This document shows, piece by piece, positions 1 to 64,000 of a stretch of DNA of 64,000 nucleotides (position 1 is the first letter of the stretch; each line of letters starts with the position of its first letter). A model generated the notes under the pieces. That model was not told the origin of the DNA, did not search any database, and was given only the letters and a program-made list of their open reading frames with translations. This DNA is from Methylovulum sp. (GTDB lineage Bacteria > Pseudomonadota > Gammaproteobacteria > Methylococcales > Methylomonadaceae), in NCBI RefSeq assembly GCF_028687615.1, contig NZ_JAQTZU010000019.1, positions 1 to 64,000 of the forward strand. The letters run 5' to 3'. Position numbers and translations under genes: made by a program.

Positions 1-186
1 GACCGACTGAACCGGGCTGAAGAGGTGGCCATGTTCGGCAACTGGGAACTGTCTCTCACCGACAGCACGATGCGCGCATCCGACGGTGCGAGGAGACTAT
101 ACGGCATCGAGGACGTTGTTTTTGAATTTGTCGGGATCAATATCCCGAACCAGAGACAGCAATCCAGTCTGATGATCGACCAGTAG
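1..186 (+). pseudogene. PAS-domain protein fragment, 5' end outside window
   Basis: Frame 1 is open from base 1 to a TAG at 184-186. The first ~37 codons read like the start of a PAS domain of a sensor or GGDEF protein (RAEEVAMFGNWELSLTD, then GARRLYGIED). The resemblance stops near base 110. The remaining codons are only the antisense of the YcaC-like fragment on the other strand, so the true protein has lost everything after the first PAS strand-helix elements. Which sensor it belonged to cannot be said. The call rests on family resemblance read by eye. Confidence 0.5.
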
Positions 187-231
187 AACAGCGGCATTAT
201 TTTTGTCGAGACGGACATAAGGTGTAGTCAT
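97..231 (-). pseudogene. Truncated YcaC-like isochorismatase-family hydrolase (N-terminus only)
   Basis: An ATG at 231, preceded by an AGGAG-type ribosome site, opens a 44-codon frame ending in TAG at 97-99. Its first ~41 residues (MTTPYVRLDKNNAAVLLVDH, then QTGLLSLVRDIDPDKFKNNV) match the start of YcaC-type cysteine hydrolases, including the early Asp of the catalytic triad in the VDHQ stretch. That family is about 200 residues long, so roughly four fifths of the gene is gone. The break coincides with the end of the PAS fragment (about 108-112). The gene lies just downstream of pirin on the same strand; pirin plus YcaC-like hydrolase beside a LysR gene is a familiar arrangement. It is not expected to be functional. 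Confidence 0.75.
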
Positions 232-315
232 GGTATTTCTCCTTAACGGTTGATATGGTGCCTAGGCACCGGTTGGTGACGCTCCACCGCCCTGAGGCGG
301 TTGAGCTGGATCTAT

Positions 316-1176
316 TCACATTTGGCCGAAATGGCCGCTGTTGAAATCGTCTATGGCTTGCATGATTTCTTGTTGACTGTTCATCACGAACGGACCGTGA
401 CCCACAATGGGCTCGCCTATCGCTTCGCCGCTCAACAGCAATACCACGGCATCGGTGCTGGCCTCGATGGCGATATTTCGTCCTGACTGGCCCAGCACCA
501 CCAACTGTGCATCGCGGGCGGTCGCGCTGCCGTTTACCCTCACACTGCCGTGCAGAACCACCAATGCCACATTCCATCCCTCAGACAACGCCAGTTCAGT
601 CATGCCACCTTGCGCCAGTCGCATGTCCCAGACCTGAAGCGGCGTGAAGGTTCGGGCCGGGCCGGCATGGCCGCCGAATTCACCCGCAATCACCCGTAGT
701 GTTCCAGCATTATCGCCAAGGGATATGACAGGAATATTTTGGTCGAGTATGGCCTGGTAACCTGGCTGGGTCATTTTATCCTTGGCCGGCAAGTTTACCC
801 AAAGCTGCACCATTTCCAGCGTGCCACCGGACTGGGTAAATGCCGGGGAGTGGAATTCTTCATGCAGAATCCCGTCGCCCGCCGTCATCCATTGCACATC
901 GCCGGGGCCAATGACCCCGCCCTGGCCGGTCGAGTCGCGATGAGCGACTTCGCCCTTGTAGACGATGGTGACTGTCTCGAAGCCACGGTGCGGATGTTGA
1001 CCGACGCCTCTCGGTCTATCAGTGGGGGTGAAGTCGGCCGGCCCTGCGTAGTCTAGCAACAGGAAAGGACTGAGCTGCTTGCCGTGGCTTTCGTAGGTAA
1101 ACAACGAACGGACTGGAAAGCCATCGCCCACCCAATGAGAGCGCGGTGCGGTGTAGATGCCGAGGACGTTTTTCAT
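316..1176 (-). CDS. Pirin family protein
   Basis: A 286-residue pirin of the bicupin fold. The N-terminal cupin carries the metal ligands expected for pirins: H61 and H63 (QHPHRGFETV) and H105 and E107 (GDGILHEEFHS). The second cupin fills the C-terminal half. Start: ATG 1176 has AGGAG six bases upstream and begins MKNVLGIYTAP, as in family members; a longer frame to 1233 exists but is unlikely. Bacterial pirins bind iron and several have quercetinase-like or redox regulatory activity; the substrate here is unknown. The gene is divergent from a LysR regulator 126 bp away and precedes a truncated YcaC-like hydrolase, with which it probably once formed an operon. Confidence 0.9.
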   Translation of the reverse strand: MKNVLGIYTAPRSHWVGDGFPVRSLFTYESHGKQLSPFLLLDYAGPADFTPTDRPRGVGQHPHRGFETVTIVYKGEVAHRDSTGQGGVIGPGDVQWMTAGDGILHEEFHSPAFTQSGGTLEMVQLWVNLPAKDKMTQPGYQAILDQNIPVISLGDNAGTLRVIAGEFGGHAGPARTFTPLQVWDMRLAQGGMTELALSEGWNVALVVLHGSVRVNGSATARDAQLVVLGQSGRNIAIEASTDAVVLLLSGEAIGEPIVGHGPFVMNSQQEIMQAIDDFNSGHFGQM

Positions 1177-1302
1177 GTCGATCTCCTGATAGTGAGGATG
1201 TTTATAGCGTTGGGTAAAGTATAATATCGACACAATGGTTCGTGTAGCCTGCTAAACTGGGCCTCAGAGTCCTATTTTATGAACGATGAAGCGTAGGCTG
1301 TA

Positions 1303-2208
1303 ATGCAGGATCTGAATGACCTTTACTACTATGTCCAAACGGTTGATCACGGCGGCTTTGCGCCGGCAGGCCGGGCCTTGGGCATCCCGAAGTCCAAACT
1401 CAGTCGTCGTATGGCCCAGTTGGAAGAGCGTTTGGGTGTGCGTCTGATTCAACGTTCGACACGCCATTTCACCGTCACGGAAGTCGGACAAACCTATTAT
1501 GAACATTGCAAAGCGATGTTGGTGGAAGCTGAGGCGGCGCAAGCGGCTATCGACACGGTGCATGCCAAGCCTTGCGGCGTGATCCGCCTGACTTGCCCGG
1601 TGGCGCTGCTGCATGCACATGTTGGCGCCATGCTGGCCGATTTCATGATGTGTTATCCGCAGGTCACAGTATATCTGGAAGCCACCAACCGGCGGGTCGA
1701 TTTGCTGAGCGAAGGCGTGGATGTGGCGATTCGGGTGCGCCCGCCGCCGCTAGAGGACAGTGATCTGGTCATGCGGGTGTTGTCCGAACGAGGCCAATGT
1801 TTGGTGGCCAGCCCCAAACTGGTTCAGCAGTTTGGCCCGCCTGCCGCCCCGTCCGAGCTGGGTGAGTGGCCTAGCTTAGGTCTCGGTGCGCCGCAGCAAA
1901 CCTATAGCTGGGTATTGCATGGCCCGAATGCCGCAGAAGCGATTGTGCATCATAGGCCGCGCTTTGTGACAACCGATATGATCGCACTGAGAAATGCGGC
2001 CCTGGCTGGTGTCGGCGTCGTACAACTACCGGTACTGATGGTGCAGGCGCAGTTGGCCGCTGGCTCTTTGCTCAAAGTGTTGCCCGAATGGAAACCACGT
2101 CGGGAGATCATCCATATCGTGTTTCCTTCGCGACGAGGCCTATTGCCTTCTGTTCGGGCATTGATTGACTATCTCGCCAATCGTTATGCATCTTTCGATG
2201 AAGAATGA
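1303..2208 (+). CDS. LysR-family transcriptional regulator
   Basis: A 301-residue LysR-type regulator. The N-terminal winged helix-turn-helix (about residues 1-60) contains the typical helix KSKLSRRMAQLEERLGVRL, followed by the linker helix and a periplasmic-binding-protein-like effector domain (about 90-295). The RSTRHFTVTEVG segment and the domain layout resemble the CrgA/AaeR-like branch. It is transcribed away from pirin, the usual geometry for a LysR protein controlling its divergent neighbour, so pirin and the adjacent hydrolase are the likely targets. The effector is unknown. Confidence 0.92.
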   Translation: MQDLNDLYYYVQTVDHGGFAPAGRALGIPKSKLSRRMAQLEERLGVRLIQRSTRHFTVTEVGQTYYEHCKAMLVEAEAAQAAIDTVHAKPCGVIRLTCPVALLHAHVGAMLADFMMCYPQVTVYLEATNRRVDLLSEGVDVAIRVRPPPLEDSDLVMRVLSERGQCLVASPKLVQQFGPPAAPSELGEWPSLGLGAPQQTYSWVLHGPNAAEAIVHHRPRFVTTDMIALRNAALAGVGVVQLPVLMVQAQLAAGSLLKVLPEWKPRREIIHIVFPSRRGLLPSVRALIDYLANRYASFDEE

Positions 2209-2564
2209 CGCAAACACCCAGCGATGTCTAACGTAACTTTTGATGTTGCAGGTCTTCGGTGCCAGCTATACAGGCCAATTCAGCCTATCGACTTTTAGCA
2301 TTGCCACAGGCAGCAAAGAGCCGATACTTGACGGTTAACGTCAATAAAATCAATCATTGCCAGCGGTCGGTTTTTTGCCGGAATATCCGGCGGGTTTGCT
2401 ATAAAATAGGTGGCATTTTGACGGGAATACTCAGTCCGCAAAAGACCCGCCGGAATTTCGGCGGTTTGGGCTTACACTTCCGGGATGGGCGTACTGTCCG
2501 CGTCCTATTCCGTAGCGACGCTTCGATAACCATTTAACCCATATTCCAACCGATAGGATCTCTC
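2209..2564. other. Intergenic region with short palindromes, no convincing gene
   Basis: This 356-bp gap holds an imperfect palindrome near 2329-2346 (TTGACGGTTAACGTCAA), a perfect one near 2374-2389 (GCCGGAATATCCGGC), and a hairpin near 2448-2466 (CCGCCGGAATTTCGGCGG followed by TTT) that could end the LysR transcript. A 92-codon frame from 2259 has no recognisable domain and reads through these palindromes, so it is not called a gene. Confidence 0.4.
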
Positions 2565-3215
2565 ATGACTATAACCTTAATCATCGGCAACAAGAATTAC
2601 TCGTCCTGGTCCCTGCGCCCCTGGCTGTTTTTGAAACACCACGGCATTGCGTTCGAGGAAGTGCGGATACCCCTTTACCGGGACGATACACAAGCCCGCA
2701 TCGCCGAGTTTTCTCCCGCGGGTAAGGTACCGGTGCTGATGGACAATGGCATAACCGTCTGGGATTCGCTGGCGATCCTGGAGTATCTGGCCGAGCGCTT
2801 CCCGGAAACTCAGGGATGGACGGTATCGCGGGCCGACCGCGCCCTGGCCCGTTCCCTGGCTGCGGAAATGCACGCGGGCTTTGCCAACCTGCGCAGCCAT
2901 TGCGGGATGAATTGCCGGCGGCCACTTGCCGCCAAGGCATTGCCCGACGGGGTCCATAAGGAAATCGCACGGATCGGTCGAATCTGGAGCGAATGCCGGG
3001 ACAATCACGCCGCTGACGGCCCTTGGCTGTTGGGCCGTTTCAGCATTCTCGATGCCATGTACGCGCCAGTTGCCTTGCGTTTCCATACCTATCGGCTAGC
3101 AGCGGGGCCGACGGCTCAAGACTACGTGGATACGGTGCTGGATCATCCGGCGGTAAAGGAATGGATCGCATCGAGTCTAGCGGAAACCGAGGTCATTCAG
3201 GCGTTTGAAGAATGA
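2565..3215 (+). CDS. Glutathione S-transferase family protein (YfcF-like)
   Basis: A 216-residue soluble GST. The N-terminal thioredoxin-like domain (1-80) has the SSWSLRPW motif at residues 13-20 with the presumed catalytic Ser, the cis-Pro segment GKVPVL and the glutathione gamma-glutamyl contact DSLAI. The all-helical C-terminal domain contains EMHAGFANLR. These features point to the YfcF/maleylacetoacetate isomerase-like branch. The substrate is unknown; a role in detoxification or peroxide handling is a family-level guess. The stop overlaps the start of the EamA gene (ATGA), so the two are probably translationally coupled. Confidence 0.88.
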   Translation: MTITLIIGNKNYSSWSLRPWLFLKHHGIAFEEVRIPLYRDDTQARIAEFSPAGKVPVLMDNGITVWDSLAILEYLAERFPETQGWTVSRADRALARSLAAEMHAGFANLRSHCGMNCRRPLAAKALPDGVHKEIARIGRIWSECRDNHAADGPWLLGRFSILDAMYAPVALRFHTYRLAAGPTAQDYVDTVLDHPAVKEWIASSLAETEVIQAFEE

Positions 3216-4126
3216 AGGTGAAGGTTTGGGCCGCGTTGCTGGCGGTTTATCTGGTTTGGGGATCGACTTACCTGATGATCCGCTTTGTGGTCGAGACGTT
3301 GCCGCCGTTTTTGTCGGCGGGATTGCGTTTTGTCGTTTCCGGCGTCATTTTGCTGGGTTGGCGGCGCCTGGCCGGCGATGCCGCGCCGACCTTGCGCCAG
3401 TGGCGTTCGGCCGCCATTGTCGGCACCTTGTTATTGCTCGGCGGCAACGGCTTGGTCTGTTGGGCCGAACAAACCGTCCCGTCCGGCGTTGCCGCGCTGA
3501 TCATCGGTACCGTGCCCCTGTTCCTAGTGATTGCCGATGCGGTCAGGCCAAACGGCACCCGGCCGTCGCTGCGTGTGCTTACCGGTTTGGTCATCGGTTT
3601 CTTGGGGATTTACCTGCTGGTCGGCCCGTCGGCGATTTCGGACGGCATGTCGTTAAACGGGCCCGGCGTGGCGGCGCTTCTGCTTGCCAGTTTGCTTTGG
3701 GCGATCGGTTCGATCTACAGCAAGAGCGCGGATTTGCCGAAGACGGCACTGATGACGACGGGCGCGGAAATGCTGGCTGGCGGATTTGCCTTGTTGGTTG
3801 TCAGCGTACTAAGCGAAAGATGGAGTGTCTTCAGCTTTGCCCAGGTATCGGCCGGCTCATGGCTGGCATTGGCGTATCTGATTGTGTTCGGCTCAATGAT
3901 CGGTTTCGCGTCCTATGCCTGGCTGCTGCAGAACGCGTCGATCCCGCTTGTGGCGACTTACGCTTACGTCAACCCATTGGTGGCGGTGTTTTTAGGCAAT
4001 TGGTTCGCGCAAGAGCCGCTGACGCCGCGCATTCTGAGTGCATCGGCGGTCATTATTGGATCGGTCATATTCATGAACGGCTCATATCGGGGAAAGCCAG
4101 CAACGGCGCAAGGCGTGGGCAAATGA
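3212..4126 (+). CDS. EamA/DMT-family inner-membrane transporter (YedA-like)
   Basis: A 304-residue protein made of two EamA repeats and about ten hydrophobic segments. It opens with the family signature AVYLVWGSTYLMIRF and has a second repeat around 155-290 (LLWAIGSIYSK; YVNPLVAVFLGNW). Drug/metabolite transporters of this type export amino acids or small metabolites; the substrate here cannot be inferred. The gene overlaps the GST stop by four bases and is the last gene of that pair. A longer frame at 3205-4143 in another register is a GC-driven shadow. Confidence 0.88.
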   Translation: MKVKVWAALLAVYLVWGSTYLMIRFVVETLPPFLSAGLRFVVSGVILLGWRRLAGDAAPTLRQWRSAAIVGTLLLLGGNGLVCWAEQTVPSGVAALIIGTVPLFLVIADAVRPNGTRPSLRVLTGLVIGFLGIYLLVGPSAISDGMSLNGPGVAALLLASLLWAIGSIYSKSADLPKTALMTTGAEMLAGGFALLVVSVLSERWSVFSFAQVSAGSWLALAYLIVFGSMIGFASYAWLLQNASIPLVATYAYVNPLVAVFLGNWFAQEPLTPRILSASAVIIGSVIFMNGSYRGKPATAQGVGK

Positions 4127-4348
4127 TGCGCCCCGACCGTTAGGCTTAGGGAACCCCGCCCTGGGCTTTTGCGTAGCTGTCCACGAACGCCCTGGCCGCC
4201 TTATATCGCGCGAATTCAGGAGGAAAAAAGAGAGGCGCGATCTGTTCGCGTTATCTGGAGCGATTTCCACTGGATGCCGAGGGTAAGGACTCCTGTGTCT
4301 ATGGTGTTGATTGGAGTCGTGGCGGAAAAAAATTAAACCGGCTTGGCG
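4127..4348. other. Intergenic region, possible 3' coding scrap on minus strand
   Basis: No intact gene is seen. On the minus strand a short frame closing at about 4146 reads FPPEFARYKAARAFVDSYAK and then AQGGVP before a stop, which looks protein-like but has no start or recognisable family. It could be the tail of a deleted gene. Confidence 0.25.
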
Positions 4349-4741
4349 TTAATGAGTTCGTTTGATAATGAATCCGTTTTCAATTTTCTCGAAGCCAACC
4401 TTGGGGTAATACGCCATTGCCTCAGGAGCCGATAATAGGATAAGTGCGACCTCATCACCGATGGAAGCTTGGACTCGGGCAATAAACCCACGCCCAATGC
4501 CATGCTTTTGGTAGGCATGGGCGACAGCAAGATCGGACAAGTAACAACAATAACTGAAATCAGTCAGTGCGCGACATACGCCAATGAGTTTGCCTTCATG
4601 CCAAGCGGAGAGGATGAGGTTGGCATTAGCAAACATACGCTCAATCCGCGCCAAATCCCTGGTGGGGCGGCGAATGCCTGATGCCTCAAAAACCGCTGCC
4701 ACATCAGCAGCCTAAAGGGGGAAATTGTGGCGATATTCAAT
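4349..4741 (-). pseudogene. GNAT N-acetyltransferase interrupted by an early in-frame stop
   Basis: The frame from GTG 4702 to 4349 gives 117 residues of a small GNAT acetyltransferase: CCYLSDLAV (beta-4), the acetyl-CoA loop YQKHGIGRGF, and a C-terminal YYPKVGFEKI. Family members normally start about 15-20 residues earlier. Upstream in the same frame the DNA reads IIEYRHNFPL, then TAG (4712-4714), then AADVAAVFEA, which is what the family N-terminus looks like apart from the stop. No ATG precedes it; the codon at the expected start is ATA or ATT. The gene has therefore probably been knocked out by a nonsense change (for example TCG to TAG), although a shortened protein from GTG 4702 is possible. 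Confidence 0.7.
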
Positions 4742-4780
4742 TATGATACGAATTCACCACCATAAAACAGGAGGCACAAC

Positions 4781-5638
4781 ATGAAAATTGGTTTTATCGG
4801 CCTAGGCGCAATGGGCTTAGGGATGGCACGCAACCTTGCCAAAGCAGGTTTGCTGGCAGGCGTGTACAACCGCACTGCCGTAAAAGCGCAAGATTTAGCG
4901 GTGGAGTTGGGTGTTTCCGCTTATGCAGACATCGCCACGCTTGCCGCTGACATGGATGTGGTGCTGACCTGCGTGTCGGCGGATGGCGATGTGTTGGCGG
5001 TGGTTGCGGCGATTGCCGGGACTGCCAAAATAGGTGCGGTGGTGCTTGATATGTCCACGGTCAGCAGCGAAACTGCGAAACAGGCGGCGGCATTGTTACA
5101 GGCCAAAGGCGTGGCATTTTTGGACGCACCCGTTTCCGGCGGCGTGGAAGGGGCGAACAACGGCACGTTGTCGATCATGATCGGCGGCGACGCGGATACG
5201 TTGGACAAAGTGCGCCCGGTGCTGGAAGCCATGTCTTCACGCATTATCCATATCGGCCCTGTAGGTTCCGGGCAAGCGACCAAAGCGGTCAACCAAGTCT
5301 TATGTGCGGGCATCAACCAAGCGGTGACCGAAGCCTTGGCGTTTGCGCAAGCGCAAAACCTGCCGATGGAAAAAGTGATTGATGCCGTGGCGGGCGGTGC
5401 GGCGGGGAATTGGTTTTTGGACAAGCGCGGCAAAACCATGACCAGCGGCACGTTTGCCCCGGGCTTTAAGCTGGCTTTACACCATAAGGATTTGAAAATC
5501 TGCCAACGCATGGCGGAAAAAGCCCATGTCGCCATCCCTTTGTCGGCGATGACCGTTACCGACTACGAACGGTTGATGGCGGAAGGCTATGGGGATGAAG
5601 ACATATCGGCGTTGTATCGTCTGAGAAAACCTATCTGA
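4781..5638 (+). CDS. NAD(P)-dependent beta-hydroxyacid dehydrogenase (3-hydroxyisobutyrate dehydrogenase family)
   Basis: A 285-residue cytosolic oxidoreductase. The N-terminal Rossmann domain begins IGFIGLGAMGLGMARNL (dinucleotide-binding GxGxxG). The substrate-binding signature DAPVSGGVEGANNGTL lies near 115-130, and the catalytic Lys is in GSGQATKAVNQ near 171, followed by the helical dimerisation domain with HHKDLKI. This is the family of GarR, MmsB and succinic-semialdehyde or glyoxylate reductases; which substrate is used cannot be told. Start ATG 4781 has a strong AGGAGG seven bases upstream. It stands alone, with no obvious partners. Confidence 0.88.
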   Translation: MKIGFIGLGAMGLGMARNLAKAGLLAGVYNRTAVKAQDLAVELGVSAYADIATLAADMDVVLTCVSADGDVLAVVAAIAGTAKIGAVVLDMSTVSSETAKQAAALLQAKGVAFLDAPVSGGVEGANNGTLSIMIGGDADTLDKVRPVLEAMSSRIIHIGPVGSGQATKAVNQVLCAGINQAVTEALAFAQAQNLPMEKVIDAVAGGAAGNWFLDKRGKTMTSGTFAPGFKLALHHKDLKICQRMAEKAHVAIPLSAMTVTDYERLMAEGYGDEDISALYRLRKPI

Positions 5639-5945
5639 CCCTTTGGCCTGATGGTTTCCCAAGCAAGGAAGTGATAACAATCTTAACTAGCACTTGACAG
5701 AAAACACTAATAACCGTTATATAACAATAAGATAAGACAAGATAATACAGACGAAGATGATAGTCCGGCTCCAAGCAGGTATCGGTGAAGAATCTTAACT
5801 TTGTATAGTTCCGCGCGATCATATACCCACACAAGATCATTCGGATTGATCAGGTAACAGCAAGGCAAGGCTAAAATACGGGCGGCAGGGAAGGCAGGCG
5901 GAAGCCTATAGCAAATTCTATGTTGTATAAACCCGATAAAAACTA
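5639..5945. other. Intergenic region, no gene seen
   Basis: AT-rich spacer of about 300 bp between the dehydrogenase and the sspB terminator. No open frame with coding character, tRNA-like fold or repeat from the other families was recognised. Confidence 0.4.
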
Positions 5946-5974
5946 AGCCATGCCTTTTTGTCAGGGCACGGCTT
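5946..5974 (-). terminator. Rho-independent terminator of sspAB
   Basis: On the minus strand the stem AGCCGTGCC / GGCATGGCT, with one G-U pair, is followed by TAGTTTTTATC, ten bases past the sspB stop. The wobble pair works only on the minus transcript, supporting the orientation. Confidence 0.75.
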
Positions 5975-5983
5975 GAATTGGAT

Positions 5984-6364
5984 TTATTTCACAACGCGCA
6001 GATGTGGTCGGGAAGGAGGCTTTTTCTCTGGTGGAGGATCTCCGGCATCATGGTATTCCTCCTGGTCGAAGCCCATGCCTTTGTTGTTTTCTTTGGCATA
6101 AATCGCCAATACGGCAACAACCGGGACAATGATGTGCATCGGTTTGCCACTGAAGCGGGCGTTAAACTCGATATCATCATTGCCCAAGGATAATGCCTCT
6201 ACAGCCTGTGGCCTTAGATTCAGGACAATTTTGCCGTCATTGACAAACTGTTCAGGAACCACTGCTTGCTTGTGCAGGGCATCAACCAACAAATGCGGGG
6301 TCAAGTCATTGTCAATAAGCCATTCATAAACAGAGCGGATTAAATAGGGTTTTAAGGGTGTCAT
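5984..6364 (-). CDS. sspB: ClpXP protease specificity-enhancing factor SspB
   Basis: A 126-residue cytosolic adaptor that delivers ssrA-tagged peptides to ClpXP. The folded N-terminal part (1-95) matches SspB (PYLIRSVYEWLIDNDLTPHL; GKIVLNLRP; IEFNARFSGKPMHIIVPV). It is followed by a charged disordered linker and the short C-terminal ClpX-binding tail (RPHLRVVK), the part that docks on the ClpX zinc domain. The start overlaps the sspA stop by four bases (ATGA), so sspA and sspB form the usual coupled pair. A terminator follows. Confidence 0.96.
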   Translation of the reverse strand: MTPLKPYLIRSVYEWLIDNDLTPHLLVDALHKQAVVPEQFVNDGKIVLNLRPQAVEALSLGNDDIEFNARFSGKPMHIIVPVVAVLAIYAKENNKGMGFDQEEYHDAGDPPPEKKPPSRPHLRVVK

Positions 6365-6993
6365 TTTAACTCCACCATCTCTTTTTCGGCATCGCTGAGA
6401 CTGCGTTTAAAAGCGGCGCGTTTAAAAATACGTTGGGCATAGTTGTTGATGGCTTCATTCTGGGTCGTGACATCAATTCCCACACTCGGCAACCGCCACA
6501 ACAAAGGTGCGATCACACAATCAATCAGCGAAAACTCATCACTCATAAAATAAGGCCGTGCGGCGAAAACAGGTGCTGCGGCAAGCAGGCTTTCGCGTAG
6601 CAGTTTTTTGGCACGCGCCGATTTTTTCTCCCCGGACGATGAAATTTCTTCCAGCAATTCATACCAGTCCTGGTCTATACGCTTAATCACCATTCTAGCG
6701 GTGGCTCGTGAGACCGGATCCATCTGATGCAAGGGCGGGTGGGGAAAACGCTCGTCCAGGTATTCCATAATGATACGGGAATCGTATAAAACCAGTTCGC
6801 GTTCAATCAATGTTGGGGATGTGCCTGTTGGATTTAACTCCAGCAAATCTTCAGGGGGATTGGCGGGATCGTAATATTCTATGTCAGCGGTGATGGCTTT
6901 TTCGTGTAAGACAAAGCGGGCGCAGTGGCTCATCGGACAGGTGGCGGATGAAAAAAGCGTCATTACAGATTTACGAGTAATAATATTAGCCAC
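6361..6993 (-). CDS. sspA: Stringent starvation protein A
   Basis: A 210-residue GST-fold, RNA-polymerase-associated protein. The thioredoxin-like domain starts around MTLFSSATCPMSHCARFVL, and the helical domain carries the conserved stretches RIIMEYLDERFPHPPL, FMSDEFSLIDC and APLLWRLP. In enterics SspA binds RNA polymerase and adjusts transcription during starvation and acid stress. Start: GTG 6993 (reads MANIITRKSVMTLF) has AGAGG nine bases upstream and matches the family's usual beginning; a TTG at 7002 is less likely. sspB follows in an ATGA overlap. Confidence 0.95.
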   Translation of the reverse strand: MANIITRKSVMTLFSSATCPMSHCARFVLHEKAITADIEYYDPANPPEDLLELNPTGTSPTLIERELVLYDSRIIMEYLDERFPHPPLHQMDPVSRATARMVIKRIDQDWYELLEEISSSGEKKSARAKKLLRESLLAAAPVFAARPYFMSDEFSLIDCVIAPLLWRLPSVGIDVTTQNEAINNYAQRIFKRAAFKRSLSDAEKEMVELK

Positions 6994-7255
6994 AAATAAC
7001 AACCTCTTTGACGTATGTAGGGCGATAAAAAAGAGCCATTATAGCAGAAAGATAGAGCTTTTTGTTGGAACTGTCGGATTGTTGTCGGAAACAAAGCCGC
7101 TTTTTTTGTTACAGCCCACGCTTCCATAATCTTATGGTATAGGCCAAATTAATGAATTGCATACGGGTATTGCTTATCCACCCAGCATTTTTATAGATTT
7201 TCGACATAATGTTTGCCATGTGGATAAAGAATCAACTGGCAACTTACACAATCTG

Positions 7256-7378
7256 GGTTATTTAAGGAACGGGCATGAAATAATTTCCGCACCGGCTCGT
7301 CAGACCTGTCAGGTTTTGAAAACCTGACAGGTCTTGATCCGAGAATTTATTCCATGCACATTCCTAAGTTATTTAACT
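7256..7378. repeat. Palindromic repeat element with family-A-like core
   Basis: A perfect hairpin AGACCTGTCAGGTTTT / AAAACCTGACAGGTCT occupies 7302-7334. It is flanked by imperfect outer inverted repeats (GTTATTTAAGGAA.. at 7257 and the complement ..TTCCTAAGTTATTTAAC ending near 7377). The core equals that of the family-A elements at 11.3, 19.9 and 53.1 kb, but the outer arms differ, so it is a sub-family or a relic. It sits between sspA and the feo promoter. Confidence 0.65.
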
Positions 7379-7448
7379 AATCCGGGCTAAAACCCAATAG
7401 GCAAGTGGGTGTTGAAAAAGCAAGCCTTTGGGAATGTTAAATGCTTTT

Positions 7449-7502
7449 TTGACGGAATCGTGATCTATGATATATTCGCCATAAATGAGAATGATTATTG
7501 AT
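7449..7502 (+). promoter_or_regulatory. feoABC promoter with overlapping Fur box
   Basis: TTGACG (7449-7454) and TATATT (7471-7476), spaced by 16 bases, form a good sigma70-type promoter. Immediately downstream, AATGAGAATGATTATTGAT (7484-7502) matches most of the Fur consensus. The box covers the expected transcription start, so Fe-Fur should block transcription when iron is sufficient. Confidence 0.75.
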
Positions 7503-7548
7503 AAATTATTGTTCTTTTAAAGTGTATTCACAATTTTGGGATGATTTT

Positions 7549-7782
7549 ATGGCTCTTAGTTTAAAAAGTCTTCATGTCGGTGATCTAGGAAAAATTGTTG
7601 GCTTTGAACAGTCCGGCAAAGCTTACCGTAAACGTTTGCTGGCTATGGGGTTGACTCCAGGTACAGCATTTAGCGTGACCCGGTTCGCGCCTATGGGCGA
7701 TCCGGTGGAAATCAAATTACGCGGTTTTTCCCTGACCTTACGCAAAGACGAAGCGGCGATCTTGTTGATAGAGAAGCTGTGA
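7549..7782 (+). CDS. feoA: Ferrous iron transport protein FeoA
   Basis: A 77-residue SH3-like cytosolic protein: LKSLHVGDLGKIVGFEQSG, then LLAMGLTPG and PVEIKLRGFSLTLRKDEA, the standard FeoA pattern. FeoA supports FeoB-mediated Fe2+ uptake. Start ATG 7549 (MALSLKSL) gives the usual length. The stop TGA shares its last base with the feoB ATG, so translation is coupled. It is the first gene of the Fur-controlled feoABC operon. Confidence 0.95.
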   Translation: MALSLKSLHVGDLGKIVGFEQSGKAYRKRLLAMGLTPGTAFSVTRFAPMGDPVEIKLRGFSLTLRKDEAAILLIEKL

Positions 7783-10115
7783 TGAGGGCGGATTTTACGG
7801 TCGGTGTGGTTGGCAACCCCAATTGCGGCAAAACCACCTTGTTTAATGCCTTGACAGGTGCTAAACAACATGTGGGCAATTGGTCGGGTGTGACCGTGGA
7901 GAAAAAATCCGGCGAATATTCCCATGATGGCAAAATCATCGAATTGGTCGATTTGCCCGGCACCTATTCGCTGGAAGCCGCCGATGACCAAGTTTCTTTA
8001 GATGAAAAAGTCGCCAGGGATTATGTGGCGTCCAGGCAAGCCGACCTCGTTATCAACATCATTGACGCATCTAGCATTGAGCGTAACCTGTACTTGACCT
8101 CGCAATTGATAGAAATGCGTGTGCCAATGATTTTGGTGCTGAATATGATGGATGCCGTCAAACGGCGCGGCATAAAAATAGATGTAGACGAACTGTCCGT
8201 CCAATTAGGCTGTCCGGTAGTCCCTATCACCGCCTCAGCCAAACACGGTATTGCCGGATTAAAAACCGCGATCAACAAAGCCGCGCAAACCCAGCCCGTC
8301 CCATCTATTGCCATAGCCTATTGCCCTGCCTTGGAACAGGCCGTCAACGACTTGTCGCCCGACTTACAGGAAACGGCGGCCAATTATCCATGCGATTTGC
8401 GTTGGTTGGCTCTGCGCTTGCTCGAAGACGACACGCTCGCCAAAGACATTGGCGGCTTCGCGATCTTGCCAAAAGTATTGTCTTTGCAAGAGCGCGTCGC
8501 CGATGAGACCGATGATGAGATAGACATCCTCGCCGCCGACGCCCGGTATGCCTTTGTCAACCAACTCACCCAGCGCAGCGTCTGTAAACTCAACGAAATT
8601 AGCCGCCACACCACAGAAATGATCGACCGGTTTGTATTGAACCGCTTTCTTGGCATCCCCGTGTTTTTGCTGGTGATGTACACGATGTTTATGTTTACCA
8701 TTAACATCGGCAGTGCGTTTATTGATTTTTTCGATCAAGCGGTCGGTGCGTTGCTGGTCGATGGTTTGGGGGTGTTGTTGACCGCTTGGTCAGTTCCTGA
8801 CTGGCTGAATGTGCTCATCACCAAAGGCATTGGTAGTGGCATCCAAGTGGTTGCCACCTTTATCCCGATCATCGGTTTTCTGTTTTTATTCCTATCCGCG
8901 CTAGAAGATTCGGGTTATATGGCTCGTGCGGCGTTTGTAATGGACCGGTTCATGCGGATGATGGGTTTGCCTGGCAAATCCTTCGTGCCGATGATAGTCG
9001 GTTTTGGCTGCAATGTCCCCGCGATTATGGCAACGCGCACCTTGGAAAACCAGCGTGACCGGATACTGACTAATTTAATGAACCCGTTCATGTCCTGCGG
9101 CGCACGTTTGCCCGTGTACGCGCTGTTCGCCGCCGCTTTTTTTCCGGTCGGCGGGCAAAATATTGTGTTCGGTTTGTATTTGCTAGGTATTGCCGTCGCG
9201 GTCATCACGGGACTCATCATGCGCCATACCCTGTTCAAAGGTGAAACCACTCCTTTCATCATGGAACTACCCGCCTATCATTTGCCAACTATCAGCGGTG
9301 TCTGTATTAGAACGTGGGACAGACTCAAATCCTTCATTTTTAATGCCGGAAAAGTCATTGTGCCGATGGTTTTGATACTGAATTTCCTCAATGGCTTGGG
9401 TGTGGATGGCAGTTTCGGACGCGAAAACAGCGATAAATCGGTGTTAAGTGCCATAGGCCGCAGTTTGACGCCAATCTTTAAACCGATGGGCATCAGCGAC
9501 AATAATTGGCCGGCGACAGTGGGCATATTCACGGGGATACTCGCCAAAGAAGCCGTCGTGGGGACATTGGATGCCCTGTACAGCCAACTGGGCAGCGACA
9601 GCACCGCACCAAACGTACCAGAGGCGGAATTTAGCTTAAAACAGGCGTTATTGGATGCGCTTTTGACCATTCCCAAAAATCTGCGTGACGTCGCTGACAA
9701 CGCCCTCGATCCATTGGGCTTGAATATTGGCAACGTCAACGACCTAGCTGCGGCAGCCACCGAGCAAGAAGTAAAAACCGCCACTTTTGCGGCGATGCAG
9801 CGGAGTTTTGATGGCAAAGCGGGGGCGTTTGCATATCTGTTGTTCATCTTGCTTTATGCCCCATGCGTGACCGCAACCGCCGCCATTTACCGCGAAACCA
9901 ACCGGACCTGGGCTATTTTTGTCGTCTGCTGGACAACCGGCATTGCCTACCTGACCGCCACGGTTTTCTACCAAACCATGACTTACGGGCAACATCCCTT
10001 TTATTCATTGGCCTGGATAAACGGTTTATTGATGGCCTTTGCTTTGGTCTGGCTGGGTTTATGGTTGACCGGAAAAAATGCCGACAATAAACCTCGTCAG
10101 GAGGTGTTGAAATGA
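7782..10115 (+). CDS. feoB: Ferrous iron transporter FeoB
   Basis: A 777-residue inner-membrane GTP-dependent Fe2+ transporter. The N-terminal G domain has G1 GNPNCGKTT (11-19), G3 DLPG (57-60), G4 NMMD (121-124) and G5 ASAK (151-154), followed by the helical GDI region and the polytopic membrane domain with two Gate-type modules (VGFGCNVPAIMATRT; AKEAVVGTLDALY; YAPCVTATAAIYRE). Length is normal for the family. The start overlaps the feoA stop by one base and the stop overlaps the feoC start (ATGA). A GTG at 7779 is an alternative start. Confidence 0.97.
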   Translation: MRADFTVGVVGNPNCGKTTLFNALTGAKQHVGNWSGVTVEKKSGEYSHDGKIIELVDLPGTYSLEAADDQVSLDEKVARDYVASRQADLVINIIDASSIERNLYLTSQLIEMRVPMILVLNMMDAVKRRGIKIDVDELSVQLGCPVVPITASAKHGIAGLKTAINKAAQTQPVPSIAIAYCPALEQAVNDLSPDLQETAANYPCDLRWLALRLLEDDTLAKDIGGFAILPKVLSLQERVADETDDEIDILAADARYAFVNQLTQRSVCKLNEISRHTTEMIDRFVLNRFLGIPVFLLVMYTMFMFTINIGSAFIDFFDQAVGALLVDGLGVLLTAWSVPDWLNVLITKGIGSGIQVVATFIPIIGFLFLFLSALEDSGYMARAAFVMDRFMRMMGLPGKSFVPMIVGFGCNVPAIMATRTLENQRDRILTNLMNPFMSCGARLPVYALFAAAFFPVGGQNIVFGLYLLGIAVAVITGLIMRHTLFKGETTPFIMELPAYHLPTISGVCIRTWDRLKSFIFNAGKVIVPMVLILNFLNGLGVDGSFGRENSDKSVLSAIGRSLTPIFKPMGISDNNWPATVGIFTGILAKEAVVGTLDALYSQLGSDSTAPNVPEAEFSLKQALLDALLTIPKNLRDVADNALDPLGLNIGNVNDLAAAATEQEVKTATFAAMQRSFDGKAGAFAYLLFILLYAPCVTATAAIYRETNRTWAIFVVCWTTGIAYLTATVFYQTMTYGQHPFYSLAWINGLLMAFALVWLGLWLTGKNADNKPRQEVLK

Positions 10116-10336
10116 TTTTGGATTTACGCGAGTTTTTAAAACAACAACATCGGGTGTCATTAAAAGAGTTGGCCACCCATTTTGATGCTGAGCCGGATGC
10201 CATACGCGGCATGTTGGGTAAATGGATCAGCAAAGGCAAGGTGCGTAAAATGTCCCTGGAAGCCAATTGCGGCGGCAGTTGTTGCAAATGCGACCCGACC
10301 TTGACCGAGTTGTATGAATGGGTTGATAAGGTTTAA
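10112..10336 (+). CDS. feoC: FeoC-like winged-helix protein
   Basis: A 74-residue protein with an N-terminal winged helix (LREFLKQQHRVSLKELATHF). A four-cysteine cluster C53-x3-C57-C58-x-C60 (ANCGGSCCKC) lies near the wing, the spacing associated with Fe-S or redox sensing in FeoC proteins. FeoC is thought to regulate or stabilise FeoB. It overlaps feoB by four bases and ends the feo operon; a hairpin lies about 80 bp downstream. Confidence 0.88.
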   Translation: MILDLREFLKQQHRVSLKELATHFDAEPDAIRGMLGKWISKGKVRKMSLEANCGGSCCKCDPTLTELYEWVDKV

Positions 10337-10412
10337 GTTAGCTGGTTTCAAGTCGGGATTGGCGCGATGAATCCTAGAAAAATGGGGTAGTGATTGTGAT
10401 TTAATTGTTGAA

Positions 10413-10436
10413 GACTACAAACCGGGGTTTGTAGTC
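10413..10436. terminator. Hairpin downstream of feoC
   Basis: GACTACAAACC / GGTTTGTAGTC with a tiny loop forms a near-perfect hairpin. There is no clear T-run, so it may be a bidirectional terminator between feoC and convergent pilE, or part of a dispersed palindrome. Confidence 0.45.
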
Positions 10437-10445
10437 CATGAACAC

Positions 10446-10596
10446 ATATACTCTGAACGGTCACGTTTTCGGTTTTTTGCAATCCATCGTAGGGTACGCT
10501 GTGCGTACCTTTTGCGTTGATTTTATGATGATTTTTTAAAGGTACGCACAGCGTACCCTACCTAAAAAACCGAAAACTTGAGCGTTTAAAGTATAT
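10446..10596. repeat. MITE-like element, family B copy 1
   Basis: Imperfect 33-bp terminal inverted repeats (ATATACT..., with TTTTCGGTTTTTT at the inner edge) enclose a second inverted repeat, TAGGGTACGCTGTGCGTACC (10489-10508) and its complement (10541-10560). The outer arms recur at 19.5 and 60.6 kb, and the inner GTACGC arms recur inside czcB. No coding sequence is present, so mobilisation would have to be in trans. Confidence 0.75.
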
Positions 10597-10654
10597 TTTG
10601 AAGCCTTAAACTTGGCTAACAAACCCATTGTTGGATTGTCAGGCTACCTTGCAA

Positions 10655-11035
10655 TCACCAACAACCTGATATATCGCCCCCTTTAGTGCCAAAATTATCA
10701 ATAGTCAAGGTTCCACAAGGGTCGCCGTCCTGGCCGCTACCCACTATAGGTGTAGCCGATAAAGTGTAGGTGGTCGCAGTAACCGGATTAATCGCTATTG
10801 TGTAATAAGGAGTGGGGGGGGGAGCGGGAACCAAGGTATAGTCAGGTTTTTCTGTATACCTCCGCTCCATGACGTTGACCAAATTCAATAAGTTGGCTTG
10901 CACATCGGAGCGGTGGGATTTTTGGACGCTGCTTTGGTAACTGGGATAGGCAATGCTGGCAAGAATACCAACAATGGCTACCGATATCATCAACTCAATC
11001 AGGGTGAACCCGTTGATTTTTTTTGCTTTATTCAT
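10655..11035 (-). CDS. pilE: Type IV minor pilin PilE
   Basis: A 126-residue prepilin. The nine-residue leader MNKAKKING precedes the cleavage site G|FTLIEL with Glu at +5 of the mature protein, then the hydrophobic alpha-1 helix ([19 protein letters not shown]). The C-terminal part has two Cys (DPCG and SGCW) forming the expected D-loop. The family nests with pilY1/X/W/V/fimT in type IV pilus minor pilin operons, where it primes pilus assembly. A run of nine C (G9 on the plus strand, 10814-10822) encodes PAPPPTP in the middle of the gene. It is separated from pilY1 by a 523-bp gap containing a repeat. Confidence 0.9.
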
Positions 11036-11558
11036 GATGTTTTATTTAACCTCATTGATATTCCAATAGATGTGGCCTATACGGGGCTTGCTAAGGATTT
11101 GCTCAATAATTGCTTCCGGCATGAGAACGGTTGTTTCCGGCAAACATTCTTTCCTATTGCCGGAAACACCCACCCTGCGCTTCGCACGGGCGGCCTTATT
11201 TATGCCCTGCGGGTATTCCGGCCGGCCACGCCAATACCCGTCAAAATAAAAATGACTGGGTACTAGGTTTGCACTCCTGAAAACCTAAAGCCAAAGGAAT
11301 TGTAAGATTGCCTTCAGTAGCGATTGTAACGCTTAGGATTTGGCTAAAAATAACTTCCCTGAACCATTCTTGAAACTCTAGACCTGACGGGTTTCAAAAA
11401 CCCGTCAGGTCTTAATATCAGGAAGTTATTAATGGCCAAATCCTTAACTGATGTTACTCAAGCGTTGCGGCACCAATGGCTTACCCGAATTGTAGCTTGG
11501 TAAGCCGTTGGTTTTTTAGTTTGCCGCATAACATCATCAGTGCCTGGCGGATTGCAAG
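11036..11558. other. pilE-pilY1 spacer with repeats
   Basis: A 523-bp stretch without a gene. It holds GCCGGAA-type palindromic fragments around 11110-11230 and a complete family-A element at 11332-11447 (listed separately). This splits pilE from the rest of the minor pilin operon and may force pilE to use its own promoter. Confidence 0.5.
11332..11447 (+). repeat. MITE-like element, family A copy 1
   Basis: A 116-bp imperfect palindrome. Outer arms TTAGGATTTGGCTAAAAATA and the complementary end ...GGCCAAATCCTTAA flank the inner hairpin AGACCTGACGGGTTT / AAACCCGTCAGGTCT (11380-11412). A nearly identical copy in inverted orientation lies at 19898-20011, and a degenerate one at 45163-45265. 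Confidence 0.8.
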
Positions 11559-14500
11559 CTACCTTAGTTGCCGCCAAGACCGGCGGATTCCGGGACCAGC
11601 GGGCGGCTTGACATCAGCAACAGAACCCATTGTTCCATCAGAACCACTGACATATTTGTAATCAACTATTGGCGCCTCAACCACCGCAGGGGTTTTAATA
11701 ATGCCGACTCCCAAGTCAATACCCGACGCCGCGTGTTTTTCACCGTTTACGGTTACCAAGTCATCGTTATCAACTTTACCATCCCCGTTAGTATCAAATG
11801 GCGCGCCACTAAATTCCCCGCCATTGAGCGCGTCGAGCTCCATTAACCATGATTTTCCACCAGAGCTGCATGGGTCACGATCTGGAATAACGGTTGGAAA
11901 TATCACTAAGCCTCGGCGGACAAGGGGGAAACTGACAACCCGCTCACCTTCGGGACCATTTACTGGGCTTTTTAAATCTAATGCCCAACCGCTTCTAACC
12001 GGGCCACTCGGACAAGGAGCTTTATAACAAACAGGATCTTTCGAGACGACGCGAAGCGGATGGGCCGTCCCAAATGTGCCTTCAGCATCAATGGTTTGTT
12101 CTTTTAACAAGCCCCGGTCAGTGATAGACGTCCCCTTGTCCCATAAGCCGTAAAACGTTTGCACTGGCGGTGGCGGGCTGGCACTAACAATATTGTCGCC
12201 TGTTTCAAAGTATTTGCCGGTGCCAAAATAAACCATAATACCGACACCGTTTTGATCAGTACCCACAGCCCCCACTGCGCCTACGTTGGGTTTGCCGGTG
12301 ATGGGTTGGCGGTTAGGGTCATTAGGGGCGCTACAGCCGCCCGCTGTCGTGCAAGCCACAAAGAACGGGGCGGATGGGACCGGCCAAGTGCCGGCGGCAT
12401 CGGCAAGATTAAATTTCCATAAATTGCCGTACAAATCCCCTGCGTAAACCGTATCTACACTGCGGTCAAGATTAGCGTCAACGGCTACCGGGGAAGAAAG
12501 GCCATTTTTATTGGTCGGATCGCCAATCCCCGTATCAATTTTTTGCAGCACCGCACCCGTTTCTACATCAAGGACAAACAGCACGGCATGGCCTGAGTCA
12601 CTGTTATAGCCATTGGCGACAATCACCGCCCAATGCCCGTCTTGCATCTTGACTACCGTCGGCTGCGCCAAGGTATAGCCTAAGTCACCATCGTCTGCGT
12701 TGGTAAACTCCCACAAAGGGCCGCCGACGCTGCCAAAGTGGTCAGGATCGGTCACGTCCAGCGCGAATACGGCACGACCACCGGCGCCAGTCGTCCCTGC
12801 CAGCACGGTGTGCCAATCCGAACCGTAATAAACATCGCTCACAGCAGACTGGCCATCGACATAATACTGATGGGCATAGTTAGGGGATGTCAACTTACTT
12901 AATTCAGGAAATAAGGCATTGGGAATGTAAGCCAATATTTCTGTCCCGCCAGTTGCGTTGGTGGCATCAAAACCATGCAACATGCCATCATTGCCCCCCA
13001 CATAAATCATAGGCTTACGGGTTTTGTTGGTTGTTAGAAAGGCTTCATAACTGCTACCTTCTACGCCGGGTAAGCCAGCGTAGCCATAATCTTCTTTCCC
13101 CACAAATACGGGGTCGGAATTAACGATATCGCCCAAGGCACTATAAAGCCTATCCCTAAAGATACCGCCAGTATATTTTTGTTCTTTTGCGTTATCCCCC
13201 CGCAACCAGTCAACACGCAAACTGCCGTTGCCATCGTTAAAGCCTACCAAGGTATCCAGATAAGTCTGCTGGGAAGGGTTTAAGTTGTCCCACTTAAACT
13301 CGATGCTTCGAGGCACTGCCAAAGGGTTATAAGTGTAGATCTTGCGGCTGGCAGTAACCGGTAAAGGAAGTTTGGACGAGGCTTCCCAGTCTATAGTTAA
13401 AGCACCGGTATCAGGATCAATGTTATAGGCAAACAATTGACCGTTCCAGTATTTTGAGTTGAATTTGGCCTGATAAACTTGAGTGCCTTTATCCAAGCGG
13501 GTGGAATTGGCCGCCACTGCGGAAGCCGAACCCACGACATTGAGTGCCTTGGCAAAAGCTTTGCCCAGTTGCTCTGGAAGCTTTCCGGCATTGGTCACCA
13601 AAAAATAATTATCGGGCACACCGTCCTCATCGCTATCCCAATCTAGAGCATCAATAACGCCGTCATCATTTTTGTCAGTTGTTCCCCATTTTGCGGCATA
13701 CCAGAGCGGATCGTGCTTGATAAAGCTGGCCGAGGTGTTAGCCCCTGCGGTGAAGGTTCTTGATGCTGTTAATGGCAAGGGCTGACCATCGTTCCATGGT
13801 GCCGATCCTGGCGGGGTATCCAGAAAATAGTCTGGATCACTGCCTACGGCTGTATCTTTATCACGAACTTCCAGATAAACCCCGTCGCTAGACTCAGTGC
13901 CGGAGATGACATAACCCATGTGTTGGATAATACCACCCGCAGCATAAGTAGAGTTAAGATCAACCACTACCTGCTTGGAGGCATTAACAGTAAAGGTGTA
14001 TTCAACAATTGCATCCATATCATGGTCGGCGGCTTGTTCCACGTCTTCATAATTGATTCGGAATTTGCCATAAGGGCGGCCTTGGTTTATCGAGCCGTCC
14101 ATGTTTCCAGTCGCCGTGTTCGCAATTTTTTCAACATAAAAATCAACAATTTGATTGGTTGGCTGAAATTGGCCTTCCGAATTGCTAATCCCGAATGCTC
14201 CTCCTACTGATTTTGCAAAAGGCACTAAGGTGATTTTTTTACCGTCTACCGGAATTTCAATGCGGGGTAGCGGGGAAGCCAAAGCCACTGCAATCGTATC
14301 GGTTTTTTGATTCCCCGCCGCCGTATGCAAGTCGCTTCCCCTACCATGCATAGCAACGCTGGCCGCATAATACCCGCCCAATTTGGTGGGCTCTTCCGGA
14401 GCCAAGCCCCGAATATCTTTAAAACTGGTCACTGTTTTAGGGGAAGGGGTGCCATCGCTATGCGTGTTTGATTGCCCGATGAATATATTGCTCGCTTCAG

Positions 14501-15950
14501 TTTCCCCCGCCCAGATGCTATCCGCCAAGGTGGACACATTGAGACCAGCCAAGTCACTGGCAAAAACATTGAAATAACTACCAGGCAATTGGTCAGTATC
14601 ATACGATGGGTTGATATCGCTAATGACCAATTCCATCGGCCTAGCACAACTGAGGTGGCCCCCGCCACCTGCCGCCACCGCTTTATACGGGTCTAGCCAA
14701 GTTGCCACGGGCAAGCCTAAGGTGGCATCGGGTGTGTCAGTTGAAGATATTGAAAATGCAGGGGTCGGGCTGGCTTTCCCGGCAAAATAGCGCAACCCTT
14801 CGTACATCATTTCGGCAACAGGTTCGCCCCATTCAGCGGCCTCGCCTTCATTAATGGGACGGGTAGCGATCCAGCCTGACGCATAGCAATACGGGCATGC
14901 ATAATTAAAAGTCACTACCCGCAACTTGTTGATAGTGTCGACAATGCCCTTGACGGCAAGGAACTGCCCTGTAGTAGGGTTCACCTCGTTTTTGAATGAT
15001 TGTATATTTTTTCTAAGCACCCCGCCCGATATGTTTTTCTTGTACGATCCAGTGAGCAAACCAAAATACACCAAATCTTCTTCGCCATAGATATGCAGCA
15101 ATCCGGTGGGTTTATAGGTGGTGGTGGTGCCATCACTGTAAGCCTTGCAGTTGGTTTCTAACAGGCTAGGCAAGCAGACATCGACGTATACGCGGTAATC
15201 CGTGATCGTACCGCAAGCCGGTCCGCTACTACCATGTAGACATTTTGGCCCTGCTACGGGCCGTTCAATGGACACCCATTCCCATATCCGGTATGTGCTA
15301 TTTGGAAGTACGCGCAACAGCGGGTCACTTGCTGAACCGGTCAACGTGGTGCTGGCAAAAAGATGCCGCTTCCCCGAAGCAGGAAGCGGCAAAGGGGTGT
15401 AGTCCCTGATGTCATAGCCATCAACTGCCACGCTGGTATATTCCTTGCCCCAACTATGGGCGTCCTGAGGGATAAAGACCCGCTTTAAAACCGTGCTGCC
15501 CGTGGTGTCAGTACTGCGTTGGCCGCCGTATAACACTTTGCGTATCGCGTCCATTCTGGAGGTGGTCAAGTAGTTAAGGAAGTCGCCGCTCCATTCGCTG
15601 GTGCAGCTTTTGTCGGTAGTTATCGAGGTGGGCGTGAATTTATTTAAGTCGTAGATATAGCATTTGTGTGAATCAAAATAACCGTAGTAATCAATCCCGG
15701 GTTTATAACCGACATCAATCAGACCGTCATTATTAAGATCCGAGGCGTCGTTATAAGCTTCATAATAAAGCTTATGGTTCCGCCCCATGACTAGCATCAC
15801 GATGGGCGGCACACTGGTGGAAAGGAATAATGGGGCTGGCGCAATAGCCGCAAGGCTGGTGCTGGCCGGAAGCCAGGCCATTAAGCCCAACGCCAACCAG
15901 ACCAGCAAACTATTTGGGCTAAGATAAGGTTTATGCTTAAAAGTGTTCAT
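11559..15950 (-). CDS. pilY1: Type IV pilus tip adhesin/assembly factor PilY1
   Basis: A 1463-residue secreted protein. It starts at ATG 15950 (GGAG upstream), with an N-terminal hydrophobic export segment (LLVWLALGLMAWLPASTSLA). The C-terminal half is the PilY1 beta-propeller, opening with PMIYVGGNDGMLHGFDA around residue 985 and containing the calcium loop DANLDRSVD near 1157, as in Pseudomonas PilY1. Further Asp-rich, calcium-loop-like sites are DLNNDGLIDVG near 70, DWDSDEDGVPD near 770 and DTNGDGKVDNDDL near 1387. It ends with the typical RRSWRQLR. PilY1 sits at the pilus tip with the minor pilins and modulates adhesion and retraction. It lies 62 bp after pilX. Confidence 0.95.
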   Translation of the reverse strand: MNTFKHKPYLSPNSLLVWLALGLMAWLPASTSLAAIAPAPLFLSTSVPPIVMLVMGRNHKLYYEAYNDASDLNNDGLIDVGYKPGIDYYGYFDSHKCYIYDLNKFTPTSITTDKSCTSEWSGDFLNYLTTSRMDAIRKVLYGGQRSTDTTGSTVLKRVFIPQDAHSWGKEYTSVAVDGYDIRDYTPLPLPASGKRHLFASTTLTGSASDPLLRVLPNSTYRIWEWVSIERPVAGPKCLHGSSGPACGTITDYRVYVDVCLPSLLETNCKAYSDGTTTTYKPTGLLHIYGEEDLVYFGLLTGSYKKNISGGVLRKNIQSFKNEVNPTTGQFLAVKGIVDTINKLRVVTFNYACPYCYASGWIATRPINEGEAAEWGEPVAEMMYEGLRYFAGKASPTPAFSISSTDTPDATLGLPVATWLDPYKAVAAGGGGHLSCARPMELVISDINPSYDTDQLPGSYFNVFASDLAGLNVSTLADSIWAGETEASNIFIGQSNTHSDGTPSPKTVTSFKDIRGLAPEEPTKLGGYYAASVAMHGRGSDLHTAAGNQKTDTIAVALASPLPRIEIPVDGKKITLVPFAKSVGGAFGISNSEGQFQPTNQIVDFYVEKIANTATGNMDGSINQGRPYGKFRINYEDVEQAADHDMDAIVEYTFTVNASKQVVVDLNSTYAAGGIIQHMGYVISGTESSDGVYLEVRDKDTAVGSDPDYFLDTPPGSAPWNDGQPLPLTASRTFTAGANTSASFIKHDPLWYAAKWGTTDKNDDGVIDALDWDSDEDGVPDNYFLVTNAGKLPEQLGKAFAKALNVVGSASAVAANSTRLDKGTQVYQAKFNSKYWNGQLFAYNIDPDTGALTIDWEASSKLPLPVTASRKIYTYNPLAVPRSIEFKWDNLNPSQQTYLDTLVGFNDGNGSLRVDWLRGDNAKEQKYTGGIFRDRLYSALGDIVNSDPVFVGKEDYGYAGLPGVEGSSYEAFLTTNKTRKPMIYVGGNDGMLHGFDATNATGGTEILAYIPNALFPELSKLTSPNYAHQYYVDGQSAVSDVYYGSDWHTVLAGTTGAGGRAVFALDVTDPDHFGSVGGPLWEFTNADDGDLGYTLAQPTVVKMQDGHWAVIVANGYNSDSGHAVLFVLDVETGAVLQKIDTGIGDPTNKNGLSSPVAVDANLDRSVDTVYAGDLYGNLWKFNLADAAGTWPVPSAPFFVACTTAGGCSAPNDPNRQPITGKPNVGAVGAVGTDQNGVGIMVYFGTGKYFETGDNIVSASPPPPVQTFYGLWDKGTSITDRGLLKEQTIDAEGTFGTAHPLRVVSKDPVCYKAPCPSGPVRSGWALDLKSPVNGPEGERVVSFPLVRRGLVIFPTVIPDRDPCSSGGKSWLMELDALNGGEFSGAPFDTNGDGKVDNDDLVTVNGEKHAASGIDLGVGIIKTPAVVEAPIVDYKYVSGSDGTMGSVADVKPPAGPGIRRSWRQLR

Positions 15951-16012
15951 TGCAAGTCTCCGATGGGATAGTTTCGGTAAAATCGATGCGTCCAAAGACC
16001 TTTTTTATGTGA

Positions 16013-16519
16013 TTAGGGCTGATGGACGGATTGCAAAATAACCACTGTGCTGGCGGATTGTCCAGTGGCCCTAACGGTAATTCTATAAATCGGGATGGCA
16101 GGGCAAGGGGGGGTCAAACAGGGGACAGGCCCCAAATTTTGGATGATATAACTAGGCGTGGCGACGCCCAAGCCCGTAACTGAAGAAGTATGCACTGGTT
16201 GGCCTGTCCAGAAAGTATCCGTCATTAATGCCGATGTGGTCGGGATGGTGGATGCTTGCGAATAAAATCCGCCCGTACCGTCATCAGCAAACGTAGGCAA
16301 GGGGGTAGGGGGGGCAAGGGTGGCTTCTGCGGCGGCGAGGGCGGATTCGGCGGCTTGGAAAGCCAGGCTTTCGTCACGCATGTTACCAGCCATTCTCTCT
16401 TCCAGCGAGCTGGTTAGGGTGCCGGTGATGCCGATTAGGGTCAGCAGCAACAGCATGATCAAACTGATGACCAGAACCGCGCCGGATTGATATTTAATGC
16501 GTTGATACATAACTTTCAC
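16013..16519 (-). CDS. pilX: Type IV minor pilin PilX
   Basis: A 168-residue PilX-type minor pilin. After a short basic leader the line QSGAVLVISLIMLLLLTL forms the alpha-1 helix; as is normal for PilX, the +5 Glu motif is replaced by AVLVISL. The family signature EERMAGNMRDESLAFQAAES follows. Two runs of seven G on the plus strand (16107-16113 and 16308-16314) lie in the Pro-rich parts of the gene. It is placed between the pilW fusion (6 bp upstream) and pilY1, as in standard operons. Confidence 0.9.
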   Translation of the reverse strand: MKVMYQRIKYQSGAVLVISLIMLLLLTLIGITGTLTSSLEERMAGNMRDESLAFQAAESALAAAEATLAPPTPLPTFADDGTGGFYSQASTIPTTSALMTDTFWTGQPVHTSSVTGLGVATPSYIIQNLGPVPCLTPPCPAIPIYRITVRATGQSASTVVILQSVHQP

Positions 16520-16525
16520 ATTCTC

Positions 16526-18067
16526 TTATAGCCGGTTGCGGACGGCAATGGTTGAAGTAAACACCCTTCTTAACCGATGGTCAGGAGGTGTGATGGAGCC
16601 GCCATTGAAAAAATAAGCCACCGGCTCCAACGTGACATTATCTTCAAGGGATACCGCCACTAGGCTGATGCGGATGCTGACGACCCTGCCCCAGCCAGCG
16701 GCGGGTATTGAGTCGGCCGGCACATAGTAATTGGCCGAACCATAACCAGCAGTTCCAGGTGCATCCAAGTCTTCGCCATACAAAATTTGCATTTGTTCAA
16801 TCCCCTCCACCAATTCTTCGGCATTCCTTGCATCAATCCGCCGATAAAGCGCGGGTTGGAGTGAGGCATTAAGCCTTATGTAATAGCTGATCGTGTGGAT
16901 CGGATAGACTTCACCATTCCCGTAGGTTCTACCTAAATCATTATCGGCGTTACCAAGCGCACAAGCGTTGATGGGGCTTTGCGAAAGCAGGTTTGCTGCA
17001 ACTGTATTAGCTTGAAAGATAGTGGCGGCAGCACAATTTGTTACTATTGCAGAAGCGCAATAATTAGTAGTGTCGACTTTTAAAAAATCAGCGGCCTGCA
17101 AATTTGCGATAGTGGCAGTGGCATCTAAAGTCAGGCCGGCAGTGGCTGCTGCATGGGCGACCACGGTAAAGCTTTGGTCTGCCGCCCTGCGGATGGTGAC
17201 GACATCGGAGCCGCCCAGAGGGGAGGTGATCGCGGCATTGATGGCGGGTGTCCATGCCGCTGGGGACGTTGCTTCAAAGCCGTCAATGGCCCGGTCGAAG
17301 CGATATAAAAAATCGCCAGGTGGGGCAGGTAAATTCAATTTATTGGTCAGTGGTATCCCGCTGTCACATCCTAAAAACCCCGCCATGCGGATGTCGTTAT
17401 TTAGAAACCCCATCGCATAGCGGCCATTTTCTTGTATTCTGGAGAGTGCCTCGAGCATCCGGTTGGTTTGTTTGCTACCGACAAAAACCTGCAATACGCC
17501 GCCCAATAAAAACAGGCCAATCAGCATCGCCACCATGATTTCTATCAGGGTTAGGCCGGTTTGGCGGCGGTAAGTTTGGGGGGGGGGTAAGGGTTTGTAC
17601 GGCTGCCTATTTTCTAGGAGATAAGTTGACGAATGCACTTTGTTTTTTGTTGATGCTAAAAAAGATAGGCCAATGCTTTTGCTTTTATCTTCTAGGGCAT
17701 TTAGGGAGGATGCCGACGACTGCATGGATGCAGGAGGTAGAGCAACGCAGGGAGCAGTTGCCGAAATACCCTGCAAGGAGGTGGCCATGCTGCTATCCAA
17801 GTGATTGATTGAGGAGGATATAAGGATGCCGTAATTCATGCCTAGACCAGTCATTTTGTCACACGCTTGATTATAAACGTCTTTTGCTTGGGCATCGGGG
17901 GCGATGATGGCTATATCAACGTCTGATTCGCCGTGGAAGCGACCCGTTGCGTAGGAGCCAAACAAGTAGACAGGATAGGCAAAGCCTTTGAACGCCAAGC
18001 TGAGGTAGGCCAGTACATTTTTTTGTTTTTTAATTCTGGCGGCCGAGATAGGGTTATTGATGTTCAT
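16526..18067 (-). CDS. pilW: Nucleotidyltransferase (MNT)-PilW in-frame fusion
   Basis: A single 513-codon frame joining two unrelated proteins. Residues 1-100 are a minimal nucleotidyltransferase with the motif GSYATG (37-42) and the metal pair DVD (49-51), as in MntA-type antitoxins. Residues ~100-160 are a low-complexity linker, part of it encoded by a hairpin-rich repeat. From 171 a normal PilW prepilin begins: G171|LTLIEIMVAMLIG, with EALSRIQENGRYAM and the long C-terminal head. A normal PilW leader is under 30 residues, so a separate start is expected; GTG 17638 would give a 28-residue leader and 370 residues, but no clear ribosome site precedes it. A C10 tract sits in the linker. The frame start overlaps the HEPN gene by 14 bases. 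Confidence 0.8.
   Translation of the reverse strand: MNINNPISAARIKKQKNVLAYLSLAFKGFAYPVYLFGSYATGRFHGESDVDIAIIAPDAQAKDVYNQACDKMTGLGMNYGILISSSINHLDSSMATSLQGISATAPCVALPPASMQSSASSLNALEDKSKSIGLSFLASTKNKVHSSTYLLENRQPYKPLPPPQTYRRQTGLTLIEIMVAMLIGLFLLGGVLQVFVGSKQTNRMLEALSRIQENGRYAMGFLNNDIRMAGFLGCDSGIPLTNKLNLPAPPGDFLYRFDRAIDGFEATSPAAWTPAINAAITSPLGGSDVVTIRRAADQSFTVVAHAAATAGLTLDATATIANLQAADFLKVDTTNYCASAIVTNCAAATIFQANTVAANLLSQSPINACALGNADNDLGRTYGNGEVYPIHTISYYIRLNASLQPALYRRIDARNAEELVEGIEQMQILYGEDLDAPGTAGYGSANYYVPADSIPAAGWGRVVSIRISLVAVSLEDNVTLEPVAYFFNGGSITPPDHRLRRVFTSTIAVRNRL
17578..17587. repeat. C10 homopolymer inside the MNT-pilW frame
   Basis: Ten consecutive G on the plus strand (C10 on the coding strand) encode part of KPLPPPQTY just ahead of the prepilin cleavage site. 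Tracts of this length slip during replication in phase-variable genes. A gain or loss of one base would separate the MNT frame, or the GTG-started PilW leader, from PilW. Confidence 0.8.
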
Positions 18068-18311
18068 AAACTTCCCTCAAAATATCCAAGGTTTGGGAAA
18101 GGGGGCTGGTGGCTGGCTGGGCTTGTCCCGCGTCGCATGGTACAAATTTTAACAGTTTTTCTAGGGCTTGTTGGGCATGGTAGCAAGTGCCGTCCCATTT
18201 GTTTGCTGTTAGCAATATCTTCGCCATTTCAAAGTCATTGAGGCTTTGTCTTAACCAGGCATATTGGACACCGTCTTGGGTGGCAATCTGTGTGAAAGGG
18301 TTCGTGTTCAT
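18054..18311 (-). CDS. Short HEPN-domain protein (HEPN/MNT module partner)
   Basis: An 85-residue HEPN-like protein: helices around QYAWLRQSLNDFEMAKILL and TCYHAQQALEKLLK match the first half of the HEPN fold. Family proteins are usually 120-135 residues; after KLLK the sequence (FVPCDAGQAQPATS) no longer resembles the family, so the C-terminal helices look lost or replaced, and no RX4-6H RNase motif is visible. The ATG overlaps the pilV stop (ATGA), and its end overlaps the MNT start by 14 bases, so pilV, HEPN and MNT are translationally coupled. In intact modules HEPN is the toxin and MNT the AMPylating antitoxin. Activity here is doubtful. Confidence 0.7.
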   Translation of the reverse strand: MNTNPFTQIATQDGVQYAWLRQSLNDFEMAKILLTANKWDGTCYHAQQALEKLLKFVPCDAGQAQPATSPLSQTLDILREVYEHQ

Positions 18312-18754
18312 AACCGAAAACTCGTTAGGAAATCGGGGTCATCACCGTCAACCACACCATCATGATTTTCGTCCCAACTGATACTGATGGTAATTATGCC
18401 GGCGATTTGGCCGATGTTGACCGCGTTGACGGGCAGGGCGGCTATTAACGCCAAGTTCCATTCATAGAGATCATTTTCTGCCATGTCCGCCGGACTGCAA
18501 CCGGTGGTGCTCTGGCAACCTGGTTTTGCTGCGGCAGTGGTCGGGTCGGCGATGTAAGAGCCTACGGCACCGGCATTGGCGCGTATCCTGTCCGCCAAAT
18601 CATTGGCGTATTGGGTGGCTTGGCTGCGGTTGTAAGCGCCCTGGTTATTGCCCAGGCTGGTGGCTTGCAAGCCAGCCAGCCCAAGCAAGCCTGCCGCTAG
18701 TACCAGCATGGCTATCAGGACTTCGATTAGGGTGAATCCGGAGCTGTTATTCAT
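18308..18754 (-). CDS. pilV: Type IV minor pilin PilV
   Basis: A 148-residue prepilin with a six-residue leader and site MNNSSG|FTLIEVLIAMLVLAAG, followed by the PilV pattern GLAGLQATSLGNNQGAYNRSQATQ (read in two parts) and two Cys in CQSTTGC. It helps form the pilus priming complex with FimT, PilW, PilX and PilE. It is 18 bp downstream of fimT; its stop overlaps the inserted HEPN gene. Confidence 0.92.
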   Translation of the reverse strand: MNNSSGFTLIEVLIAMLVLAAGLLGLAGLQATSLGNNQGAYNRSQATQYANDLADRIRANAGAVGSYIADPTTAAAKPGCQSTTGCSPADMAENDLYEWNLALIAALPVNAVNIGQIAGIITISISWDENHDGVVDGDDPDFLTSFRL

Positions 18755-18772
18755 AATTCAAGATTGAAAAAA

Positions 18773-19336
18773 TTATGGGCAATTGACTGGAAGGGGAGGG
18801 TCATAGGGAGGAACGTCAACTCTTGCCCGCCCCGTTGAGTTTACGATGATTTTACGCGATTGACCGTCATCATGAGTACCGTCGCATAAAGTGAAGGTAT
18901 CGCCAATGGGAGTCCCACTGAGACCATTGGGTAAAAAAACTGCATGGTCATCATAACTACCCCCCGTTGTCAACGTGTAACCGGCCGGCAAGCCATCATA
19001 AGTCCGTAACAAACAGTCTGCGTTTGGCAGGCAAGCTCCCGCATTAGGATCGAGGGCATTGTCACCGTCGGCATCGACAAAAACATCCCAGCCGGATTCC
19101 CAAGCGCCGGCGGTAGGACCTTTCCGCAACACGGTGACCCGCACACTCCGCTTGACCGCTTCGCTTCTGGCAAGACTTAAGGCGCTAACGAAATCATTGG
19201 TGGAGGCGGTCAAGCGGCTGTTGCTGATCATGCTTTGGAAGCTGGGTGTGGCGATGCCTACGACTATTGAGGCTATCGCCAGCGTCATCATTAATTCAAT
19301 CAGGGTAAAGCCGATCTGTGTTTTTTTGTTGTGCAT
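18773..19336 (-). CDS. fimT: Type IV pilus minor pilin FimT/GspH family
   Basis: A 187-residue prepilin. Leader MHNKKTQIG, then FTLIELMMTLAIASIVVGIA, the GspH/FimT continuation FQSMISNSRLTASTNDFV and SALSLARSEAVKR, and a Gly-rich C-terminal head with Cys in GACLPNADC. FimT-type proteins are the first gene of minor pilin operons and can bind DNA in competent species. It is the first gene of the minus-strand pilin operon, preceded by a long repeat island. Confidence 0.9.
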   Translation of the reverse strand: MHNKKTQIGFTLIELMMTLAIASIVVGIATPSFQSMISNSRLTASTNDFVSALSLARSEAVKRSVRVTVLRKGPTAGAWESGWDVFVDADGDNALDPNAGACLPNADCLLRTYDGLPAGYTLTTGGSYDDHAVFLPNGLSGTPIGDTFTLCDGTHDDGQSRKIIVNSTGRARVDVPPYDPPLPVNCP

Positions 19337-19476
19337 TAGCGGATTGGATTTTATTTAGTTAGTTTCGTTACCAATTATCCCGCCATGTTTCATTAAAAAA
19401 GCGGCAGGAAATATAGCCCTGGAAAAAACATCTAGCATTAAAATTAACGCCTTCAACTGGCCCCAAAAAAACCGCC

Positions 19477-19592
19477 ATACTCTTGAGCGGTCAGATTTTC
19501 AGTTTTAGTTTAGTGGGATGGGCTGACGCGAGGAAACCCATCCTACATGGGCCGTGTTCTGAAAAAACCGAAAACCTGATCGTTTGAAGTAT
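19477..19592. repeat. MITE-like element, family B copy 2
   Basis: The left arm ATACTCTTGAGCGGTCAGAT and the right arm complement (ATACTTCAAACGATCAGG...) match the family-B termini at 10.4 and 60.6 kb, down to the inner TTTTC.GTTTT. The core differs: it has its own hairpin around GGATGGG / CCCATCC. Confidence 0.7.
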
Positions 19593-19712
19593 AAATTATT
19601 CCATAATCACGGTAGCCGTCAAAAAGCCCCTTAAGCTAAAATAAGCCATTCATTTTTATCGCCATAAGTATAGTATTTATTGGCGAGAATTAAAGCTAAA
19701 TTAAATAATTAG

Positions 19713-19890
19713 GCTCTATATGGGTTTCAGGATCTCTTTACTAAAAATGTATAAGGCAAGCCGTTAATGCACATAGCGGCTTCCAAAATACCCGTCATTC
19801 CGGCATATACCCTCTGGGGCATAAAGGGATTGCCGGAATGATGTGATATTTTGGATGGTTGTTGATAAGACCCCGAAACCCATATAGAGC
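19713..19890. repeat. Nested palindromic element (family D)
   Basis: A 16-bp perfect terminal inverted repeat, GCTCTATATGGGTTTC, bounds the element. Inside lie TCCAAAATA / TATTTTGGA (19782-19855) and TCATTCCGGCA / TGCCGGAATGA (19795-19841). It ends seven bases before the family-A copy. Only one copy is in the window. Confidence 0.7.
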
Positions 19891-19897
19891 AATTAAT

Positions 19898-20011
19898 TTA
19901 GGATTTGGCCATTAATAACTTCCCGATATTAAGACCTGACAGGTTTTTGAAACCTGTCAGGTCTAGGGTTTCAAGAATGGTTCAGGGAAGTTATTTTTAG
20001 CCAAATCCTTA
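19898..20011 (-). repeat. MITE-like element, family A copy 2 (inverted)
   Basis: A 114-bp palindromic element. Read on the minus strand it is nearly identical to the copy at 11332-11447 (TAAGGATTTGGCTAAAAATA..., then CTTGAAACCCTAGACCTGAC). With that copy it brackets pilY1 through fimT in inverted orientation. Confidence 0.8.
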
Positions 20012-20050
20012 GGGGCAATTGACAAGATTTAGCCTTCCAGACGTTTGGCG

Positions 20051-20082
20051 GTTTGTTGGTTTGTTGGTTTGTTGGTTTGTTG
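20051..20082. repeat. 4 x 8-bp tandem repeat
   Basis: Four perfect copies of GTTTGTTG in a row in non-coding DNA. Confidence 0.85.
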
Positions 20083-20203
20083 GCGGGATTAGCCATACTG
20101 CCATTAAGTCAATGAATTTATTTTATGTGGGATGTTTTTCGGTGGTCGGGTTAGCGGCAGCGTAACCCGACAGCATTCCGGCAGGGAGAGCGTAGCGAGG
20201 GTT

Positions 20204-20234
20204 GGCCGGGCAGGTTTTTAAACCCTGTCGGGCC
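20204..20234. terminator. Hairpin downstream of ispA
   Basis: GGCCGGGCAGGTTTTTAAAC and its near complement form a long hairpin ending seven bases from the ispA stop; a second one, TCGGGTTA / TAACCCGA, lies at 20146-20170. It could terminate xseB-ispA transcripts. The sequence resembles family-A cores, so it may be a recruited repeat. Confidence 0.45.
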
Positions 20235-20240
20235 AATGAA

Positions 20241-21137
20241 TTAATGGTTGCGCTCAATAATATAAAGCGATAAATCACGTAATAAATCCGCTTCCTGGCC
20301 AAAAACACCTAGATTTTCCAATGCCATTTCATGCAGCTCACGGGCTTTTTGTTTGGCCCCCGCCATGCCCAACAGGGCAGGGTAGGTGGGTTTGTTGTTG
20401 TCTTTGTCTTTGCCTTGGGTCTTGCCCAAGGTCGCCGTGTCGCTTTCTTCATCGAGTATGTCGTCCTTAACTTGAAAAGACAGGCCGATACATTTTGCAT
20501 AATGGTCAAGCTTGGTCGCCACCGCGGTATCCAAATCACTTTTTGACAGCGTTGCCAGATTGACACTGGCGCGTATCAAGGCCCCGGTTTTATGGATGTG
20601 CATGTTTTCCAACTCAGGCAGGCTCAACATCGTACCGACCGAATCCAGATCTATCGCTTGACCGCCGACCATGCCTTGCGAACCGCTGGCTTTTGCCAGG
20701 GTGGTGAGCATTTTTAAACGGTTGGCGTCGCTGGCGATGATGCTGGGGTCATGCGCCAGAATTTCAAATGCCAGGGCTTGCAGGGCGTCGCCAGTCAAAA
20801 TCGCCGTCGCTTCATCAAAGGCGATATGGCAAGTTGGTTTACCACGCCGTAAACCGTCATCATCCATAGCGGGCAGATCATCATGGATTAAGGAATACAC
20901 ATGGATGAATTCCACAGCACAGGCCGCGCCATCTAAGGCTTCAGGGGCAATGCCCAAGGTTTTGCCGGTGGCGTAAGTCAACAGCGGGCGGGTGCGTTTG
21001 CCGCCGTCCAGCACGCAGTAGCGCATGGCCTGATGCAGTTTTTGCGGCAAAATGTTTGCGTTTGGCAAACGAAGATCCAGTGCGTGTTCGACACGGGCTT
21101 GGCAAAAACTGAGGTATTCTTTTAACGCATTACTCAT
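20241..21137 (-). CDS. ispA: (2E,6E)-farnesyl diphosphate synthase
   Basis: A 298-residue soluble prenyl synthase that condenses IPP with DMAPP/GPP to make FPP for quinones and undecaprenyl phosphate. The first aspartate-rich motif [10 protein letters not shown] begins at D86, the second is [10 protein letters not shown] near 224, and GGKRTRP binds the diphosphate. Length is normal. The start overlaps the xseB stop by eight bases, the usual xseB-ispA pairing; dxs, often third, is absent here. Confidence 0.95.
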
Positions 21138-21363
21138 TGGCGAAAGGCTCCAGGGATTGAGTGCCGTTTTTTTCTATCAGGATCTGGACTTTTTGTTCCG
21201 CTGCTTGCAAGGCTTGCTGGCAGGTGCGCGTCAGATTGACACCCCGTTCAAATGATTTTAGCGACTCTTCCAGGGAAATATCACCTTGTTCAAGACGGGT
21301 GACCAGTTGTTCCAGTTCGGCAAGCGCGTCTTCAAACAGGGTCGCAGATTTTTTTTTCGGCAT
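21130..21363 (-). CDS. xseB: Exodeoxyribonuclease VII small subunit
   Basis: A 77-residue, mainly helical protein: [19 protein letters not shown], then [13 protein letters not shown] and [12 protein letters not shown], the complete XseB pattern. It joins XseA to form the ssDNA exonuclease VII. It overlaps ispA by eight bases. Confidence 0.94.
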
Positions 21364-21383
21364 GTAAGATTATAAAAAGGTGG

Positions 21384-23765
21384 CTAAATCAAGCTTTCCA
21401 TTATAGCTGAAATCTTTGTACGGCGTGTGTGGGTAGAATGGTTGTTGATGGCGATGGGATTCGCTGCGCGGCCTGGGTTCCGCTGATTTCTACTGGAATG
21501 GACGGATCTTGAATTGGACTGATTTTTGGGCGCGTTGGGATCAGGCCATTGCAAGGCGGCAAATAGGATAAGATAAATCTGGGTGCAGACACGCGGCGCA
21601 TCGAGCATGGTTCCAGTAAACCCTTCCAAAATAACTGCCGTCATCGACGGTAAAAACGCCAGCGGGACTGACGAGCCTTTTGCCAGCAACACGCATTGGT
21701 GTTTAAAGGCGAAAACCAACAAGCAGATAAACAACACTAGGCCCAAGCCTCCTTGTTCTAACCAAACATGGATAAATAGCTGTTTGCTATGCCAGGGTAA
21801 ATGGTCAAAGTCTATGACCCATAACCAGCTTTGTAATTTATCGGTGAAACCGCCGTTTCTTATCACTTGGTTTTCTGTCGGGCTGTCGATGGTGATTGAG
21901 CCGATTTCAACAGCTTGCTTGCTGTCATTATGAATAACTAAAGTGGTCGGCCAGTCCAGCCAAGTGTCTTTTTCGTTATATTTAAAATCCCAGTTATAGG
22001 CGTCCCAGGTGTCAATATGGCTGGGTTTGAATCCGTTTGAAATACAACTGGGTTGATAGTGTTCACTGGTTAAGATGTGTTTTTTACAAACGCCTATTGC
22101 CAATTTGTCCGCCAATGATTTGAAACGGGCGGTCACGGTCAAATGATAGTTCTGCTCAGGTTCTAAAAAGATTTTCTGGAAAAAGTTAAATTCACCGGCT
22201 CCAAGTATCAAATAAGCTTGTCCGTTTTCTTCTGCAATACGAAAACTGGGCAGCGAGCGCGTCAATAAGGTATTTTGATAAAACAAACCGGGTATCGTGC
22301 CTACACCTTCGCCGATGACGGCACTGCTAAAACTGTCGGGGGTACGGAAAGAAATCATTTGTAGCCAGTGATGTTCGCGGGTTGAAAGATCACCTGACAC
22401 TTCAGAAAAACGTTGTTCAAATCGGGTTGAGCTTAAACCAATCGCCAGAAATAAAAATAATCCGATAAACACGGCGGCTATTTGTAGGTTTTTTAACGGG
22501 ATGGCTTGTTTTTTGGCGATTCTGCCCAGCAAGAAACCTGGGCTTACATGGGAAATGCTTAGCAGCACCGCTAGACGAATGGCATCGGAGTAACTGAAAA
22601 AATGCCATTTACTTTCCAATGCCGAGTTGCTTATCCCCACAACAGATAGCGTCAATAAAGCGATTGCAGCAATGCCAAGCCATTGCCATTCCCGGTTGCG
22701 TCCAAACAAAAAATAACCGGACAGCAGGGCGGCAAAAAAACTGATTAGGCCAGTCAATAAAGCTTGGTATCCGGCTAACTTAAAACCCAGGAATAAGCCG
22801 ATAAAACAGAGTGGAAACAGTACAAAAGTGGGCAAAAAAGCATTGTGGGTTGATTTGAAGGAATTGCGTTTACTGACGATTAACACCAATAAGGTGACAA
22901 ACAGGGATAAGGTGAAACTGGCAATAGTTGTGCGCGTAAAAGTCACGATAACGGCATAAAACCCTAAGCCGGCGGCAAGCGAGATGATGGCGAACTCAAC
23001 TTGCCGCAATTGGCGGGTCAGCAAATAAACGACCAAGGGTGTCAGCGAAACCAGGTAGCCATCAACGGCTTCGCCGCCAACGTGCATTTCGGTAAACCAG
23101 CCGGTGATCCGGTATGTGCTGGAAAAATCCAATAATGCCGATAAAAATTCATAACGGTCATGAAAAGGGGGCAAAGCACTAAGCACATGCCGCTCCCATA
23201 GCACCAACAGCCCAAAAATCAGTAAACTGGCGGTAATGCCTGTTGCCAATAAACGTTGGCTAAGCTTGGGATGGACGTAAAGCTCCCGTCGAATAAATGG
23301 CCATAAAAGCCAAGCATAAAAAAATCCTTTACCGATACGTAGGCTATTCCAGTTGCTTTGATAAATATCATCAGGCTGTAAGCCGCTTTCCAGCAGCGGC
23401 CAGAAGTTTTTTAAAAAACTCGCGGTAAAGGCGATCAATAATAGCCAGTATAAAAGCTGATATGGCGGCGTAGCCTCTTTTTCGGTGTTATCTTTGCGCC
23501 AAAACAACACCGCCAAAGTAAGCAGCAGCAGGATGTCGTATTCGTTATAAAGCAGGTTTCCCGTCCATAGGCTTAAATCCAAAATAGGCAATAATGCGGG
23601 TATTGCCACTAGCCATAAACGCGGAAAATAAATTGATAATGCCAGATAAAATAGTAAAAAAATGATCGGCAACGGGGAGAAAACATGGGATATTGCGGCA
23701 AAGCTAGCGAGCAAAAAAAAGGCAAGGGCAAGGCTGTGGGTATATAAATAGTTGATTAATTGCAT
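21384..23765 (-). CDS. O-antigen ligase/polymerase-like polytopic membrane protein
   Basis: A 793-residue protein with about ten to twelve hydrophobic segments in the first ~430 residues and one or two more near 700-740. The part around 200-260 (FTEMHVGGEAVDGYLVSLTP) and a large extracytoplasmic portion after RFEQRFSEVSGDLSTREHHW resemble Wzy/WaaL-type O-antigen ligases and exopolysaccharide polymerases. Between about 500 and 650 there is a beta-rich, carbohydrate-binding-like insert (NYHLTVTARF; DWPTTLVIHNDS). The last ~45 residues are polar and low in complexity. A role in polysaccharide assembly is inferred. It is divergent from the beta-helix gene (161 bp) and 20 bp from xseB. Confidence 0.6.
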   Translation of the reverse strand: MQLINYLYTHSLALAFFLLASFAAISHVFSPLPIIFLLFYLALSIYFPRLWLVAIPALLPILDLSLWTGNLLYNEYDILLLLTLAVLFWRKDNTEKEATPPYQLLYWLLLIAFTASFLKNFWPLLESGLQPDDIYQSNWNSLRIGKGFFYAWLLWPFIRRELYVHPKLSQRLLATGITASLLIFGLLVLWERHVLSALPPFHDRYEFLSALLDFSSTYRITGWFTEMHVGGEAVDGYLVSLTPLVVYLLTRQLRQVEFAIISLAAGLGFYAVIVTFTRTTIASFTLSLFVTLLVLIVSKRNSFKSTHNAFLPTFVLFPLCFIGLFLGFKLAGYQALLTGLISFFAALLSGYFLFGRNREWQWLGIAAIALLTLSVVGISNSALESKWHFFSYSDAIRLAVLLSISHVSPGFLLGRIAKKQAIPLKNLQIAAVFIGLFLFLAIGLSSTRFEQRFSEVSGDLSTREHHWLQMISFRTPDSFSSAVIGEGVGTIPGLFYQNTLLTRSLPSFRIAEENGQAYLILGAGEFNFFQKIFLEPEQNYHLTVTARFKSLADKLAIGVCKKHILTSEHYQPSCISNGFKPSHIDTWDAYNWDFKYNEKDTWLDWPTTLVIHNDSKQAVEIGSITIDSPTENQVIRNGGFTDKLQSWLWVIDFDHLPWHSKQLFIHVWLEQGGLGLVLFICLLVFAFKHQCVLLAKGSSVPLAFLPSMTAVILEGFTGTMLDAPRVCTQIYLILFAALQWPDPNAPKNQSNSRSVHSSRNQRNPGRAANPIAINNHSTHTRRTKISAIMESLI

Positions 23766-23926
23766 AATATCCGTGAATTCAAGTCATAATAACCGAGTGC
23801 GTACCGCTTGGGCTGAAGCCAATTTTCTTCGTCGGAAATCGCCTAAGGCCAATGCCGGGTTTTTAGATTTGCTAAGGTGTCACGCTGTCCAGTATATTTT
23901 TCTTTCAACCGCGATTTACTAAGCTT

Positions 23927-25144
23927 ATGCCTAATTCTGAGCCGATTAATTTTTCTAAACAGTTGGCGATTTGTTTCTTGCTGTGCTTTTTAACAGCAAG
24001 CCCTCTAGCTTTTGGAATTGATTTGCCCGATAAATCAAAAATTTATAGCAATTTACAAAAAATTGAAAGAAAAATAATACGGGTTTTTAACCCTAACCCA
24101 GTGCTTGAAGACGAGGCAAGCATACAACAACAGCTTGATAAAGACATTCAACAACAGCTTGATAAAGACATTGCCGTCAACTTTGGGCTTTGGCAGCCGT
24201 TGCCGATAACTTATCCTGGCACCGGCAAAGGCATCAAGATTGGCGAAAAAACCTATCCTTCCCTGGCGGTTGCCAGCACCGCCTTGCAAGACCACCAAAC
24301 CTTGTTGATCGGGGAAGGGGTTTATACCGAGCCTTTAGTCATCAACCGCAACCATGTCCAAATTATCGGTTCAGGCCGTGTGGTTTTTGATGGTGCCAGT
24401 GCCGAAGGCAAGGCGGCAATTATCACTAAAGGCAAGCAAATCACCATCAGCAATATCGAATGCAAAAACATCGCCGTTGCCGACCAAAATGGCGCGTGTA
24501 TCCGTTCCGAAGGCGCGGGGCTTACCGTTGAACATGTTTATTTCCATGATTCAGAGCAAGGTATTTTATCTAGCAACAATCAATCCCTGCGCATTAGTGA
24601 CAGCCGTTTTGAAAAACTCGGCAAAAATGGTCGGGCGCATGGCATTTATATTGATGGCGGTGAGGTTTTGATTGACCACAGTTGGTTTATTGCCTCGAAA
24701 TCTGAAGGTCATGAAATCAAGTCCCGTGCCAGTAAGACAGTGATAAAAAACTGTGTCATCGCGTCCTTGTCCGCTGTTGATAGCCGTTTGGTCGATGTGT
24801 CCAATGGCGGTGAACTGGTCATTGAAAACTCGGTTTTGGAAAAAGGCCCCCAAAGTGCCAATGCTACGGCGATAGGTTATGGTTTGGAGGGCATAACCCA
24901 CCAGCAAAATGCCATTATCTTGGAGAAAAACGTGGTCATTTTAGAGCGTGACGGGCATAACGTCTTGTTGGATGCCCGTCCAGAGGGACAAGTACCCGTT
25001 AAAATAGTCGGCAATATCATCGTCTCTAAAGACGAACAGGTCATTGATGGTTTGAATTGGTTGTTTTCAAGCAGGCAAGAGGCGCGTATGGGTGAGTACC
25101 CCCAATTACCTGTTTTGGAAAACCAGCAAAAACCGCTGAAATAG
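23927..25144 (+). CDS. Secreted right-handed beta-helix protein
   Basis: A 405-residue protein with an N-terminal signal peptide (LAICFLLCFLTASPLAFG). After a Gln/Lys/Asp-rich helical stretch with a duplicated octapeptide IQQQLDKD (24-bp tandem duplication at 24122-24169) comes a parallel beta-helix from about residue 120 to 370, seen as repeating rungs (ITISNIECKNI, LRISDSRFEKL, VLIDHSWF, TVIKNCVI, LVIENSVL). Such folds often bind or cleave polysaccharides; the His/Asp pattern is too loose to assign an enzyme. The divergent pairing with the O-antigen-ligase-like gene suggests a joint role in surface polysaccharide. Confidence 0.7.
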   Translation: MPNSEPINFSKQLAICFLLCFLTASPLAFGIDLPDKSKIYSNLQKIERKIIRVFNPNPVLEDEASIQQQLDKDIQQQLDKDIAVNFGLWQPLPITYPGTGKGIKIGEKTYPSLAVASTALQDHQTLLIGEGVYTEPLVINRNHVQIIGSGRVVFDGASAEGKAAIITKGKQITISNIECKNIAVADQNGACIRSEGAGLTVEHVYFHDSEQGILSSNNQSLRISDSRFEKLGKNGRAHGIYIDGGEVLIDHSWFIASKSEGHEIKSRASKTVIKNCVIASLSAVDSRLVDVSNGGELVIENSVLEKGPQSANATAIGYGLEGITHQQNAIILEKNVVILERDGHNVLLDARPEGQVPVKIVGNIIVSKDEQVIDGLNWLFSSRQEARMGEYPQLPVLENQQKPLK

Positions 25145-25213
25145 AAAAGTAAACGCCTAACGTAGGAAGGACGTAGGAATCCAACAGACACAGATTCCTA
25201 GCCATTTTCCTAC

Positions 25214-25519
25214 CTAGATCACCCCTTTTTCAATCACCGGCAACACCCAATATTGAATCCCCGCACCGGCAAATTCTTGCTTTAATTGACTCAATAATTT
25301 CACCAAGCCCTGGGTATCGACATACATTTGGATACGAACCCTCTTCTGCCGCCCGCTGACTTGTTCCGCCAACGACAAACCTTGGTTCTCGTGATGGTGC
25401 GCGTTGACGGGAAAGCTGCTGAAACCATGTTCGGCTTCGAGCATTAACAAGGTGTCAACCACCGCTTCTTCCAGGCTGGGCGATAGGTTAAGGGTGAGCA
25501 AATATTCTGTGTGGGTCAT
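25214..25519 (-). CDS. DUF3240 family protein, PII-like, of metal efflux operon
   Basis: A 101-residue cytosolic protein of the DUF3240 type that commonly ends CzcCBA operons. Its ferredoxin-like beta-alpha-beta layout is visible (YLLTLNLSPSLEEAVVDTLL; VRIQMYVDTQGLVKLLSQL), with a His cluster NAHHHEN near 61-66 that could bind metal. The start overlaps the czcA stop (ATGA), so it is made with the pump. A PII-like regulatory role is inferred. Confidence 0.75.
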   Translation of the reverse strand: MTHTEYLLTLNLSPSLEEAVVDTLLMLEAEHGFSSFPVNAHHHENQGLSLAEQVSGRQKRVRIQMYVDTQGLVKLLSQLKQEFAGAGIQYWVLPVIEKGVI

Positions 25520-28500
25520 ACGCTTACCTCATGGTTGCTGGCTGTTTTGTTGACCATAGCCGCCTTATCCTGGCCAAATAATTTGAACAATATCGGCAGT
25601 AAGAACAGGGTCAAAAACGTTGAGGAAACCAAACCGCCGATGACGACTATTGCCAACGGACGTTGGATTTCCGAACCGGGACCGGTGGCGAACAGCAAAG
25701 GGATCAAGCCAAATGCCGCGATGCTCGCGGTCATCAGCACCGGACGCAAACGCCGTGACGAGCCGATCAGCACGACTTTGGCGATGTCCATGCCCGTCGC
25801 CAGTAATTGGTTGAAATAACTGACCATGACCACGCCGTTCAGCACGGCAATCCCCAGCAAAGCGATGAAGCCAACCGAGGCGGGGACGGATAGGTATTCG
25901 CCCGATACCCACAAGGCAAACACTCCGCCCACCATCGCCAACGGAATATTCGACAACACCAACGTGGCCTGGCGCACCGAGCCAAATGTCGAAAACAGCA
26001 GTAGAAAAATCAGGCCCAGCGACACCGGAACCACCACCGACAAGGTGGCGGCGGCGCGTTGTTGGTTTTCAAACTGACCGCCAAATTCCAGCGTATAGCC
26101 TATCGGTAGCGGCACTTTGTCGGCGACGGCTTTGCGGGCTTCATCAACAAAACCCACCAAATCGCGGTCTTGGACATTGCTGCGCACGACGGTAAAACGT
26201 TGCCCGTGTTCGCGGCCTATCGCCACCACGCCTTCGACTTTTTTTAATTGCGCGATTTCGGTCACAGGTACATGACCACCGTTTGGCAAGGTGATTTGCA
26301 GATTGTCGAAGTTAGCGGTATTGCTGTTGCCGCGCAAAATCAATGGTGTACGTTTGATGCCTTCCTGGACGATGCCCAAATTCAGCCCCTCGATTTGCGC
26401 CCGCAACAGGGTTTCTATGCCGTCACTATCCAGTCCCAAACGTCCGGCGGCGGCCTTGTTGATGGTCAATTGCAGAAATTGCATCCCCGCGTTTTGTTTG
26501 GCGAACACGTCACTAGAACCTTGGATATGCTTCAACACCTCGGCGATAGCAACCGCTTTTTCATTTAAAACCTGCAAGTCCGGCCCGAACAATTTCACCG
26601 CGACATCGCCGCGTGTGCCCGTGAGCATTTCCGAAACGCGCATTTCTATCGGTTGGGTAAAACCGAAAGCGATGCCTGGGGTTTGTTCCATCACTTTGCG
26701 GATGTCTTCGATCAGATGGTCTTTGTCGGGCGTATGCCATTGCTCCTTGGGTTTTAACACCAAAAATGTGTCGGTTTCGTTCAGGCCCATCGGATCTAAA
26801 CCCAGTTCATCAGAGCCTACCCGTGACACTACGGTAGCGATTTCAGGGACGTTTTTGAGCAGGTTTTTTTGCACCTGCCCGTCCAGCATCACCGATTGCG
26901 CCAGCGTGATCGATGGCAGTTTCTCCAATTGAACGATAATGTCGCCCTCGTCCATCGTCGGCATGAAGGTGCTGCCGATTTGCATGAATACCACCACCGT
27001 CGCCGCCATTAAAACGCCCGCGCCGATAAAAACCTTTTTGCTGTTATCCATGCACCAAACCAAGACGGGTTTATAAATCGCCTGTAAGTTTCTGGGCAAC
27101 CAGGGTTCTTCATGGGAGACTTCTTTCAACAGGTACGAGGCGATGACCGGAATTACCGTCAATGACAAAATCAACGAGCCGCTTAAGGCGAAAACAATGG
27201 TTAAGGCGACGGGGGTGAACAGCTTGCCTTCCAGCCCTTGCAAGGTCAGTAAGGGCAAAAACACGATGATGATGATCAATATGCCCGACGTGACCGAGGC
27301 GGCGACTTCGCGGGTGGCGCGGTAGATGACATGCAGGTGCGGCAAGCGTTGCGCGGTTTGGGTATGCGCCAAATGGGTGATCAGGTTTTCGGTCACGACC
27401 ACGGCGGCATCGACCAACATACCGATAGCAATCGCCAAACCGCCCAAACTCATCAAATTGGCGGACATGCCCATGTAATTCATCAGGATGAACGTGAACA
27501 AGGCTGCCAAGGGCAAGGCCAGGGCCACCACAATCGCGGCGCGTAGATTGCCCAAGAAAAGCAGCAGCAAGACCACGACCAGTACAATCGCTTCCAGTAA
27601 GGCATGTAATACGGTTTCCACGGCTTTATCGACCAGATTGCCACGGTTGTAAAACACTTTCGCCTCCACGCCTTTGGGGAAGCCCTTGCTGATTTGTGCG
27701 AGTTTTTCTTCAATGCCGACAATGGTTTGCCGCGCATTCGCGCCACGCAAACTCAGAACCAGCCCTGTCACGGATTCGCCTTCGCCATTTTTGCTGACCG
27801 CGCCGTAACGGGTCAACGCGCCGATTTTTACTTCGGCCACATCGCCAATCCTTACCGCAATGCCGTTTTTGCTGTCCACGACCAAGCCGCGCACATCATC
27901 CAGCGTTTTCAAGCGGCCTTCGGCACGGACGATCAAGGCTTCTTCGCCATCGCTTAAACGCCCTGCGCCATCGTTGCGGTTATTGGTTTTTAGGGTTTGG
28001 ATCAGTTTCTCGGTACTGATGCCCCGCGCCGATAAACGCGTGTTGTCGGGAATCACTTCAAAACTTCTGACCAGTCCGCCTAACGAGTTGACATCCGCCA
28101 CGCCAGATACGGTACGCAATGCCGGACGGATAACCCAATCCAGCAAGTCGCGGCGTTCCATCAGCGACAAATCGCCGCCTTCGATGCTGAACATGAACAT
28201 TTCGCCCAGCGGTGTGGTCATCGGCGCAATGCCGCCTTGAATATCGGCGGGCAAGGCCCCCCAAATTCCATTCAAGCGTTCGGCGATTTGCTGGCGCGCC
28301 CAGTAAATGTCCGTGCCTTCTTTAAAATCGACGGTAATATCGGTCAGCGCGTATTTGGCTATCGAGCGCAACACAGTTTGGTTGGGGATGCCCAACAACT
28401 CCACTTCAATCGGTGCGGTGATCCGCGCTTCGATTTCCTCAGGGGTCATGCCGGGGGCCTTGACGATGATTTTTACTTGGGTCGGCGATACTTCGGGAAA

Positions 28501-28611
28501 CGCATCAATTGGAATCTGGTTAAACGCGTAATAGCCACCACCGCCGAGCATCAGCACTAAAATCAGCATCAGCAGCCGTTGGCTTAAGGCAAAACTGATT
28601 AAACTACCCAT
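25516..28611 (-). CDS. czcA: HME-RND heavy-metal efflux pump, CzcA/CusA type
   Basis: A 1031-residue inner-membrane proton-driven pump. Seen: ALSQRLLMLILVLMLGGGGY (TM1), DAFPEVSPTQVKI, the HME hallmark DFKEGTDIYWARQQIAERLN, DEGDIIVQLEKLPSITL, and TM4 GGLAIAIGMLVDAAVVVTEN with the proton-relay Asp and Glu. The first Asp found in TM4 of CzcA (DFG) is replaced by AIG as in CusA-type pumps, while other stretches (DPMGLNETDTFLVLKP) look CzcA-like, so metal specificity is open. Start ATG 28611 overlaps the czcB stop (TAATG); a longer frame to 28638 is unlikely. Confidence 0.92.
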   Translation of the reverse strand: MGSLISFALSQRLLMLILVLMLGGGGYYAFNQIPIDAFPEVSPTQVKIIVKAPGMTPEEIEARITAPIEVELLGIPNQTVLRSIAKYALTDITVDFKEGTDIYWARQQIAERLNGIWGALPADIQGGIAPMTTPLGEMFMFSIEGGDLSLMERRDLLDWVIRPALRTVSGVADVNSLGGLVRSFEVIPDNTRLSARGISTEKLIQTLKTNNRNDGAGRLSDGEEALIVRAEGRLKTLDDVRGLVVDSKNGIAVRIGDVAEVKIGALTRYGAVSKNGEGESVTGLVLSLRGANARQTIVGIEEKLAQISKGFPKGVEAKVFYNRGNLVDKAVETVLHALLEAIVLVVVLLLLFLGNLRAAIVVALALPLAALFTFILMNYMGMSANLMSLGGLAIAIGMLVDAAVVVTENLITHLAHTQTAQRLPHLHVIYRATREVAASVTSGILIIIIVFLPLLTLQGLEGKLFTPVALTIVFALSGSLILSLTVIPVIASYLLKEVSHEEPWLPRNLQAIYKPVLVWCMDNSKKVFIGAGVLMAATVVVFMQIGSTFMPTMDEGDIIVQLEKLPSITLAQSVMLDGQVQKNLLKNVPEIATVVSRVGSDELGLDPMGLNETDTFLVLKPKEQWHTPDKDHLIEDIRKVMEQTPGIAFGFTQPIEMRVSEMLTGTRGDVAVKLFGPDLQVLNEKAVAIAEVLKHIQGSSDVFAKQNAGMQFLQLTINKAAAGRLGLDSDGIETLLRAQIEGLNLGIVQEGIKRTPLILRGNSNTANFDNLQITLPNGGHVPVTEIAQLKKVEGVVAIGREHGQRFTVVRSNVQDRDLVGFVDEARKAVADKVPLPIGYTLEFGGQFENQQRAAATLSVVVPVSLGLIFLLLFSTFGSVRQATLVLSNIPLAMVGGVFALWVSGEYLSVPASVGFIALLGIAVLNGVVMVSYFNQLLATGMDIAKVVLIGSSRRLRPVLMTASIAAFGLIPLLFATGPGSEIQRPLAIVVIGGLVSSTFLTLFLLPILFKLFGQDKAAMVNKTASNHEVSV

Positions 28612-29873
28612 TATTCGCCACTCCCCAAGCCTAACCAATTGGCTTTAAGGGCGACAGCGCCTTTGACGGCGATGGTTTCGGTGCCGGTGAACTCGCCACT
28701 AATTGTGGCTTCTTCCGCTTGTTTACCGATGACGGTAATCGGGATGGCACGGAAGCCTTCCGGGATTTGCACAAACACAAACGCCTTGCCTTCTTGTTGG
28801 GCAATCGCCGTGTTGGGTACGGTGAATACCGGACGGTTATGCGGTTGGATAATTTGCGTGTTGATGCGCTGGCCCGGACGGACATCCGCTTGCGCTCCTT
28901 TGATAATGGCGCGTACCAAAATAGTTTGGTTTTCAGGATTGACCGATTGCCCTAATAAGGTGATATGGGCAGTAACGGGTATCGCTTGGGCGGCTTTGCG
29001 CTGTTCCAATTCTTGCGTCTCGGTGGCGGGTTTTTCCATCAGCACCTTATCGCCAATTTTGATCTGGCCGATGCGCTCTTGCGGGATATTGATCTCCAGC
29101 CACAGTTCATCGAAATTGGCGATGCGGTACAGCGGCGTCAGGCTGTCGATGCGTGCGCCGGCGACTATCATCCGTTCCATGACCACCCCGGTGATTGGCG
29201 AACGGATGTTCAACAGCCCGGATAAATGGCGGGTTTTTTTAAGCTGTTCAATTTCATTGTTGGTCATGCCGGCTATTTCCAGCAACTGTTTATGCTCGTT
29301 GGTTTCCGAAAGCAAGGCGTTGTATTGGCTGTGGGTTTCCTGCCAGCGGCGTTCCGGGATAACGCCTTCATCAAACAGTTTTTTATCGCGCAGGTAAGCA
29401 ATTTCCCCCAGCATCAATTCACTTGAGGCTTTCAGGTATAGCCGTTGCATGGACAGCAAGTCCGAGCTGTTGACCGTAGCCAGGACCTCGCCTTGCTTGA
29501 CCTTATCGCCGATTGCGGCATTCAGTTTCATGACCAAACCTGCTTGCGAGGCGCTGACGATATACTCCTGGGTGGGTGGCACGACAATTTTGGCAGGTGC
29601 GTATAACACCGGAACCTGGGTCACCGGAGCCAGATTGCCTAAGGTCACGCCCAGATTGTTGCTGTGTTCGGTGGAGATTTTGATGGTGTTGTCTAACGCA
29701 AAAGCGGGTAGGGGATAGAATGGCAATACTGCCAACAGTGTGGCTAGGGGCAACCAGCTAGGGTACGCTGTGCGTACCCTTTCATTGTTTACAGTGCCAA
29801 GGCGGATATTACCCAAGTTTGACCTATTGGCGAGTGTCTGGTACGCGCAGCGTACCCTACTTAACTTAATCAT
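28611..29873 (-). CDS. czcB: RND efflux periplasmic adaptor, CzcB type
   Basis: A 420-residue membrane fusion protein. The periplasmic body has the beta-barrel/lipoyl/hairpin layout (EYIVSASQAGLVMKLNAAIG; GEVLATVNSSDLL; a long helical hairpin 170-260; ITGVVMERMIVAGARI). The N-terminus is odd: the hydrophobic export segment (LATLLAVLPF...LPAFA) begins only at residue 43. Residues 5-39 are encoded by a 101-bp inverted-repeat element (29759-29859). ATG 29873 overlaps the czcC stop (ATGA), so this start is natural, but export from a 59-residue leader is uncertain; TTG at residue 41 is an alternative. Confidence 0.88.
   Translation of the reverse strand: MIKLSRVRCAYQTLANRSNLGNIRLGTVNNERVRTAYPSWLPLATLLAVLPFYPLPAFALDNTIKISTEHSNNLGVTLGNLAPVTQVPVLYAPAKIVVPPTQEYIVSASQAGLVMKLNAAIGDKVKQGEVLATVNSSDLLSMQRLYLKASSELMLGEIAYLRDKKLFDEGVIPERRWQETHSQYNALLSETNEHKQLLEIAGMTNNEIEQLKKTRHLSGLLNIRSPITGVVMERMIVAGARIDSLTPLYRIANFDELWLEINIPQERIGQIKIGDKVLMEKPATETQELEQRKAAQAIPVTAHITLLGQSVNPENQTILVRAIIKGAQADVRPGQRINTQIIQPHNRPVFTVPNTAIAQQEGKAFVFVQIPEGFRAIPITVIGKQAEEATISGEFTGTETIAVKGAVALKANWLGLGSGE
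29759..29859. repeat. GTACGC-type inverted-repeat element inside the czcB 5' end
   Basis: TAGGGTACGCTGTGCGTACC (29759-29778) and GGTACGCGCAGCGTACCCTA (29840-29859) are inverted 20-mers with one mismatch, 61 bases apart. The same arms form the core of the family-B copy at 10489-10560. The element keeps the reading frame and codes for residues 5-39 of CzcB, including the paired RVRCAY and RVRTAY. Confidence 0.8.
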
Positions 29874-31180
29874 GGCATAACTCCTACCGCTTGGTTATAA
29901 AATGCCTGGTCGCGTTCGAGCATGACCGCGCGTTCTTTGGCGTTCAAAATCGCTTGTTGGGTCCGTGATTGAATTTTTAGCAAGTCAATCAAATCAATTT
30001 CACCAACGGAAAAAGCGGTGTTTGACATGGTTAAATGTCGCTCGGCGACTTGCTTGAGTTCATTGGCTATGCCCAATTCCACGCGGTTGACTTCCAGATT
30101 GTGCTCGGCCTCATGATGGGCTTGCTCCAGATTGCGGTACAGCAATTCCCGTTCGGCAATCAGGCGGTTCAATTCGACATTGACGGCGGCGATATGCGGC
30201 TGGATATGGGCACTGCCGCCAAACGGCACGTTGACACCAATATTGAAGCTCTCAGTTTTATTACTGCGCGGATCATTAGTAAAACTGTCACTATTGACAC
30301 CGACCACGACATTGCTTTGTCCTGAGCCCGTCAATTTCAGCATGTCCAATTCCGCCTGTTTACGCTCGATCTGGCTGTTGACGGCTTGTAAAGCCGGGTG
30401 GTTTTGCTGGATTTCTGTCAATGCCACCAGTTTTTCCTGAAATGCCCCGGGCATTTTGGTCGTTTGGGTCAGGCTGGTATAGCGTTTCCGTGAGTGCATC
30501 AACTCGGCTTCCGCCATCGTCAGCACGGCGCGTTTTTGCAACAGCTCGGTTTGTGCCAGCAATTCATCGGCGCGGGGCAAATCACCCAATTCGACACGGC
30601 GTTTTATCTTTGCTAATAATTGTTCAAAAATGGCAATTTCCGCTTGCGCTTGTTCGTAACGGATTTTTTGCAGGGACATGTCCCACAACGCGCTTCTGAC
30701 CAAGCCTGCGATACGCAATTTGGTTGCTACTGTCTGGAATTGGGCACTGGCTTCGGCTTTTGCACCGGTTTCTCGCCCGGCCTCACGTTGCCCAAGGTTC
30801 CATAACGGCACTTGTACCGTGGCGTCGATATAATGCAGGGTGCCGCTGGTTGCTTCCTGATAGCGCAAACCCGCTTGCGGCGCACCGGCTATCCAACTTT
30901 GGCTGCGCTGGGTAATCGCCGCCGCTTCTTCTTCCAAAGCATCCAGCCAGTGGCTGTCGGGATATTTTTCCAGTGTCAGATCCACCAGTTTGCTCAAGCT
31001 CAATTGCCGGTCGACGATAATCTGGTCCTGGTGCGGGATGATGGTGCGTTCTTGCGTGGCGGGCATACCATCCGTCGCTGTACAGACAGAAGCGGCAAAG
31101 CTTAGCGGGAATACCAAGCAAACAAACTGGAAATTGACCGGCTTACGCCTGTGTTGCTTTCGGGGAAAATTACAATTCAT
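29870..31180 (-). CDS. czcC: TolC-family outer-membrane efflux protein, CzcC type
   Basis: A 436-residue outer-membrane factor with an N-terminal export signal (FQFVCLVFPLSFAASVCTA). It has two long coiled-coil repeats typical of TolC proteins (LTLEKYPDSHWLDALEEEAA; VELGDLPRADELLAQTELLQ; FSVGEIDLIDLLKIQSRTQQ) separated by beta segments. It forms the exit duct for the CzcBA pump. It is the first of the czcCBA-DUF3240 run of overlapping genes; 220 bp upstream lies a small secreted protein on the same strand. Confidence 0.9.
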   Translation of the reverse strand: MNCNFPRKQHRRKPVNFQFVCLVFPLSFAASVCTATDGMPATQERTIIPHQDQIIVDRQLSLSKLVDLTLEKYPDSHWLDALEEEAAAITQRSQSWIAGAPQAGLRYQEATSGTLHYIDATVQVPLWNLGQREAGRETGAKAEASAQFQTVATKLRIAGLVRSALWDMSLQKIRYEQAQAEIAIFEQLLAKIKRRVELGDLPRADELLAQTELLQKRAVLTMAEAELMHSRKRYTSLTQTTKMPGAFQEKLVALTEIQQNHPALQAVNSQIERKQAELDMLKLTGSGQSNVVVGVNSDSFTNDPRSNKTESFNIGVNVPFGGSAHIQPHIAAVNVELNRLIAERELLYRNLEQAHHEAEHNLEVNRVELGIANELKQVAERHLTMSNTAFSVGEIDLIDLLKIQSRTQQAILNAKERAVMLERDQAFYNQAVGVMP

Positions 31181-31254
31181 AAAATGATCTCAATGCGGTG
31201 TAAACCGCGTTTTAGCCTAATAAAAAAACGATACGGGTGTGTTATAGCCAAATA

Positions 31255-31325
31255 TTAATTTTCCGATAAGTTCTTGCACGATCTTCCTTCTATAAAATTA
31301 AGGCAAGAACTTATCGGAAAATTAA
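31255..31325. repeat. Inverted repeat, family C, upstream of czcC
   Basis: TTAATTTTCCGATAAGTTCT (arm 31255-31277, continuing TGC) and its exact complement (31303-31325) are 23-bp perfect arms around a 25-base spacer. It lies in the czcC leader region. Half of the element recurs at 36630-36666 in front of glgX. Confidence 0.8.
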
Positions 31326-31400
31326 TTCCTATTCAATAACAAGCGAAAGCGAACCGTTCGAAAAAACGAAGCAAGGGCTTGTTTGGCAAGCCTTGAGTAT

Positions 31401-31844
31401 TCAGGCAAAAAACGTAGACGAAGGGGGAGCGCGGGGGGCGTGGGCGGTGAGGGTTAGCCGATAGCTAAAAGCGATGTTACGAGACGAAAAACCAACCTGG
31501 AATTCGGTAAAAAACGGAATGGCAACCGATAAAAGTGGGGGTAAATGGAAAAAATCACCGGTATCCGGCAACATGTCATGTTGCGCTTGTTTTATGCCGC
31601 TATGGACACCCACTATCAGTCCGTCCGAGGGCATATCCATTGCCTGGATGCTGCCGGTGGCTTTGTTAGCTTGCAGGTGATCCCCCACCATACCTAACGC
31701 TTCCAGTCCAGGAATATGTAATTTTCCAGCTTTACCCGCCATCGCCGCAAAAACAGGATGTCCTGCGTGTGCATGCACTAAGGGAGAGACAAATTGTAGC
31801 AGCACTAGAAAAGTGACTAAGCTGATACGGAGTATTGGGGTCAT
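31401..31844 (-). CDS. Small secreted protein upstream of czcC
   Basis: A 147-residue protein with a clear signal peptide (ISLVTFLVLLQFVSPLVHAHA). The mature part has scattered His and Met (HAGHPVF, GLEALGMVGDHL, QAQHDMLPD), as in small periplasmic proteins that accompany metal efflux operons, and ends in a Pro/Ala-rich tail. No catalytic motif is seen. It precedes czcC on the same strand, so it may lead the operon; metal binding is inference from composition and context. Confidence 0.65.
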   Translation of the reverse strand: MTPILRISLVTFLVLLQFVSPLVHAHAGHPVFAAMAGKAGKLHIPGLEALGMVGDHLQANKATGSIQAMDMPSDGLIVGVHSGIKQAQHDMLPDTGDFFHLPPLLSVAIPFFTEFQVGFSSRNIAFSYRLTLTAHAPRAPPSSTFFA

Positions 31845-31908
31845 GTGCGGGTGTTAGCTAAGGGTTACTTATCTGGATAAAGAACATTATATAGCTGGAG
31901 CGATATAA

Positions 31909-32049
31909 ATTGATAGCGTTACAGGCCAAAGTTTCTGGGCGAGAGGATACTGCATATCCACAATAGGCAAAGATGAGGAGGCCGTCCGTGAATATATCAA
32001 GCATCAGGAAGAACAGGACAGGCGTATTGAGCAGATGAATCTGTTTTAG
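31909..32049 (+). pseudogene. 3' remnant of an IS200/IS605-family tnpA (Y1 transposase)
   Basis: The frame reads GQSFWARGYCISTIGKDEEA and then VREYIKHQEEQDRRIEQMNL before TAG. This is the characteristic end of IS200/IS605 Y1 transposases (FWARGY...STIG..EE..R.YI..QEE.DRR..Q). Upstream the frame is closed by TAA and no catalytic HUH or Tyr part remains, so roughly the first two thirds are deleted. It is followed by a hairpin that looks like the element's right end. Confidence 0.75.
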
Positions 32050-32052
32050 AAC

Positions 32053-32137
32053 GCCGCCACCCTTTAGGCGGCACACATTTTAACCCGCTTTGAGCGGTTC
32101 ATATTTTCAAGCCTCCGGCTTTGCCGGAGGTATATGA
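32053..32137 (+). mobile_element. Right-end hairpins of the IS200/IS605 relic
   Basis: After the tnpA stop come GCCGCC...GGCGGC (32053-32072) and then CCTCCGGC-TTT-GCCGGAGG (32112-32130), followed by TATATGAC. Subterminal hairpins near a short unpaired tail are how IS200/IS605 ends are recognised. The left end is missing. Confidence 0.55.
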
Positions 32138-32191
32138 CTGCGCTTGCCTTCAATATCCGCGATTAAAGCGTGTTGATGCCACACATTGTGT

Positions 32192-33286
32192 TCAATGCTG
32201 GTTTTTTAAAAAAGTGTCAAACTGTTTTAAGGTTTTTTTCAGTAAATGGGGGATCAGCAAATTAGGGGGCATTTTCAGCCAGTGTGAACGGATGAACAGC
32301 AAAAAGCGTGCTGTGTGGGTCCACGGGCTATTGCAGCTATTATGATAAGGCTGCAAAGCGGGAAGGAACAGTGGGTCGAGGAAGGTAAAACTGAAAACTG
32401 TGTTGCCTTGTTTGTTGGCGGTATTGATTATTTCAGGCGGTATCGGTGTGTTGAGGATTTTATGCGTATAACGGAGCGCGTAACACAACGCCATTTGTTG
32501 CTTGAGTTCTTCCGCCCGTTGCAGGAGTTTCAGCCAAAAATTTTCTTGATGGGCAAATTCTTTTAGCAGTAGGTCTAGGTCGGATAAATCCCGAAAGCCT
32601 TGCTCAAATTCCCCGCCGTGAAACAGATGGGTTGCGCTATGTAACACGCGGTCTTCCGGTGCCAATACCCAGAAATTGGTGCCAGGTTTGTTGACGATGT
32701 TTGCCAGCAATTTTTTGGCATCGGGGCTAAATTTGTAGGTTTTCGGTAAAATATTATGATGGACATCAATGGATGTCTGCCTTTGAAGATGGCGCATCGG
32801 CGGGATTTCGTGCATCCATTGCCGATAATATTTCTGGTCGTAAGCATCCAAATTGCTGGTCATCCAGCCCGCTTTAATCAGCGCGATTTCAACGTCTGGC
32901 AATATGGCTTCAGGGACTAAAATATCCACATCGGAGAATATCCGTCCTTGGGCGGCGATATTTCCGGCGACATAATAGGCAGAGCCCTTTAAAAAAACCA
33001 GCGGTATGTCTAGCGGTTTTAATGCGGCTTCAATGCAAGTAATTTCCCATTGCAAAGAACGCTCAAAACGTCTTGCAAAAATAAGGCTGGATTGGATGTG
33101 CGCCAAGGCTTTGGCTGGGATTTGTCCCAATAATCCAGCAGCCTCAAAAAAATGGCCGAGACGTGGCAAGACATTGGCTCCCCTCGCTTGCCTGATCAAT
33201 AAGCTCCATTGCGGCAAATCCAAACTAAGCGCAATTTCCGGGTCAATAAAAACCGCGTTTAACAAAGGGATACTTGATCCGTTCAA
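32192..33286 (-). CDS. Nucleotidyltransferase-family protein of the HPr-rel-A cassette
   Basis: A 364-residue protein of the uncharacterised NTP_transf_5-like family. Seen: LVFLKGSAYY (GS at 101-102), GRIFSDVDILVP (metal pair D119/D121) and a third conserved stretch TSIDVHHNI. These are the core motifs of a nucleotidyltransferase; the helical C-terminal half may bind the partner. What it transfers, and to what, is unknown. The start overlaps the HprK-like kinase stop by four bases, and the set with PqqD and kinase recurs in proteobacteria, suggesting joint action on one target. Confidence 0.78.
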   Translation of the reverse strand: MNGSSIPLLNAVFIDPEIALSLDLPQWSLLIRQARGANVLPRLGHFFEAAGLLGQIPAKALAHIQSSLIFARRFERSLQWEITCIEAALKPLDIPLVFLKGSAYYVAGNIAAQGRIFSDVDILVPEAILPDVEIALIKAGWMTSNLDAYDQKYYRQWMHEIPPMRHLQRQTSIDVHHNILPKTYKFSPDAKKLLANIVNKPGTNFWVLAPEDRVLHSATHLFHGGEFEQGFRDLSDLDLLLKEFAHQENFWLKLLQRAEELKQQMALCYALRYTHKILNTPIPPEIINTANKQGNTVFSFTFLDPLFLPALQPYHNSCNSPWTHTARFLLFIRSHWLKMPPNLLIPHLLKKTLKQFDTFLKNQH

Positions 33287-34188
33287 ACCGCTAGTTCCGT
33301 AAATAAGGCGACGGCTTCATCAAGGTCGCTGTAGCTAAAATCGTAGCAATCACTTGCATCGCATAATTGTCCTAAGGCATTAAACCCATCTAAGCCTAAT
33401 ACTGAATAATTGAGACAATTTTCTGCCAATTTGAGCAGTGTTTTTCCTTTTGACAAGGGGATAAGCCCAGTATTTGCCCCCAGCTTGAATTTAGGAAAAA
33501 TCACTTTGGCGGGTTGGGCAGGAATTGCACTGAAATCGACACTATTGTCAGGCGGACGCATGTGTCCGACGCTGCCTTTTAAGGTGTCATGGACAATAGA
33601 CCCGATTACCGCGTCGGGGGAGAATTGGCTTATGATGTCAAGTGATTGGTTTTTTAGGCTGATGGGACGGGGTACTGGGTAAATTAAGCCATCAGCGACA
33701 CATAGCAAGGTCAATTCATCGGATAGCAAGCGCCAGCCACGGCAAACCATAGCGGCACTGAGTGTGCTTTTGCCACTGCCGGGTGCGCCAGGGAAAATAA
33801 ATGCTTGCTTATTAAGTTCCACGACAGCCGCATGGATAATAAGGAATTGGTTGGAATTGCCGGAAATGCACCAATTAAGGCCCCATTCAAAAAAAGCGGC
33901 GGCTTGTGCATACGGCAAAGGTTTAAACGGAATAAATCCATCTAAAGAAAAATTCACTTGAGGGCGAAGATAGCGGCGTATTGATAAGGGCGCCTCGATT
34001 GCCACATTAAAATCAATAAAATCTTCTGCATGTAAAGTATCAAAAGCACCGTACAGGCAAATTAAATGTTCGGCAACAGCGGTAATAGGCGAGGATAGTT
34101 TTACATTGAACAAGCCTATCTTCAACGCTAGGCCATCACTGTTTAGGGATTCGATTATGGCTTTTTTTGAAAATGTCGATAGCTTCAC
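33283..34188 (-). CDS. HprK-related kinase A
   Basis: A 301-residue P-loop protein related to HPr kinase/phosphorylase. The Walker A motif GAPGSGKST lies at 134-142, followed by RGWRLLSDELTLL (the HprK-type second acidic motif) and PVPRPISLKNQS. It lacks the N-terminal domain of true HprK, and no HPr gene is in the window, so the classical role is unlikely. In the HPr-rel-A arrangement it sits with a PqqD-like chaperone and a nucleotidyltransferase, from which modification of a peptide or protein is inferred. The neighbours are 2 bp (upstream) and -4 bp (downstream) away. Confidence 0.8.
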   Translation of the reverse strand: MKLSTFSKKAIIESLNSDGLALKIGLFNVKLSSPITAVAEHLICLYGAFDTLHAEDFIDFNVAIEAPLSIRRYLRPQVNFSLDGFIPFKPLPYAQAAAFFEWGLNWCISGNSNQFLIIHAAVVELNKQAFIFPGAPGSGKSTLSAAMVCRGWRLLSDELTLLCVADGLIYPVPRPISLKNQSLDIISQFSPDAVIGSIVHDTLKGSVGHMRPPDNSVDFSAIPAQPAKVIFPKFKLGANTGLIPLSKGKTLLKLAENCLNYSVLGLDGFNALGQLCDASDCYDFSYSDLDEAVALFTELAV

Positions 34189-34190
34189 GA

Positions 34191-34484
34191 CTAATAGTTT
34201 TCCATCACTTCAATTAATCCGAGATTTTCATAGTCAAAGATTAGCTTATCCAAGTAGGCTTCTAAGTCAAAATCTACTGGCAATTCAAAGGTGGCTACGC
34301 AATGCGCCAATAATTGGGGGCGGGTAAGGCAATGTTCTAAAATGGCTTTATACAAAAAACCACCCATTTCATCAAGTAAATGAGTTTTACCGCTTAATTC
34401 ATGATAGACAACACATTCATCTGATGCAAAATAGCAACTGATGCCAGCGTTTTTAGGCAAGGCGACGGTATAGTTTTTAAACAC
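34191..34484 (-). CDS. PqqD-family peptide chaperone of the HPr-rel-A cassette
   Basis: A 97-residue winged-helix-like protein matching the PqqD/RRE pattern: ECVVYHELSGKTHLLDEMGG, FLYKAIL, and an acidic C-terminal helix (LEAYLDKLIFDYENLGLIE). PqqD-like domains hold leader or core peptides for modifying enzymes. It is the first of the three cassette enzymes, two bases before the kinase, and 22 bp after the Tat-signal protein that may be its client. Confidence 0.78.
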   Translation of the reverse strand: MFKNYTVALPKNAGISCYFASDECVVYHELSGKTHLLDEMGGFLYKAILEHCLTRPQLLAHCVATFELPVDFDLEAYLDKLIFDYENLGLIEVMENY

Positions 34485-34506
34485 GTCAGGCGGGATGAGT
34501 TAAAGA

Positions 34507-35055
34507 TTACCGGGAGAAAGTCGAACGCAAAAAATCCGTATCACTTGAGTAACCCGCAGGGCGGCCCGAAGGGTTGTCATATAATTCGATAACTTGTATT
34601 GGCTTTAATACATAGCTGTTTGAGGCTTGGGCATTCAAAAAAGCGGCGATATATACGGATTCGCGTGATTCGGTGCTTTGCTCTATGATTTCGCCAAAAC
34701 TATGGCTGTTTGTGCTTCTTTGAAATACGCTGTTAAAAACCGTGTCTTGATTATAGTCACCAATAGTAGGGAAGTTGGAGATTTTCGAAGAAGAATCGGC
34801 AAGAACAAGCGAAGAAGTCTTGGAAGGTGCAAGTGAGGCTGGGCTTATAGGGCCTGACTGGCAATTTGGGGTGATGGGACGGGATAGATTACCAGAGGCG
34901 ACTTGTGAAGCGCACAAAACAGATTCACCAAAAACGCTCGGACTCGTAAACGTTAAAATTACGGGAGCAACAACACCTGCTTTTTGTAAAAAGCGACGTC
35001 TTTTGCTTACATCGACTTTTTCCTTGCATTGATTCTCTAATTTTTGATTATTCAT
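34507..35055 (-). CDS. Tat-signal secreted protein, candidate substrate of the HPr-rel-A cassette
   Basis: A 182-residue protein with a twin-arginine type signal SKRRRFLQKAGVVAPVILTF, cleaved probably near VFG-ES. Straight after it comes CASQVASGNLSRPITPNC: two Cys bracketing an SGNLSRP box. The rest is Ser/Asn-rich with no enzyme motif. It is the first gene of the four-gene run and would be exported folded, which fits a protein modified in the cytoplasm first. The link to the PqqD/kinase/nucleotidyltransferase genes rests on gene order alone. Confidence 0.65.
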   Translation of the reverse strand: MNNQKLENQCKEKVDVSKRRRFLQKAGVVAPVILTFTSPSVFGESVLCASQVASGNLSRPITPNCQSGPISPASLAPSKTSSLVLADSSSKISNFPTIGDYNQDTVFNSVFQRSTNSHSFGEIIEQSTESRESVYIAAFLNAQASNSYVLKPIQVIELYDNPSGRPAGYSSDTDFLRSTFSR

Positions 35056-35320
35056 GATAGCTCACCTGGGAAAGTACATATCCTAAAAAACGCTTGTTTA
35101 CGGGATTAAAAAGGCAGATTGTTCTTTATTGCACTGTACTCTGAGTTATGTCGATATTACTCAATATTCTGCAAAGTATAGCGGTGATGACAGGACTCGT
35201 CCACTCATTGTAAGCATTAATCCGATATTCCACTGATATTTTCCTTGCCGTCTTTGCTGCCAGTATGCGGTGTTGAAATTTTTGTTTAGCATCAATAAAT
35301 GGCTAAAAAAGGCTAACGAA
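35056..35320. other. Intergenic region with cassette promoter, no gene seen
   Basis: AT-rich 265 bp upstream of the Tat-signal gene. On the minus strand a TATACT-like -10 lies near 35170; otherwise no repeat or fold was recognised. Confidence 0.35.
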
Positions 35321-36271
35321 TTACGTTGGCGGCGATGTTTCGACGATTATTTTCCTCAGGGTATCTAGGGCTTGTTCAAAGCTAAAAGCATTGATTTGCT
35401 GCTTTAATGTATCGACTTTATTGCCCCAAGCGGAACGCAGCAATGGTTCCGGGTCTAGCATTAAAGTTCTGGCTTGCAGGTCACCTTTGTCAAGCAAGTT
35501 GAGCAATTGCCCGGCAATATCGTTTAAATTTTGCGTCCTTAGCGGTATGTTGGCTGGGGTTGTTTGGATTGGCAAGGCATTGATGGCTTCGGTAAAGGTT
35601 CGCCATTGTTGTTCGAACGCCTCAATGAACGGCATTAGGGCTTCAACACTTTGTTGTTCGCGGATAGCCTGGTTCAGCTCGCCCGACAAGGCATATAACT
35701 GGATCAAACCCAATGTCCCTGACGCGCCTTTAAGACTGTGGGCTAAATGTTTGGCCTTCGCCCAATCCCCGGTCGATAGGCAAGTACGCAAGGTTTGCAT
35801 GTCATGTTGGTGATGTTCGATGAACATGTGCAAAAAGGAAACAAGTTTGCCTACATGATTGCCGGTGGCATTCAATCCGGTGTTTGTGTTGAATCCGGGG
35901 ATTTCGTATAGAGATTGTTTGAGGGGAGGATGCTCTGATGTTGGGTTTGGCATTACGGTGATTGCTCGTGTTAAGGGCGGATGTGCAGATGGCGGTCATT
36001 TTTGCAAGGCGGCAAACAATTTTTCGGGATCGACGGGTTTGGCAATGTGGGCGTTCATGCCGGCATTGAGACAGTCTTGGCGGTTTTCGTCAAAGGCATT
36101 TGCCGTCATTGCCAGAATGGGGACTGATTGGTAGCCGGGCAAGGCGCGGATTGCACAGGTCGCTTCCAAGCCATCCATAACCGGCATTTGTATGTCCATC
36201 AGTATTAGATCGTATTGGTTTTGTTCGGCTTTAGCCAAGGTTTCCGCGCCATTTTCGGCGAGGTCGGCAGT
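35321..36271 (-). pseudogene. Remnant of a hybrid sensor histidine kinase (REC-Hpt end) with internal stop
   Basis: The frame from 36271 down starts mid-domain: [20 protein letters not shown], then [18 protein letters not shown] (phospho-acceptor Asp), AMTANAF and [11 protein letters not shown], which is a REC domain lacking its first strand and acidic pair. After FAALQK comes TGA (35996-35998). The same frame continues PPSAHPPLTRAITV into an Hpt domain (HLAHSLKGASGTLG, phospho-His) ending at 35321. Read-through as TGG would make an ordinary REC-Hpt tail. The sensor and kinase parts are absent; upstream the frame is closed by TGA at 36272. A free Hpt protein from ATG 35953 could still be made. 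Confidence 0.75.
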
Positions 36272-36687
36272 TCATCTGGATGGGGTGTCATTTTTTGCGT
36301 CCTGGTCTTATCCTATTTATTTTTGGCGGTCAGCCGTTATTTCTCAATAATGAGTTGGTCGAGCAATGCCATCCGTTTATGGGCTATGGATGTTTGCTTG
36401 CAGCAATCCATAAAAAATCAAGGGTTAGTTAATTCACCATAAACGGCTACAATGATACCCAATCAAAATACAGAACACAGTGAACTAATTCACTATCCGT
36501 GATTTTTTTACAAAAATATTTCCGTTACATTTTTTGTTTCATAAATGCTTGCGTTGAACCTGGAATGCTCCGCCCACGTTTTTTGGGCCAGCGCTGATGA
36601 AACACTTAACAATTTTATTGAATGGCCTATTATAAAACTAGGGCAAGAACTTAGGGGAAAATTAATACAGGATGGAACAAATAAAAT
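36272..36687. other. Intergenic region with half family-C repeat upstream of glgX
   Basis: No gene recognised. From 36630 to 36666 the sequence TATAAAACTAGGGCAAGAAC and then TTAGGGGAAAATTAAT matches the right half of the family-C inverted repeat at 31291-31325, ending about 21 bases before the glgX start. It could carry promoter or leader signals. Confidence 0.45.
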
Positions 36688-38775
36688 ATGCACAAGCTTG
36701 AATATAAATTAAAACATGGCAACCCATATCCGCCAGGTTGCAACCCGACGGTGGGTGGGGTTAATTTTTCCATTTTTAGCCGCCACGCAACGGCGGTGGA
36801 GTTGTTTCTGTTTGATTCGTCAGATAGCGAACATCCTTTTCAAATCATCCAATTGCGTAAAGAAAAAAACCGCACGTTTTTTTCGTGGCATGTGTTTGTC
36901 AAAGATTTGCCTATAGGGACTTGGTATTCCTGGCGGATGGACGGACCTTATGAACCCCGGCAATCCGGCCTGCGGTTTGATAAAGAAAAGAAATTGCTCG
37001 ATCCCTGGGCGCGGGCGGTCAGCCATAAACGCTGGAATCGGGCCGCCGCTTGTGTGCCTGGTGATAATTGCCAAGTGGCAATGCGGGCTGCGGTGGTTGA
37101 TCTTGACTATGATTGGGAAGGCGATACATCGCTGCGTATCAGCAGTGAAAAAGCGATAGTTTATGAACTGCATGTCGGCGGTTTTACCCGCCATCCGTCA
37201 GCCCACGTCAAATATCCAGGGACTTTTGCGGGTTTGATAGAAAAAATTCCTTATCTTAAGGAATTGGGCATCAGTCATGTCGAACTCTTGCCGGTGATGG
37301 CGTTTGATGAGCAGGACGTGCCGCAACACACGGCGGAATTGGGTTTGAAAAATTACTGGGGCTACAGCACCCACAGTTTTTTCAGCCCGCATCCAGGATT
37401 TTGTGTGACACCGGAGCAGGCCACGCATATCCATGAATTCCGTGATCTGGTGAAGGCTTTGCATAAGGCAGGGATAGGCGTTATTCTGGATGTGGTGTTC
37501 AACCACACTTCCGAAGCGGGCTCGAGTGGGCCGATCATCAATTTTAAAGGCATTTCCGGTGATATGTTTTACCACCTGGATGAATTTGATAAGAGCATTT
37601 TTCATGACTATACCGGCTGTGGCAATACCGTCAACGCCAACCATCCCTTAGTGGCAAATTTTATTATCAGTTGCCTGGAATACTGGGTGCGGGAAATGCA
37701 TGTCGATGGTTTCCGTTTTGATCTTGCCAGTGCCTTGGCGCGTGGGGAACAGGGGGAAGTGCTGCATAATCCGCCAGTATTGTGGGGTATAGAATTATCC
37801 GAGCAATTGGCGAAAACCAAATTGATCGCCGAAGCCTGGGATGCCGCCGGTTTGTATCAGGTCGGCAGTTTCCCGGGCTACCGCTGGGGCGAATGGAATG
37901 GGCGTTACCGTGATATTGTCCGCCGTTTTATCCGTGGCGATAAAGGGTTGATCCAAGAACTGGCTACGCGGGTTTGTGGCAGTAGTGATTTGTATGAACC
38001 GCATGGCCGGTTGCCAATCAGCAGCATCAATTTTGTCACCTGCCACGATGGTTTCACGTTGCATGATTTGCTCAGTTACAACCACAAGCACAATGAAGCT
38101 AACGGCGAAAATAGCCAAGATGGCTGTAATAATAACCTTAGCTATAATTGCGGTTTTGAAGGTGAAACCCAGGATCCCGCCATTTTGGCTTTACGTCGAA
38201 AACAGGCTAAAAACGCCTTGGCTATTTTATTATTGAGCCAAGGTGTGCCTATGTTGCTGGCCGGTGATGAATTTTTAAACAGTCAACATGGCAATAACAA
38301 TGGCTACTGCCAGGACAATGAATTGTCTTGGTTGGACTGGAATTTGGCAAAACACAATGCGGATATGGTGAATTTTGTGCAAAACATGATCGCCTTGCGT
38401 AAACGTCATCCATCGATCATGCGCCGCCATTTTTTAACCGGCAAACCCAGTGGCGAAAGGCAGTTGCCGGATATTAGCTGGCATTGGTCAAATGCCGACG
38501 AAGTGCCTTGTTGGGACGATCCAGGGGCGCGTTTGTTGAGATATACCTTGGTTGGCGTTGATATTCATGAAGCCGATTTACATATCGTCATGAATATGGA
38601 TCATGAACCCGTGATGATTACGCTGCCTACCATGAAAGGCAGGTATTGGTGTTTGGCGGTAGATACCTCGTTGCCGCCGCCACGCGATATTGTGCATCCA
38701 AAAGACCAAAAGCGCGCCCATAAATCCAGTTATCAAGTGGCTGGGCGCAGTGTCGTGGTGTTTGAAAACCACTAG
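36688..38775 (+). CDS. glgX: Glycogen debranching enzyme GlgX (isoamylase type)
   Basis: A 695-residue GH13 enzyme that hydrolyses alpha-1,6 branches of glycogen limit dextrins. An N-terminal CBM48-like beta domain (VGGVNFSIFSRHATAVELFL) is followed by the (beta/alpha)8 barrel with the nucleophile in DGFRFDLAS (D345), the acid in AEAWD (E382) and the stabiliser in CHDGF (D454), plus DVVFNHT. Length and motif order are typical. It stands alone, converging with ogt; their stop codons overlap by four bases. Confidence 0.94.
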   Translation: MHKLEYKLKHGNPYPPGCNPTVGGVNFSIFSRHATAVELFLFDSSDSEHPFQIIQLRKEKNRTFFSWHVFVKDLPIGTWYSWRMDGPYEPRQSGLRFDKEKKLLDPWARAVSHKRWNRAAACVPGDNCQVAMRAAVVDLDYDWEGDTSLRISSEKAIVYELHVGGFTRHPSAHVKYPGTFAGLIEKIPYLKELGISHVELLPVMAFDEQDVPQHTAELGLKNYWGYSTHSFFSPHPGFCVTPEQATHIHEFRDLVKALHKAGIGVILDVVFNHTSEAGSSGPIINFKGISGDMFYHLDEFDKSIFHDYTGCGNTVNANHPLVANFIISCLEYWVREMHVDGFRFDLASALARGEQGEVLHNPPVLWGIELSEQLAKTKLIAEAWDAAGLYQVGSFPGYRWGEWNGRYRDIVRRFIRGDKGLIQELATRVCGSSDLYEPHGRLPISSINFVTCHDGFTLHDLLSYNHKHNEANGENSQDGCNNNLSYNCGFEGETQDPAILALRRKQAKNALAILLLSQGVPMLLAGDEFLNSQHGNNNGYCQDNELSWLDWNLAKHNADMVNFVQNMIALRKRHPSIMRRHFLTGKPSGERQLPDISWHWSNADEVPCWDDPGARLLRYTLVGVDIHEADLHIVMNMDHEPVMITLPTMKGRYWCLAVDTSLPPPRDIVHPKDQKRAHKSSYQVAGRSVVVFENH

Positions 38776-39311
38776 GCCTGACCTGGGTTAATTTTTTCCC
38801 GCCGCAACAATTCGGCTTTGCGCCCTATCCCCCAACGGTAGCCAGACAAGCTGCCGTCTTTGCCGACAACCCGATGGCAGGGGATCATCACCGCCAGTTT
38901 GTTTGCGGCACACGCGCCAGCCACCGCGCGGACGGCTTTGGGTGAGCCGATATGTCCGGCGAGCTGGCTGTAACTGACTGTTGTCCCTACCGGAATTTCC
39001 CGCAGGGCCAGCCATACCCGTTGTTGGAACAGGGTGCCTTGAATATCGAGCGGCAAATCGGATTCTAGATTGGGTTTTTCAATTTTTTCGATCACCTGGG
39101 CTAGTGAGTGGACAAGTCCGCTATCTTCCCCATCCCACTGGGCCTGGGGAAATTTATCCAACAAGCCGCAGCTTAAGGTATTGGCATCGTCGCCCATGCC
39201 GATAAAACTGATGCCGCGTCCGCTCATGGCGACCAGGACAAAACCTAAAGGGCATTGGCCGATAATAAAACGGATGGCCGGATTAACGGCATTGGCAGGG
39301 AAGCTGTCCAT
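38772..39311 (-). CDS. ogt: Methylated-DNA-protein cysteine methyltransferase
   Basis: A 179-residue suicide repair protein that takes alkyl groups from O6-alkylguanine. The active-site motif IPCHRVV (C145), RVWLALREIPVGTTVSYSQL, the helix-turn-helix with the arginine finger (SPKAVRAVAGACAANK), and SGYRWGIGRK are all present. It lacks an Ada N-terminal regulatory domain. ATG 39311 is preferred; a TTG nine bases earlier is possible. It converges on glgX. Confidence 0.92.
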   Translation of the reverse strand: MDSFPANAVNPAIRFIIGQCPLGFVLVAMSGRGISFIGMGDDANTLSCGLLDKFPQAQWDGEDSGLVHSLAQVIEKIEKPNLESDLPLDIQGTLFQQRVWLALREIPVGTTVSYSQLAGHIGSPKAVRAVAGACAANKLAVMIPCHRVVGKDGSLSGYRWGIGRKAELLRREKINPGQA

Positions 39312-39338
39312 AGGGAACAATCGCGCTAAAAAACGGCT

Positions 39339-40778
39339 TCAACCCGGCACATGCAAAGGTTTTTTCTTAATCGCCAGCGCCGCTTCGTGGAAAGCTTCCG
39401 AGCGGGTGGGATGGGCGTGGATGGTTCGGGCAAAATCTTCGCTACTGGCAGAAAATTCCATCGCCAACACCGCTTCGGCGATCAGTTCCGAAGCGTGTGT
39501 GCCGATGATATGTACGCCTAATAACATGTCGTTGTCGGCATGGGCGATCAGTTTGACCATGCCTTCGGCCTTGCCGCAAGTATGGGCGCGTGCCGTTGCA
39601 TTGAACGGGAAAACACCGATTTTGATGGGTTCGCCCATCGCCCGCAATGCTTGCTCGGTTTGGCCGACCCAGGCGATTTCAGGGTCGGTATAGATGACGC
39701 TAGGCAAGGTGTCATAGTGGATGCTGGCGTGGCGGCCAGCGATTTGTTCGGCGACAAACACGCCTTCTTCTATACCTTTATGTGCCAGCATCGGGCCTAG
39801 CAGGTTCAGGTCGCCAATCGCATAGACACCTGGTAGGTTCGTGCGGCAGTTCTCATCGACATGCACATAGCCGTTTTCATCCAGCAACAAATTGGCTTCC
39901 GGTGCAGCGAGGTTCTCGGTGTTCGGTTTGCGGCCGGAGGCGACGATCAACTTATCGACACGCAAATTGTGCAAACCTTCCTGGTCTTGATATTCAACCA
40001 CCACTTTTTTGCCGGCTTTTTTGGCAGATGTCACCCGTGCGCCCAAACGCAAATCCAAGCCTTGCTGGCTATAAATTCGGTAAGCTTCCCGCGAAATTTG
40101 CTGGTCAGGTAGCGATAAAAAGGTTTCTTGCGCTTCCAGCAGGATGGTTTCGCAGCCCAGCCGGCTCCAAATACTGGCGAGTTCCAGGCCGATTACGCCC
40201 GCACCGATAATCGCCAGTTTTTTAGGCAGGGTGGTCATATTCAAGGCGGCGAAGGAATCGATGATAGTGTCGTTATCGACTTTGGCGTAAGGTAATTGCG
40301 TCGGCGATGAGCCAGTCGCCAGAACGATGTGCTTGGCTTCAACAAAGGACGCTTCCGAACCGTCTACGGGGCTGATGCGTATTTGCCTGGCATTGCTTAA
40401 TTGGGCGGTGGCATGGATGCTGTCAATCTTGTGATGCTTAAAAAGCTCGGTGATCCTGTGTCCGAGCGCGTCAATCACCTTGTCTTTATGGTCAATCAAC
40501 GCGGCTATATCAACGCTGATATTTTCGGCATGGATGCCTTGTTTTTTTAAATCATGGTTAAGCGAATGGTACAGCTTTGCTGATTCGAGTAGCGTGATCG
40601 ACGCAACGCAGCCAGAATTCAGGTGTGCGCCTCCCAAAATACGCTGTCCCTGTTTATTACGCCAGTTATCAATACAAGCGGTTTTCAAACCGAGCTGGGC
40701 ACAGCGGATGGCACTGGAATAACCCGCAGGGCCAGCACCGACGACAATGACATCATAAATCGGGGATAGTTTTGACAT
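39339..40778 (-). CDS. lpd: Dihydrolipoamide dehydrogenase-like E3 with altered redox site
   Basis: A 479-residue flavoprotein, third gene of the 2-oxoglutarate dehydrogenase operon. The FAD (VVGAGPAGYSSAIRCAQLG) and NAD (IIGAGVIGLELASIWSRLG) Rossmann motifs, the second FAD motif GVYAIGDL and the C-terminal catalytic pair HAHPTRSEAFHEAAL are intact. The redox motif is not: canonical GGTCLNVGCIPSK reads GGAHLNSGCVASI, so the first Cys is His52 (codon 40623-40625, CAC), with only Cys57 left, and the Lys after IPS is also gone. Standard disulfide chemistry should fail. The enzyme may be inactive, may use another mechanism, or an authentic E3 may be encoded elsewhere. Confidence 0.9.
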   Translation of the reverse strand: MSKLSPIYDVIVVGAGPAGYSSAIRCAQLGLKTACIDNWRNKQGQRILGGAHLNSGCVASITLLESAKLYHSLNHDLKKQGIHAENISVDIAALIDHKDKVIDALGHRITELFKHHKIDSIHATAQLSNARQIRISPVDGSEASFVEAKHIVLATGSSPTQLPYAKVDNDTIIDSFAALNMTTLPKKLAIIGAGVIGLELASIWSRLGCETILLEAQETFLSLPDQQISREAYRIYSQQGLDLRLGARVTSAKKAGKKVVVEYQDQEGLHNLRVDKLIVASGRKPNTENLAAPEANLLLDENGYVHVDENCRTNLPGVYAIGDLNLLGPMLAHKGIEEGVFVAEQIAGRHASIHYDTLPSVIYTDPEIAWVGQTEQALRAMGEPIKIGVFPFNATARAHTCGKAEGMVKLIAHADNDMLLGVHIIGTHASELIAEAVLAMEFSASSEDFARTIHAHPTRSEAFHEAALAIKKKPLHVPG

Positions 40779-40782
40779 AGGA

Positions 40783-42027
40783 TTAAATATTCAGCAGTAG
40801 ATGGGCGGGAGCTTCCAGGCATTCTTTGATGGTCACTAAAAATTGTACCGCTTCACGGCCATCGACTAAGCGGTGGTCGTAAGACAAGGCCAGATACATG
40901 ATCGGGCGGATGACAATCTGGCCGTTTTCAACAACGGCACGTTCTTTAATGGCGTGCATCCCTAAGATCGCGCATTGCGGCGGGTTCAAAATGGGCGTTG
41001 ACAGCATCGAGCCAAACACGCCGCCGTTGGTGATGGTGAAAGTGCCGCCTTTCAGGTCGTCATAGCTTAAGGTGCCGGCACGGGCTTTTTCGCCATAATC
41101 AACGATGCTTTTTTCAATGCCCGCAAAATCCAGTTGGTCGACATCATGCAGGACAGGGACAATCAAGCCGCGCGGTGTGCTGACGGCGATGCCTAGATCA
41201 TAATAGCCGTGATAGATGATGTCGTTCCCGTCGATGGATGCGTTGATGGCAGGGAATTTTTTCAAGGCTTCGACGGAAGCTTTGACAAAAAATGACATAA
41301 AGCCCAGTTTGACTTTATGTTTTTCTTCAAAACGAGTCTTGTATTGGTTACGCAAGTCGATGACATTTTGCATATTGACTTCGTTGAAGGTGGTCAACAT
41401 TGCTGCATTTTGCTGGGCTTGCAACAAACGCTCGGCGACTTTGGCCCGCAAACGGGTCATCGCGACACGCTGTTCAGGGCGCAGATTGGAGGCGGTGGGC
41501 GGCGTGGCCGCCATTTCGGTGTGGGTGGCTGCTGGTGCGCTGGGTGCGACGGCTACGGCAGGGACGGGGGCCGGTGCGGGCGGTGGGCTTACCGCCGCCG
41601 GTGTTTGTTTATGCAAATGATCCAGCACATCGGTCTTGGTCAAACGCCCGCTTTTTCCGGTTCCGGTAATTTGGGCAGGATCCAAGGTGTTTTCGCTGAT
41701 TAACCGCCGTACCGACGGGCTTAACGGAATCGCGCTAGCTTTGGACTCATCGGCAATAGTGGGGGCTGCTTGTTCGGCAACAACTGTCTGGCTGGTGCTG
41801 ATCCGTGCCAATAACTCGCCGCCAGTGACTATCGCACCATCTTCTTTCAATAATTCGCTGATGACACCCGCTTCAGGGGCGGTGACTTCCAAGACAACCT
41901 TATCGGTTTCCAGATCAACCAGATTTTCATTTTTGTTGACGGAATCGCCGACTTTTTTGTGCCAACTGATCAAAGTGGCATCAGCGACGGATTCGGGTAA
42001 GTTGGGGACTAGGACTTCAATGCTCAT
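40783..42027 (-). CDS. sucB: 2-oxoglutarate dehydrogenase E2 (dihydrolipoyl succinyltransferase)
   Basis: A 414-residue E2 core. The N-terminal lipoyl domain has the lipoylation site ETDKVVLEV (K43). An Ala/Pro-rich linker leads to the peripheral subunit-binding domain ([29 protein letters not shown]) and another Ala/Pro linker (about 145-180), then the acyltransferase domain with [11 protein letters not shown] (H385, D389). One lipoyl domain is usual for SucB. It transfers succinyl groups to CoA in the TCA cycle. It lies one base after sucA and four bases before lpd. Confidence 0.95.
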
Positions 42028-42028
42028 G

Positions 42029-44854
42029 TTATTTTCCTGAAGGTTTTCCGTAAAGGGCGGTCTGGACGACGGCTTTTTGTTGTTCTATGTGGACGCGAAA
42101 ATTTCCGACAGCGGGGGATGCCGAGGGTTCACGGCCTGCGTAAGAGACTTTGATGGAGGCGGGTAGATTGTCGATAAAATGGTGGCTGGAATTATACCAA
42201 GCCCCCTGGTTTTTAGGTTCTTCCTGGCACCAGACAAATTCCTGCAAATGCGGGTATCGGGCGATTTCGGCCTTGAATGCGTCCAGCGGGAAAGGATAAA
42301 GTTGTTCGATACGCGCAATTGCGACATGTTTAAGATCCGTTTCGCGGCGCGTTTCCAGCAAATCGTAATAAACTTTACCCGCACACAAAACTAAACGGGT
42401 GATTTTTTTAGGGGCAACAGCTTCCTGCTCGCCAATAATCGGTTGGAATTGCCCCTTGGTCAAATCTTCCAGCGTGGACACTGCCAGTTTATGGCGCAAT
42501 AGGCTTTTAGGGCTCATGACTATCAATGGCTTGCGATAAGGACGCAACAATTGCCGCCGTAATAAATGGAAAATTTGTGCGGGTGTGGTCGGATAACATA
42601 CTTGCATATTGTGTTCGGCGCACAGTTGCAGGTAACGTTCCAGCCGCGCCGAGGAATGTTCAGGGCCTTGGCCTTCAAAACCGTGCGGCAACAGCATCAC
42701 CAGCCCGCATAAACGTCCCCATTTGGTTTCGCCTGAGCTGATGAACTGGTCGACCAGCACTTGCGCGCCGTTGGCAAAGTCACCAAATTGCGCTTCCCAG
42801 ATGACCAAGGTATTCGGTGTAGTGGTGCTGTAGCCGTATTCAAAACCTAAGACACCGGCTTCGGACAACAGCGAGTCAAAAATTTGTGCACGTCCTTGGT
42901 CTTTATCCAAATGCTTGAGCGGCGTATGGGTTTTATAATTTATTTGGTTATGCAGCACGGCATGGCGATGCACAAACGTACCGCGTCCGACATCTTGTCC
43001 GATCAAGCGAATATTGTGTTTTTCCATCAATAGCGTCGCATAAGCCATATTTTCGGCAAATCCCCAGTCCAAAGGCATTGCGCCCGCCGCCATTTTGCGG
43101 CGGTTCTCCATGACTTTTGCGACGCGCGGGTGCAGTTCAAAACCCGCCGGCAAACGCTGCATCCTATCGTTACAAAAACGTAGCCTATCCAGAGACACCG
43201 CCGTCTGGCAGGGCATATCCCATTGTTTATTAAGAAACTGGTTCCATTGTGTTGCGTATGAGTAACTGCTGGTGTCCAATACCGGCCTGGAAACAATTTC
43301 ACCCGCTTCCAGCAGGTTTTGGTAATTTTGCGCTATCTCCTGGACTTCAACATTGCTGAGTACGCCTTCGCCGATGAGCTTTTCCGCATAAAGCTTGCGG
43401 GTGGTTTTGTGTTTGCGGATTTTTTTGTACATCAACGGTTGCGTTGCCGCCGGTTCGTCCGCTTCGTTGTGTCCTAAACGGCGGTAACAAATCAAGTCAA
43501 TGACGACGTCCTTATTAAAGGACATACGGAAATCGACCGCCAGTTGGGTGACGAACAGCACCGCCTCGGGATCGTCGCCGTTGACATGGAATACCGGGGC
43601 CTGGATCATCCGGGCCACATCGGTGCAATAAGGTGTCGAACGGGCGTCTTGCGGGTTGCTGGTGGTAAAACCGATTTGGTTGTTGATGACGATGTGGATA
43701 GTACCGCCTGTTGAAAAGGCACGGGTTTGCGACATATTCAAGGTTTCCATGACGATACCTTGGCCCGCAAACGCCGCGTCGCCGTGGATCAGCACCGGAA
43801 TCACCGTGCCTTGGCCTTCTTTGCCGGCACGGTCTTGGCGGGCTTTCACCGAACCTTCAACAACAGGATTAATGATTTCCAGATGCGAGGGGTTGAAAGC
43901 CAAAGCCAGATGCACGGCTCCGCCTGGAGTCTCGATATTGGATGAAAAGCCCATGTGATATTTCACGTCACCGGAACGCATGCCGGGTGTTAAGGTGTAG
44001 TTGCCGGCAAATTCTTCAAATAAACTGGCGGGGCTTTTGCCTAGGATATTCACTAGCACATTTAGGCGGCCACGATGCGCCATGCCTATGACGATTTCTT
44101 TCACGCCTTTTTCGCCGGAGCGCTGGATCAATTCATCCAGGATCGGAATCAGCGATTCGCCGCCTTCCAGTGAAAACCGTTTCTGGCCGACGAATTTGTT
44201 TTGCAAATGGCTTTCTATGCCTTCCGCCGCCGTCAATAATTTTAGCGTCCAGCGTTTTTTTTCGGCATCCAGGATGAGCTGGGATTTGGTGCTTTCCAAA
44301 CGGTTGATCAACCAGCGTCTGATATGCGTATCGTCTATGTGCATATATTCTGAGCCGATACTGCCACAGTAAATTGCTTTTAAGTTGGCGATAATATCCC
44401 GTAGCGGCAGACGATCCACTCCGTATAAAGAACCCGTGTCGAACAAGGTGTCCATATCCGGTTCTGAAAGCCCGTAATAGGATAAGTCCATATCCAATGG
44501 GGGTGGTGCTGTTTTGCCTAGCGGATTATTGTTGGCAATCTGATGTCCACGGACGCGGTAATGATTGATGAGCCTGGCGACTGCCGATTGTTTTTTGACA
44601 CTTTCTTCGGTAAAACCCTGGATTTGTGCCAGTCGATTGGGGGATTTAACCGCCAGTTGGGCGAAACGTTCGACAATGGGGCTGTGCGGTGTTTCAAAAT
44701 CGGTGTTGCGATGCAGGGTCTTGAAATGCCGTTGCCAACTCGGCTCAATGGAATCAGGATCTTCCAGAAAGCGTTCGTACATATCTTCAATAAAATTGGC
44801 ATTGCTGCCATACAAAGAAGAGGAATCTTGAAAAAGTTTAAGTAATGTACTCAT
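42029..44854 (-). CDS. sucA: 2-oxoglutarate dehydrogenase E1
   Basis: A 941-residue thiamine-diphosphate enzyme that decarboxylates 2-oxoglutarate and feeds succinyl groups to SucB. It begins [20 protein letters not shown] and has the E2-binding N-terminal segment ([13 protein letters not shown]). Also seen: [45 protein letters not shown] and the ThDP region around GHNEADEP. Start at ATG 44854 matches the family; a longer open frame to 45016 is not used. It is first in sucA-sucB-lpd. Confidence 0.95.
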
Positions 44855-45107
44855 GAGAGTGAATCCGATATGTTCTGGACGGGTGTTGTTATCACGGTAG
44901 AAAAGCTTGCTTGGGGCGTTGGGTGCTGGCGTGGTTAAAATATGGGCTATTTTAACAGGAAAGGCAAGTAATAGCCGAACCGGAGTTTTTTTAGACGGTA
45001 TTGGAATGGTTTCCAAAGCCTTGCAAGGATGTTTCTAGCCAGTTGGGTAGCGGCGGGGACGTGCAGGGTGTGGCTGCGGATAATCTAGGATTTCAGTTAC
45101 TTGAAGT

Positions 45108-45142
45108 GCTATCTGCCGGATTTTAAAAACCCGGCAGATAGC
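45108..45142. repeat. Strong palindrome upstream of sucA
   Basis: GCTATCTGCCGG and CCGGCAGATAGC, 12-bp perfect arms with an AT-rich loop. It belongs to the CTGCCGG/CAGGT-type hairpins scattered through the window. Confidence 0.7.
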
Positions 45143-45162
45143 TAAACATCTCAAGATTTTGC

Positions 45163-45265
45163 TAAAGGTTTTGCTAAAAAACAACTTCCCTTGATGTTTT
45201 CCTGGCGGGTGTTGGAAACCTGCCAGATCTAAATTTTGGGAAGTTATCAATAACCAAGCCCTTAA
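45163..45265. repeat. Degenerate family-A element
   Basis: Outer arms TTTTGCTAAAAAACAACTTC and GGGAAGTTATCAATAACCAA (then GCCCTTAA) match the family-A ends; the core is CCTGGCGGGT...ACCTGCCAG. It lies between the protease stop and sucA. Confidence 0.65.
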
Positions 45266-45269
45266 TTAA

Positions 45270-46457
45270 TTAACAACCTGGATTTGTCGCCACTGAGCAG
45301 TAGAGGTTATACAAAAACAATATGTTACCGCTAGTGAAAGGGCTGGCGCCTTGTTCTTTTGGTAAATCGCTGATGTAGCCCCAACTGGTGACACCGACAA
45401 CAATATTATGGACAGCCGCTGAACCGAAGTTTGTACCGCTAAGCGATGGTGTCATGCCTAAGTTGACCAACCAAGGGCCGCCGCTGGAACCGCCAGTTTG
45501 CAGTGAGCCAATCACGGTGTTGTTGGAAAGGCTGCCATTGACATAACCCAAGGAGTCGGTTCTTTGCATAAAGTTACCGCTATCGATTGCTTGCGGATAA
45601 CCTAATTGCGAAATTTGCGCGGCGGTCAGGCCGGCAAAAGAAGTATAGCTGTAGCCATTATAGCCAAAACCATACCAGCCAGTTTTATTGCCCGCGTAGT
45701 ACGCAACACCTCTTCTACTATATTGCGGTGCGAGCCTGATCAACGCAACATCATTTTGGCAAATAACGCCGGATTGGGCGCAAGAATCAGTGCCCTTGAT
45801 ATAAGAAGTCATAACCGTAGCGGATGACCAACCCCAAGTACCGTAAGGAGCTGCTGCGCCGTTCTTAGCAGGCACGAACGTCCAGCCGGTATAAAAGCTG
45901 TTGGTACCGAAACCGGCCACACAATGGGCCGCGGTGACCAGTATGCCTGGAGCGATTAACGAGGCGGAACAGACATAAGTGCCACCGTTAATATTGAAAT
46001 AAAGCTTGCCTGTCGCTCTGTAAGGGTAAAACTTAGAGGTTTGGTTACCAAATACGTTGACTTCTGAGGTAGTGTAGGGATGGTTGAATGAACCAAACTC
46101 TTGAGGACTGACTCCTGTTTCATCTTCAATGAAATTGGATACAGGTACCGTTGTTGGTGTTTGTTTGCCATCTCCAGTTCCGCCGGGTACAAATCCAGGG
46201 ACACCAGGGAATGTAGGTGCTGCATCTGCTGTAGGGGCAACTGGGCCTAGGGTGTTTTTAGGAAGCGGCATTGGGATTGCGTTGGCAAAATCAATGTTTG
46301 AGCTTTGAGGGCCTTGGGCAGGAACAGTAATGGTAGTGGCAGCACCGTTTTGTTGGACAACAGGCTCACCCGCTACGGCATCTGTGGCAACCGCAAAACT
46401 GATCGCGGTGCATAAGAATCCTGCAACTGGCAACAGGGAAAGTGATTTTAGTTTCAT
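45270..46457 (-). CDS. Secreted trypsin-like serine protease
   Basis: A 395-residue protein with a signal peptide (LSLLPVAGFLCTAISFAVA) and a Pro/Thr-rich propeptide-like region (about 30-115). The chymotrypsin-fold domain has the triad in VTAAHC (H178), NDVALI (D236) and TGGSSGGPW (S325), with Cys pairs in YVCSAS and DSCAQSGVICQ. It resembles the glutamyl endopeptidase/V8-like secreted branch. No PEP-CTERM or autotransporter tail is present. Start ATG 46457 with AGGAA upstream. Monocistronic, function outside the cytoplasm unknown. Confidence 0.85.
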   Translation of the reverse strand: MKLKSLSLLPVAGFLCTAISFAVATDAVAGEPVVQQNGAATTITVPAQGPQSSNIDFANAIPMPLPKNTLGPVAPTADAAPTFPGVPGFVPGGTGDGKQTPTTVPVSNFIEDETGVSPQEFGSFNHPYTTSEVNVFGNQTSKFYPYRATGKLYFNINGGTYVCSASLIAPGILVTAAHCVAGFGTNSFYTGWTFVPAKNGAAAPYGTWGWSSATVMTSYIKGTDSCAQSGVICQNDVALIRLAPQYSRRGVAYYAGNKTGWYGFGYNGYSYTSFAGLTAAQISQLGYPQAIDSGNFMQRTDSLGYVNGSLSNNTVIGSLQTGGSSGGPWLVNLGMTPSLSGTNFGSAAVHNIVVGVTSWGYISDLPKEQGASPFTSGNILFLYNLYCSVATNPGC

Positions 46458-46517
46458 AACATAATTCCTCGCAGTGATTAAATAAGTTTGGTGAGAATGC
46501 GGGCCGAAAACCGACAT

Positions 46518-46731
46518 TCATCAACCTGCTTTGAGTGTGGAGAGTGATTTATTCGTGCGGATACATCAATTTCAACCGCAGGTAAACAATAGCACCAAAG
46601 CGGCGGATATGCTGTGAAATATTAACATGCAGAAAATGTGAAAAATACCATAAAAACAATTTATGTTGTCTTATTGTATTGAATTTAAAGTTATTTTTTC
46701 TGCATCGGGAGCGGATGCTTGTGTAGGCAGG
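46518..46731. other. Intergenic region, no feature seen
   Basis: AT-rich promoter region of the protease; no repeat or hairpin of note. Confidence 0.3.
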
Positions 46732-47181
46732 TTAAAAAGAAAAGAAAATATATAGGTAGCTAATGCTAAGAACCATTGCAATCAATTTAATTTTGTTGAG
46801 CAAAGAGAGTCCGTGCCAATAAACGGTGAGACCGGTTTTATGGTAAAGATAGAAAGCCAGGAGTTTATTGTGGATGCGTCGATAGACGCCAGGTATCAAT
46901 AAACACAGCCGATAGATACCGAAACCCAATATGGACATGAGGATGTAGAAAACAATGATCTGGGTGTCATGCAAATCCGTTTCAAAAATCATCTCGATGA
47001 CGGTGTCAAGCGTAATTTCCACCCATTCAAATAGAATGTCACCGAGTTCATAAAGCCACTCAAATAATAAATGAAACAGCTCGGTCAGCAACTCAAACAC
47101 CAGATGCGGCAATAAGATGATGATTAGAATACCGATTGCTAATAGCCCCCTGAAAATTTTTTGGTAATTCAGTGAATCCAT
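46732..47181 (-). CDS. Small membrane protein of unknown function
   Basis: A 149-residue protein with a hydrophobic N-terminal segment (GLLAIGILIIILLPHLVF), an amphipathic aromatic/acidic stretch rich in LFEWLYE and LFEWVEI, and two more membrane segments (IIVFYILMSILGFGIY; LIAMVLSISYLYIFF). No family recognised. It lies between purL and the protease on the same strand as both, 104 bp from purL. Confidence 0.6.
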   Translation of the reverse strand: MDSLNYQKIFRGLLAIGILIIILLPHLVFELLTELFHLLFEWLYELGDILFEWVEITLDTVIEMIFETDLHDTQIIVFYILMSILGFGIYRLCLLIPGVYRRIHNKLLAFYLYHKTGLTVYWHGLSLLNKIKLIAMVLSISYLYIFFSF

Positions 47182-47285
47182 GGGTCATCCGATAATAAAA
47201 AAGCTCTCAATTTGATATACATACGGTTGTGAGTATAAAAGATTTACGATAGCCTGTATATGTCATCGCATCTGCGGTTTTAGCT

Positions 47286-50200
47286 TTAATCAACCCAAAC
47301 TCGTGCATTTTTGAACAAGCGCATCCACGCACCGTGCTCTTGCCAGCCGTCAGGATGCCAGGAGTTTTGCAAGGTTCTAAAACAGCGTTCAGGATGTGGC
47401 ATCATGATGGTGAAACGCCCGTCGCTGTTGGTCAGGCCCGTGATGCCGAACGGCGAGCCGTTGGGATTGGCGGGGAAGGCGGTGGTTTTATTGCCGTAAT
47501 TGTCGATATATGACAAGGCCACAGCCCCTGCGTCGATTGCTATTTGCGGATCGCCTGTAGCCTTTGAATTAAAAGCAAAAATGGCGCGGCCTTCGCCATG
47601 CGCGACAACTACAGGGATGCGTGTGCCGACCATATCCGTGAACAAAATCGACGGTGAAGCTTGCACTTCGACCATCGCCACCCGCGCTTCAAACTGCTCG
47701 GAGGTGTTGCGGACGAACCGGGGCCATAACTTCGCCCCTGGGATAATGTCTTGCAAATTCGAGAGCATTTGGCAACCGTTGCACACGCCTAAACCGAAAG
47801 TGTCGGTGCGGTTGAAAAACGCGCTGAATTCGTCACGCGCACGGGCATTGAACAGGATGGATTTTGCCCAGCCGCCACCTGCGCCTAACACGTCGCCGTA
47901 AGAGAAACCACCGCAAGCCGCCAGGCCGACAAACTCCGCCAAACTGACGCGCCCGTGGATGATGTCGCTCAAATGCACGTCGATGCTGGCGAACCCGGCA
48001 CGGTCAAACGCCGCCGCCATTTCCACATGCCCGTTCACGCCTTGCTCGCGCAGGATGGCGATTTTCGGGCGGCTGAGGTTTAGGAACGGTGCGCTGATGT
48101 CTTCGTTGATAGGAAAACTTAAGGCCGCATGTAAGCCGGGATCGTTGTCATCGGCGATAAGCTGGAATTCCTGCAAGGCACAGTCGGGATTATCGCGCAG
48201 GGCTTGCATCCGGTAGCTGGTTTCCGACCACACGGTTTGCAATTCGGCGCGTGTCGCACTGTAAATGACTTTTTCCAAATGATTGATGGTCAATTGCTGT
48301 CCGCTGACCACTTCGCCAATTTTAAAGACACAATCAACCAAGCCCGCATCAGTCAAGACTTTCATGACATGGTGGCATTGTTCGGTGCGGACTTGCAGCA
48401 CCGCACCCAATTCTTCGTTAAACAAAGCGGCTAGCGGATCATCGCCCAACACATCCAAATTCAAAGCCACGCCTTGGCGTCCGGCAAACAGCATTTCCGC
48501 TACGGTTGCCAACAAACCGCCGTCGGAGCGGTCATGGTAGGCCTGGATATTGTTGTTTTGGCTTAAAGTTTGGATGGCCTCGAAAAAGCCTTTCAATAAA
48601 TCGGGGTGGTCAAGATCGGGGCAATCATTGCCCAATTGCCCGTAAACCTGCGCCAACACCGAAGCGCCCAAGCGGTTTTTGCCTGCCCCCAAATCTACCA
48701 ATAACAAGACGCTGCCGATCAGCGGGCGCAATTGCGGGGTCAGGGTTTTGCTGATGTCCAGCACGGGTGCGAAGGCGGTGATGATCAGCGACACGGGCGA
48801 AGTCATGGTTTTCGTGTCCGCCCCGTCTTGCCAGACGGTTTTCATCGACAAGGAATCTTTGCCGACCGGAATCGCAATGCCTAGGGCGGGGCATAAGTCC
48901 ATGCCGACGGTTTTTACGGTGTCGTACAACGCGGCGTCTTCGCCGGGAAAACCTGCCGCCGCCATCCAGTTGGCGGATAATTTGATGTTGCTGAGCTTAT
49001 CAATCCGCGCCGCCGCCAAATTGGTCAGAGCTTCACCAATTGCCATCCGGCCTGAGGCGGGCGCGTTGATGACTGCAATCGGTGTGCGTTCGCCCATCGC
49101 CATCGCTTCGCCTGTCACGCCATAAAAACCGGAGGCGGTGACGGCGACATCGGCGACGGGGATTTGCCAGGGGCCGACCATTTGGTCACGCGCCACCAAA
49201 CCCGTCACCGAGCGGTCGCCGATGTGGATCAAAAAGCTTTTGTCGGCCACGGCGGGGAAGGACAAGACCCGTTTCACCGCTTCGGCTAAGTCTATGCCGT
49301 TAGTGTCGAAATCAGGCAAAACAGGTTTGACATGTTCGGCATGGCGGTGCATTTTCGGCGGTTTGCCGAATAAGACCGACATCGGAATATCGACGGGCTT
49401 GTCGCCCAACATGCTGTCATTTAAGGTTAAATGTTCGTCTTCAGTCGCTTCACCAATAACCGCAAATAAGCAATGCTCACGTTCGCAAAATGCGCTGAAT
49501 AATTCCAAAGACTCCGGTTTGATGGCGACCACATAGCGTTCTTGGGCTTCATTGCACCAGATTTGCATCGGTGACATGCCCAAATCGGCGTTGTGGACGT
49601 TGCGCAATTCAAATCGTCCGCCACGCCCGCAATCGTGGATGATTTCCGGCACGGCGTTGGACAAGCCGCCCGCGCCGATGTCGTGGATGGAAATGATCGG
49701 TGTGTTTTCGCCCAAGGCGTTGCAATGGTTGATGACTTCTTGGCAGCGGCGTTCCATTTCGGGGTTTTCGCGTTGCACGGAAGCAAAATCCAAGGCTTCC
49801 GAACTGCTGCCGGACGCTTGCGACGAAGCCGCACCACCGCCCAAACCTATCAACATGGCCGGGCCGCCTAGAATAATAATCAAGGAACCCGCCGGAATCG
49901 GGTGTTTATCAATCAGCATCGGGCGGATATTGCCCATGCCGCCAGCAATCATGATGGGTTTGTGGTAGCCACGGAATTGCTTGTCAGTATCCGCAAAAGG
50001 CTGCTCAAAGCTACGGAAATAACCTGCGATATTAGGCCGTCCGAATTCATTGTTAAACGCAGCACCGCCTAAAGGGCCTTCGATCATAATATCCAAGGCG
50101 GAAGCGATGCGTTCGGGTTTGCCGTTGTCGGTTTCCCAAGGCTGGGCAAAACCGGGGATTTTGAGATGCGACACCGAAAATCCGGTCAGACCAGCTTTGG

Positions 50201-51167
50201 TGGCCGAACCGCGTCCGGTCGCGCCTTCATCGCGGATTTCCCCGCCTGAACCCGTCGCCGCGCCAGGGAATGGCGAAATGGCGGTGGGGTGGTTGTGGGT
50301 TTCGACTTTCATCAACAAATGCGCCGCCTCTTCCGTGTAGCGGTACGCGCCAGTGTGCGGGTCGCGCAGGAACACATGGGTGTTTGAGCCTGTGACTACG
50401 GCGGCATTGTCGCTGTACGCCGACAAAATGCCTTCGGGAGATTTATCCTTGGTGTTGCGGATCATGCTGAACAAGGTGTGTGTGTGCCCAACGCCATCTA
50501 TCGTCCAGTCGGCGTTGAAGATTTTGTGGCGGCAATGCTCGGAATTGGCTTGCGCGAACATCATCAGTTCAACGTCGGTAGGGTTGCGCCCCAGATCTTG
50601 GAAGCTGACGGTCAAGTAATCAATTTCGTCAGCGGACAAGGCCAGCCCTAAATCCGAGTTGGCCTGTTCCAGCGCGTTGCGGCCTTGTTCGATGACTGCG
50701 ACAGTTTGTAAGGGTTTGGGCGCGTGGTGACTGAATAAATCTGGTGTGGTGTCACCGTAGATTACGCTTTGGGTCATGCGGTCATGAAGTAAGGCGGCGA
50801 GGGTGTCCGGCAATGCGGCGGTGCTGGTGACGGTATATTCAATGCCGCGTTCGATACGATTGACCGCAGACAAACCGCAACGCTGGGCGATTTCCGTGGC
50901 TTTGCTTGACCACGGCGATTGTGTGCCGGAACGCGGGATGACCAACAGGTGTTCGCCGTGACAGTCAGCAACGGCGGGTTCCGCACCATAAGCCAGCAAA
51001 GAATGCAGGATTGACTGCTCGGCTTCGTTCAAATCGCCATCAACATCGACAAAGTGGACAAAACGGGCGGACAAGTTACCGATAGCGGGTTCCAGGGCTT
51101 GCAGTTTTGCCAGCAGTTGTTTGATACGAAAGCCCGACAGGGCAGCGGTTCCAGGGATTTTTAACAT
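47286..51167 (-). CDS. purL: Phosphoribosylformylglycinamidine synthase (large, single-chain)
   Basis: A 1293-residue enzyme converting FGAR, glutamine and ATP to FGAM in purine synthesis. The N-terminal PurS-like domain, linker and two AIRS-like halves are visible ([68 protein letters not shown]). The C-terminal glutaminase has the catalytic Cys in GVCNGCQML and His in [10 protein letters not shown]. Length is typical of the proteobacterial single-chain form. It follows dapA-bamC on the same strand after 155 bp. Confidence 0.97.
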
Positions 51168-51322
51168 ACGGTGGGGAAGTTTGGGATTTGGGGGAAGTCG
51201 GGTTGATGCTAATGGCGGGCTCGACGCGGCAAATGGGATACAAACTACGTCACTGCGTACATCAGTTATTTAACCACAACCAACTTTCGTGTTTTTTGTG
51301 CTTTTCGTGGCTAAAGCTTTTA

Positions 51323-52084
51323 TCACTTGGCAAAATCCGATTTAATCGTATCCTGCAATAAATTCAGCAAACGCGCAGCACTGGCATCGGTGGCAGGTTT
51401 TTGTTCTTTATCCAAAACAGTGACATCGGTTTGTTGGCCTTGGTCGGTCAATTTCACGGTAAATTCTTGTTCGTTATTTTGCAAGCCGCTGAAGATGAAT
51501 AAGGCTTCATGCCAAAGTGATTGATCTTCCAAGGCTTTTTCATCGGGGTCGAAATGTAGCGCGAAAGTTTTTTCAGCCTTGTTGCGGTTCGTCACTTCTA
51601 TGGATTTGCGGCTTAAGGCTTTGTCTATCGCCCGCCAAGACGTTTCAAACGGTGCCGCCAGGCGCAAAATGTCCACGCCCTCGGCTGATTTTTGCAATGT
51701 CACCGGAATGGGTTCGTGCTTGATAGGTGTTGTGTTAGCTTTCGTTTCCGAAGCCGGAGTTTCGGATAGTGCAGGCGAGGCTATCTCAGGTGCTTCGTTA
51801 GGCAATACCGTGGCGGGTGCTAACGCTTCGGGTGTTTTTTCAACGGCAGAAGCGGGGATTGCGTTGGTTTCCGGCTTGTTGGCTAGGGCTGGTTCTGTAC
51901 GGGCGATGGGTTTTAGGTCGCGGCCTTTTGCCAAATCTGCCGGCAACACCAGGGCCGGAATCTCCGTGGTGTATTGGTAATCTTTTTCCTTATCGGGAAA
52001 CAGGCTTTTGATAGTGCCACAAGCCGTCAACAAATTCAACGCAAGCATACCGGTAATAATCAGTAAAATTTTCGCTTTCATCAT
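51323..52084 (-). CDS. bamC: Outer-membrane assembly lipoprotein BamC
   Basis: A 253-residue lipoprotein of the BAM complex. The signal peptide ends in the lipobox LLTAC near residue 22. A long Ala/Pro/Glu-rich unstructured region follows, then a helix-grip domain (GVDILRLAAPFETSWRAIDK; ALSRKSIEVTNRNKAEKTFA) and a short end, so only one clear grip domain is visible. ATG 52084 or 52081 are both possible starts. It is 15 bp after dapA, the classical dapA-bamC order. Confidence 0.85.
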   Translation of the reverse strand: MMKAKILLIITGMLALNLLTACGTIKSLFPDKEKDYQYTTEIPALVLPADLAKGRDLKPIARTEPALANKPETNAIPASAVEKTPEALAPATVLPNEAPEIASPALSETPASETKANTTPIKHEPIPVTLQKSAEGVDILRLAAPFETSWRAIDKALSRKSIEVTNRNKAEKTFALHFDPDEKALEDQSLWHEALFIFSGLQNNEQEFTVKLTDQGQQTDVTVLDKEQKPATDASAARLLNLLQDTIKSDFAK

Positions 52085-52099
52085 CAAATCACTTTGTCA

Positions 52100-52975
52100 T
52101 CAAATCGCTTCGGCAAGACGCATCGCAGCACGGACTGCGTCAAAATATTCTTCAGAAAGCCACGTCAACGGCAAGCGTATGCCTTTGCCGATCAGTCCCA
52201 TTTCGGCGACCGCCCATTTTACCGGGATGGGGTTGGATTGGATAAACAGGTTTTTGTGCAGGGCCATCAATTTCGTGTCAATCGCCAAGGCGGTGCCGGC
52301 ATCACCGGCGATTGCCGCCATTAACATGTCATGGATTAATTTAGGTGCGACATTGCCAGTCACGGTAATCGAACCATTGCCGCCGAACAGGCAAAACTCG
52401 CGGCTGCTGGCGTCGTCACCGCTATAAATGGCAAAGTCCGGCCCGGTCAAATCGCGGATTTTTTGGTAGCGGGATAAATCGCCGGTGGCTTCTTTGACGC
52501 CGACAATATTTTTTAGTTGGCCGATACGGCCCACTGTTTCCGGCAACATATCGCAAGCCGTGCGTCCTGGCACATTGTATAAAATTTGCGGGATGTCCAC
52601 GGCATCGTTAATGGCCTTGTGGTGCAGGTACAAACCTTCTTGGGTCGGTTTGTTGTAATACGGGGTGACGATCAGGCAAGCGTCTGCGCCCGCTTCTTTT
52701 GCGCGGCGGGTCAGGTTGATGGCTTCCGCTGTGGAATTGGCCCCCGTGCCTGCGATGATTGGAATCTTGCCGCCAGCATAGTCAACCACGGCCTTGATGA
52801 CCGCGCAGTGTTCCTGTTCATCCAGCGTCGCGGATTCGCCTGTGGTACCGACGGCGACCAGGGCATCGGTGCCCTGTGCGATATGGAATTGCACCAAAGC
52901 CTCAAGCTGTTTGAAGTCCACAGCACCACTGTCGTCCATGGGTGTGACTAATGCGACGATACTACCTTGAATCAT
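52100..52975 (-). CDS. dapA: 4-hydroxy-tetrahydrodipicolinate synthase
   Basis: A 291-residue TIM-barrel aldolase making the first committed step of lysine and diaminopimelate synthesis from pyruvate and aspartate semialdehyde. Key residues are at canonical places: T44/T45 (VGTTGES), Y133 (LYNVPGRT) and the Schiff-base K161 (GVKEATGD). It precedes bamC. Confidence 0.97.
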   Translation of the reverse strand: MIQGSIVALVTPMDDSGAVDFKQLEALVQFHIAQGTDALVAVGTTGESATLDEQEHCAVIKAVVDYAGGKIPIIAGTGANSTAEAINLTRRAKEAGADACLIVTPYYNKPTQEGLYLHHKAINDAVDIPQILYNVPGRTACDMLPETVGRIGQLKNIVGVKEATGDLSRYQKIRDLTGPDFAIYSGDDASSREFCLFGGNGSITVTGNVAPKLIHDMLMAAIAGDAGTALAIDTKLMALHKNLFIQSNPIPVKWAVAEMGLIGKGIRLPLTWLSEEYFDAVRAAMRLAEAI

Positions 52976-53068
52976 GAAATCTCTCGAACAGAATGGATAC
53001 GGATATAAAGCTTTGCATTATAACAAGCAAACACTTAAAACTCAGCCTGATACGCAATTAATTGGTTT

Positions 53069-53100
53069 AGACCTGTCAGGTTTCTAAAACCTGACAGGCC
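53069..53100. repeat. Family-A core hairpin at the 3' end of nspC
   Basis: AGACCTGTCAGGTTT / AAACCTGACAGGCC, ending 15 bases from the nspC stop. The outer arms of the full element are missing. It probably also works as a 3' hairpin for the nspC transcript. Confidence 0.65.
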
Positions 53101-53115
53101 GTTACGCCGTAGAAT

Positions 53116-54258
53116 TTAATCCTCCACCCATTGCTGGCGGTAATCCTGATACGTGTAATGCTTGATTTTTTCCAAGCCATTGTCTCCCTGCTTATAAATA
53201 TCCGGTAAATTGTAACCATTAAAACGGCTGGCTTTGACGAGGCTGTAGGCGCCGATATTTTTAAAAACGATTTTATCGCCCAATTGCAAAGCGTGGTTAA
53301 ATCGGTATTCGCCAAATAAATCCCCGGCCAGACAAGTTGAACCTGCCAGTATGGCTTTATAACGGCCATTGGCATCTTGACCGACAATTTCGGGTTGGAA
53401 CTGGTATTCAAACACTTCGGGTTGATGGTTGACCGAGGTGTCGAGTATCGCGATGGTCTTGCCGTCGCTGTCAAACAGGTCAATCACCGTCGCCACCAAG
53501 TGTGCCGTGTTTTCCAGCACCGATTTGCCCGGCTCGATATAAACCTCCAAACCAAACGTGTTTTTCAAGGTTTGCACCTGTTCGATAAAAGGCTGTTGAT
53601 CTTTGATCTGGCAGTACAAATAACCGCCACCTAGGTTCAGCCAGCGCAGTTTGCCTAGTTTATCGCGCAAATACCGCGTCAGTTTTTCCAGCGTTTTTAA
53701 CAGCGGCGTGTAATCCGTACCGGAAAATTGGGTATGGATGTGCAAACCTTGGATAGGGTCGATGCCGGAAGACTGCCACAAGCGGTCAATATCGACACCG
53801 AGTTTTGAATGCGGGCGGCAAGGGTTGTAACGTGCGTCTTCCACGAAAGACAGCTTGGGATTGACGCGCAAGCCCACAGAAGTTTGTGCTGCGATGCCTG
53901 AAGCAAAACGTTGGTGCTGTGACAGTGAATTAAAACTGATATGCGTACATAACTCCGCTAATTCCGCCAATTCGTTAGGTCTGATGCCGGGTGTGGTCAA
54001 ATGCAGGCTGCCCGCCTTTGATAAAACTTCATCAGCGAGTTTGGCTTCGAACAAGGAGCTGACCGAAAAACCATCAATAAAAGGTTTCGCCAACTTCAGT
54101 ACCTGGGTAAATGGTAAGGATTTGATCGAATACAAAACCTTGCAAGCGCTCTGTTGGCGCAATGCAGCCAGAGATTGTAAGTTGGCGAGGAGCTGGGCTT
54201 CATCCAATACAAAAGCGGGTGTCGCAATATCGGACTGGGTGAGGGTGGAAATATCCAT
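53116..54258 (-). CDS. nspC: Carboxynorspermidine decarboxylase
   Basis: A 380-residue PLP enzyme of the alanine-racemase fold, decarboxylating carboxynorspermidine or carboxyspermidine in the alternative polyamine route. Seen: the PLP lysine in VLYSIKSLPF (K46), HIHTQFSGTDY, the phosphate loop LNLGGGYLY, EPGKSVL, SVNHQPEVFEYQFQPEI and GSTCLAGDLFGEY with the active-site Cys. The usual partner (carboxynorspermidine dehydrogenase) is not adjacent. Start ATG 54258. Confidence 0.93.
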   Translation of the reverse strand: MDISTLTQSDIATPAFVLDEAQLLANLQSLAALRQQSACKVLYSIKSLPFTQVLKLAKPFIDGFSVSSLFEAKLADEVLSKAGSLHLTTPGIRPNELAELAELCTHISFNSLSQHQRFASGIAAQTSVGLRVNPKLSFVEDARYNPCRPHSKLGVDIDRLWQSSGIDPIQGLHIHTQFSGTDYTPLLKTLEKLTRYLRDKLGKLRWLNLGGGYLYCQIKDQQPFIEQVQTLKNTFGLEVYIEPGKSVLENTAHLVATVIDLFDSDGKTIAILDTSVNHQPEVFEYQFQPEIVGQDANGRYKAILAGSTCLAGDLFGEYRFNHALQLGDKIVFKNIGAYSLVKASRFNGYNLPDIYKQGDNGLEKIKHYTYQDYRQQWVED

Positions 54259-54442
54259 CGCCTATCCTGTAAAAAAGTGGATCGTGAAATGTTATTTTAA
54301 CGGATGTTGGGTTTTAATATGGTTTCGTCATTACTTGATTTTTCAGGTATCCATAAACCAAGATGCTAGGCGTTATTTCTAATGCTTGTTACCCTGATTC
54401 ATGACAAAATACGCGCCATTTTACCCTCCCACTTGAGACGTT

Positions 54443-55378
54443 ATGAGAATTGCCATTTTATCGCGTAACCCTAAACTGTATTCAACGACTCGATTGGTTG
54501 AAGCTGCCGAAGCACGCGGACATCAGGTCAGGGTGTTGGACGTTTTGCGTTGTTATATGAATATCACCTCGCACAACCCCTCCATCCATTATCGGGGCGA
54601 AGACTTGACCGACTTTGATGCCGTCATACCTCGGATCGGCGCGTCGGTCACTTTTTACGGTACGGCGGTGTTGCGGCAATTTGAAATGATGAATGTCATG
54701 CCCTTGAACGAATCGGTCGCCATTTCCCGCTCCCGCGACAAACTGCGCTCCACCCAACTGCTCGCCAGAAAAGGCATAGGCTTGCCTGTCACCGGTTTTG
54801 CCAACAATCCTGATGATATTGCTGATTTGATAGACCAGGTGGGCGGTGCGCCGCTGGTCATCAAATTGCTCGAAGGCACCCAAGGCATAGGGGTGGTGCT
54901 GGCGGAAACCCATAACGCCGCAGAAAGCGTGATCCAGGCGTTTATGGGTTTGAAAGCCAATATCATGGTGCAGGAATTTATCAAAGAGGCGGGCGGCAGT
55001 GACTTGCGCTGTTTTGTGGTGGGTGACAAAGTGGTCGCCGCGATGAAACGCCAAGGTGCCGAAGGCGAATTCCGCTCCAATTTGCACCGTGGTGGTTCCG
55101 CTTCACTGGTGCGCCTAACCCCCGAAGAACGCTCCACTGCGATACGCGCCGCCAGAATTATGGGCTTGAATGTCTGTGGCGTCGATATGCTGCGCTCAAA
55201 CCACGGCCCCGTCATCATGGAAGTCAATTCTTCACCCGGTCTTAAAGGCATAGAAGCCGCCAGTGAAAAAGACATCGCCGACTTGATCATCCAGTTTATC
55301 GAAAAACGCTTTGAATCGTTGGAAACACCCAAAGATAAATCCCCCAAAGCCAGGGCCAGGACTCGTGGCAAGGGATAG
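54443..55378 (+). CDS. rimK: Ribosomal protein S6--L-glutamate ligase RimK
   Basis: A 311-residue ATP-grasp ligase that adds glutamates to the C-terminus of ribosomal protein S6. It begins [20 protein letters not shown] and has the ATP-grasp segments [39 protein letters not shown] and [14 protein letters not shown] Lys/Arg-rich tail ends the protein ([15 protein letters not shown]). Monocistronic. Confidence 0.94.
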
Positions 55379-55454
55379 ATTGGCTTCAATAATGCATTAT
55401 TAACGCATTAGGTTTTCTGGAATCATCATGAATTCAAACCCTCATCTATGGCAT

Positions 55455-55656
55455 AAGCGTGTAGATACTTATGATTGATGGGGGCGGCCTGCACATAATC
55501 GTATTCTGCCAGAAAGTCCGCATAGAATTCCGTATAAACCTAAGATAGGTTACGAAAGCGTGTAGATACTTATGATTGATGGGGGCGGCCTGCACATAAT
55601 CGTATTCTGCCAGAAAGTCCGCATAGAATTCCGTATAAACCTAAGATAGGTTACGA
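55455..55656. repeat. Perfect 2 x 101-bp tandem repeat
   Basis: The units 55455-55555 and 55556-55656 appear identical base for base. Each holds GTAGATACTTATGATTGATG, a G5 run and, near its end, the perfect small hairpin AACCTA-AGA-TAGGTT. No coding frame is evident. It lies between rimK and the PEP-CTERM promoter. Confidence 0.9.
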
Positions 55657-55762
55657 ATGTTGTTTAAAGTCCGCTGATGAAGTGTCAATTTTGTTTACAC
55701 ACTGGTGGTGGGCTTTAAATACATGATGTAAAAAAATCTCTAATAACAATAAGTTGTTTTTT

Positions 55763-55778
55763 TGGCATGTAGTTTGCT
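55763..55778 (+). promoter_or_regulatory. Sigma54-type (-24/-12) promoter of the PEP-CTERM gene
   Basis: TGGCATG-TAGT-TTGCT matches the sigma54 consensus TGGCAYG-N4-TTGCW with GG and GC exactly ten bases apart. It is 64 bases ahead of the ATG. PEP-CTERM genes are known RpoN/PrsR targets in several genera. Confidence 0.8.
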
Positions 55779-55842
55779 TATTTTATTTGGGATAATTCCT
55801 TTCCATAATAAAACGTCTATTTCTTAAAATGAGGATAAAAAA

Positions 55843-56544
55843 ATGAACAAATTTAAAACATTATCAAGCGGCCTTTTGTTAGCCGCCGTCCTGGGCTTAA
55901 GCAATCAGGCCCAGGCGTTAGTTATTGATACTTTTGACACAACGCCAATGTCTGTGTCGGGTACCGTCCCTGCAACAAGTGGACAGACAATTGCCCCTGA
56001 AGCCATCCAAGGTTATCGTCAGCTTGATATTGTCAGCACTAACGGCAATGTCGTTATTAATACAAATACAACGCCAACTTTTGGCGCTCTGTCAGTCAGT
56101 AATGCCGCTGATGTGATTTCACAAACTTCCGTGCTGTGGAATGGTAACAACACTGGTTTGTTTGGCGGTGTAGATTTAACTGACGGTGGTGCATCTACAG
56201 CTTTGTTGTTGGCGATTACTTCGATTGACCAAGGTAATGTGACAATTACTTTTAAGGTAAGAGAAAAAACTAGTGCGGGTGGCGAGACAGCAACTCTGGC
56301 ATTAACTGGCTTGGGCGTAGGTACACAAAGCTTTTTGTTCTCTTCATTTGCTAACTTCGCAGCTGTTGATTTTACTCAAGTGAATAAAATCGAGATGATT
56401 ATTGACGCCGGTAGTGCATCTGATTTGACATTGGATATGGTTGAAACCAATCAAGATATCAACTTGCCAGAGCCTTCCAGTTTAGTGCTGATGGGTCTTG
56501 GTTTGGCTGGTTTGTCTTTTTTGCGTAAAAGAAAAGCGGCTTAA
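55843..56544 (+). CDS. PEP-CTERM sorting-domain protein
   Basis: A 233-residue exported protein. A signal peptide (LSSGLLLAAVLGLSNQAQA) precedes a beta-rich, Ser/Thr/Asn-rich mature part with no catalytic motif. The C-terminus is a textbook exosortase target: LPEPSSLVLMGLGLAGLSF followed by LRKRKAA. Exosortase would cut at the PEP box, and such proteins usually end up in the exopolysaccharide matrix. No exosortase gene is in the window. A strong terminator follows, so it is a single-gene unit under the sigma54-type promoter. Confidence 0.93.
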   Translation: MNKFKTLSSGLLLAAVLGLSNQAQALVIDTFDTTPMSVSGTVPATSGQTIAPEAIQGYRQLDIVSTNGNVVINTNTTPTFGALSVSNAADVISQTSVLWNGNNTGLFGGVDLTDGGASTALLLAITSIDQGNVTITFKVREKTSAGGETATLALTGLGVGTQSFLFSSFANFAAVDFTQVNKIEMIIDAGSASDLTLDMVETNQDINLPEPSSLVLMGLGLAGLSFLRKRKAA

Positions 56545-56576
56545 TTGATTTTCCGGTTTCACTTGCTGTAACAAAA

Positions 56577-56601
56577 AGCCGCTCACTGAGCGGCTTTTTT
56601 G
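56577..56601 (+). terminator. Rho-independent terminator of the PEP-CTERM gene
   Basis: AGCCGCTC-ACT-GAGCGGCT followed by six T, 33 bases after the stop codon. Confidence 0.9.
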
Positions 56602-56781
56602 TTTTCAAGATTTCGTATAGTTCCCACGTTCTGGCGTATTCTCTGAGGCATAAATGGGAATGCGTAGGCTGGGATGACGTAAGGAATCCCAGCATTTTGT
56701 GTCCTCATTGCCGGGATTACGCTATCGCTTCATCATAGCCTACAAACTATTCGCTGCATTAGGTTGGCGACTTGCCTCAAT

Positions 56782-56812
56782 AAAAAAGCCGCTTTATAAA
56801 AGCGGCTTTTTT
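56782..56812. terminator. Second, symmetric terminator hairpin
   Basis: AAAAAAGCCGCTTT and AAAGCGGCTTTTTT form a symmetric hairpin with A- and T-runs, usable on both strands. It shares the GCCGCT stem with the terminator at 56577. The gap 56602-56781 holds no recognised gene. Confidence 0.75.
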
Positions 56813-56884
56813 GTTTTGATGATTTTCGTGCACTGGTTACTTGCCCATTAAATGTTGTCAACGAATCTGACAGTTATTTGATAA

Positions 56885-56917
56885 GAAAAAAGGCGTACAA
56901 AAGGATCTTGTACGCCT
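56885..56917 (-). terminator. Terminator of the 5'-nucleotidase gene
   Basis: On the minus strand, GGCGTACAA / TTGTACGCC is followed by TTTTTTCTTAT, about 25 bases beyond the stop. Confidence 0.85.
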
Positions 56918-56941
56918 AATGTCAAGCGGGCAGGATGTTGC

Positions 56942-58684
56942 TTATGGCAACAATTGGATACGGTCTAAAGCACCAGGGGATACCGGGCCGGTCTGTGCTT
57001 TGAAGTAAGCTTCCAAGGCATCAATGTCTTGTGCGCCACCTAATGGGTTGGTGCCTTTGACAAGGGCGAAGAATTTATCGCCGCCTGTGGCTAGGAAGTT
57101 GTTCACGGTCACACGGTAGCTGGCTGTTGGATCAACAACCACGCCGTTAAGCGTGATGCTGGCAGGGTCGATTTTATCGCAAGCCGGGCCGGTACCGCTC
57201 CATGAGTAGTTAAAGCCTGCAGATGTTGACAGTATGCGGTTGAAGGTTTGGCCATTTGGACAGCCGACAAATTGTTGTTCCAATACTTCTTCAATTTGTG
57301 TGCCAGTCAAGGTCATGGTGACTAAGCTGTTACCGAAAGGTTGCACGGTAAATGCTTCGCTGTAAGTCACGTTGCCGTCACCTTCGCCAGCAGGGCTGGA
57401 GGCAAAAGTCATATCGGCGCGGATACCACCTGGATTCATGAAGGCGATTTTTGCCGCGCCTAATTTGGCGGGCGCAGTTGCCAGCAGTTGTGAATCGGCA
57501 ATGACATCGCCCATGGTTGATTCACCGGCAGGATTTGCGGTTTTTGACAAAGTTTCGGTAATGCTACCTATTACGCGGTTAGCAATCGGTGTCACCAGGG
57601 TTTTGTAGTTATCGACAATTTGTTTAATGCCGGCATCAGGGGTGATAGTTGCGTTGTTTCTGTCCACGGCAACGTTGGTGGCAGTGACGTTTGCGACTTT
57701 ACCTGTGACTGCGCTCAGGGTCATGTCCACTTCGGTCAAGACGCGGCTTTGGCTATTGGCACTGGTCACCGGGATCAAGTGGGTGCCATTTTGCGTGGCG
57801 ATCATGCAGTTGTAAGCTTGGTGGGTGTGGCCGGAAATGACCAGGTTGACGCGGTCAGAAAGGCCGTTGACAATTTTTTTGATGGACGAACCGTCAAGGT
57901 TGCCGTCGCAAGAATTGATCGTGGCAACCGATTGTGAAACAGGGATTGTGCCTCCTTGATGGATCAGGACCACAATCGCTTTGACGCCTTGGGCATGTAA
58001 TTGGGGGACCAGCCTGTTGATGATGCGTACTTCGTCTTTAAAGCTCAAGCCCGCTACGCCGCTAGGGGTCACGATGGTAGGGGTTTCTTTTAAAGTCAAA
58101 CCGATGAAGCCAACTTTAACGCCTTCATATTGTTTGATGGTATAAGCTGGGAATAAGGTTGTGCCTGATTTTCTATCGATTACGTTCGCCGCTAAAAACT
58201 GGAATTTCGCCCCTTCAAAAGGTACGGGTGTGCCAACCGCCGCACCTTGGCAACTATTGACATCGCTTGGATGGCAGCCGCCGTTTTGCATACGCAACAG
58301 TTCATTTTTGCCTTCGTCGAACTCATGGTTGCCGACCGCATTAATTTCTAGGCCGGCGCGGTTCATTGTTTCGATAGTGCCTTCATCGTGGAACAAGGCG
58401 GAAATTAAAGGGGTCGCACCGATAAGGTCGCCAGCAGAGACGATGGTTGTATTAGGGTTTTTGCTTTTAATGTCGGCAAAATAACCGGCTAACCAGTCGA
58501 TACCGCCAACGGGTACGGTGGCAGTGGCATCTGTTGGTAAGTTGCGGAACAAGCCTGGGGATTCTAATTGGCCATGGAAGTCGTTGATCGCGACGATTTT
58601 GACATTAACGGTTTTAGCCGCAATAGCCGCACCTGAGAATGCAAAAGATAAGGCAACGGCAAGGGAAATTTTTTTTAACTGCAT
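56942..58684 (-). CDS. Secreted 5'-nucleotidase/2',3'-cyclic phosphodiesterase family protein
   Basis: A 580-residue periplasmic or extracellular metallophosphoesterase with signal peptide 1-23 (ISLAVALSFAFSGAAIAA). The two-metal core is complete: NDFHGQ, SAGDLIGATP, AVGNHEFDEG, LIHQGG and ISGHTHQAYN. The C-terminal UshA-like substrate domain has FMNPGGIRADM, FTVQPFGNSLV and YRVTVNNFLATGGD. It releases phosphate and nucleosides from external nucleotides. A direct repeat TGTGAAATT x2 at an 11-bp period (58820-58839) lies upstream and might be an operator. Confidence 0.93.
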   Translation of the reverse strand: MQLKKISLAVALSFAFSGAAIAAKTVNVKIVAINDFHGQLESPGLFRNLPTDATATVPVGGIDWLAGYFADIKSKNPNTTIVSAGDLIGATPLISALFHDEGTIETMNRAGLEINAVGNHEFDEGKNELLRMQNGGCHPSDVNSCQGAAVGTPVPFEGAKFQFLAANVIDRKSGTTLFPAYTIKQYEGVKVGFIGLTLKETPTIVTPSGVAGLSFKDEVRIINRLVPQLHAQGVKAIVVLIHQGGTIPVSQSVATINSCDGNLDGSSIKKIVNGLSDRVNLVISGHTHQAYNCMIATQNGTHLIPVTSANSQSRVLTEVDMTLSAVTGKVANVTATNVAVDRNNATITPDAGIKQIVDNYKTLVTPIANRVIGSITETLSKTANPAGESTMGDVIADSQLLATAPAKLGAAKIAFMNPGGIRADMTFASSPAGEGDGNVTYSEAFTVQPFGNSLVTMTLTGTQIEEVLEQQFVGCPNGQTFNRILSTSAGFNYSWSGTGPACDKIDPASITLNGVVVDPTASYRVTVNNFLATGGDKFFALVKGTNPLGGAQDIDALEAYFKAQTGPVSPGALDRIQLLP

Positions 58685-59021
58685 AGTGTGACCTTCTAGT
58701 GTAAGTTAAACAAATGATCGGTGGCAGCCAAACCAACAAAGTGCCATGTTTCTGCCGCCAATGTATCCGCTGCAAGTCTGTGCAGATTGCTAGCGAATCT
58801 TCTCAGGATAATCTTGTTGTGTGAAATTACTGTGAAATTGTTCACTTTATAAACTATAGCTAAATGAAGTTTGTCATAGCTCATTGCTTTGTTTTAAGTA
58901 AGCACTGGATATTTTCTGGAAACCCTAACTTCGGTTTTTGTTTTGCCGGCCATTTTCACCGCACACTCTGGTGTGAATCAGTTATAATCCGTCAATTTTG
59001 GGTAAAGCAGTCAATCACGGC
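58685..59021. other. Divergent promoter region, 5'-nucleotidase / prfC
   Basis: Contains the 11-bp direct repeat TGTGAAATTAC TGTGAAATTG (58820-58840) and, for prfC, a TATAAT box at 58983-58988 just after the small palindrome CACACTCTGGTGTG (58962-58975). No gene seen. Confidence 0.45.
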
Positions 59022-60602
59022 ATGTCAGAAAATCTTTCAGAACTTAAACGGCGTCGCACCTTCGCGATTATTTCCCACCCTGACGCGGGCAAAACCACGA
59101 TTACTGAAAAACTGTTGTTGTTTGGTGGCGCGATTCAGTTGGCAGGTTCGGTAAAGGGGCGCAAAGCGGCACGCCATGCCACGTCGGATTGGATGGAAAT
59201 GGAAAAGGAGCGAGGCATTTCCGTGACCACATCGGTCATGCAGTTTGAACATAAAGATGCCATCATCAATTTGCTCGACACGCCGGGCCACGAGGATTTT
59301 TCCGAAGATACTTACCGGACTTTGACTGCCGTGGATTCCGCGTTGATGGTCATCGACGTGGCGAAAGGCGTTGAAGAACGCACCATCAATTTGATGGAAG
59401 TCTGCCGTCTACGTACCACGCCGATTTTAACTTTCATCAACAAGCTCGACCGTGAAGGCCGCGAACCGATAGAATTGCTGGACGAAGTCGAAAATGTCCT
59501 GAAAATCCAATGTGCACCGATCACCTGGCCTATCGGCATGGGCAAACGCTTCAAAGGTGTTTATCATTTATATAAGGATGAAATCCATCTGTTCAGTGCC
59601 CAGCATGGCGGCAAAATTGCCGAAGCGGAAGTCATTAAAGGCCTGCATAACCCTAAATTGGACGAATTGCTAGACGATCAGGCCGCAGAATTGCGTGACG
59701 AAATTAATTTGGTCAAAGGCGCGAGCCATGAGTTTGATTTGGATGCGTATTTGTCTGGAAAACTGAGTCCGGTGTTTTTCGGCTCGGCGATCAACAATTT
59801 CGGGATACTGGAATTGCTCGATGCGTTTGCCGAATATGCGCCGTCACCGAGGCCGCGTGAAGCCGAGCAACGCACAGTGCTGCCGGAAGAGGACAAATTC
59901 ACGGGCTTCGTGTTTAAAGTCCAGGCCAATATGGATCCGGCACACCGTGACCGCATCGCGTTTTTGCGCGTTTGTTCCGGCAAATTCGACAAGGGTATGA
60001 AAATCCACCATGTCCGTTTGGGTAAAGCGGTGCAGGTTTCCAACGCGCTGACTTTCCAGGCCGATTCGCGCAAGGCGGTGGAAGAGGCGTATCCCGGCGA
60101 TATTATTGGCCTGCATAACCACGGCACTATCCAAGTTGGTGATACTTTTACCCAAGGCGAAACCTTAAAATATGGCGGCATTCCGTATTTCGCGCCGGAA
60201 CTGTTCCGCCGTGTCGTGCTCAAAGACCCGTTGCGTGCCAAAGCCCTGCAAAAAGGCCTGGTGCAATTGACTGAAGAAGGGGCGACGCAGTTGTTCCGGC
60301 CTTTGAAAAATAACGACTTGATTTTGGGTGCAGTGGGCGTGTTGCAGTTTGATGTCACCGCGTTCCGTTTGAAAGCGGAGTACAATGTTGAATGCGTGTA
60401 CGATGCCATCCCCATTTCGACGGTGCGTTGGGTCAGTTCGGACAAACCCGCCAAATTGGAAGAGTTCAAGAAAAAAGTCTTTGAAAACCTTGCCGAAGAT
60501 GGCGGTGGCTACTTGGTGTATGTGGCGAACAGCCGCGTCAATTTGCAACTGACCGAAGAACGTTGGCCGGATATTAAGTTTAGTGCGACCCGGGAGTTGT
60601 AA
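59022..60602 (+). CDS. prfC: Peptide chain release factor 3
   Basis: A 526-residue translational GTPase that frees RF1/RF2 from the ribosome. The G domain shows SHPDAGKTT (18-26), the switch I region [28 protein letters not shown] and NKLDREGR, followed by the RF3-specific domains ([39 protein letters not shown]). ATG 59022 ([14 protein letters not shown]) is chosen by family alignment although its ribosome site is weak; an upstream start at 58998 is less likely. Confidence 0.96.
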
Positions 60603-60610
60603 ATCGCCTG

Positions 60611-60729
60611 TATACTCTACATGGTCAAGTTTTCGTTTTTTATTGGGAGTAGCGCGGGCATCCCGCCCCGCCAGTTGCGGTCAAGATGACCGCGCTCCAA
60701 AAACCGAAAACTTGACCGATTGAAGTCTA
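60611..60729. repeat. MITE-like element, family B copy 3
   Basis: The left arm TATACTCTACATGGTCAAGT and the right-arm complement TAGACTTCAATCGGTCAAGT both continue into TTTTCG.TTTTT, as in the other family-B copies. The core has GGAGTAGCGCGG...CCGCGCTCC-type pairing and a GGTCA/TGACC hairpin. It starts nine bases after the prfC stop. Confidence 0.75.
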
Positions 60730-60790
60730 TTCCGCATTCCCTAAGCAAAAAACCTTACGGAACGGATTGAAAACCTGTTTTGGTCAATTT

Positions 60791-60819
60791 CAAGGCTGTC
60801 AAATTTTGTGACAGCCTTG
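60791..60819. terminator. Hairpin between prfC and moxR
   Basis: CAAGGCTGTCA / TGACAGCCTTG, an 11-bp perfect stem followed by AAAAAT. Probably a transcript end or leader hairpin ahead of moxR. Confidence 0.5.
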
Positions 60820-60918
60820 AAAAATGCGAAAATGCCCAGATAAAGGCATCGTGTAAAAATTAGAACCTAAACAATCACGTCAGCTATCACTAAGTTTTCT
60901 AAATCCACCCCCATACCC

Positions 60919-61902
60919 ATGTCTGAACAAAACAACGATGCACAAACCGCTTTAAGCCAATTAAAAGAATTTATTAACCGGCAAGTGATCGGTCAAGACG
61001 TGCTGGTTGAGCGGATGTTGATCGGTCTGCTGGCGGACGGGCATATTCTTGTCGAAGGTGCACCTGGCCTTGCCAAAACCCGTGCGATCAATGTCCTCAG
61101 CAAAGGCATACAAGGTGATTTTCATCGTGTGCAATTCACACCTGACTTATTGCCCGCCGATTTGACCGGCACCGAAATTTACCGCCCCCAGCTCGGCACG
61201 TTTGAATTCCAAAAAGGCCCGCTGTTCCATAACCTGATTCTTGCCGATGAAATTAACCGCGCACCGGCCAAGGTTCAAGCGGCCTTGCTGGAAGCGATGG
61301 CGGAGCGGCAAATTACCGTGGGGCAGGCGACTTATCCTTTGCCCGGCCTGTTCATGGTGATGGCGACTCAAAACCCCATTGAGCAAGAAGGCACTTATCC
61401 GTTGCCGGAAGCGCAACTCGACCGTTTTTTGCTGCATATTAAGGTTGATTATCCCAGTGCCGAACATGAAAAAACCATCTTGCATTTGGTCAGGGCCGAA
61501 GCGCGGCAAGCCACCGTATCAATGACGAAACCGTTCCAGCCCATCAGCCAGGCCACTTTGTTTGAAGCCAGGAATGCCGTGCTGGACATCCACATGGCGG
61601 AGAGTTTGGAGGCGTATTTATTGCAAATTATCCTGGCTACGCGTAAGCCAAAAGCGTATGGCGATGATTTGGCGGGTTGGTTGCAATACGGTGCCAGCCC
61701 GCGTGCCAGTATCGCGTTGGATCGTTGTGCACGGGCCAAAGCATGGTTGTCGGAACGCGATTTTGTCGCCCCCGAAGACATCCAGGAAATGGCTTTTGAT
61801 GTGTTGCGCCATCGTCTGATCTTGTCTTATGAAGCGGAAGCCGAAGGTATAACGACCGACTATTTCATCAAAGAACTGATTGCCAGAATCGCAGTGCCTT
61901 GA
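60919..61902 (+). CDS. MoxR-family AAA+ ATPase
   Basis: A 327-residue AAA+ ATPase. Walker A is VEGAPGLAKT (about 45-54) and Walker B is LILADEINRAPAK (about 106-118), with sensor-1 MATQNPIEQEGTYPLPEAQL and the lid domain containing GASPRASIAL. MoxR proteins act as chaperone-like ATPases with VWA-domain partners. The following genes (DUF58, DUF4381, VWA) form the usual MoxR/Bat cluster and overlap or abut it. Confidence 0.93.
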   Translation: MSEQNNDAQTALSQLKEFINRQVIGQDVLVERMLIGLLADGHILVEGAPGLAKTRAINVLSKGIQGDFHRVQFTPDLLPADLTGTEIYRPQLGTFEFQKGPLFHNLILADEINRAPAKVQAALLEAMAERQITVGQATYPLPGLFMVMATQNPIEQEGTYPLPEAQLDRFLLHIKVDYPSAEHEKTILHLVRAEARQATVSMTKPFQPISQATLFEARNAVLDIHMAESLEAYLLQIILATRKPKAYGDDLAGWLQYGASPRASIALDRCARAKAWLSERDFVAPEDIQEMAFDVLRHRLILSYEAEAEGITTDYFIKELIARIAVP

Positions 61903-62822
61903 TGTTGTCCAGAAAAGTTCCTGTAAGCCCTGATTCCAGGGTCTCTGTTTCCTTAGCCAACCTGATTGACCTGGCGAGCTATGCGGTGCGTATCAAACTG
62001 CATAATCCGCAGTTCCGGGCACGGCAAAGCGGCGGTTATGTATCGCGTTTCAAGGGGCGCGGCATGGAGTTCGAAGAAGCCCGGATTTATCAGGCGGGTG
62101 ATGATATTCGCAGTATCGACTGGCGGGTGACGGCGCGGACGGGTACGGCGCATACCAAAATTTTTCGTGAAGAGCGCGAAAGGCCCGTGTTCATTTCCGT
62201 TGACAACCGTGTCGCGATGCACTTTGCCACCCGAGGCGTTTTCAAATCAGTGTTGGCGGCTAAGCTTGCGGGTTTGCTGGCTTGGACGGCACAGGGCCAA
62301 GGCGACCGTATCGGCGGACAATTATTTTCCGAGCAATTTTGCCGCGAGTTAAAACCGCAAAACGGCAGGCAAGCCGTGTTGCGGTTTTTGGATTTATTGG
62401 TTAAAGGTGAGGGTGGGCAAAAGGATGGCAACGCCAGTGCGCAAAGCTTTTCCTTGGAACATGTCTTGGCCAGGCTGGCTCATCACACCCGTCCCGGCAG
62501 TTTGGTGTATGTCATCAGCGATTTTCGCGGCATCAACGCGCAAGCCGAAATCCATCTCGCAAAACTGGCCGAGCATTGTGACGTGGTGCTGGTTTTTGTT
62601 TATGACGCCCTGGAAAAGCATTTGCCCGCGCATAAAGGCCGTTACCGGTTTATCGATCAAGACCGCGAAGTCATCATTGATAGTGCCGACGGGCCGCGTT
62701 TGCTTGCCTATCATCAACATTTTGCAGGCCGACAACAACGCCTGGAGCAACTGGCAAAGAAACGGGGATTGGTGTTGATACAATCCAGCACGACGGAAGA
62801 TCCCCTGCAATGCTTAAGATGA
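61902..62822 (+). CDS. DUF58-domain protein
   Basis: A 306-residue protein with the DUF58 signature RGMEFEEARIYQAGDDIRSI followed by DWRVTARTGTAHTKIFREER, and a degenerate VWA-like fold (PVFISVDNRVAMHFATRG; SLVYVISDFRGI). The ATG at 61902 shares its A with the moxR stop TGA. It is a MoxR partner; its exact role is unknown. Confidence 0.88.
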   Translation: MLSRKVPVSPDSRVSVSLANLIDLASYAVRIKLHNPQFRARQSGGYVSRFKGRGMEFEEARIYQAGDDIRSIDWRVTARTGTAHTKIFREERERPVFISVDNRVAMHFATRGVFKSVLAAKLAGLLAWTAQGQGDRIGGQLFSEQFCRELKPQNGRQAVLRFLDLLVKGEGGQKDGNASAQSFSLEHVLARLAHHTRPGSLVYVISDFRGINAQAEIHLAKLAEHCDVVLVFVYDALEKHLPAHKGRYRFIDQDREVIIDSADGPRLLAYHQHFAGRQQRLEQLAKKRGLVLIQSSTTEDPLQCLR

Positions 62823-62847
62823 AAAAAGCTTTCCAACAAAACGAATC

Positions 62848-63357
62848 ATGCAGACTACGCAATTAGACCTTAGGGGCATCCATGTACCTGAAACCATAAG
62901 CTGGTGGCCGCCCGCTCCGGGCTGGTGGTTGCTGGGTGTGGGCATTTTGGCTTTGATCGTCTTTTTGTACTGGATTTATCAAGGTTTGACCCGCAAAACG
63001 GCGGTGAAAACGGCGAAAACCCTGTTGGTGGCTATTAAAAACAACCGTGAGTTGGATAACAAGCAGAAATTGGGTGAGCTTTCCATGTTGTTGCGGCGGG
63101 TTTCGATAAGTATTTCACCGCGTAGCGACGTGGCAAGCCTGACTGGGAGCGCGTGGCTTTGTTTTCTGGATGGCCCGCTGAAAGCTTCGCCATTCAGCAA
63201 GGGTATTGGTGTCCATCTTGCCGACGCGCCGTATCGGCAACAAATGCCATTGTCGGACGCTGAAATCACGCAACTCATCAAGCTCTGCGAAGACTGGCTT
63301 AAGCACTGTACCCAACCCGTCCGAAGCCAGCCAACTAAACTAAAAAAACCGTCATGA
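62848..63357 (+). CDS. DUF4381-domain membrane protein
   Basis: A 169-residue protein with one membrane span (WWLLGVGILALIVFLYWIY, about 27-46) after IHVPETISWWPPAPGW, and a cytoplasmic helical domain (LGELSMLLRRVSISISPR). It lies 25 bp after DUF58 and overlaps the VWA gene by four bases (ATGA). This is the standard third gene of MoxR/Bat clusters; function unknown. Confidence 0.85.
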   Translation: MQTTQLDLRGIHVPETISWWPPAPGWWLLGVGILALIVFLYWIYQGLTRKTAVKTAKTLLVAIKNNRELDNKQKLGELSMLLRRVSISISPRSDVASLTGSAWLCFLDGPLKASPFSKGIGVHLADAPYRQQMPLSDAEITQLIKLCEDWLKHCTQPVRSQPTKLKKPS

Positions 63358-64000
63358 TTCATTTGGAATGGCCTTGGTTACTGGCGGCTTTGCCATTGCC
63401 TTTAGCAGTGCGTTGGTTGTTGCCAGCGCATCAGGCGGTTAAGCAGGCGGCGTTAAGAGTGCCTTTTTTGGATGATTTTGCGGGTGCTGAAACGGTGCTG
63501 GTTTCCCAACAAAAATATTCCTTATGGCTGGCTATCGCCGCTTGGTGTTTGTTGGTTTTCGCTTGCACCCGCCCCCAGTGGCTGGGTGAGCCGATAGAGC
63601 AGGCGGTCAGTGGACGGGATTTGATGTTGGCGGTGGATTTATCTGGCAGTATGGAAGCGAAGGATTTTTTTCTGAACAAGGAACCCGTGGATAGGTTGAC
63701 CGCCGCCAAATTTGTTGCCGGAGATTTTATCAACCGCCGTGTTGGTGACCGTATTGGTTTGATTTTATTCGGCAGCCAGGCGTATTTGCAAACACCGCTG
63801 ACCTTTGACCGGAAAACCGTGATGACTTTGTTGGACGAGTCCGTACTGGGCTTGGCGGGCGACAATACCGCCATTGGCGATGCGATAGGCTTGGCGGTCA
63901 AACGTTTGGGGAAACAGCCGGAAAACAGCCGGGTATTGATTTTGATGACCGATGGCGCGAACACCGCAGGTGAGGTGTCGCCATTAAAAGCCGCAGAATT
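63354..64000 (+). CDS. batA: BatA-like VWA-domain membrane protein, 3' end outside window
   Basis: Open to the window end (215 codons visible). It starts MIHLEWPWLLAALPLPLAVR (membrane span), has a second span (LWLAIAAWCLLVFACT), then a VWA domain with the complete start of the MIDAS: DLSGSM (D95, S97, S99), the Thr in GDNTAIGDAIG and the Asp in LILMTDGANT. BatA/BatB-type proteins work with MoxR ATPases in envelope stress tolerance. The start overlaps DUF4381 (ATGA). Confidence 0.88.
   Translation, partial: MIHLEWPWLLAALPLPLAVRWLLPAHQAVKQAALRVPFLDDFAGAETVLVSQQKYSLWLAIAAWCLLVFACTRPQWLGEPIEQAVSGRDLMLAVDLSGSMEAKDFFLNKEPVDRLTAAKFVAGDFINRRVGDRIGLILFGSQAYLQTPLTFDRKTVMTLLDESVLGLAGDNTAIGDAIGLAVKRLGKQPENSRVLILMTDGANTAGEVSPLKAAE

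Follow-up and report, generated by a model that had tools for sequence, protein, structure and literature searches.

The minor-pilin operon on the minus strand of the window, i.e. the whole stretch of 64,000 nucleotides that was analysed, raises the question of why a HEPN/MNT pair lies between pilV and pilW, and whether the nucleotidyltransferase (MNT) that continues in frame into PilW is an insertion scar or a working part of the pilus machinery. The gene order is fimT-pilV-HEPN-MNT::PilW-pilX-pilY1, opening with fimT (18773..19336), a GspH-type minor prepilin (Pfam GspH, 71.3 bits; N_methyl), followed by pilV (18308..18754), a PF05168 HEPN ORF of 85 amino acids (18054..18311) and a stop-free ORF of 513 amino acids (16526-18067), and closing with pilX (16013..16519; PilX_N, 57.3 bits) and a pilY1-like ORF of 1478 amino acids with an intact frame (11559..15995), which was named from its position and resemblance. 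Inspection of the ORFs confirmed that, as a sequence-only reading of this DNA had stated, the pair sits between pilV and pilW, with the pilV stop overlapping the HEPN start by four nucleotides (ATGA, 18308-18311) and HEPN overlapping the long ORF by 14 nucleotides (18054-18067). The junction of pilV, HEPN and MNT::PilW gave no Rfam match. Within the window genome, the fusion is the sole PilW-profile match, alongside one PF05168 HEPN and a prepilin peptidase (PilD) candidate.

Pfam analysis of the 513-residue ORF placed Polbeta/NTP_transf_2 at residues 33-68, N_methyl at 167-192 and PilW at 395-511, which agrees with the earlier description of an MNT frame running without a stop into PilW and of a prepilin site at residue 171. 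The MNT domain comprises residues 1-100 (17768..18067, minus strand; PF18765/PF01909 and alignment) with the GSX10DXD motif at residues 37-51, and is followed by a linker of residues 101-171 (17555..17767) that is predicted to be disordered. The mature PilW part (16526..17554) begins after the prepilin site G171|LTLIE, in which Gly-1 and Glu+5 of the N-methylation motif are present, and scores above the cut-offs of both PF16074 (84.7 bits, cut-off 26) and PF07963 (27.9 bits, cut-off 21.2). AlphaFold modelled residues 86-172, which precede the pilin helix, at very low confidence, in line with a flexible linker; the MNT part was likewise of low confidence, with an alignment that contained no MNT homologues. 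Both other frames of the linker contain stops, and the MNT-PilW frame runs across a C10 tract (G10 on the plus strand; 17578..17587), the longest G/C homopolymer of the window, at which slippage would put PilW out of frame with its own start. In this assembly, the linker and the tract may contain sequencing errors.

A search with HEPN and MNT profiles through 237 genomes of the family returned 12 MNT carriers; among 311 genomes of the order a thirteenth was found, G282, which has a HEPN-MNT pair and belongs to another family. Complete MNT::PilW fusions were found in four further genomes from two other genera, which answers the suggestion to look for such cases and revises the earlier view that the fusion had no obvious precedent. 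G020, from a second genus, carries the same order of pilV, ATGA overlap, HEPN (146 amino acids) and MNT::PilW (478 amino acids) as the window, and since the same junction occurs in this independent genome, the fusion as such is no assembly artefact; an origin in a single assembly is likewise ruled out by the four further genomes. G157 and G176 share the order fimT-pilV-HEPN-MNT::PilW, while G162 has lost HEPN and reads pilV-MNT::PilW. All four retain GSX10DXD and the third metal-binding Asp, and three of the four a full-length HEPN. One further carrier, G067, has the MNT fused to PilV and not to PilW (285 amino acids; NCBIfam PilV, 79.8 bits; L137:4330-5187), behind a truncated fimT and the relic of a HEPN C-terminus. 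Three genomes (G009, G010, G131) hold an unfused HEPN-MNT pair ahead of fimT within the minor-pilin operon. In G009, a stop and frameshifts interrupt the HEPN, and behind the MNT lies an apparent frameshifted 5' piece of pilW (L110:1200-1480), which suggests that the cassette may have moved or been duplicated along with pilW sequence. In G196 and G197, an MNT or a HEPN-MNT pair has a different minor-pilin-like cluster at a distance of about 2 kb; in G197 the pair is intact (L144:5238-5976) and the cluster lies on the opposite strand (L144:7872-11438). In G104 and G282 the cassette is located elsewhere. Overall, nine of the 13 carriers have the cassette within the minor-pilin operon, which covers just a few kb in a genome of several Mb. 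Plasmid and viral contigs gave no match to the cassette, and a wider gammaproteobacterial family was rejected, as the HEPN subfamily occurred in no out-of-family genome among 369 sampled across the class. The MNT::PilW fusion is thus real and recurrent, and it is unreported in the literature searched, where no text connects HEPN proteins to minor pilins or PilW to nucleotidyltransferases.

Traces of the cassette extend beyond the complete fusions. Most of the 128 pilV/pilW junctions examined are empty, with a TTATGA at the end of pilV that overlaps the pilW ATG and a PilW leader of mostly about 5-20 residues, compared with 116-171 residues in the MNT fusions and 171 in the window. Beyond the five complete PilW fusions, about nine PilW genes have a leader that is a HEPN or MNT remnant, always in frame with PilW: the C-terminal half of MNT in G149 (HMM E-value 4e-9), a degraded MNT in G207 (1.4e-7), the MNT N-terminus in G047, G081, G082 and KTt618, and the HEPN N-terminus in G001 (5.5e-8), G072 and G128. 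Shuffle tests of the short remnants gave p values of 0.0005-0.0025; as these had been chosen by visual inspection of 128 leaders, G072 and G081 are the weakest. The leader of G131, taken by eye for an MNT tail, was unsupported by the profile test and left out of the count. A second repeat-like stretch (HSHAPAWER...ASLAAFPRRSVGT) was noticed in the PilW leader of G001, between the HEPN N-terminus and PilW (L025:868-1824). In KTt618 and G081, a mini-HEPN of 42-43 codons is linked by ATGA overlaps to pilV on one side and to the MNT-derived start on the other, and together with the in-frame remnants this shows that deletions have repeatedly preserved the chain of overlapping starts into PilW.

Comparison of the fused genomes points to constraint on the cassette. 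In the same pairs of fused genomes, the MNT parts are 62-63% identical at the amino acid level and the mature PilW parts 53-66%, making the two about equally conserved; HEPN identity reaches 69% between G157 and G176 and 74% between the remaining part of the window HEPN and that of G020, while the MNT-PilW linker is poorly conserved. Values of dN/dS for MNT were about 0.12-0.23 where computable, rough figures because dS is high or saturated. Several lineages (G020 and the trio G157, G176 and G162) therefore appear to have kept the cassette under purifying selection, which in some of them could predate the fusion. The trio is monophyletic both in the PilV/PilW tree (SH-aLRT 96) and in the MNT/HEPN tree (100/100), and its short linkers are alike, suggesting one fusion that was inherited with its catalytic triad intact. 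On the PilV/PilW tree the carriers are scattered (11 changes, G131 counted), a single clade for all of them was rejected (p-AU 0.003; 14 carriers, G131 left out), and in G019, the nearest relative of the window there, the site is empty. One dispersed repeat is nevertheless common to window and G020, in which it occupies the same position behind MNT, and the linker of G067 opens with a similar stretch. This history is compatible with transfer of the cassette by recombination within the flanking pilin genes as well as with its repeated precise loss. The repeat (17708..17764 in the window), which is translated within the linker and has 16 other matches in the genome, measures about 48-57 bp when its copies are aligned (window 17708-17764; L108:6526-6570; L114:2635-2692) and lies in frame at the 3' end of MNT in window and G020; in G002 it was seen inside an IS110-like transposase ORF.

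How PilW is translated from such an ORF was approached through the Shine-Dalgarno (SD) strength of candidate starts. The MNT ATG scored -6.1 kcal/mol in the window and -9.4 kcal/mol in G020, the best internal start of the window fusion only -3.1 kcal/mol (random median -2.4), and the GTG and ATG located 28 and 57 codons upstream of that cleavage by PilD (+1.7 and +1.4 kcal/mol) have no SD. In G157, G176 and G162, the SD of the MNT start is weak, and none was found for the four empty-site pilW genes tested, whose translation appears to rely on coupling to pilV. Given an SD at the MNT starts of window and G020 and none near the prepilin site, PilW is most likely translated from the MNT start. 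PilD cleaves prepilins on the cytoplasmic side of the membrane, so that an N-terminal MNT is topologically compatible with processing and would be released.

The window copy itself bears marks of decay. Alignments revealed that ~64 N-terminal and ~20 C-terminal residues of a ~145-residue HEPN are joined in frame, with loss of about 60 residues including the entire second half of the helical bundle, which is of full length in G020, G157, G176 and others; the natural stop overlapping the MNT start is retained. The HEPN described in the sequence-only reading as truncated is thus indeed incomplete, but by an in-frame internal deletion. A dispersed repeat was considered as its cause and rejected, the stretch around the deletion having no other copy in the genome. 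In the MNT, GSX10DXD is intact (G37 S38 ... D49 V D51) and conserved in 12 other MNTs, as had been noted in favour of possible activity; in contrast, the third metal-binding Asp, kept in 11 of 12 homologues and replaced by Glu in G282, is Gly80 in the window (codon 17828..17830). The aligned residue of MntA is D71, which binds the second Mg2+ (PMC7641770). On the strength of this one residue, the window MNT is predicted to be inactive. The absence of an RNase motif, previously counted in favour of a scar, carries no such weight: the His of the motif (Rx4-6H; RX4HXY) is absent from all eight full-length HEPNs of the subfamily, which is a Class II trait (PMC7641770) and not specific to the window. 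By profile and motif comparison, the relatives belong to the Class II HEPN/MNT family, of which the window holds a decayed relic, and the window MNT would now most likely serve chiefly to supply the ribosome-binding site, start and leader of PilW.

We consider it likely that a Class II cassette was inserted at the pilV/pilW junction, where its MNT became the leader of PilW, and that it was kept in relatives and has decayed in the window. A cassette of a PF05168 HEPN and a Pol-beta MNT would have entered a Methylococcales minor-pilin operon at the ATGA overlap of pilV and pilW, with HEPN taking over the start codon coupled to pilV and MNT running in frame into pilW as an oversized prepilin leader. 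Such a leader would be tolerable for PilW because PilD cuts at Gly|Leu on the cytoplasmic side, a cleavage by which a single polypeptide would yield both free MNT and mature PilW. In G020 and in G157, G176 and G162, the cassette would have been kept by purifying selection as a probably active, predicted nucleotidyltransferase, while the decayed cassette of the window would offer PilW mainly an RBS, start and leader. This account draws on anatomy, recurrence, conservation, scars and decay as read from the genomes, from which we infer translation start, PilD cleavage, release and the activity or inactivity of the MNT. The earlier alternatives, a scar hijacking pilW translation or a tethered enzyme, are hence divided: the scar fits the window with its HEPN deletion and lost metal ligand, but 'scar only' fails for the family, as relatives possess the full catalytic triad, a full-length HEPN (three of four) and signs of purifying selection. 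Relatives in other genera thus probably retain function.

Among the explanations that compete with this account, a toxin-antitoxin addiction module, in which the MNT antitoxin and HEPN toxin would make loss of pilW costly and the toxin is disarmed in the window, appears rather unlikely. HEPN/MNT pairs are known toxin-antitoxin systems (PMC7641770), the closest PDB relative of the MNT is MntA, and loss of the toxin before the antitoxin would fit both the window, which retains most of the MNT next to an internally deleted HEPN, and G162, which retains the MNT alone; however, the RNase His is absent from 8/8 full-length HEPNs, Class II modules have no RX4H (PMC7641770), and the MNT falls under the NCBIfam MntA cut-off. 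That the fusion works in the window as well, with the HEPN remnant and an MNT active at the inner membrane or after release by PilD and its chemistry, AMPylation or nucleotide transfer, coupled to pilus assembly, is very unlikely: although GSX10DXD is intact, the frame is held over a 71-residue linker and relatives hold the module under selection, the window HEPN lacks about 60 residues, Gly80 replaces the third metal ligand, and no other PF05168 HEPN is present in the genome as a partner.

Two further explanations concern the frame itself. An unrecognised internal PilW start, which would make the upstream frame accidental and without product and leave MNT read separately or never, could draw on the GTG and ATG upstream of the cleavage site, on the poorly conserved linker and on the weak SD of the MNT start itself in G157, G176 and G162. 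We regard it as distinctly unlikely, since these candidates have no SD, no upstream ORF ends nearby to allow coupling, five genomes have the open frame and partial remnants are always in frame. A miscounted C10 tract, with MNT and PilW in truth separate frames in the window genome, is barely credible; the ten-base homopolymer does lie exactly within the linker, but G020, G157, G176 and G162 are fused without such a tract and the shifted frame would leave PilW with no in-frame start near its leader. Beyond insertion at the pilV/pilW junction followed by decay, we tentatively raise the possibility of a device in several methanotroph genera, in which prepilin peptidase would release a nucleotidyltransferase in step with minor-pilin maturation and so couple AMPylation to type IV pilus assembly, the window representing a late, decaying stage.

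HEPN/MNT is reportedly the most abundant of all toxin-antitoxin modules (PMC7641770), and here one HEPN/MNT subfamily is repeatedly tied to a single machine, the minor-pilin operon of the type IV pilus, and fused to its prepilins. The findings also suggest a general route of domain capture: as the prepilin leader is cut off, it can admit a whole foreign protein without harm to the pilin, and remnants of such leaders stay trapped because the translation start lies within them. With intact copies in other methanotroph genera, both the link to the pilus and domain capture are directly testable.

Comparison with known systems assigns the cassette to the Class II HEPN/MNT modules on the basis of PF05168 (40.5 bits, cut-off 22) and PF01909 (31.5 bits, cut-off 21), matched by overlapping ORFs as an adjacent pair. 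It shares with described Class II modules (PMC7641770) the Pfam pair, GSX10DXD and a HEPN without RX4H, but lies within a fimT-pilV-pilW-pilX operon, where PilW or PilV is its fusion partner. The type VII, Class I pair HepT/MntA (Shewanella oneidensis SO_3166/SO_3165; PDB 5yep/6m6v/7bxo) resembles it in GSX10DXD and, in the relatives, the third metal Asp, in a HEPN gene that adjoins and overlaps MNT, and in MntA being the closest structure to the MNT in the PDB; unlike HepT, the HEPN belongs to PF05168 and lacks RX4HXY, the MNT scores 25-33 bits against the NCBIfam MntA_antitoxin cut-off of 60, and it is fused to a prepilin inside a pilin operon. HEPN precedes MNT here, whereas MNT is almost always first (PMC3710099). 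A different His may take over in some PF05168 proteins, and HEPNs fused to nucleotidyltransferases are probably substrate-binding domains (PMC3710099); this role, together with the absent RNase His, makes a two-subunit nucleotidyltransferase at least as likely, by analogy, as an RNase toxin. With the type IVa minor pilin PilW (PF16074), finally, the fusion has in common the N-methylation motif, the PilW C-terminal domain and its position in the operon, while its leader of 116-171 residues with a nucleotidyltransferase domain takes the place of the usual ~5-20 residues.

Follow-up and report, generated by a model that had tools for sequence, protein, structure and literature searches.

Gene content and enzymes of the cassette

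The window analysed here is a 64,000 nt stretch of Methylovulum sp. DNA (positions 1 to 64,000 of contig NZ_JAQTZU010000019.1). Four closely packed genes occupy positions 32192-35055 on its minus strand, with gaps of 22, 2 and -4 bp, just as the first-pass annotation had described them. They encode a 182 aa protein with a twin-arginine (Tat) signal (34507..35055, minus strand), proposed below to be the substrate or precursor; a 97 aa PqqD-like RiPP recognition element (RRE; 34191..34484, minus); a 301 aa HprK-related kinase A (33283..34188, minus), which adjoins the RRE gene with only 2 bp between them; and a 364 aa nucleotidyltransferase (32192..33286, minus), which starts with TTG and overlaps the kinase stop codon in the sequence TTGA. 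The identities given earlier to the three enzymes were borne out by profile models, as the PqqD-like protein scored 46.5 bits against TIGR04353 (cut-off 35), the kinase 366 bits against TIGR04352 (cut-off 200) and the nucleotidyltransferase 171.6 bits against the Pfam model PF14907 (cut-off 31.2). Because the kinase and RRE lie above curated cut-offs, they are members of the NCBIfam HPr-rel-A set. The nearest named relative is Methylovulum miyakonense, with a kinase 76% identical and a Tat protein 67% identical.

Just downstream of the cassette (25516-31180, minus strand) is an RND-type efflux operon encoding a pump, a membrane fusion protein and a TolC-like outer membrane protein. Elsewhere in the window, a single ORF (16526-18067, minus strand) has a nucleotidyltransferase-like start (GSYATGRFHGESDVDI) and runs into a PilW-like prepilin (TGLTLIEIMVAMLIGLFLLGG), representing either a fusion or a read-through ORF.

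The AlphaFold model of the PqqD-like protein (pLDDT 91.6) shows a predicted RRE fold, an N-terminal sheet followed by three helices. Its best match in the PDB was the lasso protein TbiB1 with leader peptide (E 3e-5, TM 0.76-0.83), and another top match was a lasso peptide synthetase B1 (6jx3), also solved with leader peptide. The kinase carries a Walker A motif, GAPGSGKS, at residues 134-141 (33766..33789, minus strand). Across 169 loci, its residues H119, K140 (the Walker lysine, 100% conserved), D157 and E158 are 99-100% conserved. At E158, an invariant Glu stands at the position of the second catalytic Asp of HprK and lasso kinases, and this counts against the main reading given below. In the nucleotidyltransferase, K100, G101, D119-x-D121, D174 and H176 are completely conserved (155 loci). 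A second, short HprK-like match, below the family cut-off, was seen inside a 652 aa open frame elsewhere in the genome (G000:C24:14451-14603).

The cassette had been said to lack HPr, and this extends beyond the cassette, with no PF00381 match in the whole genome (99.96% complete). HPr was rejected as the kinase target on this ground. The kinase itself scored only 15.9 bits against the hpr-ser model, for which the cut-off is 240.

The Tat protein and its signal

The kinase alone served to retrieve loci: 80 came from a homology search with the window kinase, and the others scored above the TIGR04352 cut-off in one family sample and one phylum sample of genomes; removal of identical kinases left 169 loci, some of which are still close relatives. 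The same genes were found in the same order in these loci and, since the kinase was the sole query, the arrangement is not due to chance. By signal profile, 144 of the 169 loci have a Tat-signal ORF. In 138 of these the ORF shares the strand of the kinase and starts the set less than 1.5 kb upstream; in the other six it occupies another nearby position. The background of the profile was seven off-position matches among 19,726 ORFs. Of the 25 loci without a match, several are cut off by the end of the contig a short way upstream, and in others a divergent Tat signal can be made out by eye. In the phylum-wide sample, a Tat-signal ORF was present in 52 of 58 assessable loci (divergent signals read by eye included). 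Viewed from the other side, 39 of the 40 genomes with the Tat protein, among the 201 genomes of the family, also have the kinase, and in the sole exception the Tat gene is 249 bp from a contig end.

The gene set holds through rearrangement, as the Tat gene is still present when doubled or relocated. Some cassettes carry two Tat genes (L057, L120, L227), and the order tat-pqqd-tat-hprk-ntp in L057 and L227 suggests precursor duplication. In L100 and L129, the Tat gene lies on the other side of the cassette in opposite orientation. One cassette is broken (L261, G016:C2:2020506-2029066), the kinase and the nucleotidyltransferase each being in two pieces, those of the latter about 1.4 kb apart. 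A MAG labelled Bacteroidetes (L066, CANJPX010000183.1) has a cassette very close to those of Methylococcales, and the contig is probably mis-binned.

The Tat protein has no Pfam or NCBIfam family match, and substrates of several classes compared with the same databases gave nothing above a cut-off. Its AlphaFold model (pLDDT 78) has a confident, all-helical C-terminal half, and the protein gave no PDB relative by Foldseek, VIA or sequence profile. The first-pass annotation had pointed to a sequence box and a second Cys directly after the signal, and both are present: CASQVASGNLSRP occupies residues 48-60 and the second Cys is C65 (34861..34863, minus strand). In an alignment of 52 class-1 homologues, which are 20-67% identical to the window protein, the twin arginines are conserved (R20 in 51 of 52, R21 in 50), as are S54 (all 52), S50 (51), S58 (49), C48 (47) and C65 (49). 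The box consensus C-x-S-x3-S-G-N-x-S (C48 to S58; 34882..34914, minus strand) is a candidate modification site. The SGN part of the proposed SGN.SRP box is conserved but the RP is not, R59 and P60 not being majority residues. In most homologues the box is followed by C-x-G-x-S-P-G-Y-W and, further on, by L-N-A; the YW has been lost from the window protein. A lipoprotein reading of the post-signal Cys was rejected, because Gln is the commonest residue directly before it and a lipobox is absent. None of the Tat proteins inspected ends in a PEP-CTERM-like tail.

The signal itself (residues 19-43, RRRFLQKAGVVAPVILTFTSPSVFG; 34927..35001, minus strand) is the proposed recognition element of the RRE. 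Homologues of the window protein give the consensus RRxFxKAG.AAPV.LTL.SRPV.G, and across all classes the signal reads RR-x-[FL]-x-K-G/A ... A-P-V/A-x-[LM]-T-L-x-S, more loosely in class 3. A 34-position profile of the signal matched only cassette proteins at E<0.03 in 21 genomes, showing that this is not a generic Tat signal; the profile missed one cassette-bearing genome (G170) and is therefore of limited sensitivity. TatC is encoded in the genome of the window.

Co-occurrence of the box with the enzymes, proposed earlier as a check, holds in part. With a loose pattern, the SGN box was found in 77 of the 144 loci with a Tat-signal ORF, but the other loci share just the signal and a nearby Cys, which follows soon after the signal in 143 of the 144. 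In class 2 substrates (37 loci) the core ends in SCWxSF and in class 3 (nine loci) in TC[FY]ASLQMPR, and the end motifs of both contain a Cys beside a Ser. The box was accordingly rejected as a universal substrate tag, given its presence in only these 77 loci and the variable RP. It is the signal that unites the substrates, as it is kept between classes while the cores are unrelated.

Association with exosortase and exopolysaccharide genes

The commonest recurrent neighbours of the kinase loci are sugar and polysaccharide genes, represented by the XrtA/PEP-CTERM amidotransferase TIGR03108, glycosyltransferase TIGR04063, the FemAB-like TIGR03019 and UDP-glucose dehydrogenase-like genes. Among the 201 family genomes, 64 have both the kinase and TIGR03108, three the kinase alone, ten TIGR03108 alone and 124 neither. 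The amidotransferase is thus present in 64 of 67 kinase genomes and in 10 of 134 others (Fisher p 1e-37, a value that ignores genome relatedness), and it lies within 10 kb of the kinase in 39 of the 64. The strict XrtA exosortase (TIGR03109) shows a looser association than the amidotransferase, being present in 30 of 67 kinase genomes; many kinase genomes have just a weaker exosortase match.

In the genome of the window, the amidotransferase is on a different contig and not beside the cassette, which counts against the main reading. An XrtA exosortase gene (325 bits, above the TIGR03109 cut-off) is on the same contig as the window (G000:C51:68731-69504), about 35 kb from the cassette and about 4.7 kb past the window end. 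A secreted protein encoded within the window (55843-56544, plus strand) ends in PEPSSLVLMGLGLAGLSFLRKRKAA, a PEP-CTERM-type sorting tail, and this fits the presence of an exosortase in the genome.

Where the amidotransferase is next to the cassette, it scores 1081 bits against TIGR03108 and 252 against the lasso cyclase model (cut-off 525). The XrtA amidotransferase, as in L232 (5913-7817) and in similar neighbours elsewhere, is a relative of Asn synthase. Exopolysaccharide cassettes with an RRE, HprK-like kinase, nucleotidyltransferase and amidotransferase resemble a lasso kit lacking B2, and might wrongly be annotated as lasso clusters.

Proposed function and comparison with known systems

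The cassette probably carries out RiPP-like maturation of a protein that is then exported and may serve an exosortase-linked surface system. A protein modification system acting on the Tat protein was also the first-pass view, and it is favoured by the co-occurrence of enzymes and Tat protein, the lasso-RRE-like fold and the lack of HPr, whereas the SGN box has turned out not to be a general feature of the substrates. That the Tat protein is the substrate is very likely.

A scheme may be drawn by analogy with PadeK, PsmK and PsmN, with LppK, and with the precedents of RRE-leader recognition and Tat chaperones. The RRE would bind the Tat signal at its conserved hydrophobic part, giving the signal a second role as leader; the case for this binding is evenly poised. 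Binding may delay export, as redox maturation chaperones do, while the N-terminus of the mature part is presented to the enzymes. The HprK-like kinase would then phosphorylate a conserved Ser, with S54 favoured and S50 or S58 possible, and phosphorylation of Ser by the kinase is a reasonable expectation. Somewhat more tentatively, the PF14907 enzyme may add a nucleotidyl or sugar-phosphate group onto the Ser phosphate. The finished protein would be exported by Tat and serve the exosortase/PEP-CTERM exopolysaccharide system at the cell surface, a role with about an even chance of being correct. Ser positions do not obviously coincide among the three substrate classes and thus point to no single universal phosphosite, which weighs against the main reading. 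In a more far-reaching form, the Tat signal is a RiPP leader, the kinase and nucleotidyltransferase build a Ser-phosphate-sugar (or nucleotidyl) group, and folded export links the protein to the exosortase-associated exopolysaccharide; this combination is rather unlikely as a whole.

Other readings of the locus are improbable to varying degrees. The kinase might act on another cytoplasmic protein in a regulatory, HPr-like manner, with the Tat protein no more than an envelope component that belongs to the same exopolysaccharide system and is transcribed along with the enzymes. The enzymes do belong to the HprK superfamily and are often found in exopolysaccharide loci, but the genome is without HPr, the gene set stays together where the Tat gene has been moved or doubled (L100, L129, L057), and neither the RRE nor the use of one signal on Tat proteins with unrelated cores would be explained, making this improbable. 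About equally improbable is a modification centred on the conserved Cys residues (C48/C65), such as a Cys-linked cofactor or crosslink, for which the kinase and nucleotidyltransferase merely activate an intermediate. The near-constant Cys after the signal, the second Cys (49 of 52 homologues) and the placing of Cys beside Ser in the class 2 and 3 motifs speak for it, but Ser is the target of homologous kinases, conservation is stricter at S54 than at C48, and Cys pairs of exported proteins ordinarily form disulfides.

Finally, the three enzymes might make a small lasso-like or LPP-type peptide, with the Tat gene an unrelated neighbour. Paeninodin-type lasso clusters and LPP clusters do use an RRE, HprK-like kinase and nucleotidyltransferase for tailoring, and the cassette often has an Asn-synthase-like amidotransferase as its neighbour. 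That amidotransferase, however, fits TIGR03108 and does not reach the cut-off for a lasso cyclase, no other recurrent gene resembling a precursor was seen among ORFs from 40 aa upwards, and the partner found consistently is the Tat gene, so this alternative is very improbable.

The preferred reading, maturation of the Tat protein, assigns to the named HPr-rel-A enzyme set a candidate substrate family along with candidate residues and a physiological setting. RRE-guided chemistry would then reach beyond small secreted peptides to proteins exported by Tat, and the reading gives a first handle on the role of an accessory module linked to exosortase/PEP-CTERM exopolysaccharide systems. The cassette recurs across Proteobacteria with exosortase-linked exopolysaccharide genes, and the organisms carrying it include cultured methanotrophs (Methylovulum miyakonense, Methylomonas). 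If the signal does act as leader for conjugation, this would be a new route to protein-polysaccharide conjugates and a new function for exosortase loci.

The HPr-rel-A system (TIGR04352, HprK-related kinase A; TIGR04353, PqqD family peptide chaperone) comprises the same kinase and RRE families as the cassette, but it has no model for the Tat substrate or for the nucleotidyltransferase. In the literature covered, which included few subscription journals, no paper on this system turned up under its accessions or names. The XrtA/PEP-CTERM exopolysaccharide loci (PMC1569441) are linked to the cassette through co-occurrence in genomes and frequent adjacency to members of TIGR03108, TIGR04063 and TIGR03019; the 2006 description of these loci, searched for HPr and nucleotidyltransferase, gave nothing for either.

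The chemistry had been regarded as undescribed, which holds only in part, since related HprK-like kinases and nucleotidyltransferases polyphosphorylate Ser and can add hexose in paeninodin and pseudomycoidin, and the kinase of linear polyphosphorylated peptides (LPPs) also polyphosphorylates. In lasso precursors, it is the C-terminal Ser that PadeK and PsmK (poly)phosphorylate, and the attachment of hexose to the phospho-Ser is linked to, or requires, PsmN (PMC9266682). These lasso systems share with the cassette an HprK-like kinase, a nucleotidyltransferase homologue and the RRE B1, but the cassette substrate is a Tat protein of roughly 180 aa, and inspection of the window cassette found no lasso cyclase (Asn-synthase type) or B2 peptidase. 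In LPP clusters, which hold the RRE LppB and LppN, LppK polyphosphorylates core Ser3 (PMC13381572). LppN was inactive in its test host (PMC13381572), leaving the chemistry of the nucleotidyltransferase uncertain, again a point against the main reading.

LPP clusters share with the cassette a discrete RRE, an HprK-like kinase and an NTP transferase, a location within polysaccharide clusters (capsular polysaccharide loci in the case of LPPs), and products with a conserved N-terminus and variable C-termini (PMC13381572). They differ in their YxxPxVLxHQxIxFETxxS leader, SipW-like peptidase and MsbA-like exporter and are mostly found in Bacillota, whereas the cassette has a Tat signal and a folded domain and occurs in Proteobacteria. 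The leader motif is absent from the window Tat protein and the family consensus, and neither a SipW-like signal peptidase nor an MsbA-like transporter was seen, on inspection, around the window cassette or among the recurrent neighbours listed. With these parts missing, as well as the lasso cyclase and B2 peptidase, membership of the lasso or LPP systems was rejected.

Many RREs read [W/Y/L]xxP-like leader motifs (PMC12710340), but no [YW]xxP motif is present here; only P-V/A-x-[LM]-T-L is shared, without the Pro in class 3, which also counts against the main reading. The hydrophobic core of a Tat signal is what Tat chaperones recognise (PMC3316669). The proposed likeness to Tat proofreading chaperones (REMPs such as DmsD and TorD) lies in reading this core and holding back export until maturation, although REMPs assist the insertion of cofactors into redox enzymes and come from a protein family different from that of the PqqD-like protein. 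The cassette is best read as a variant of the paeninodin/LPP-type RRE-HprK-nucleotidyltransferase machinery, in which the kinase and RRE are already named in NCBIfam and the Tat-exported protein substrate, the idea of the signal as leader and the exosortase link are new.
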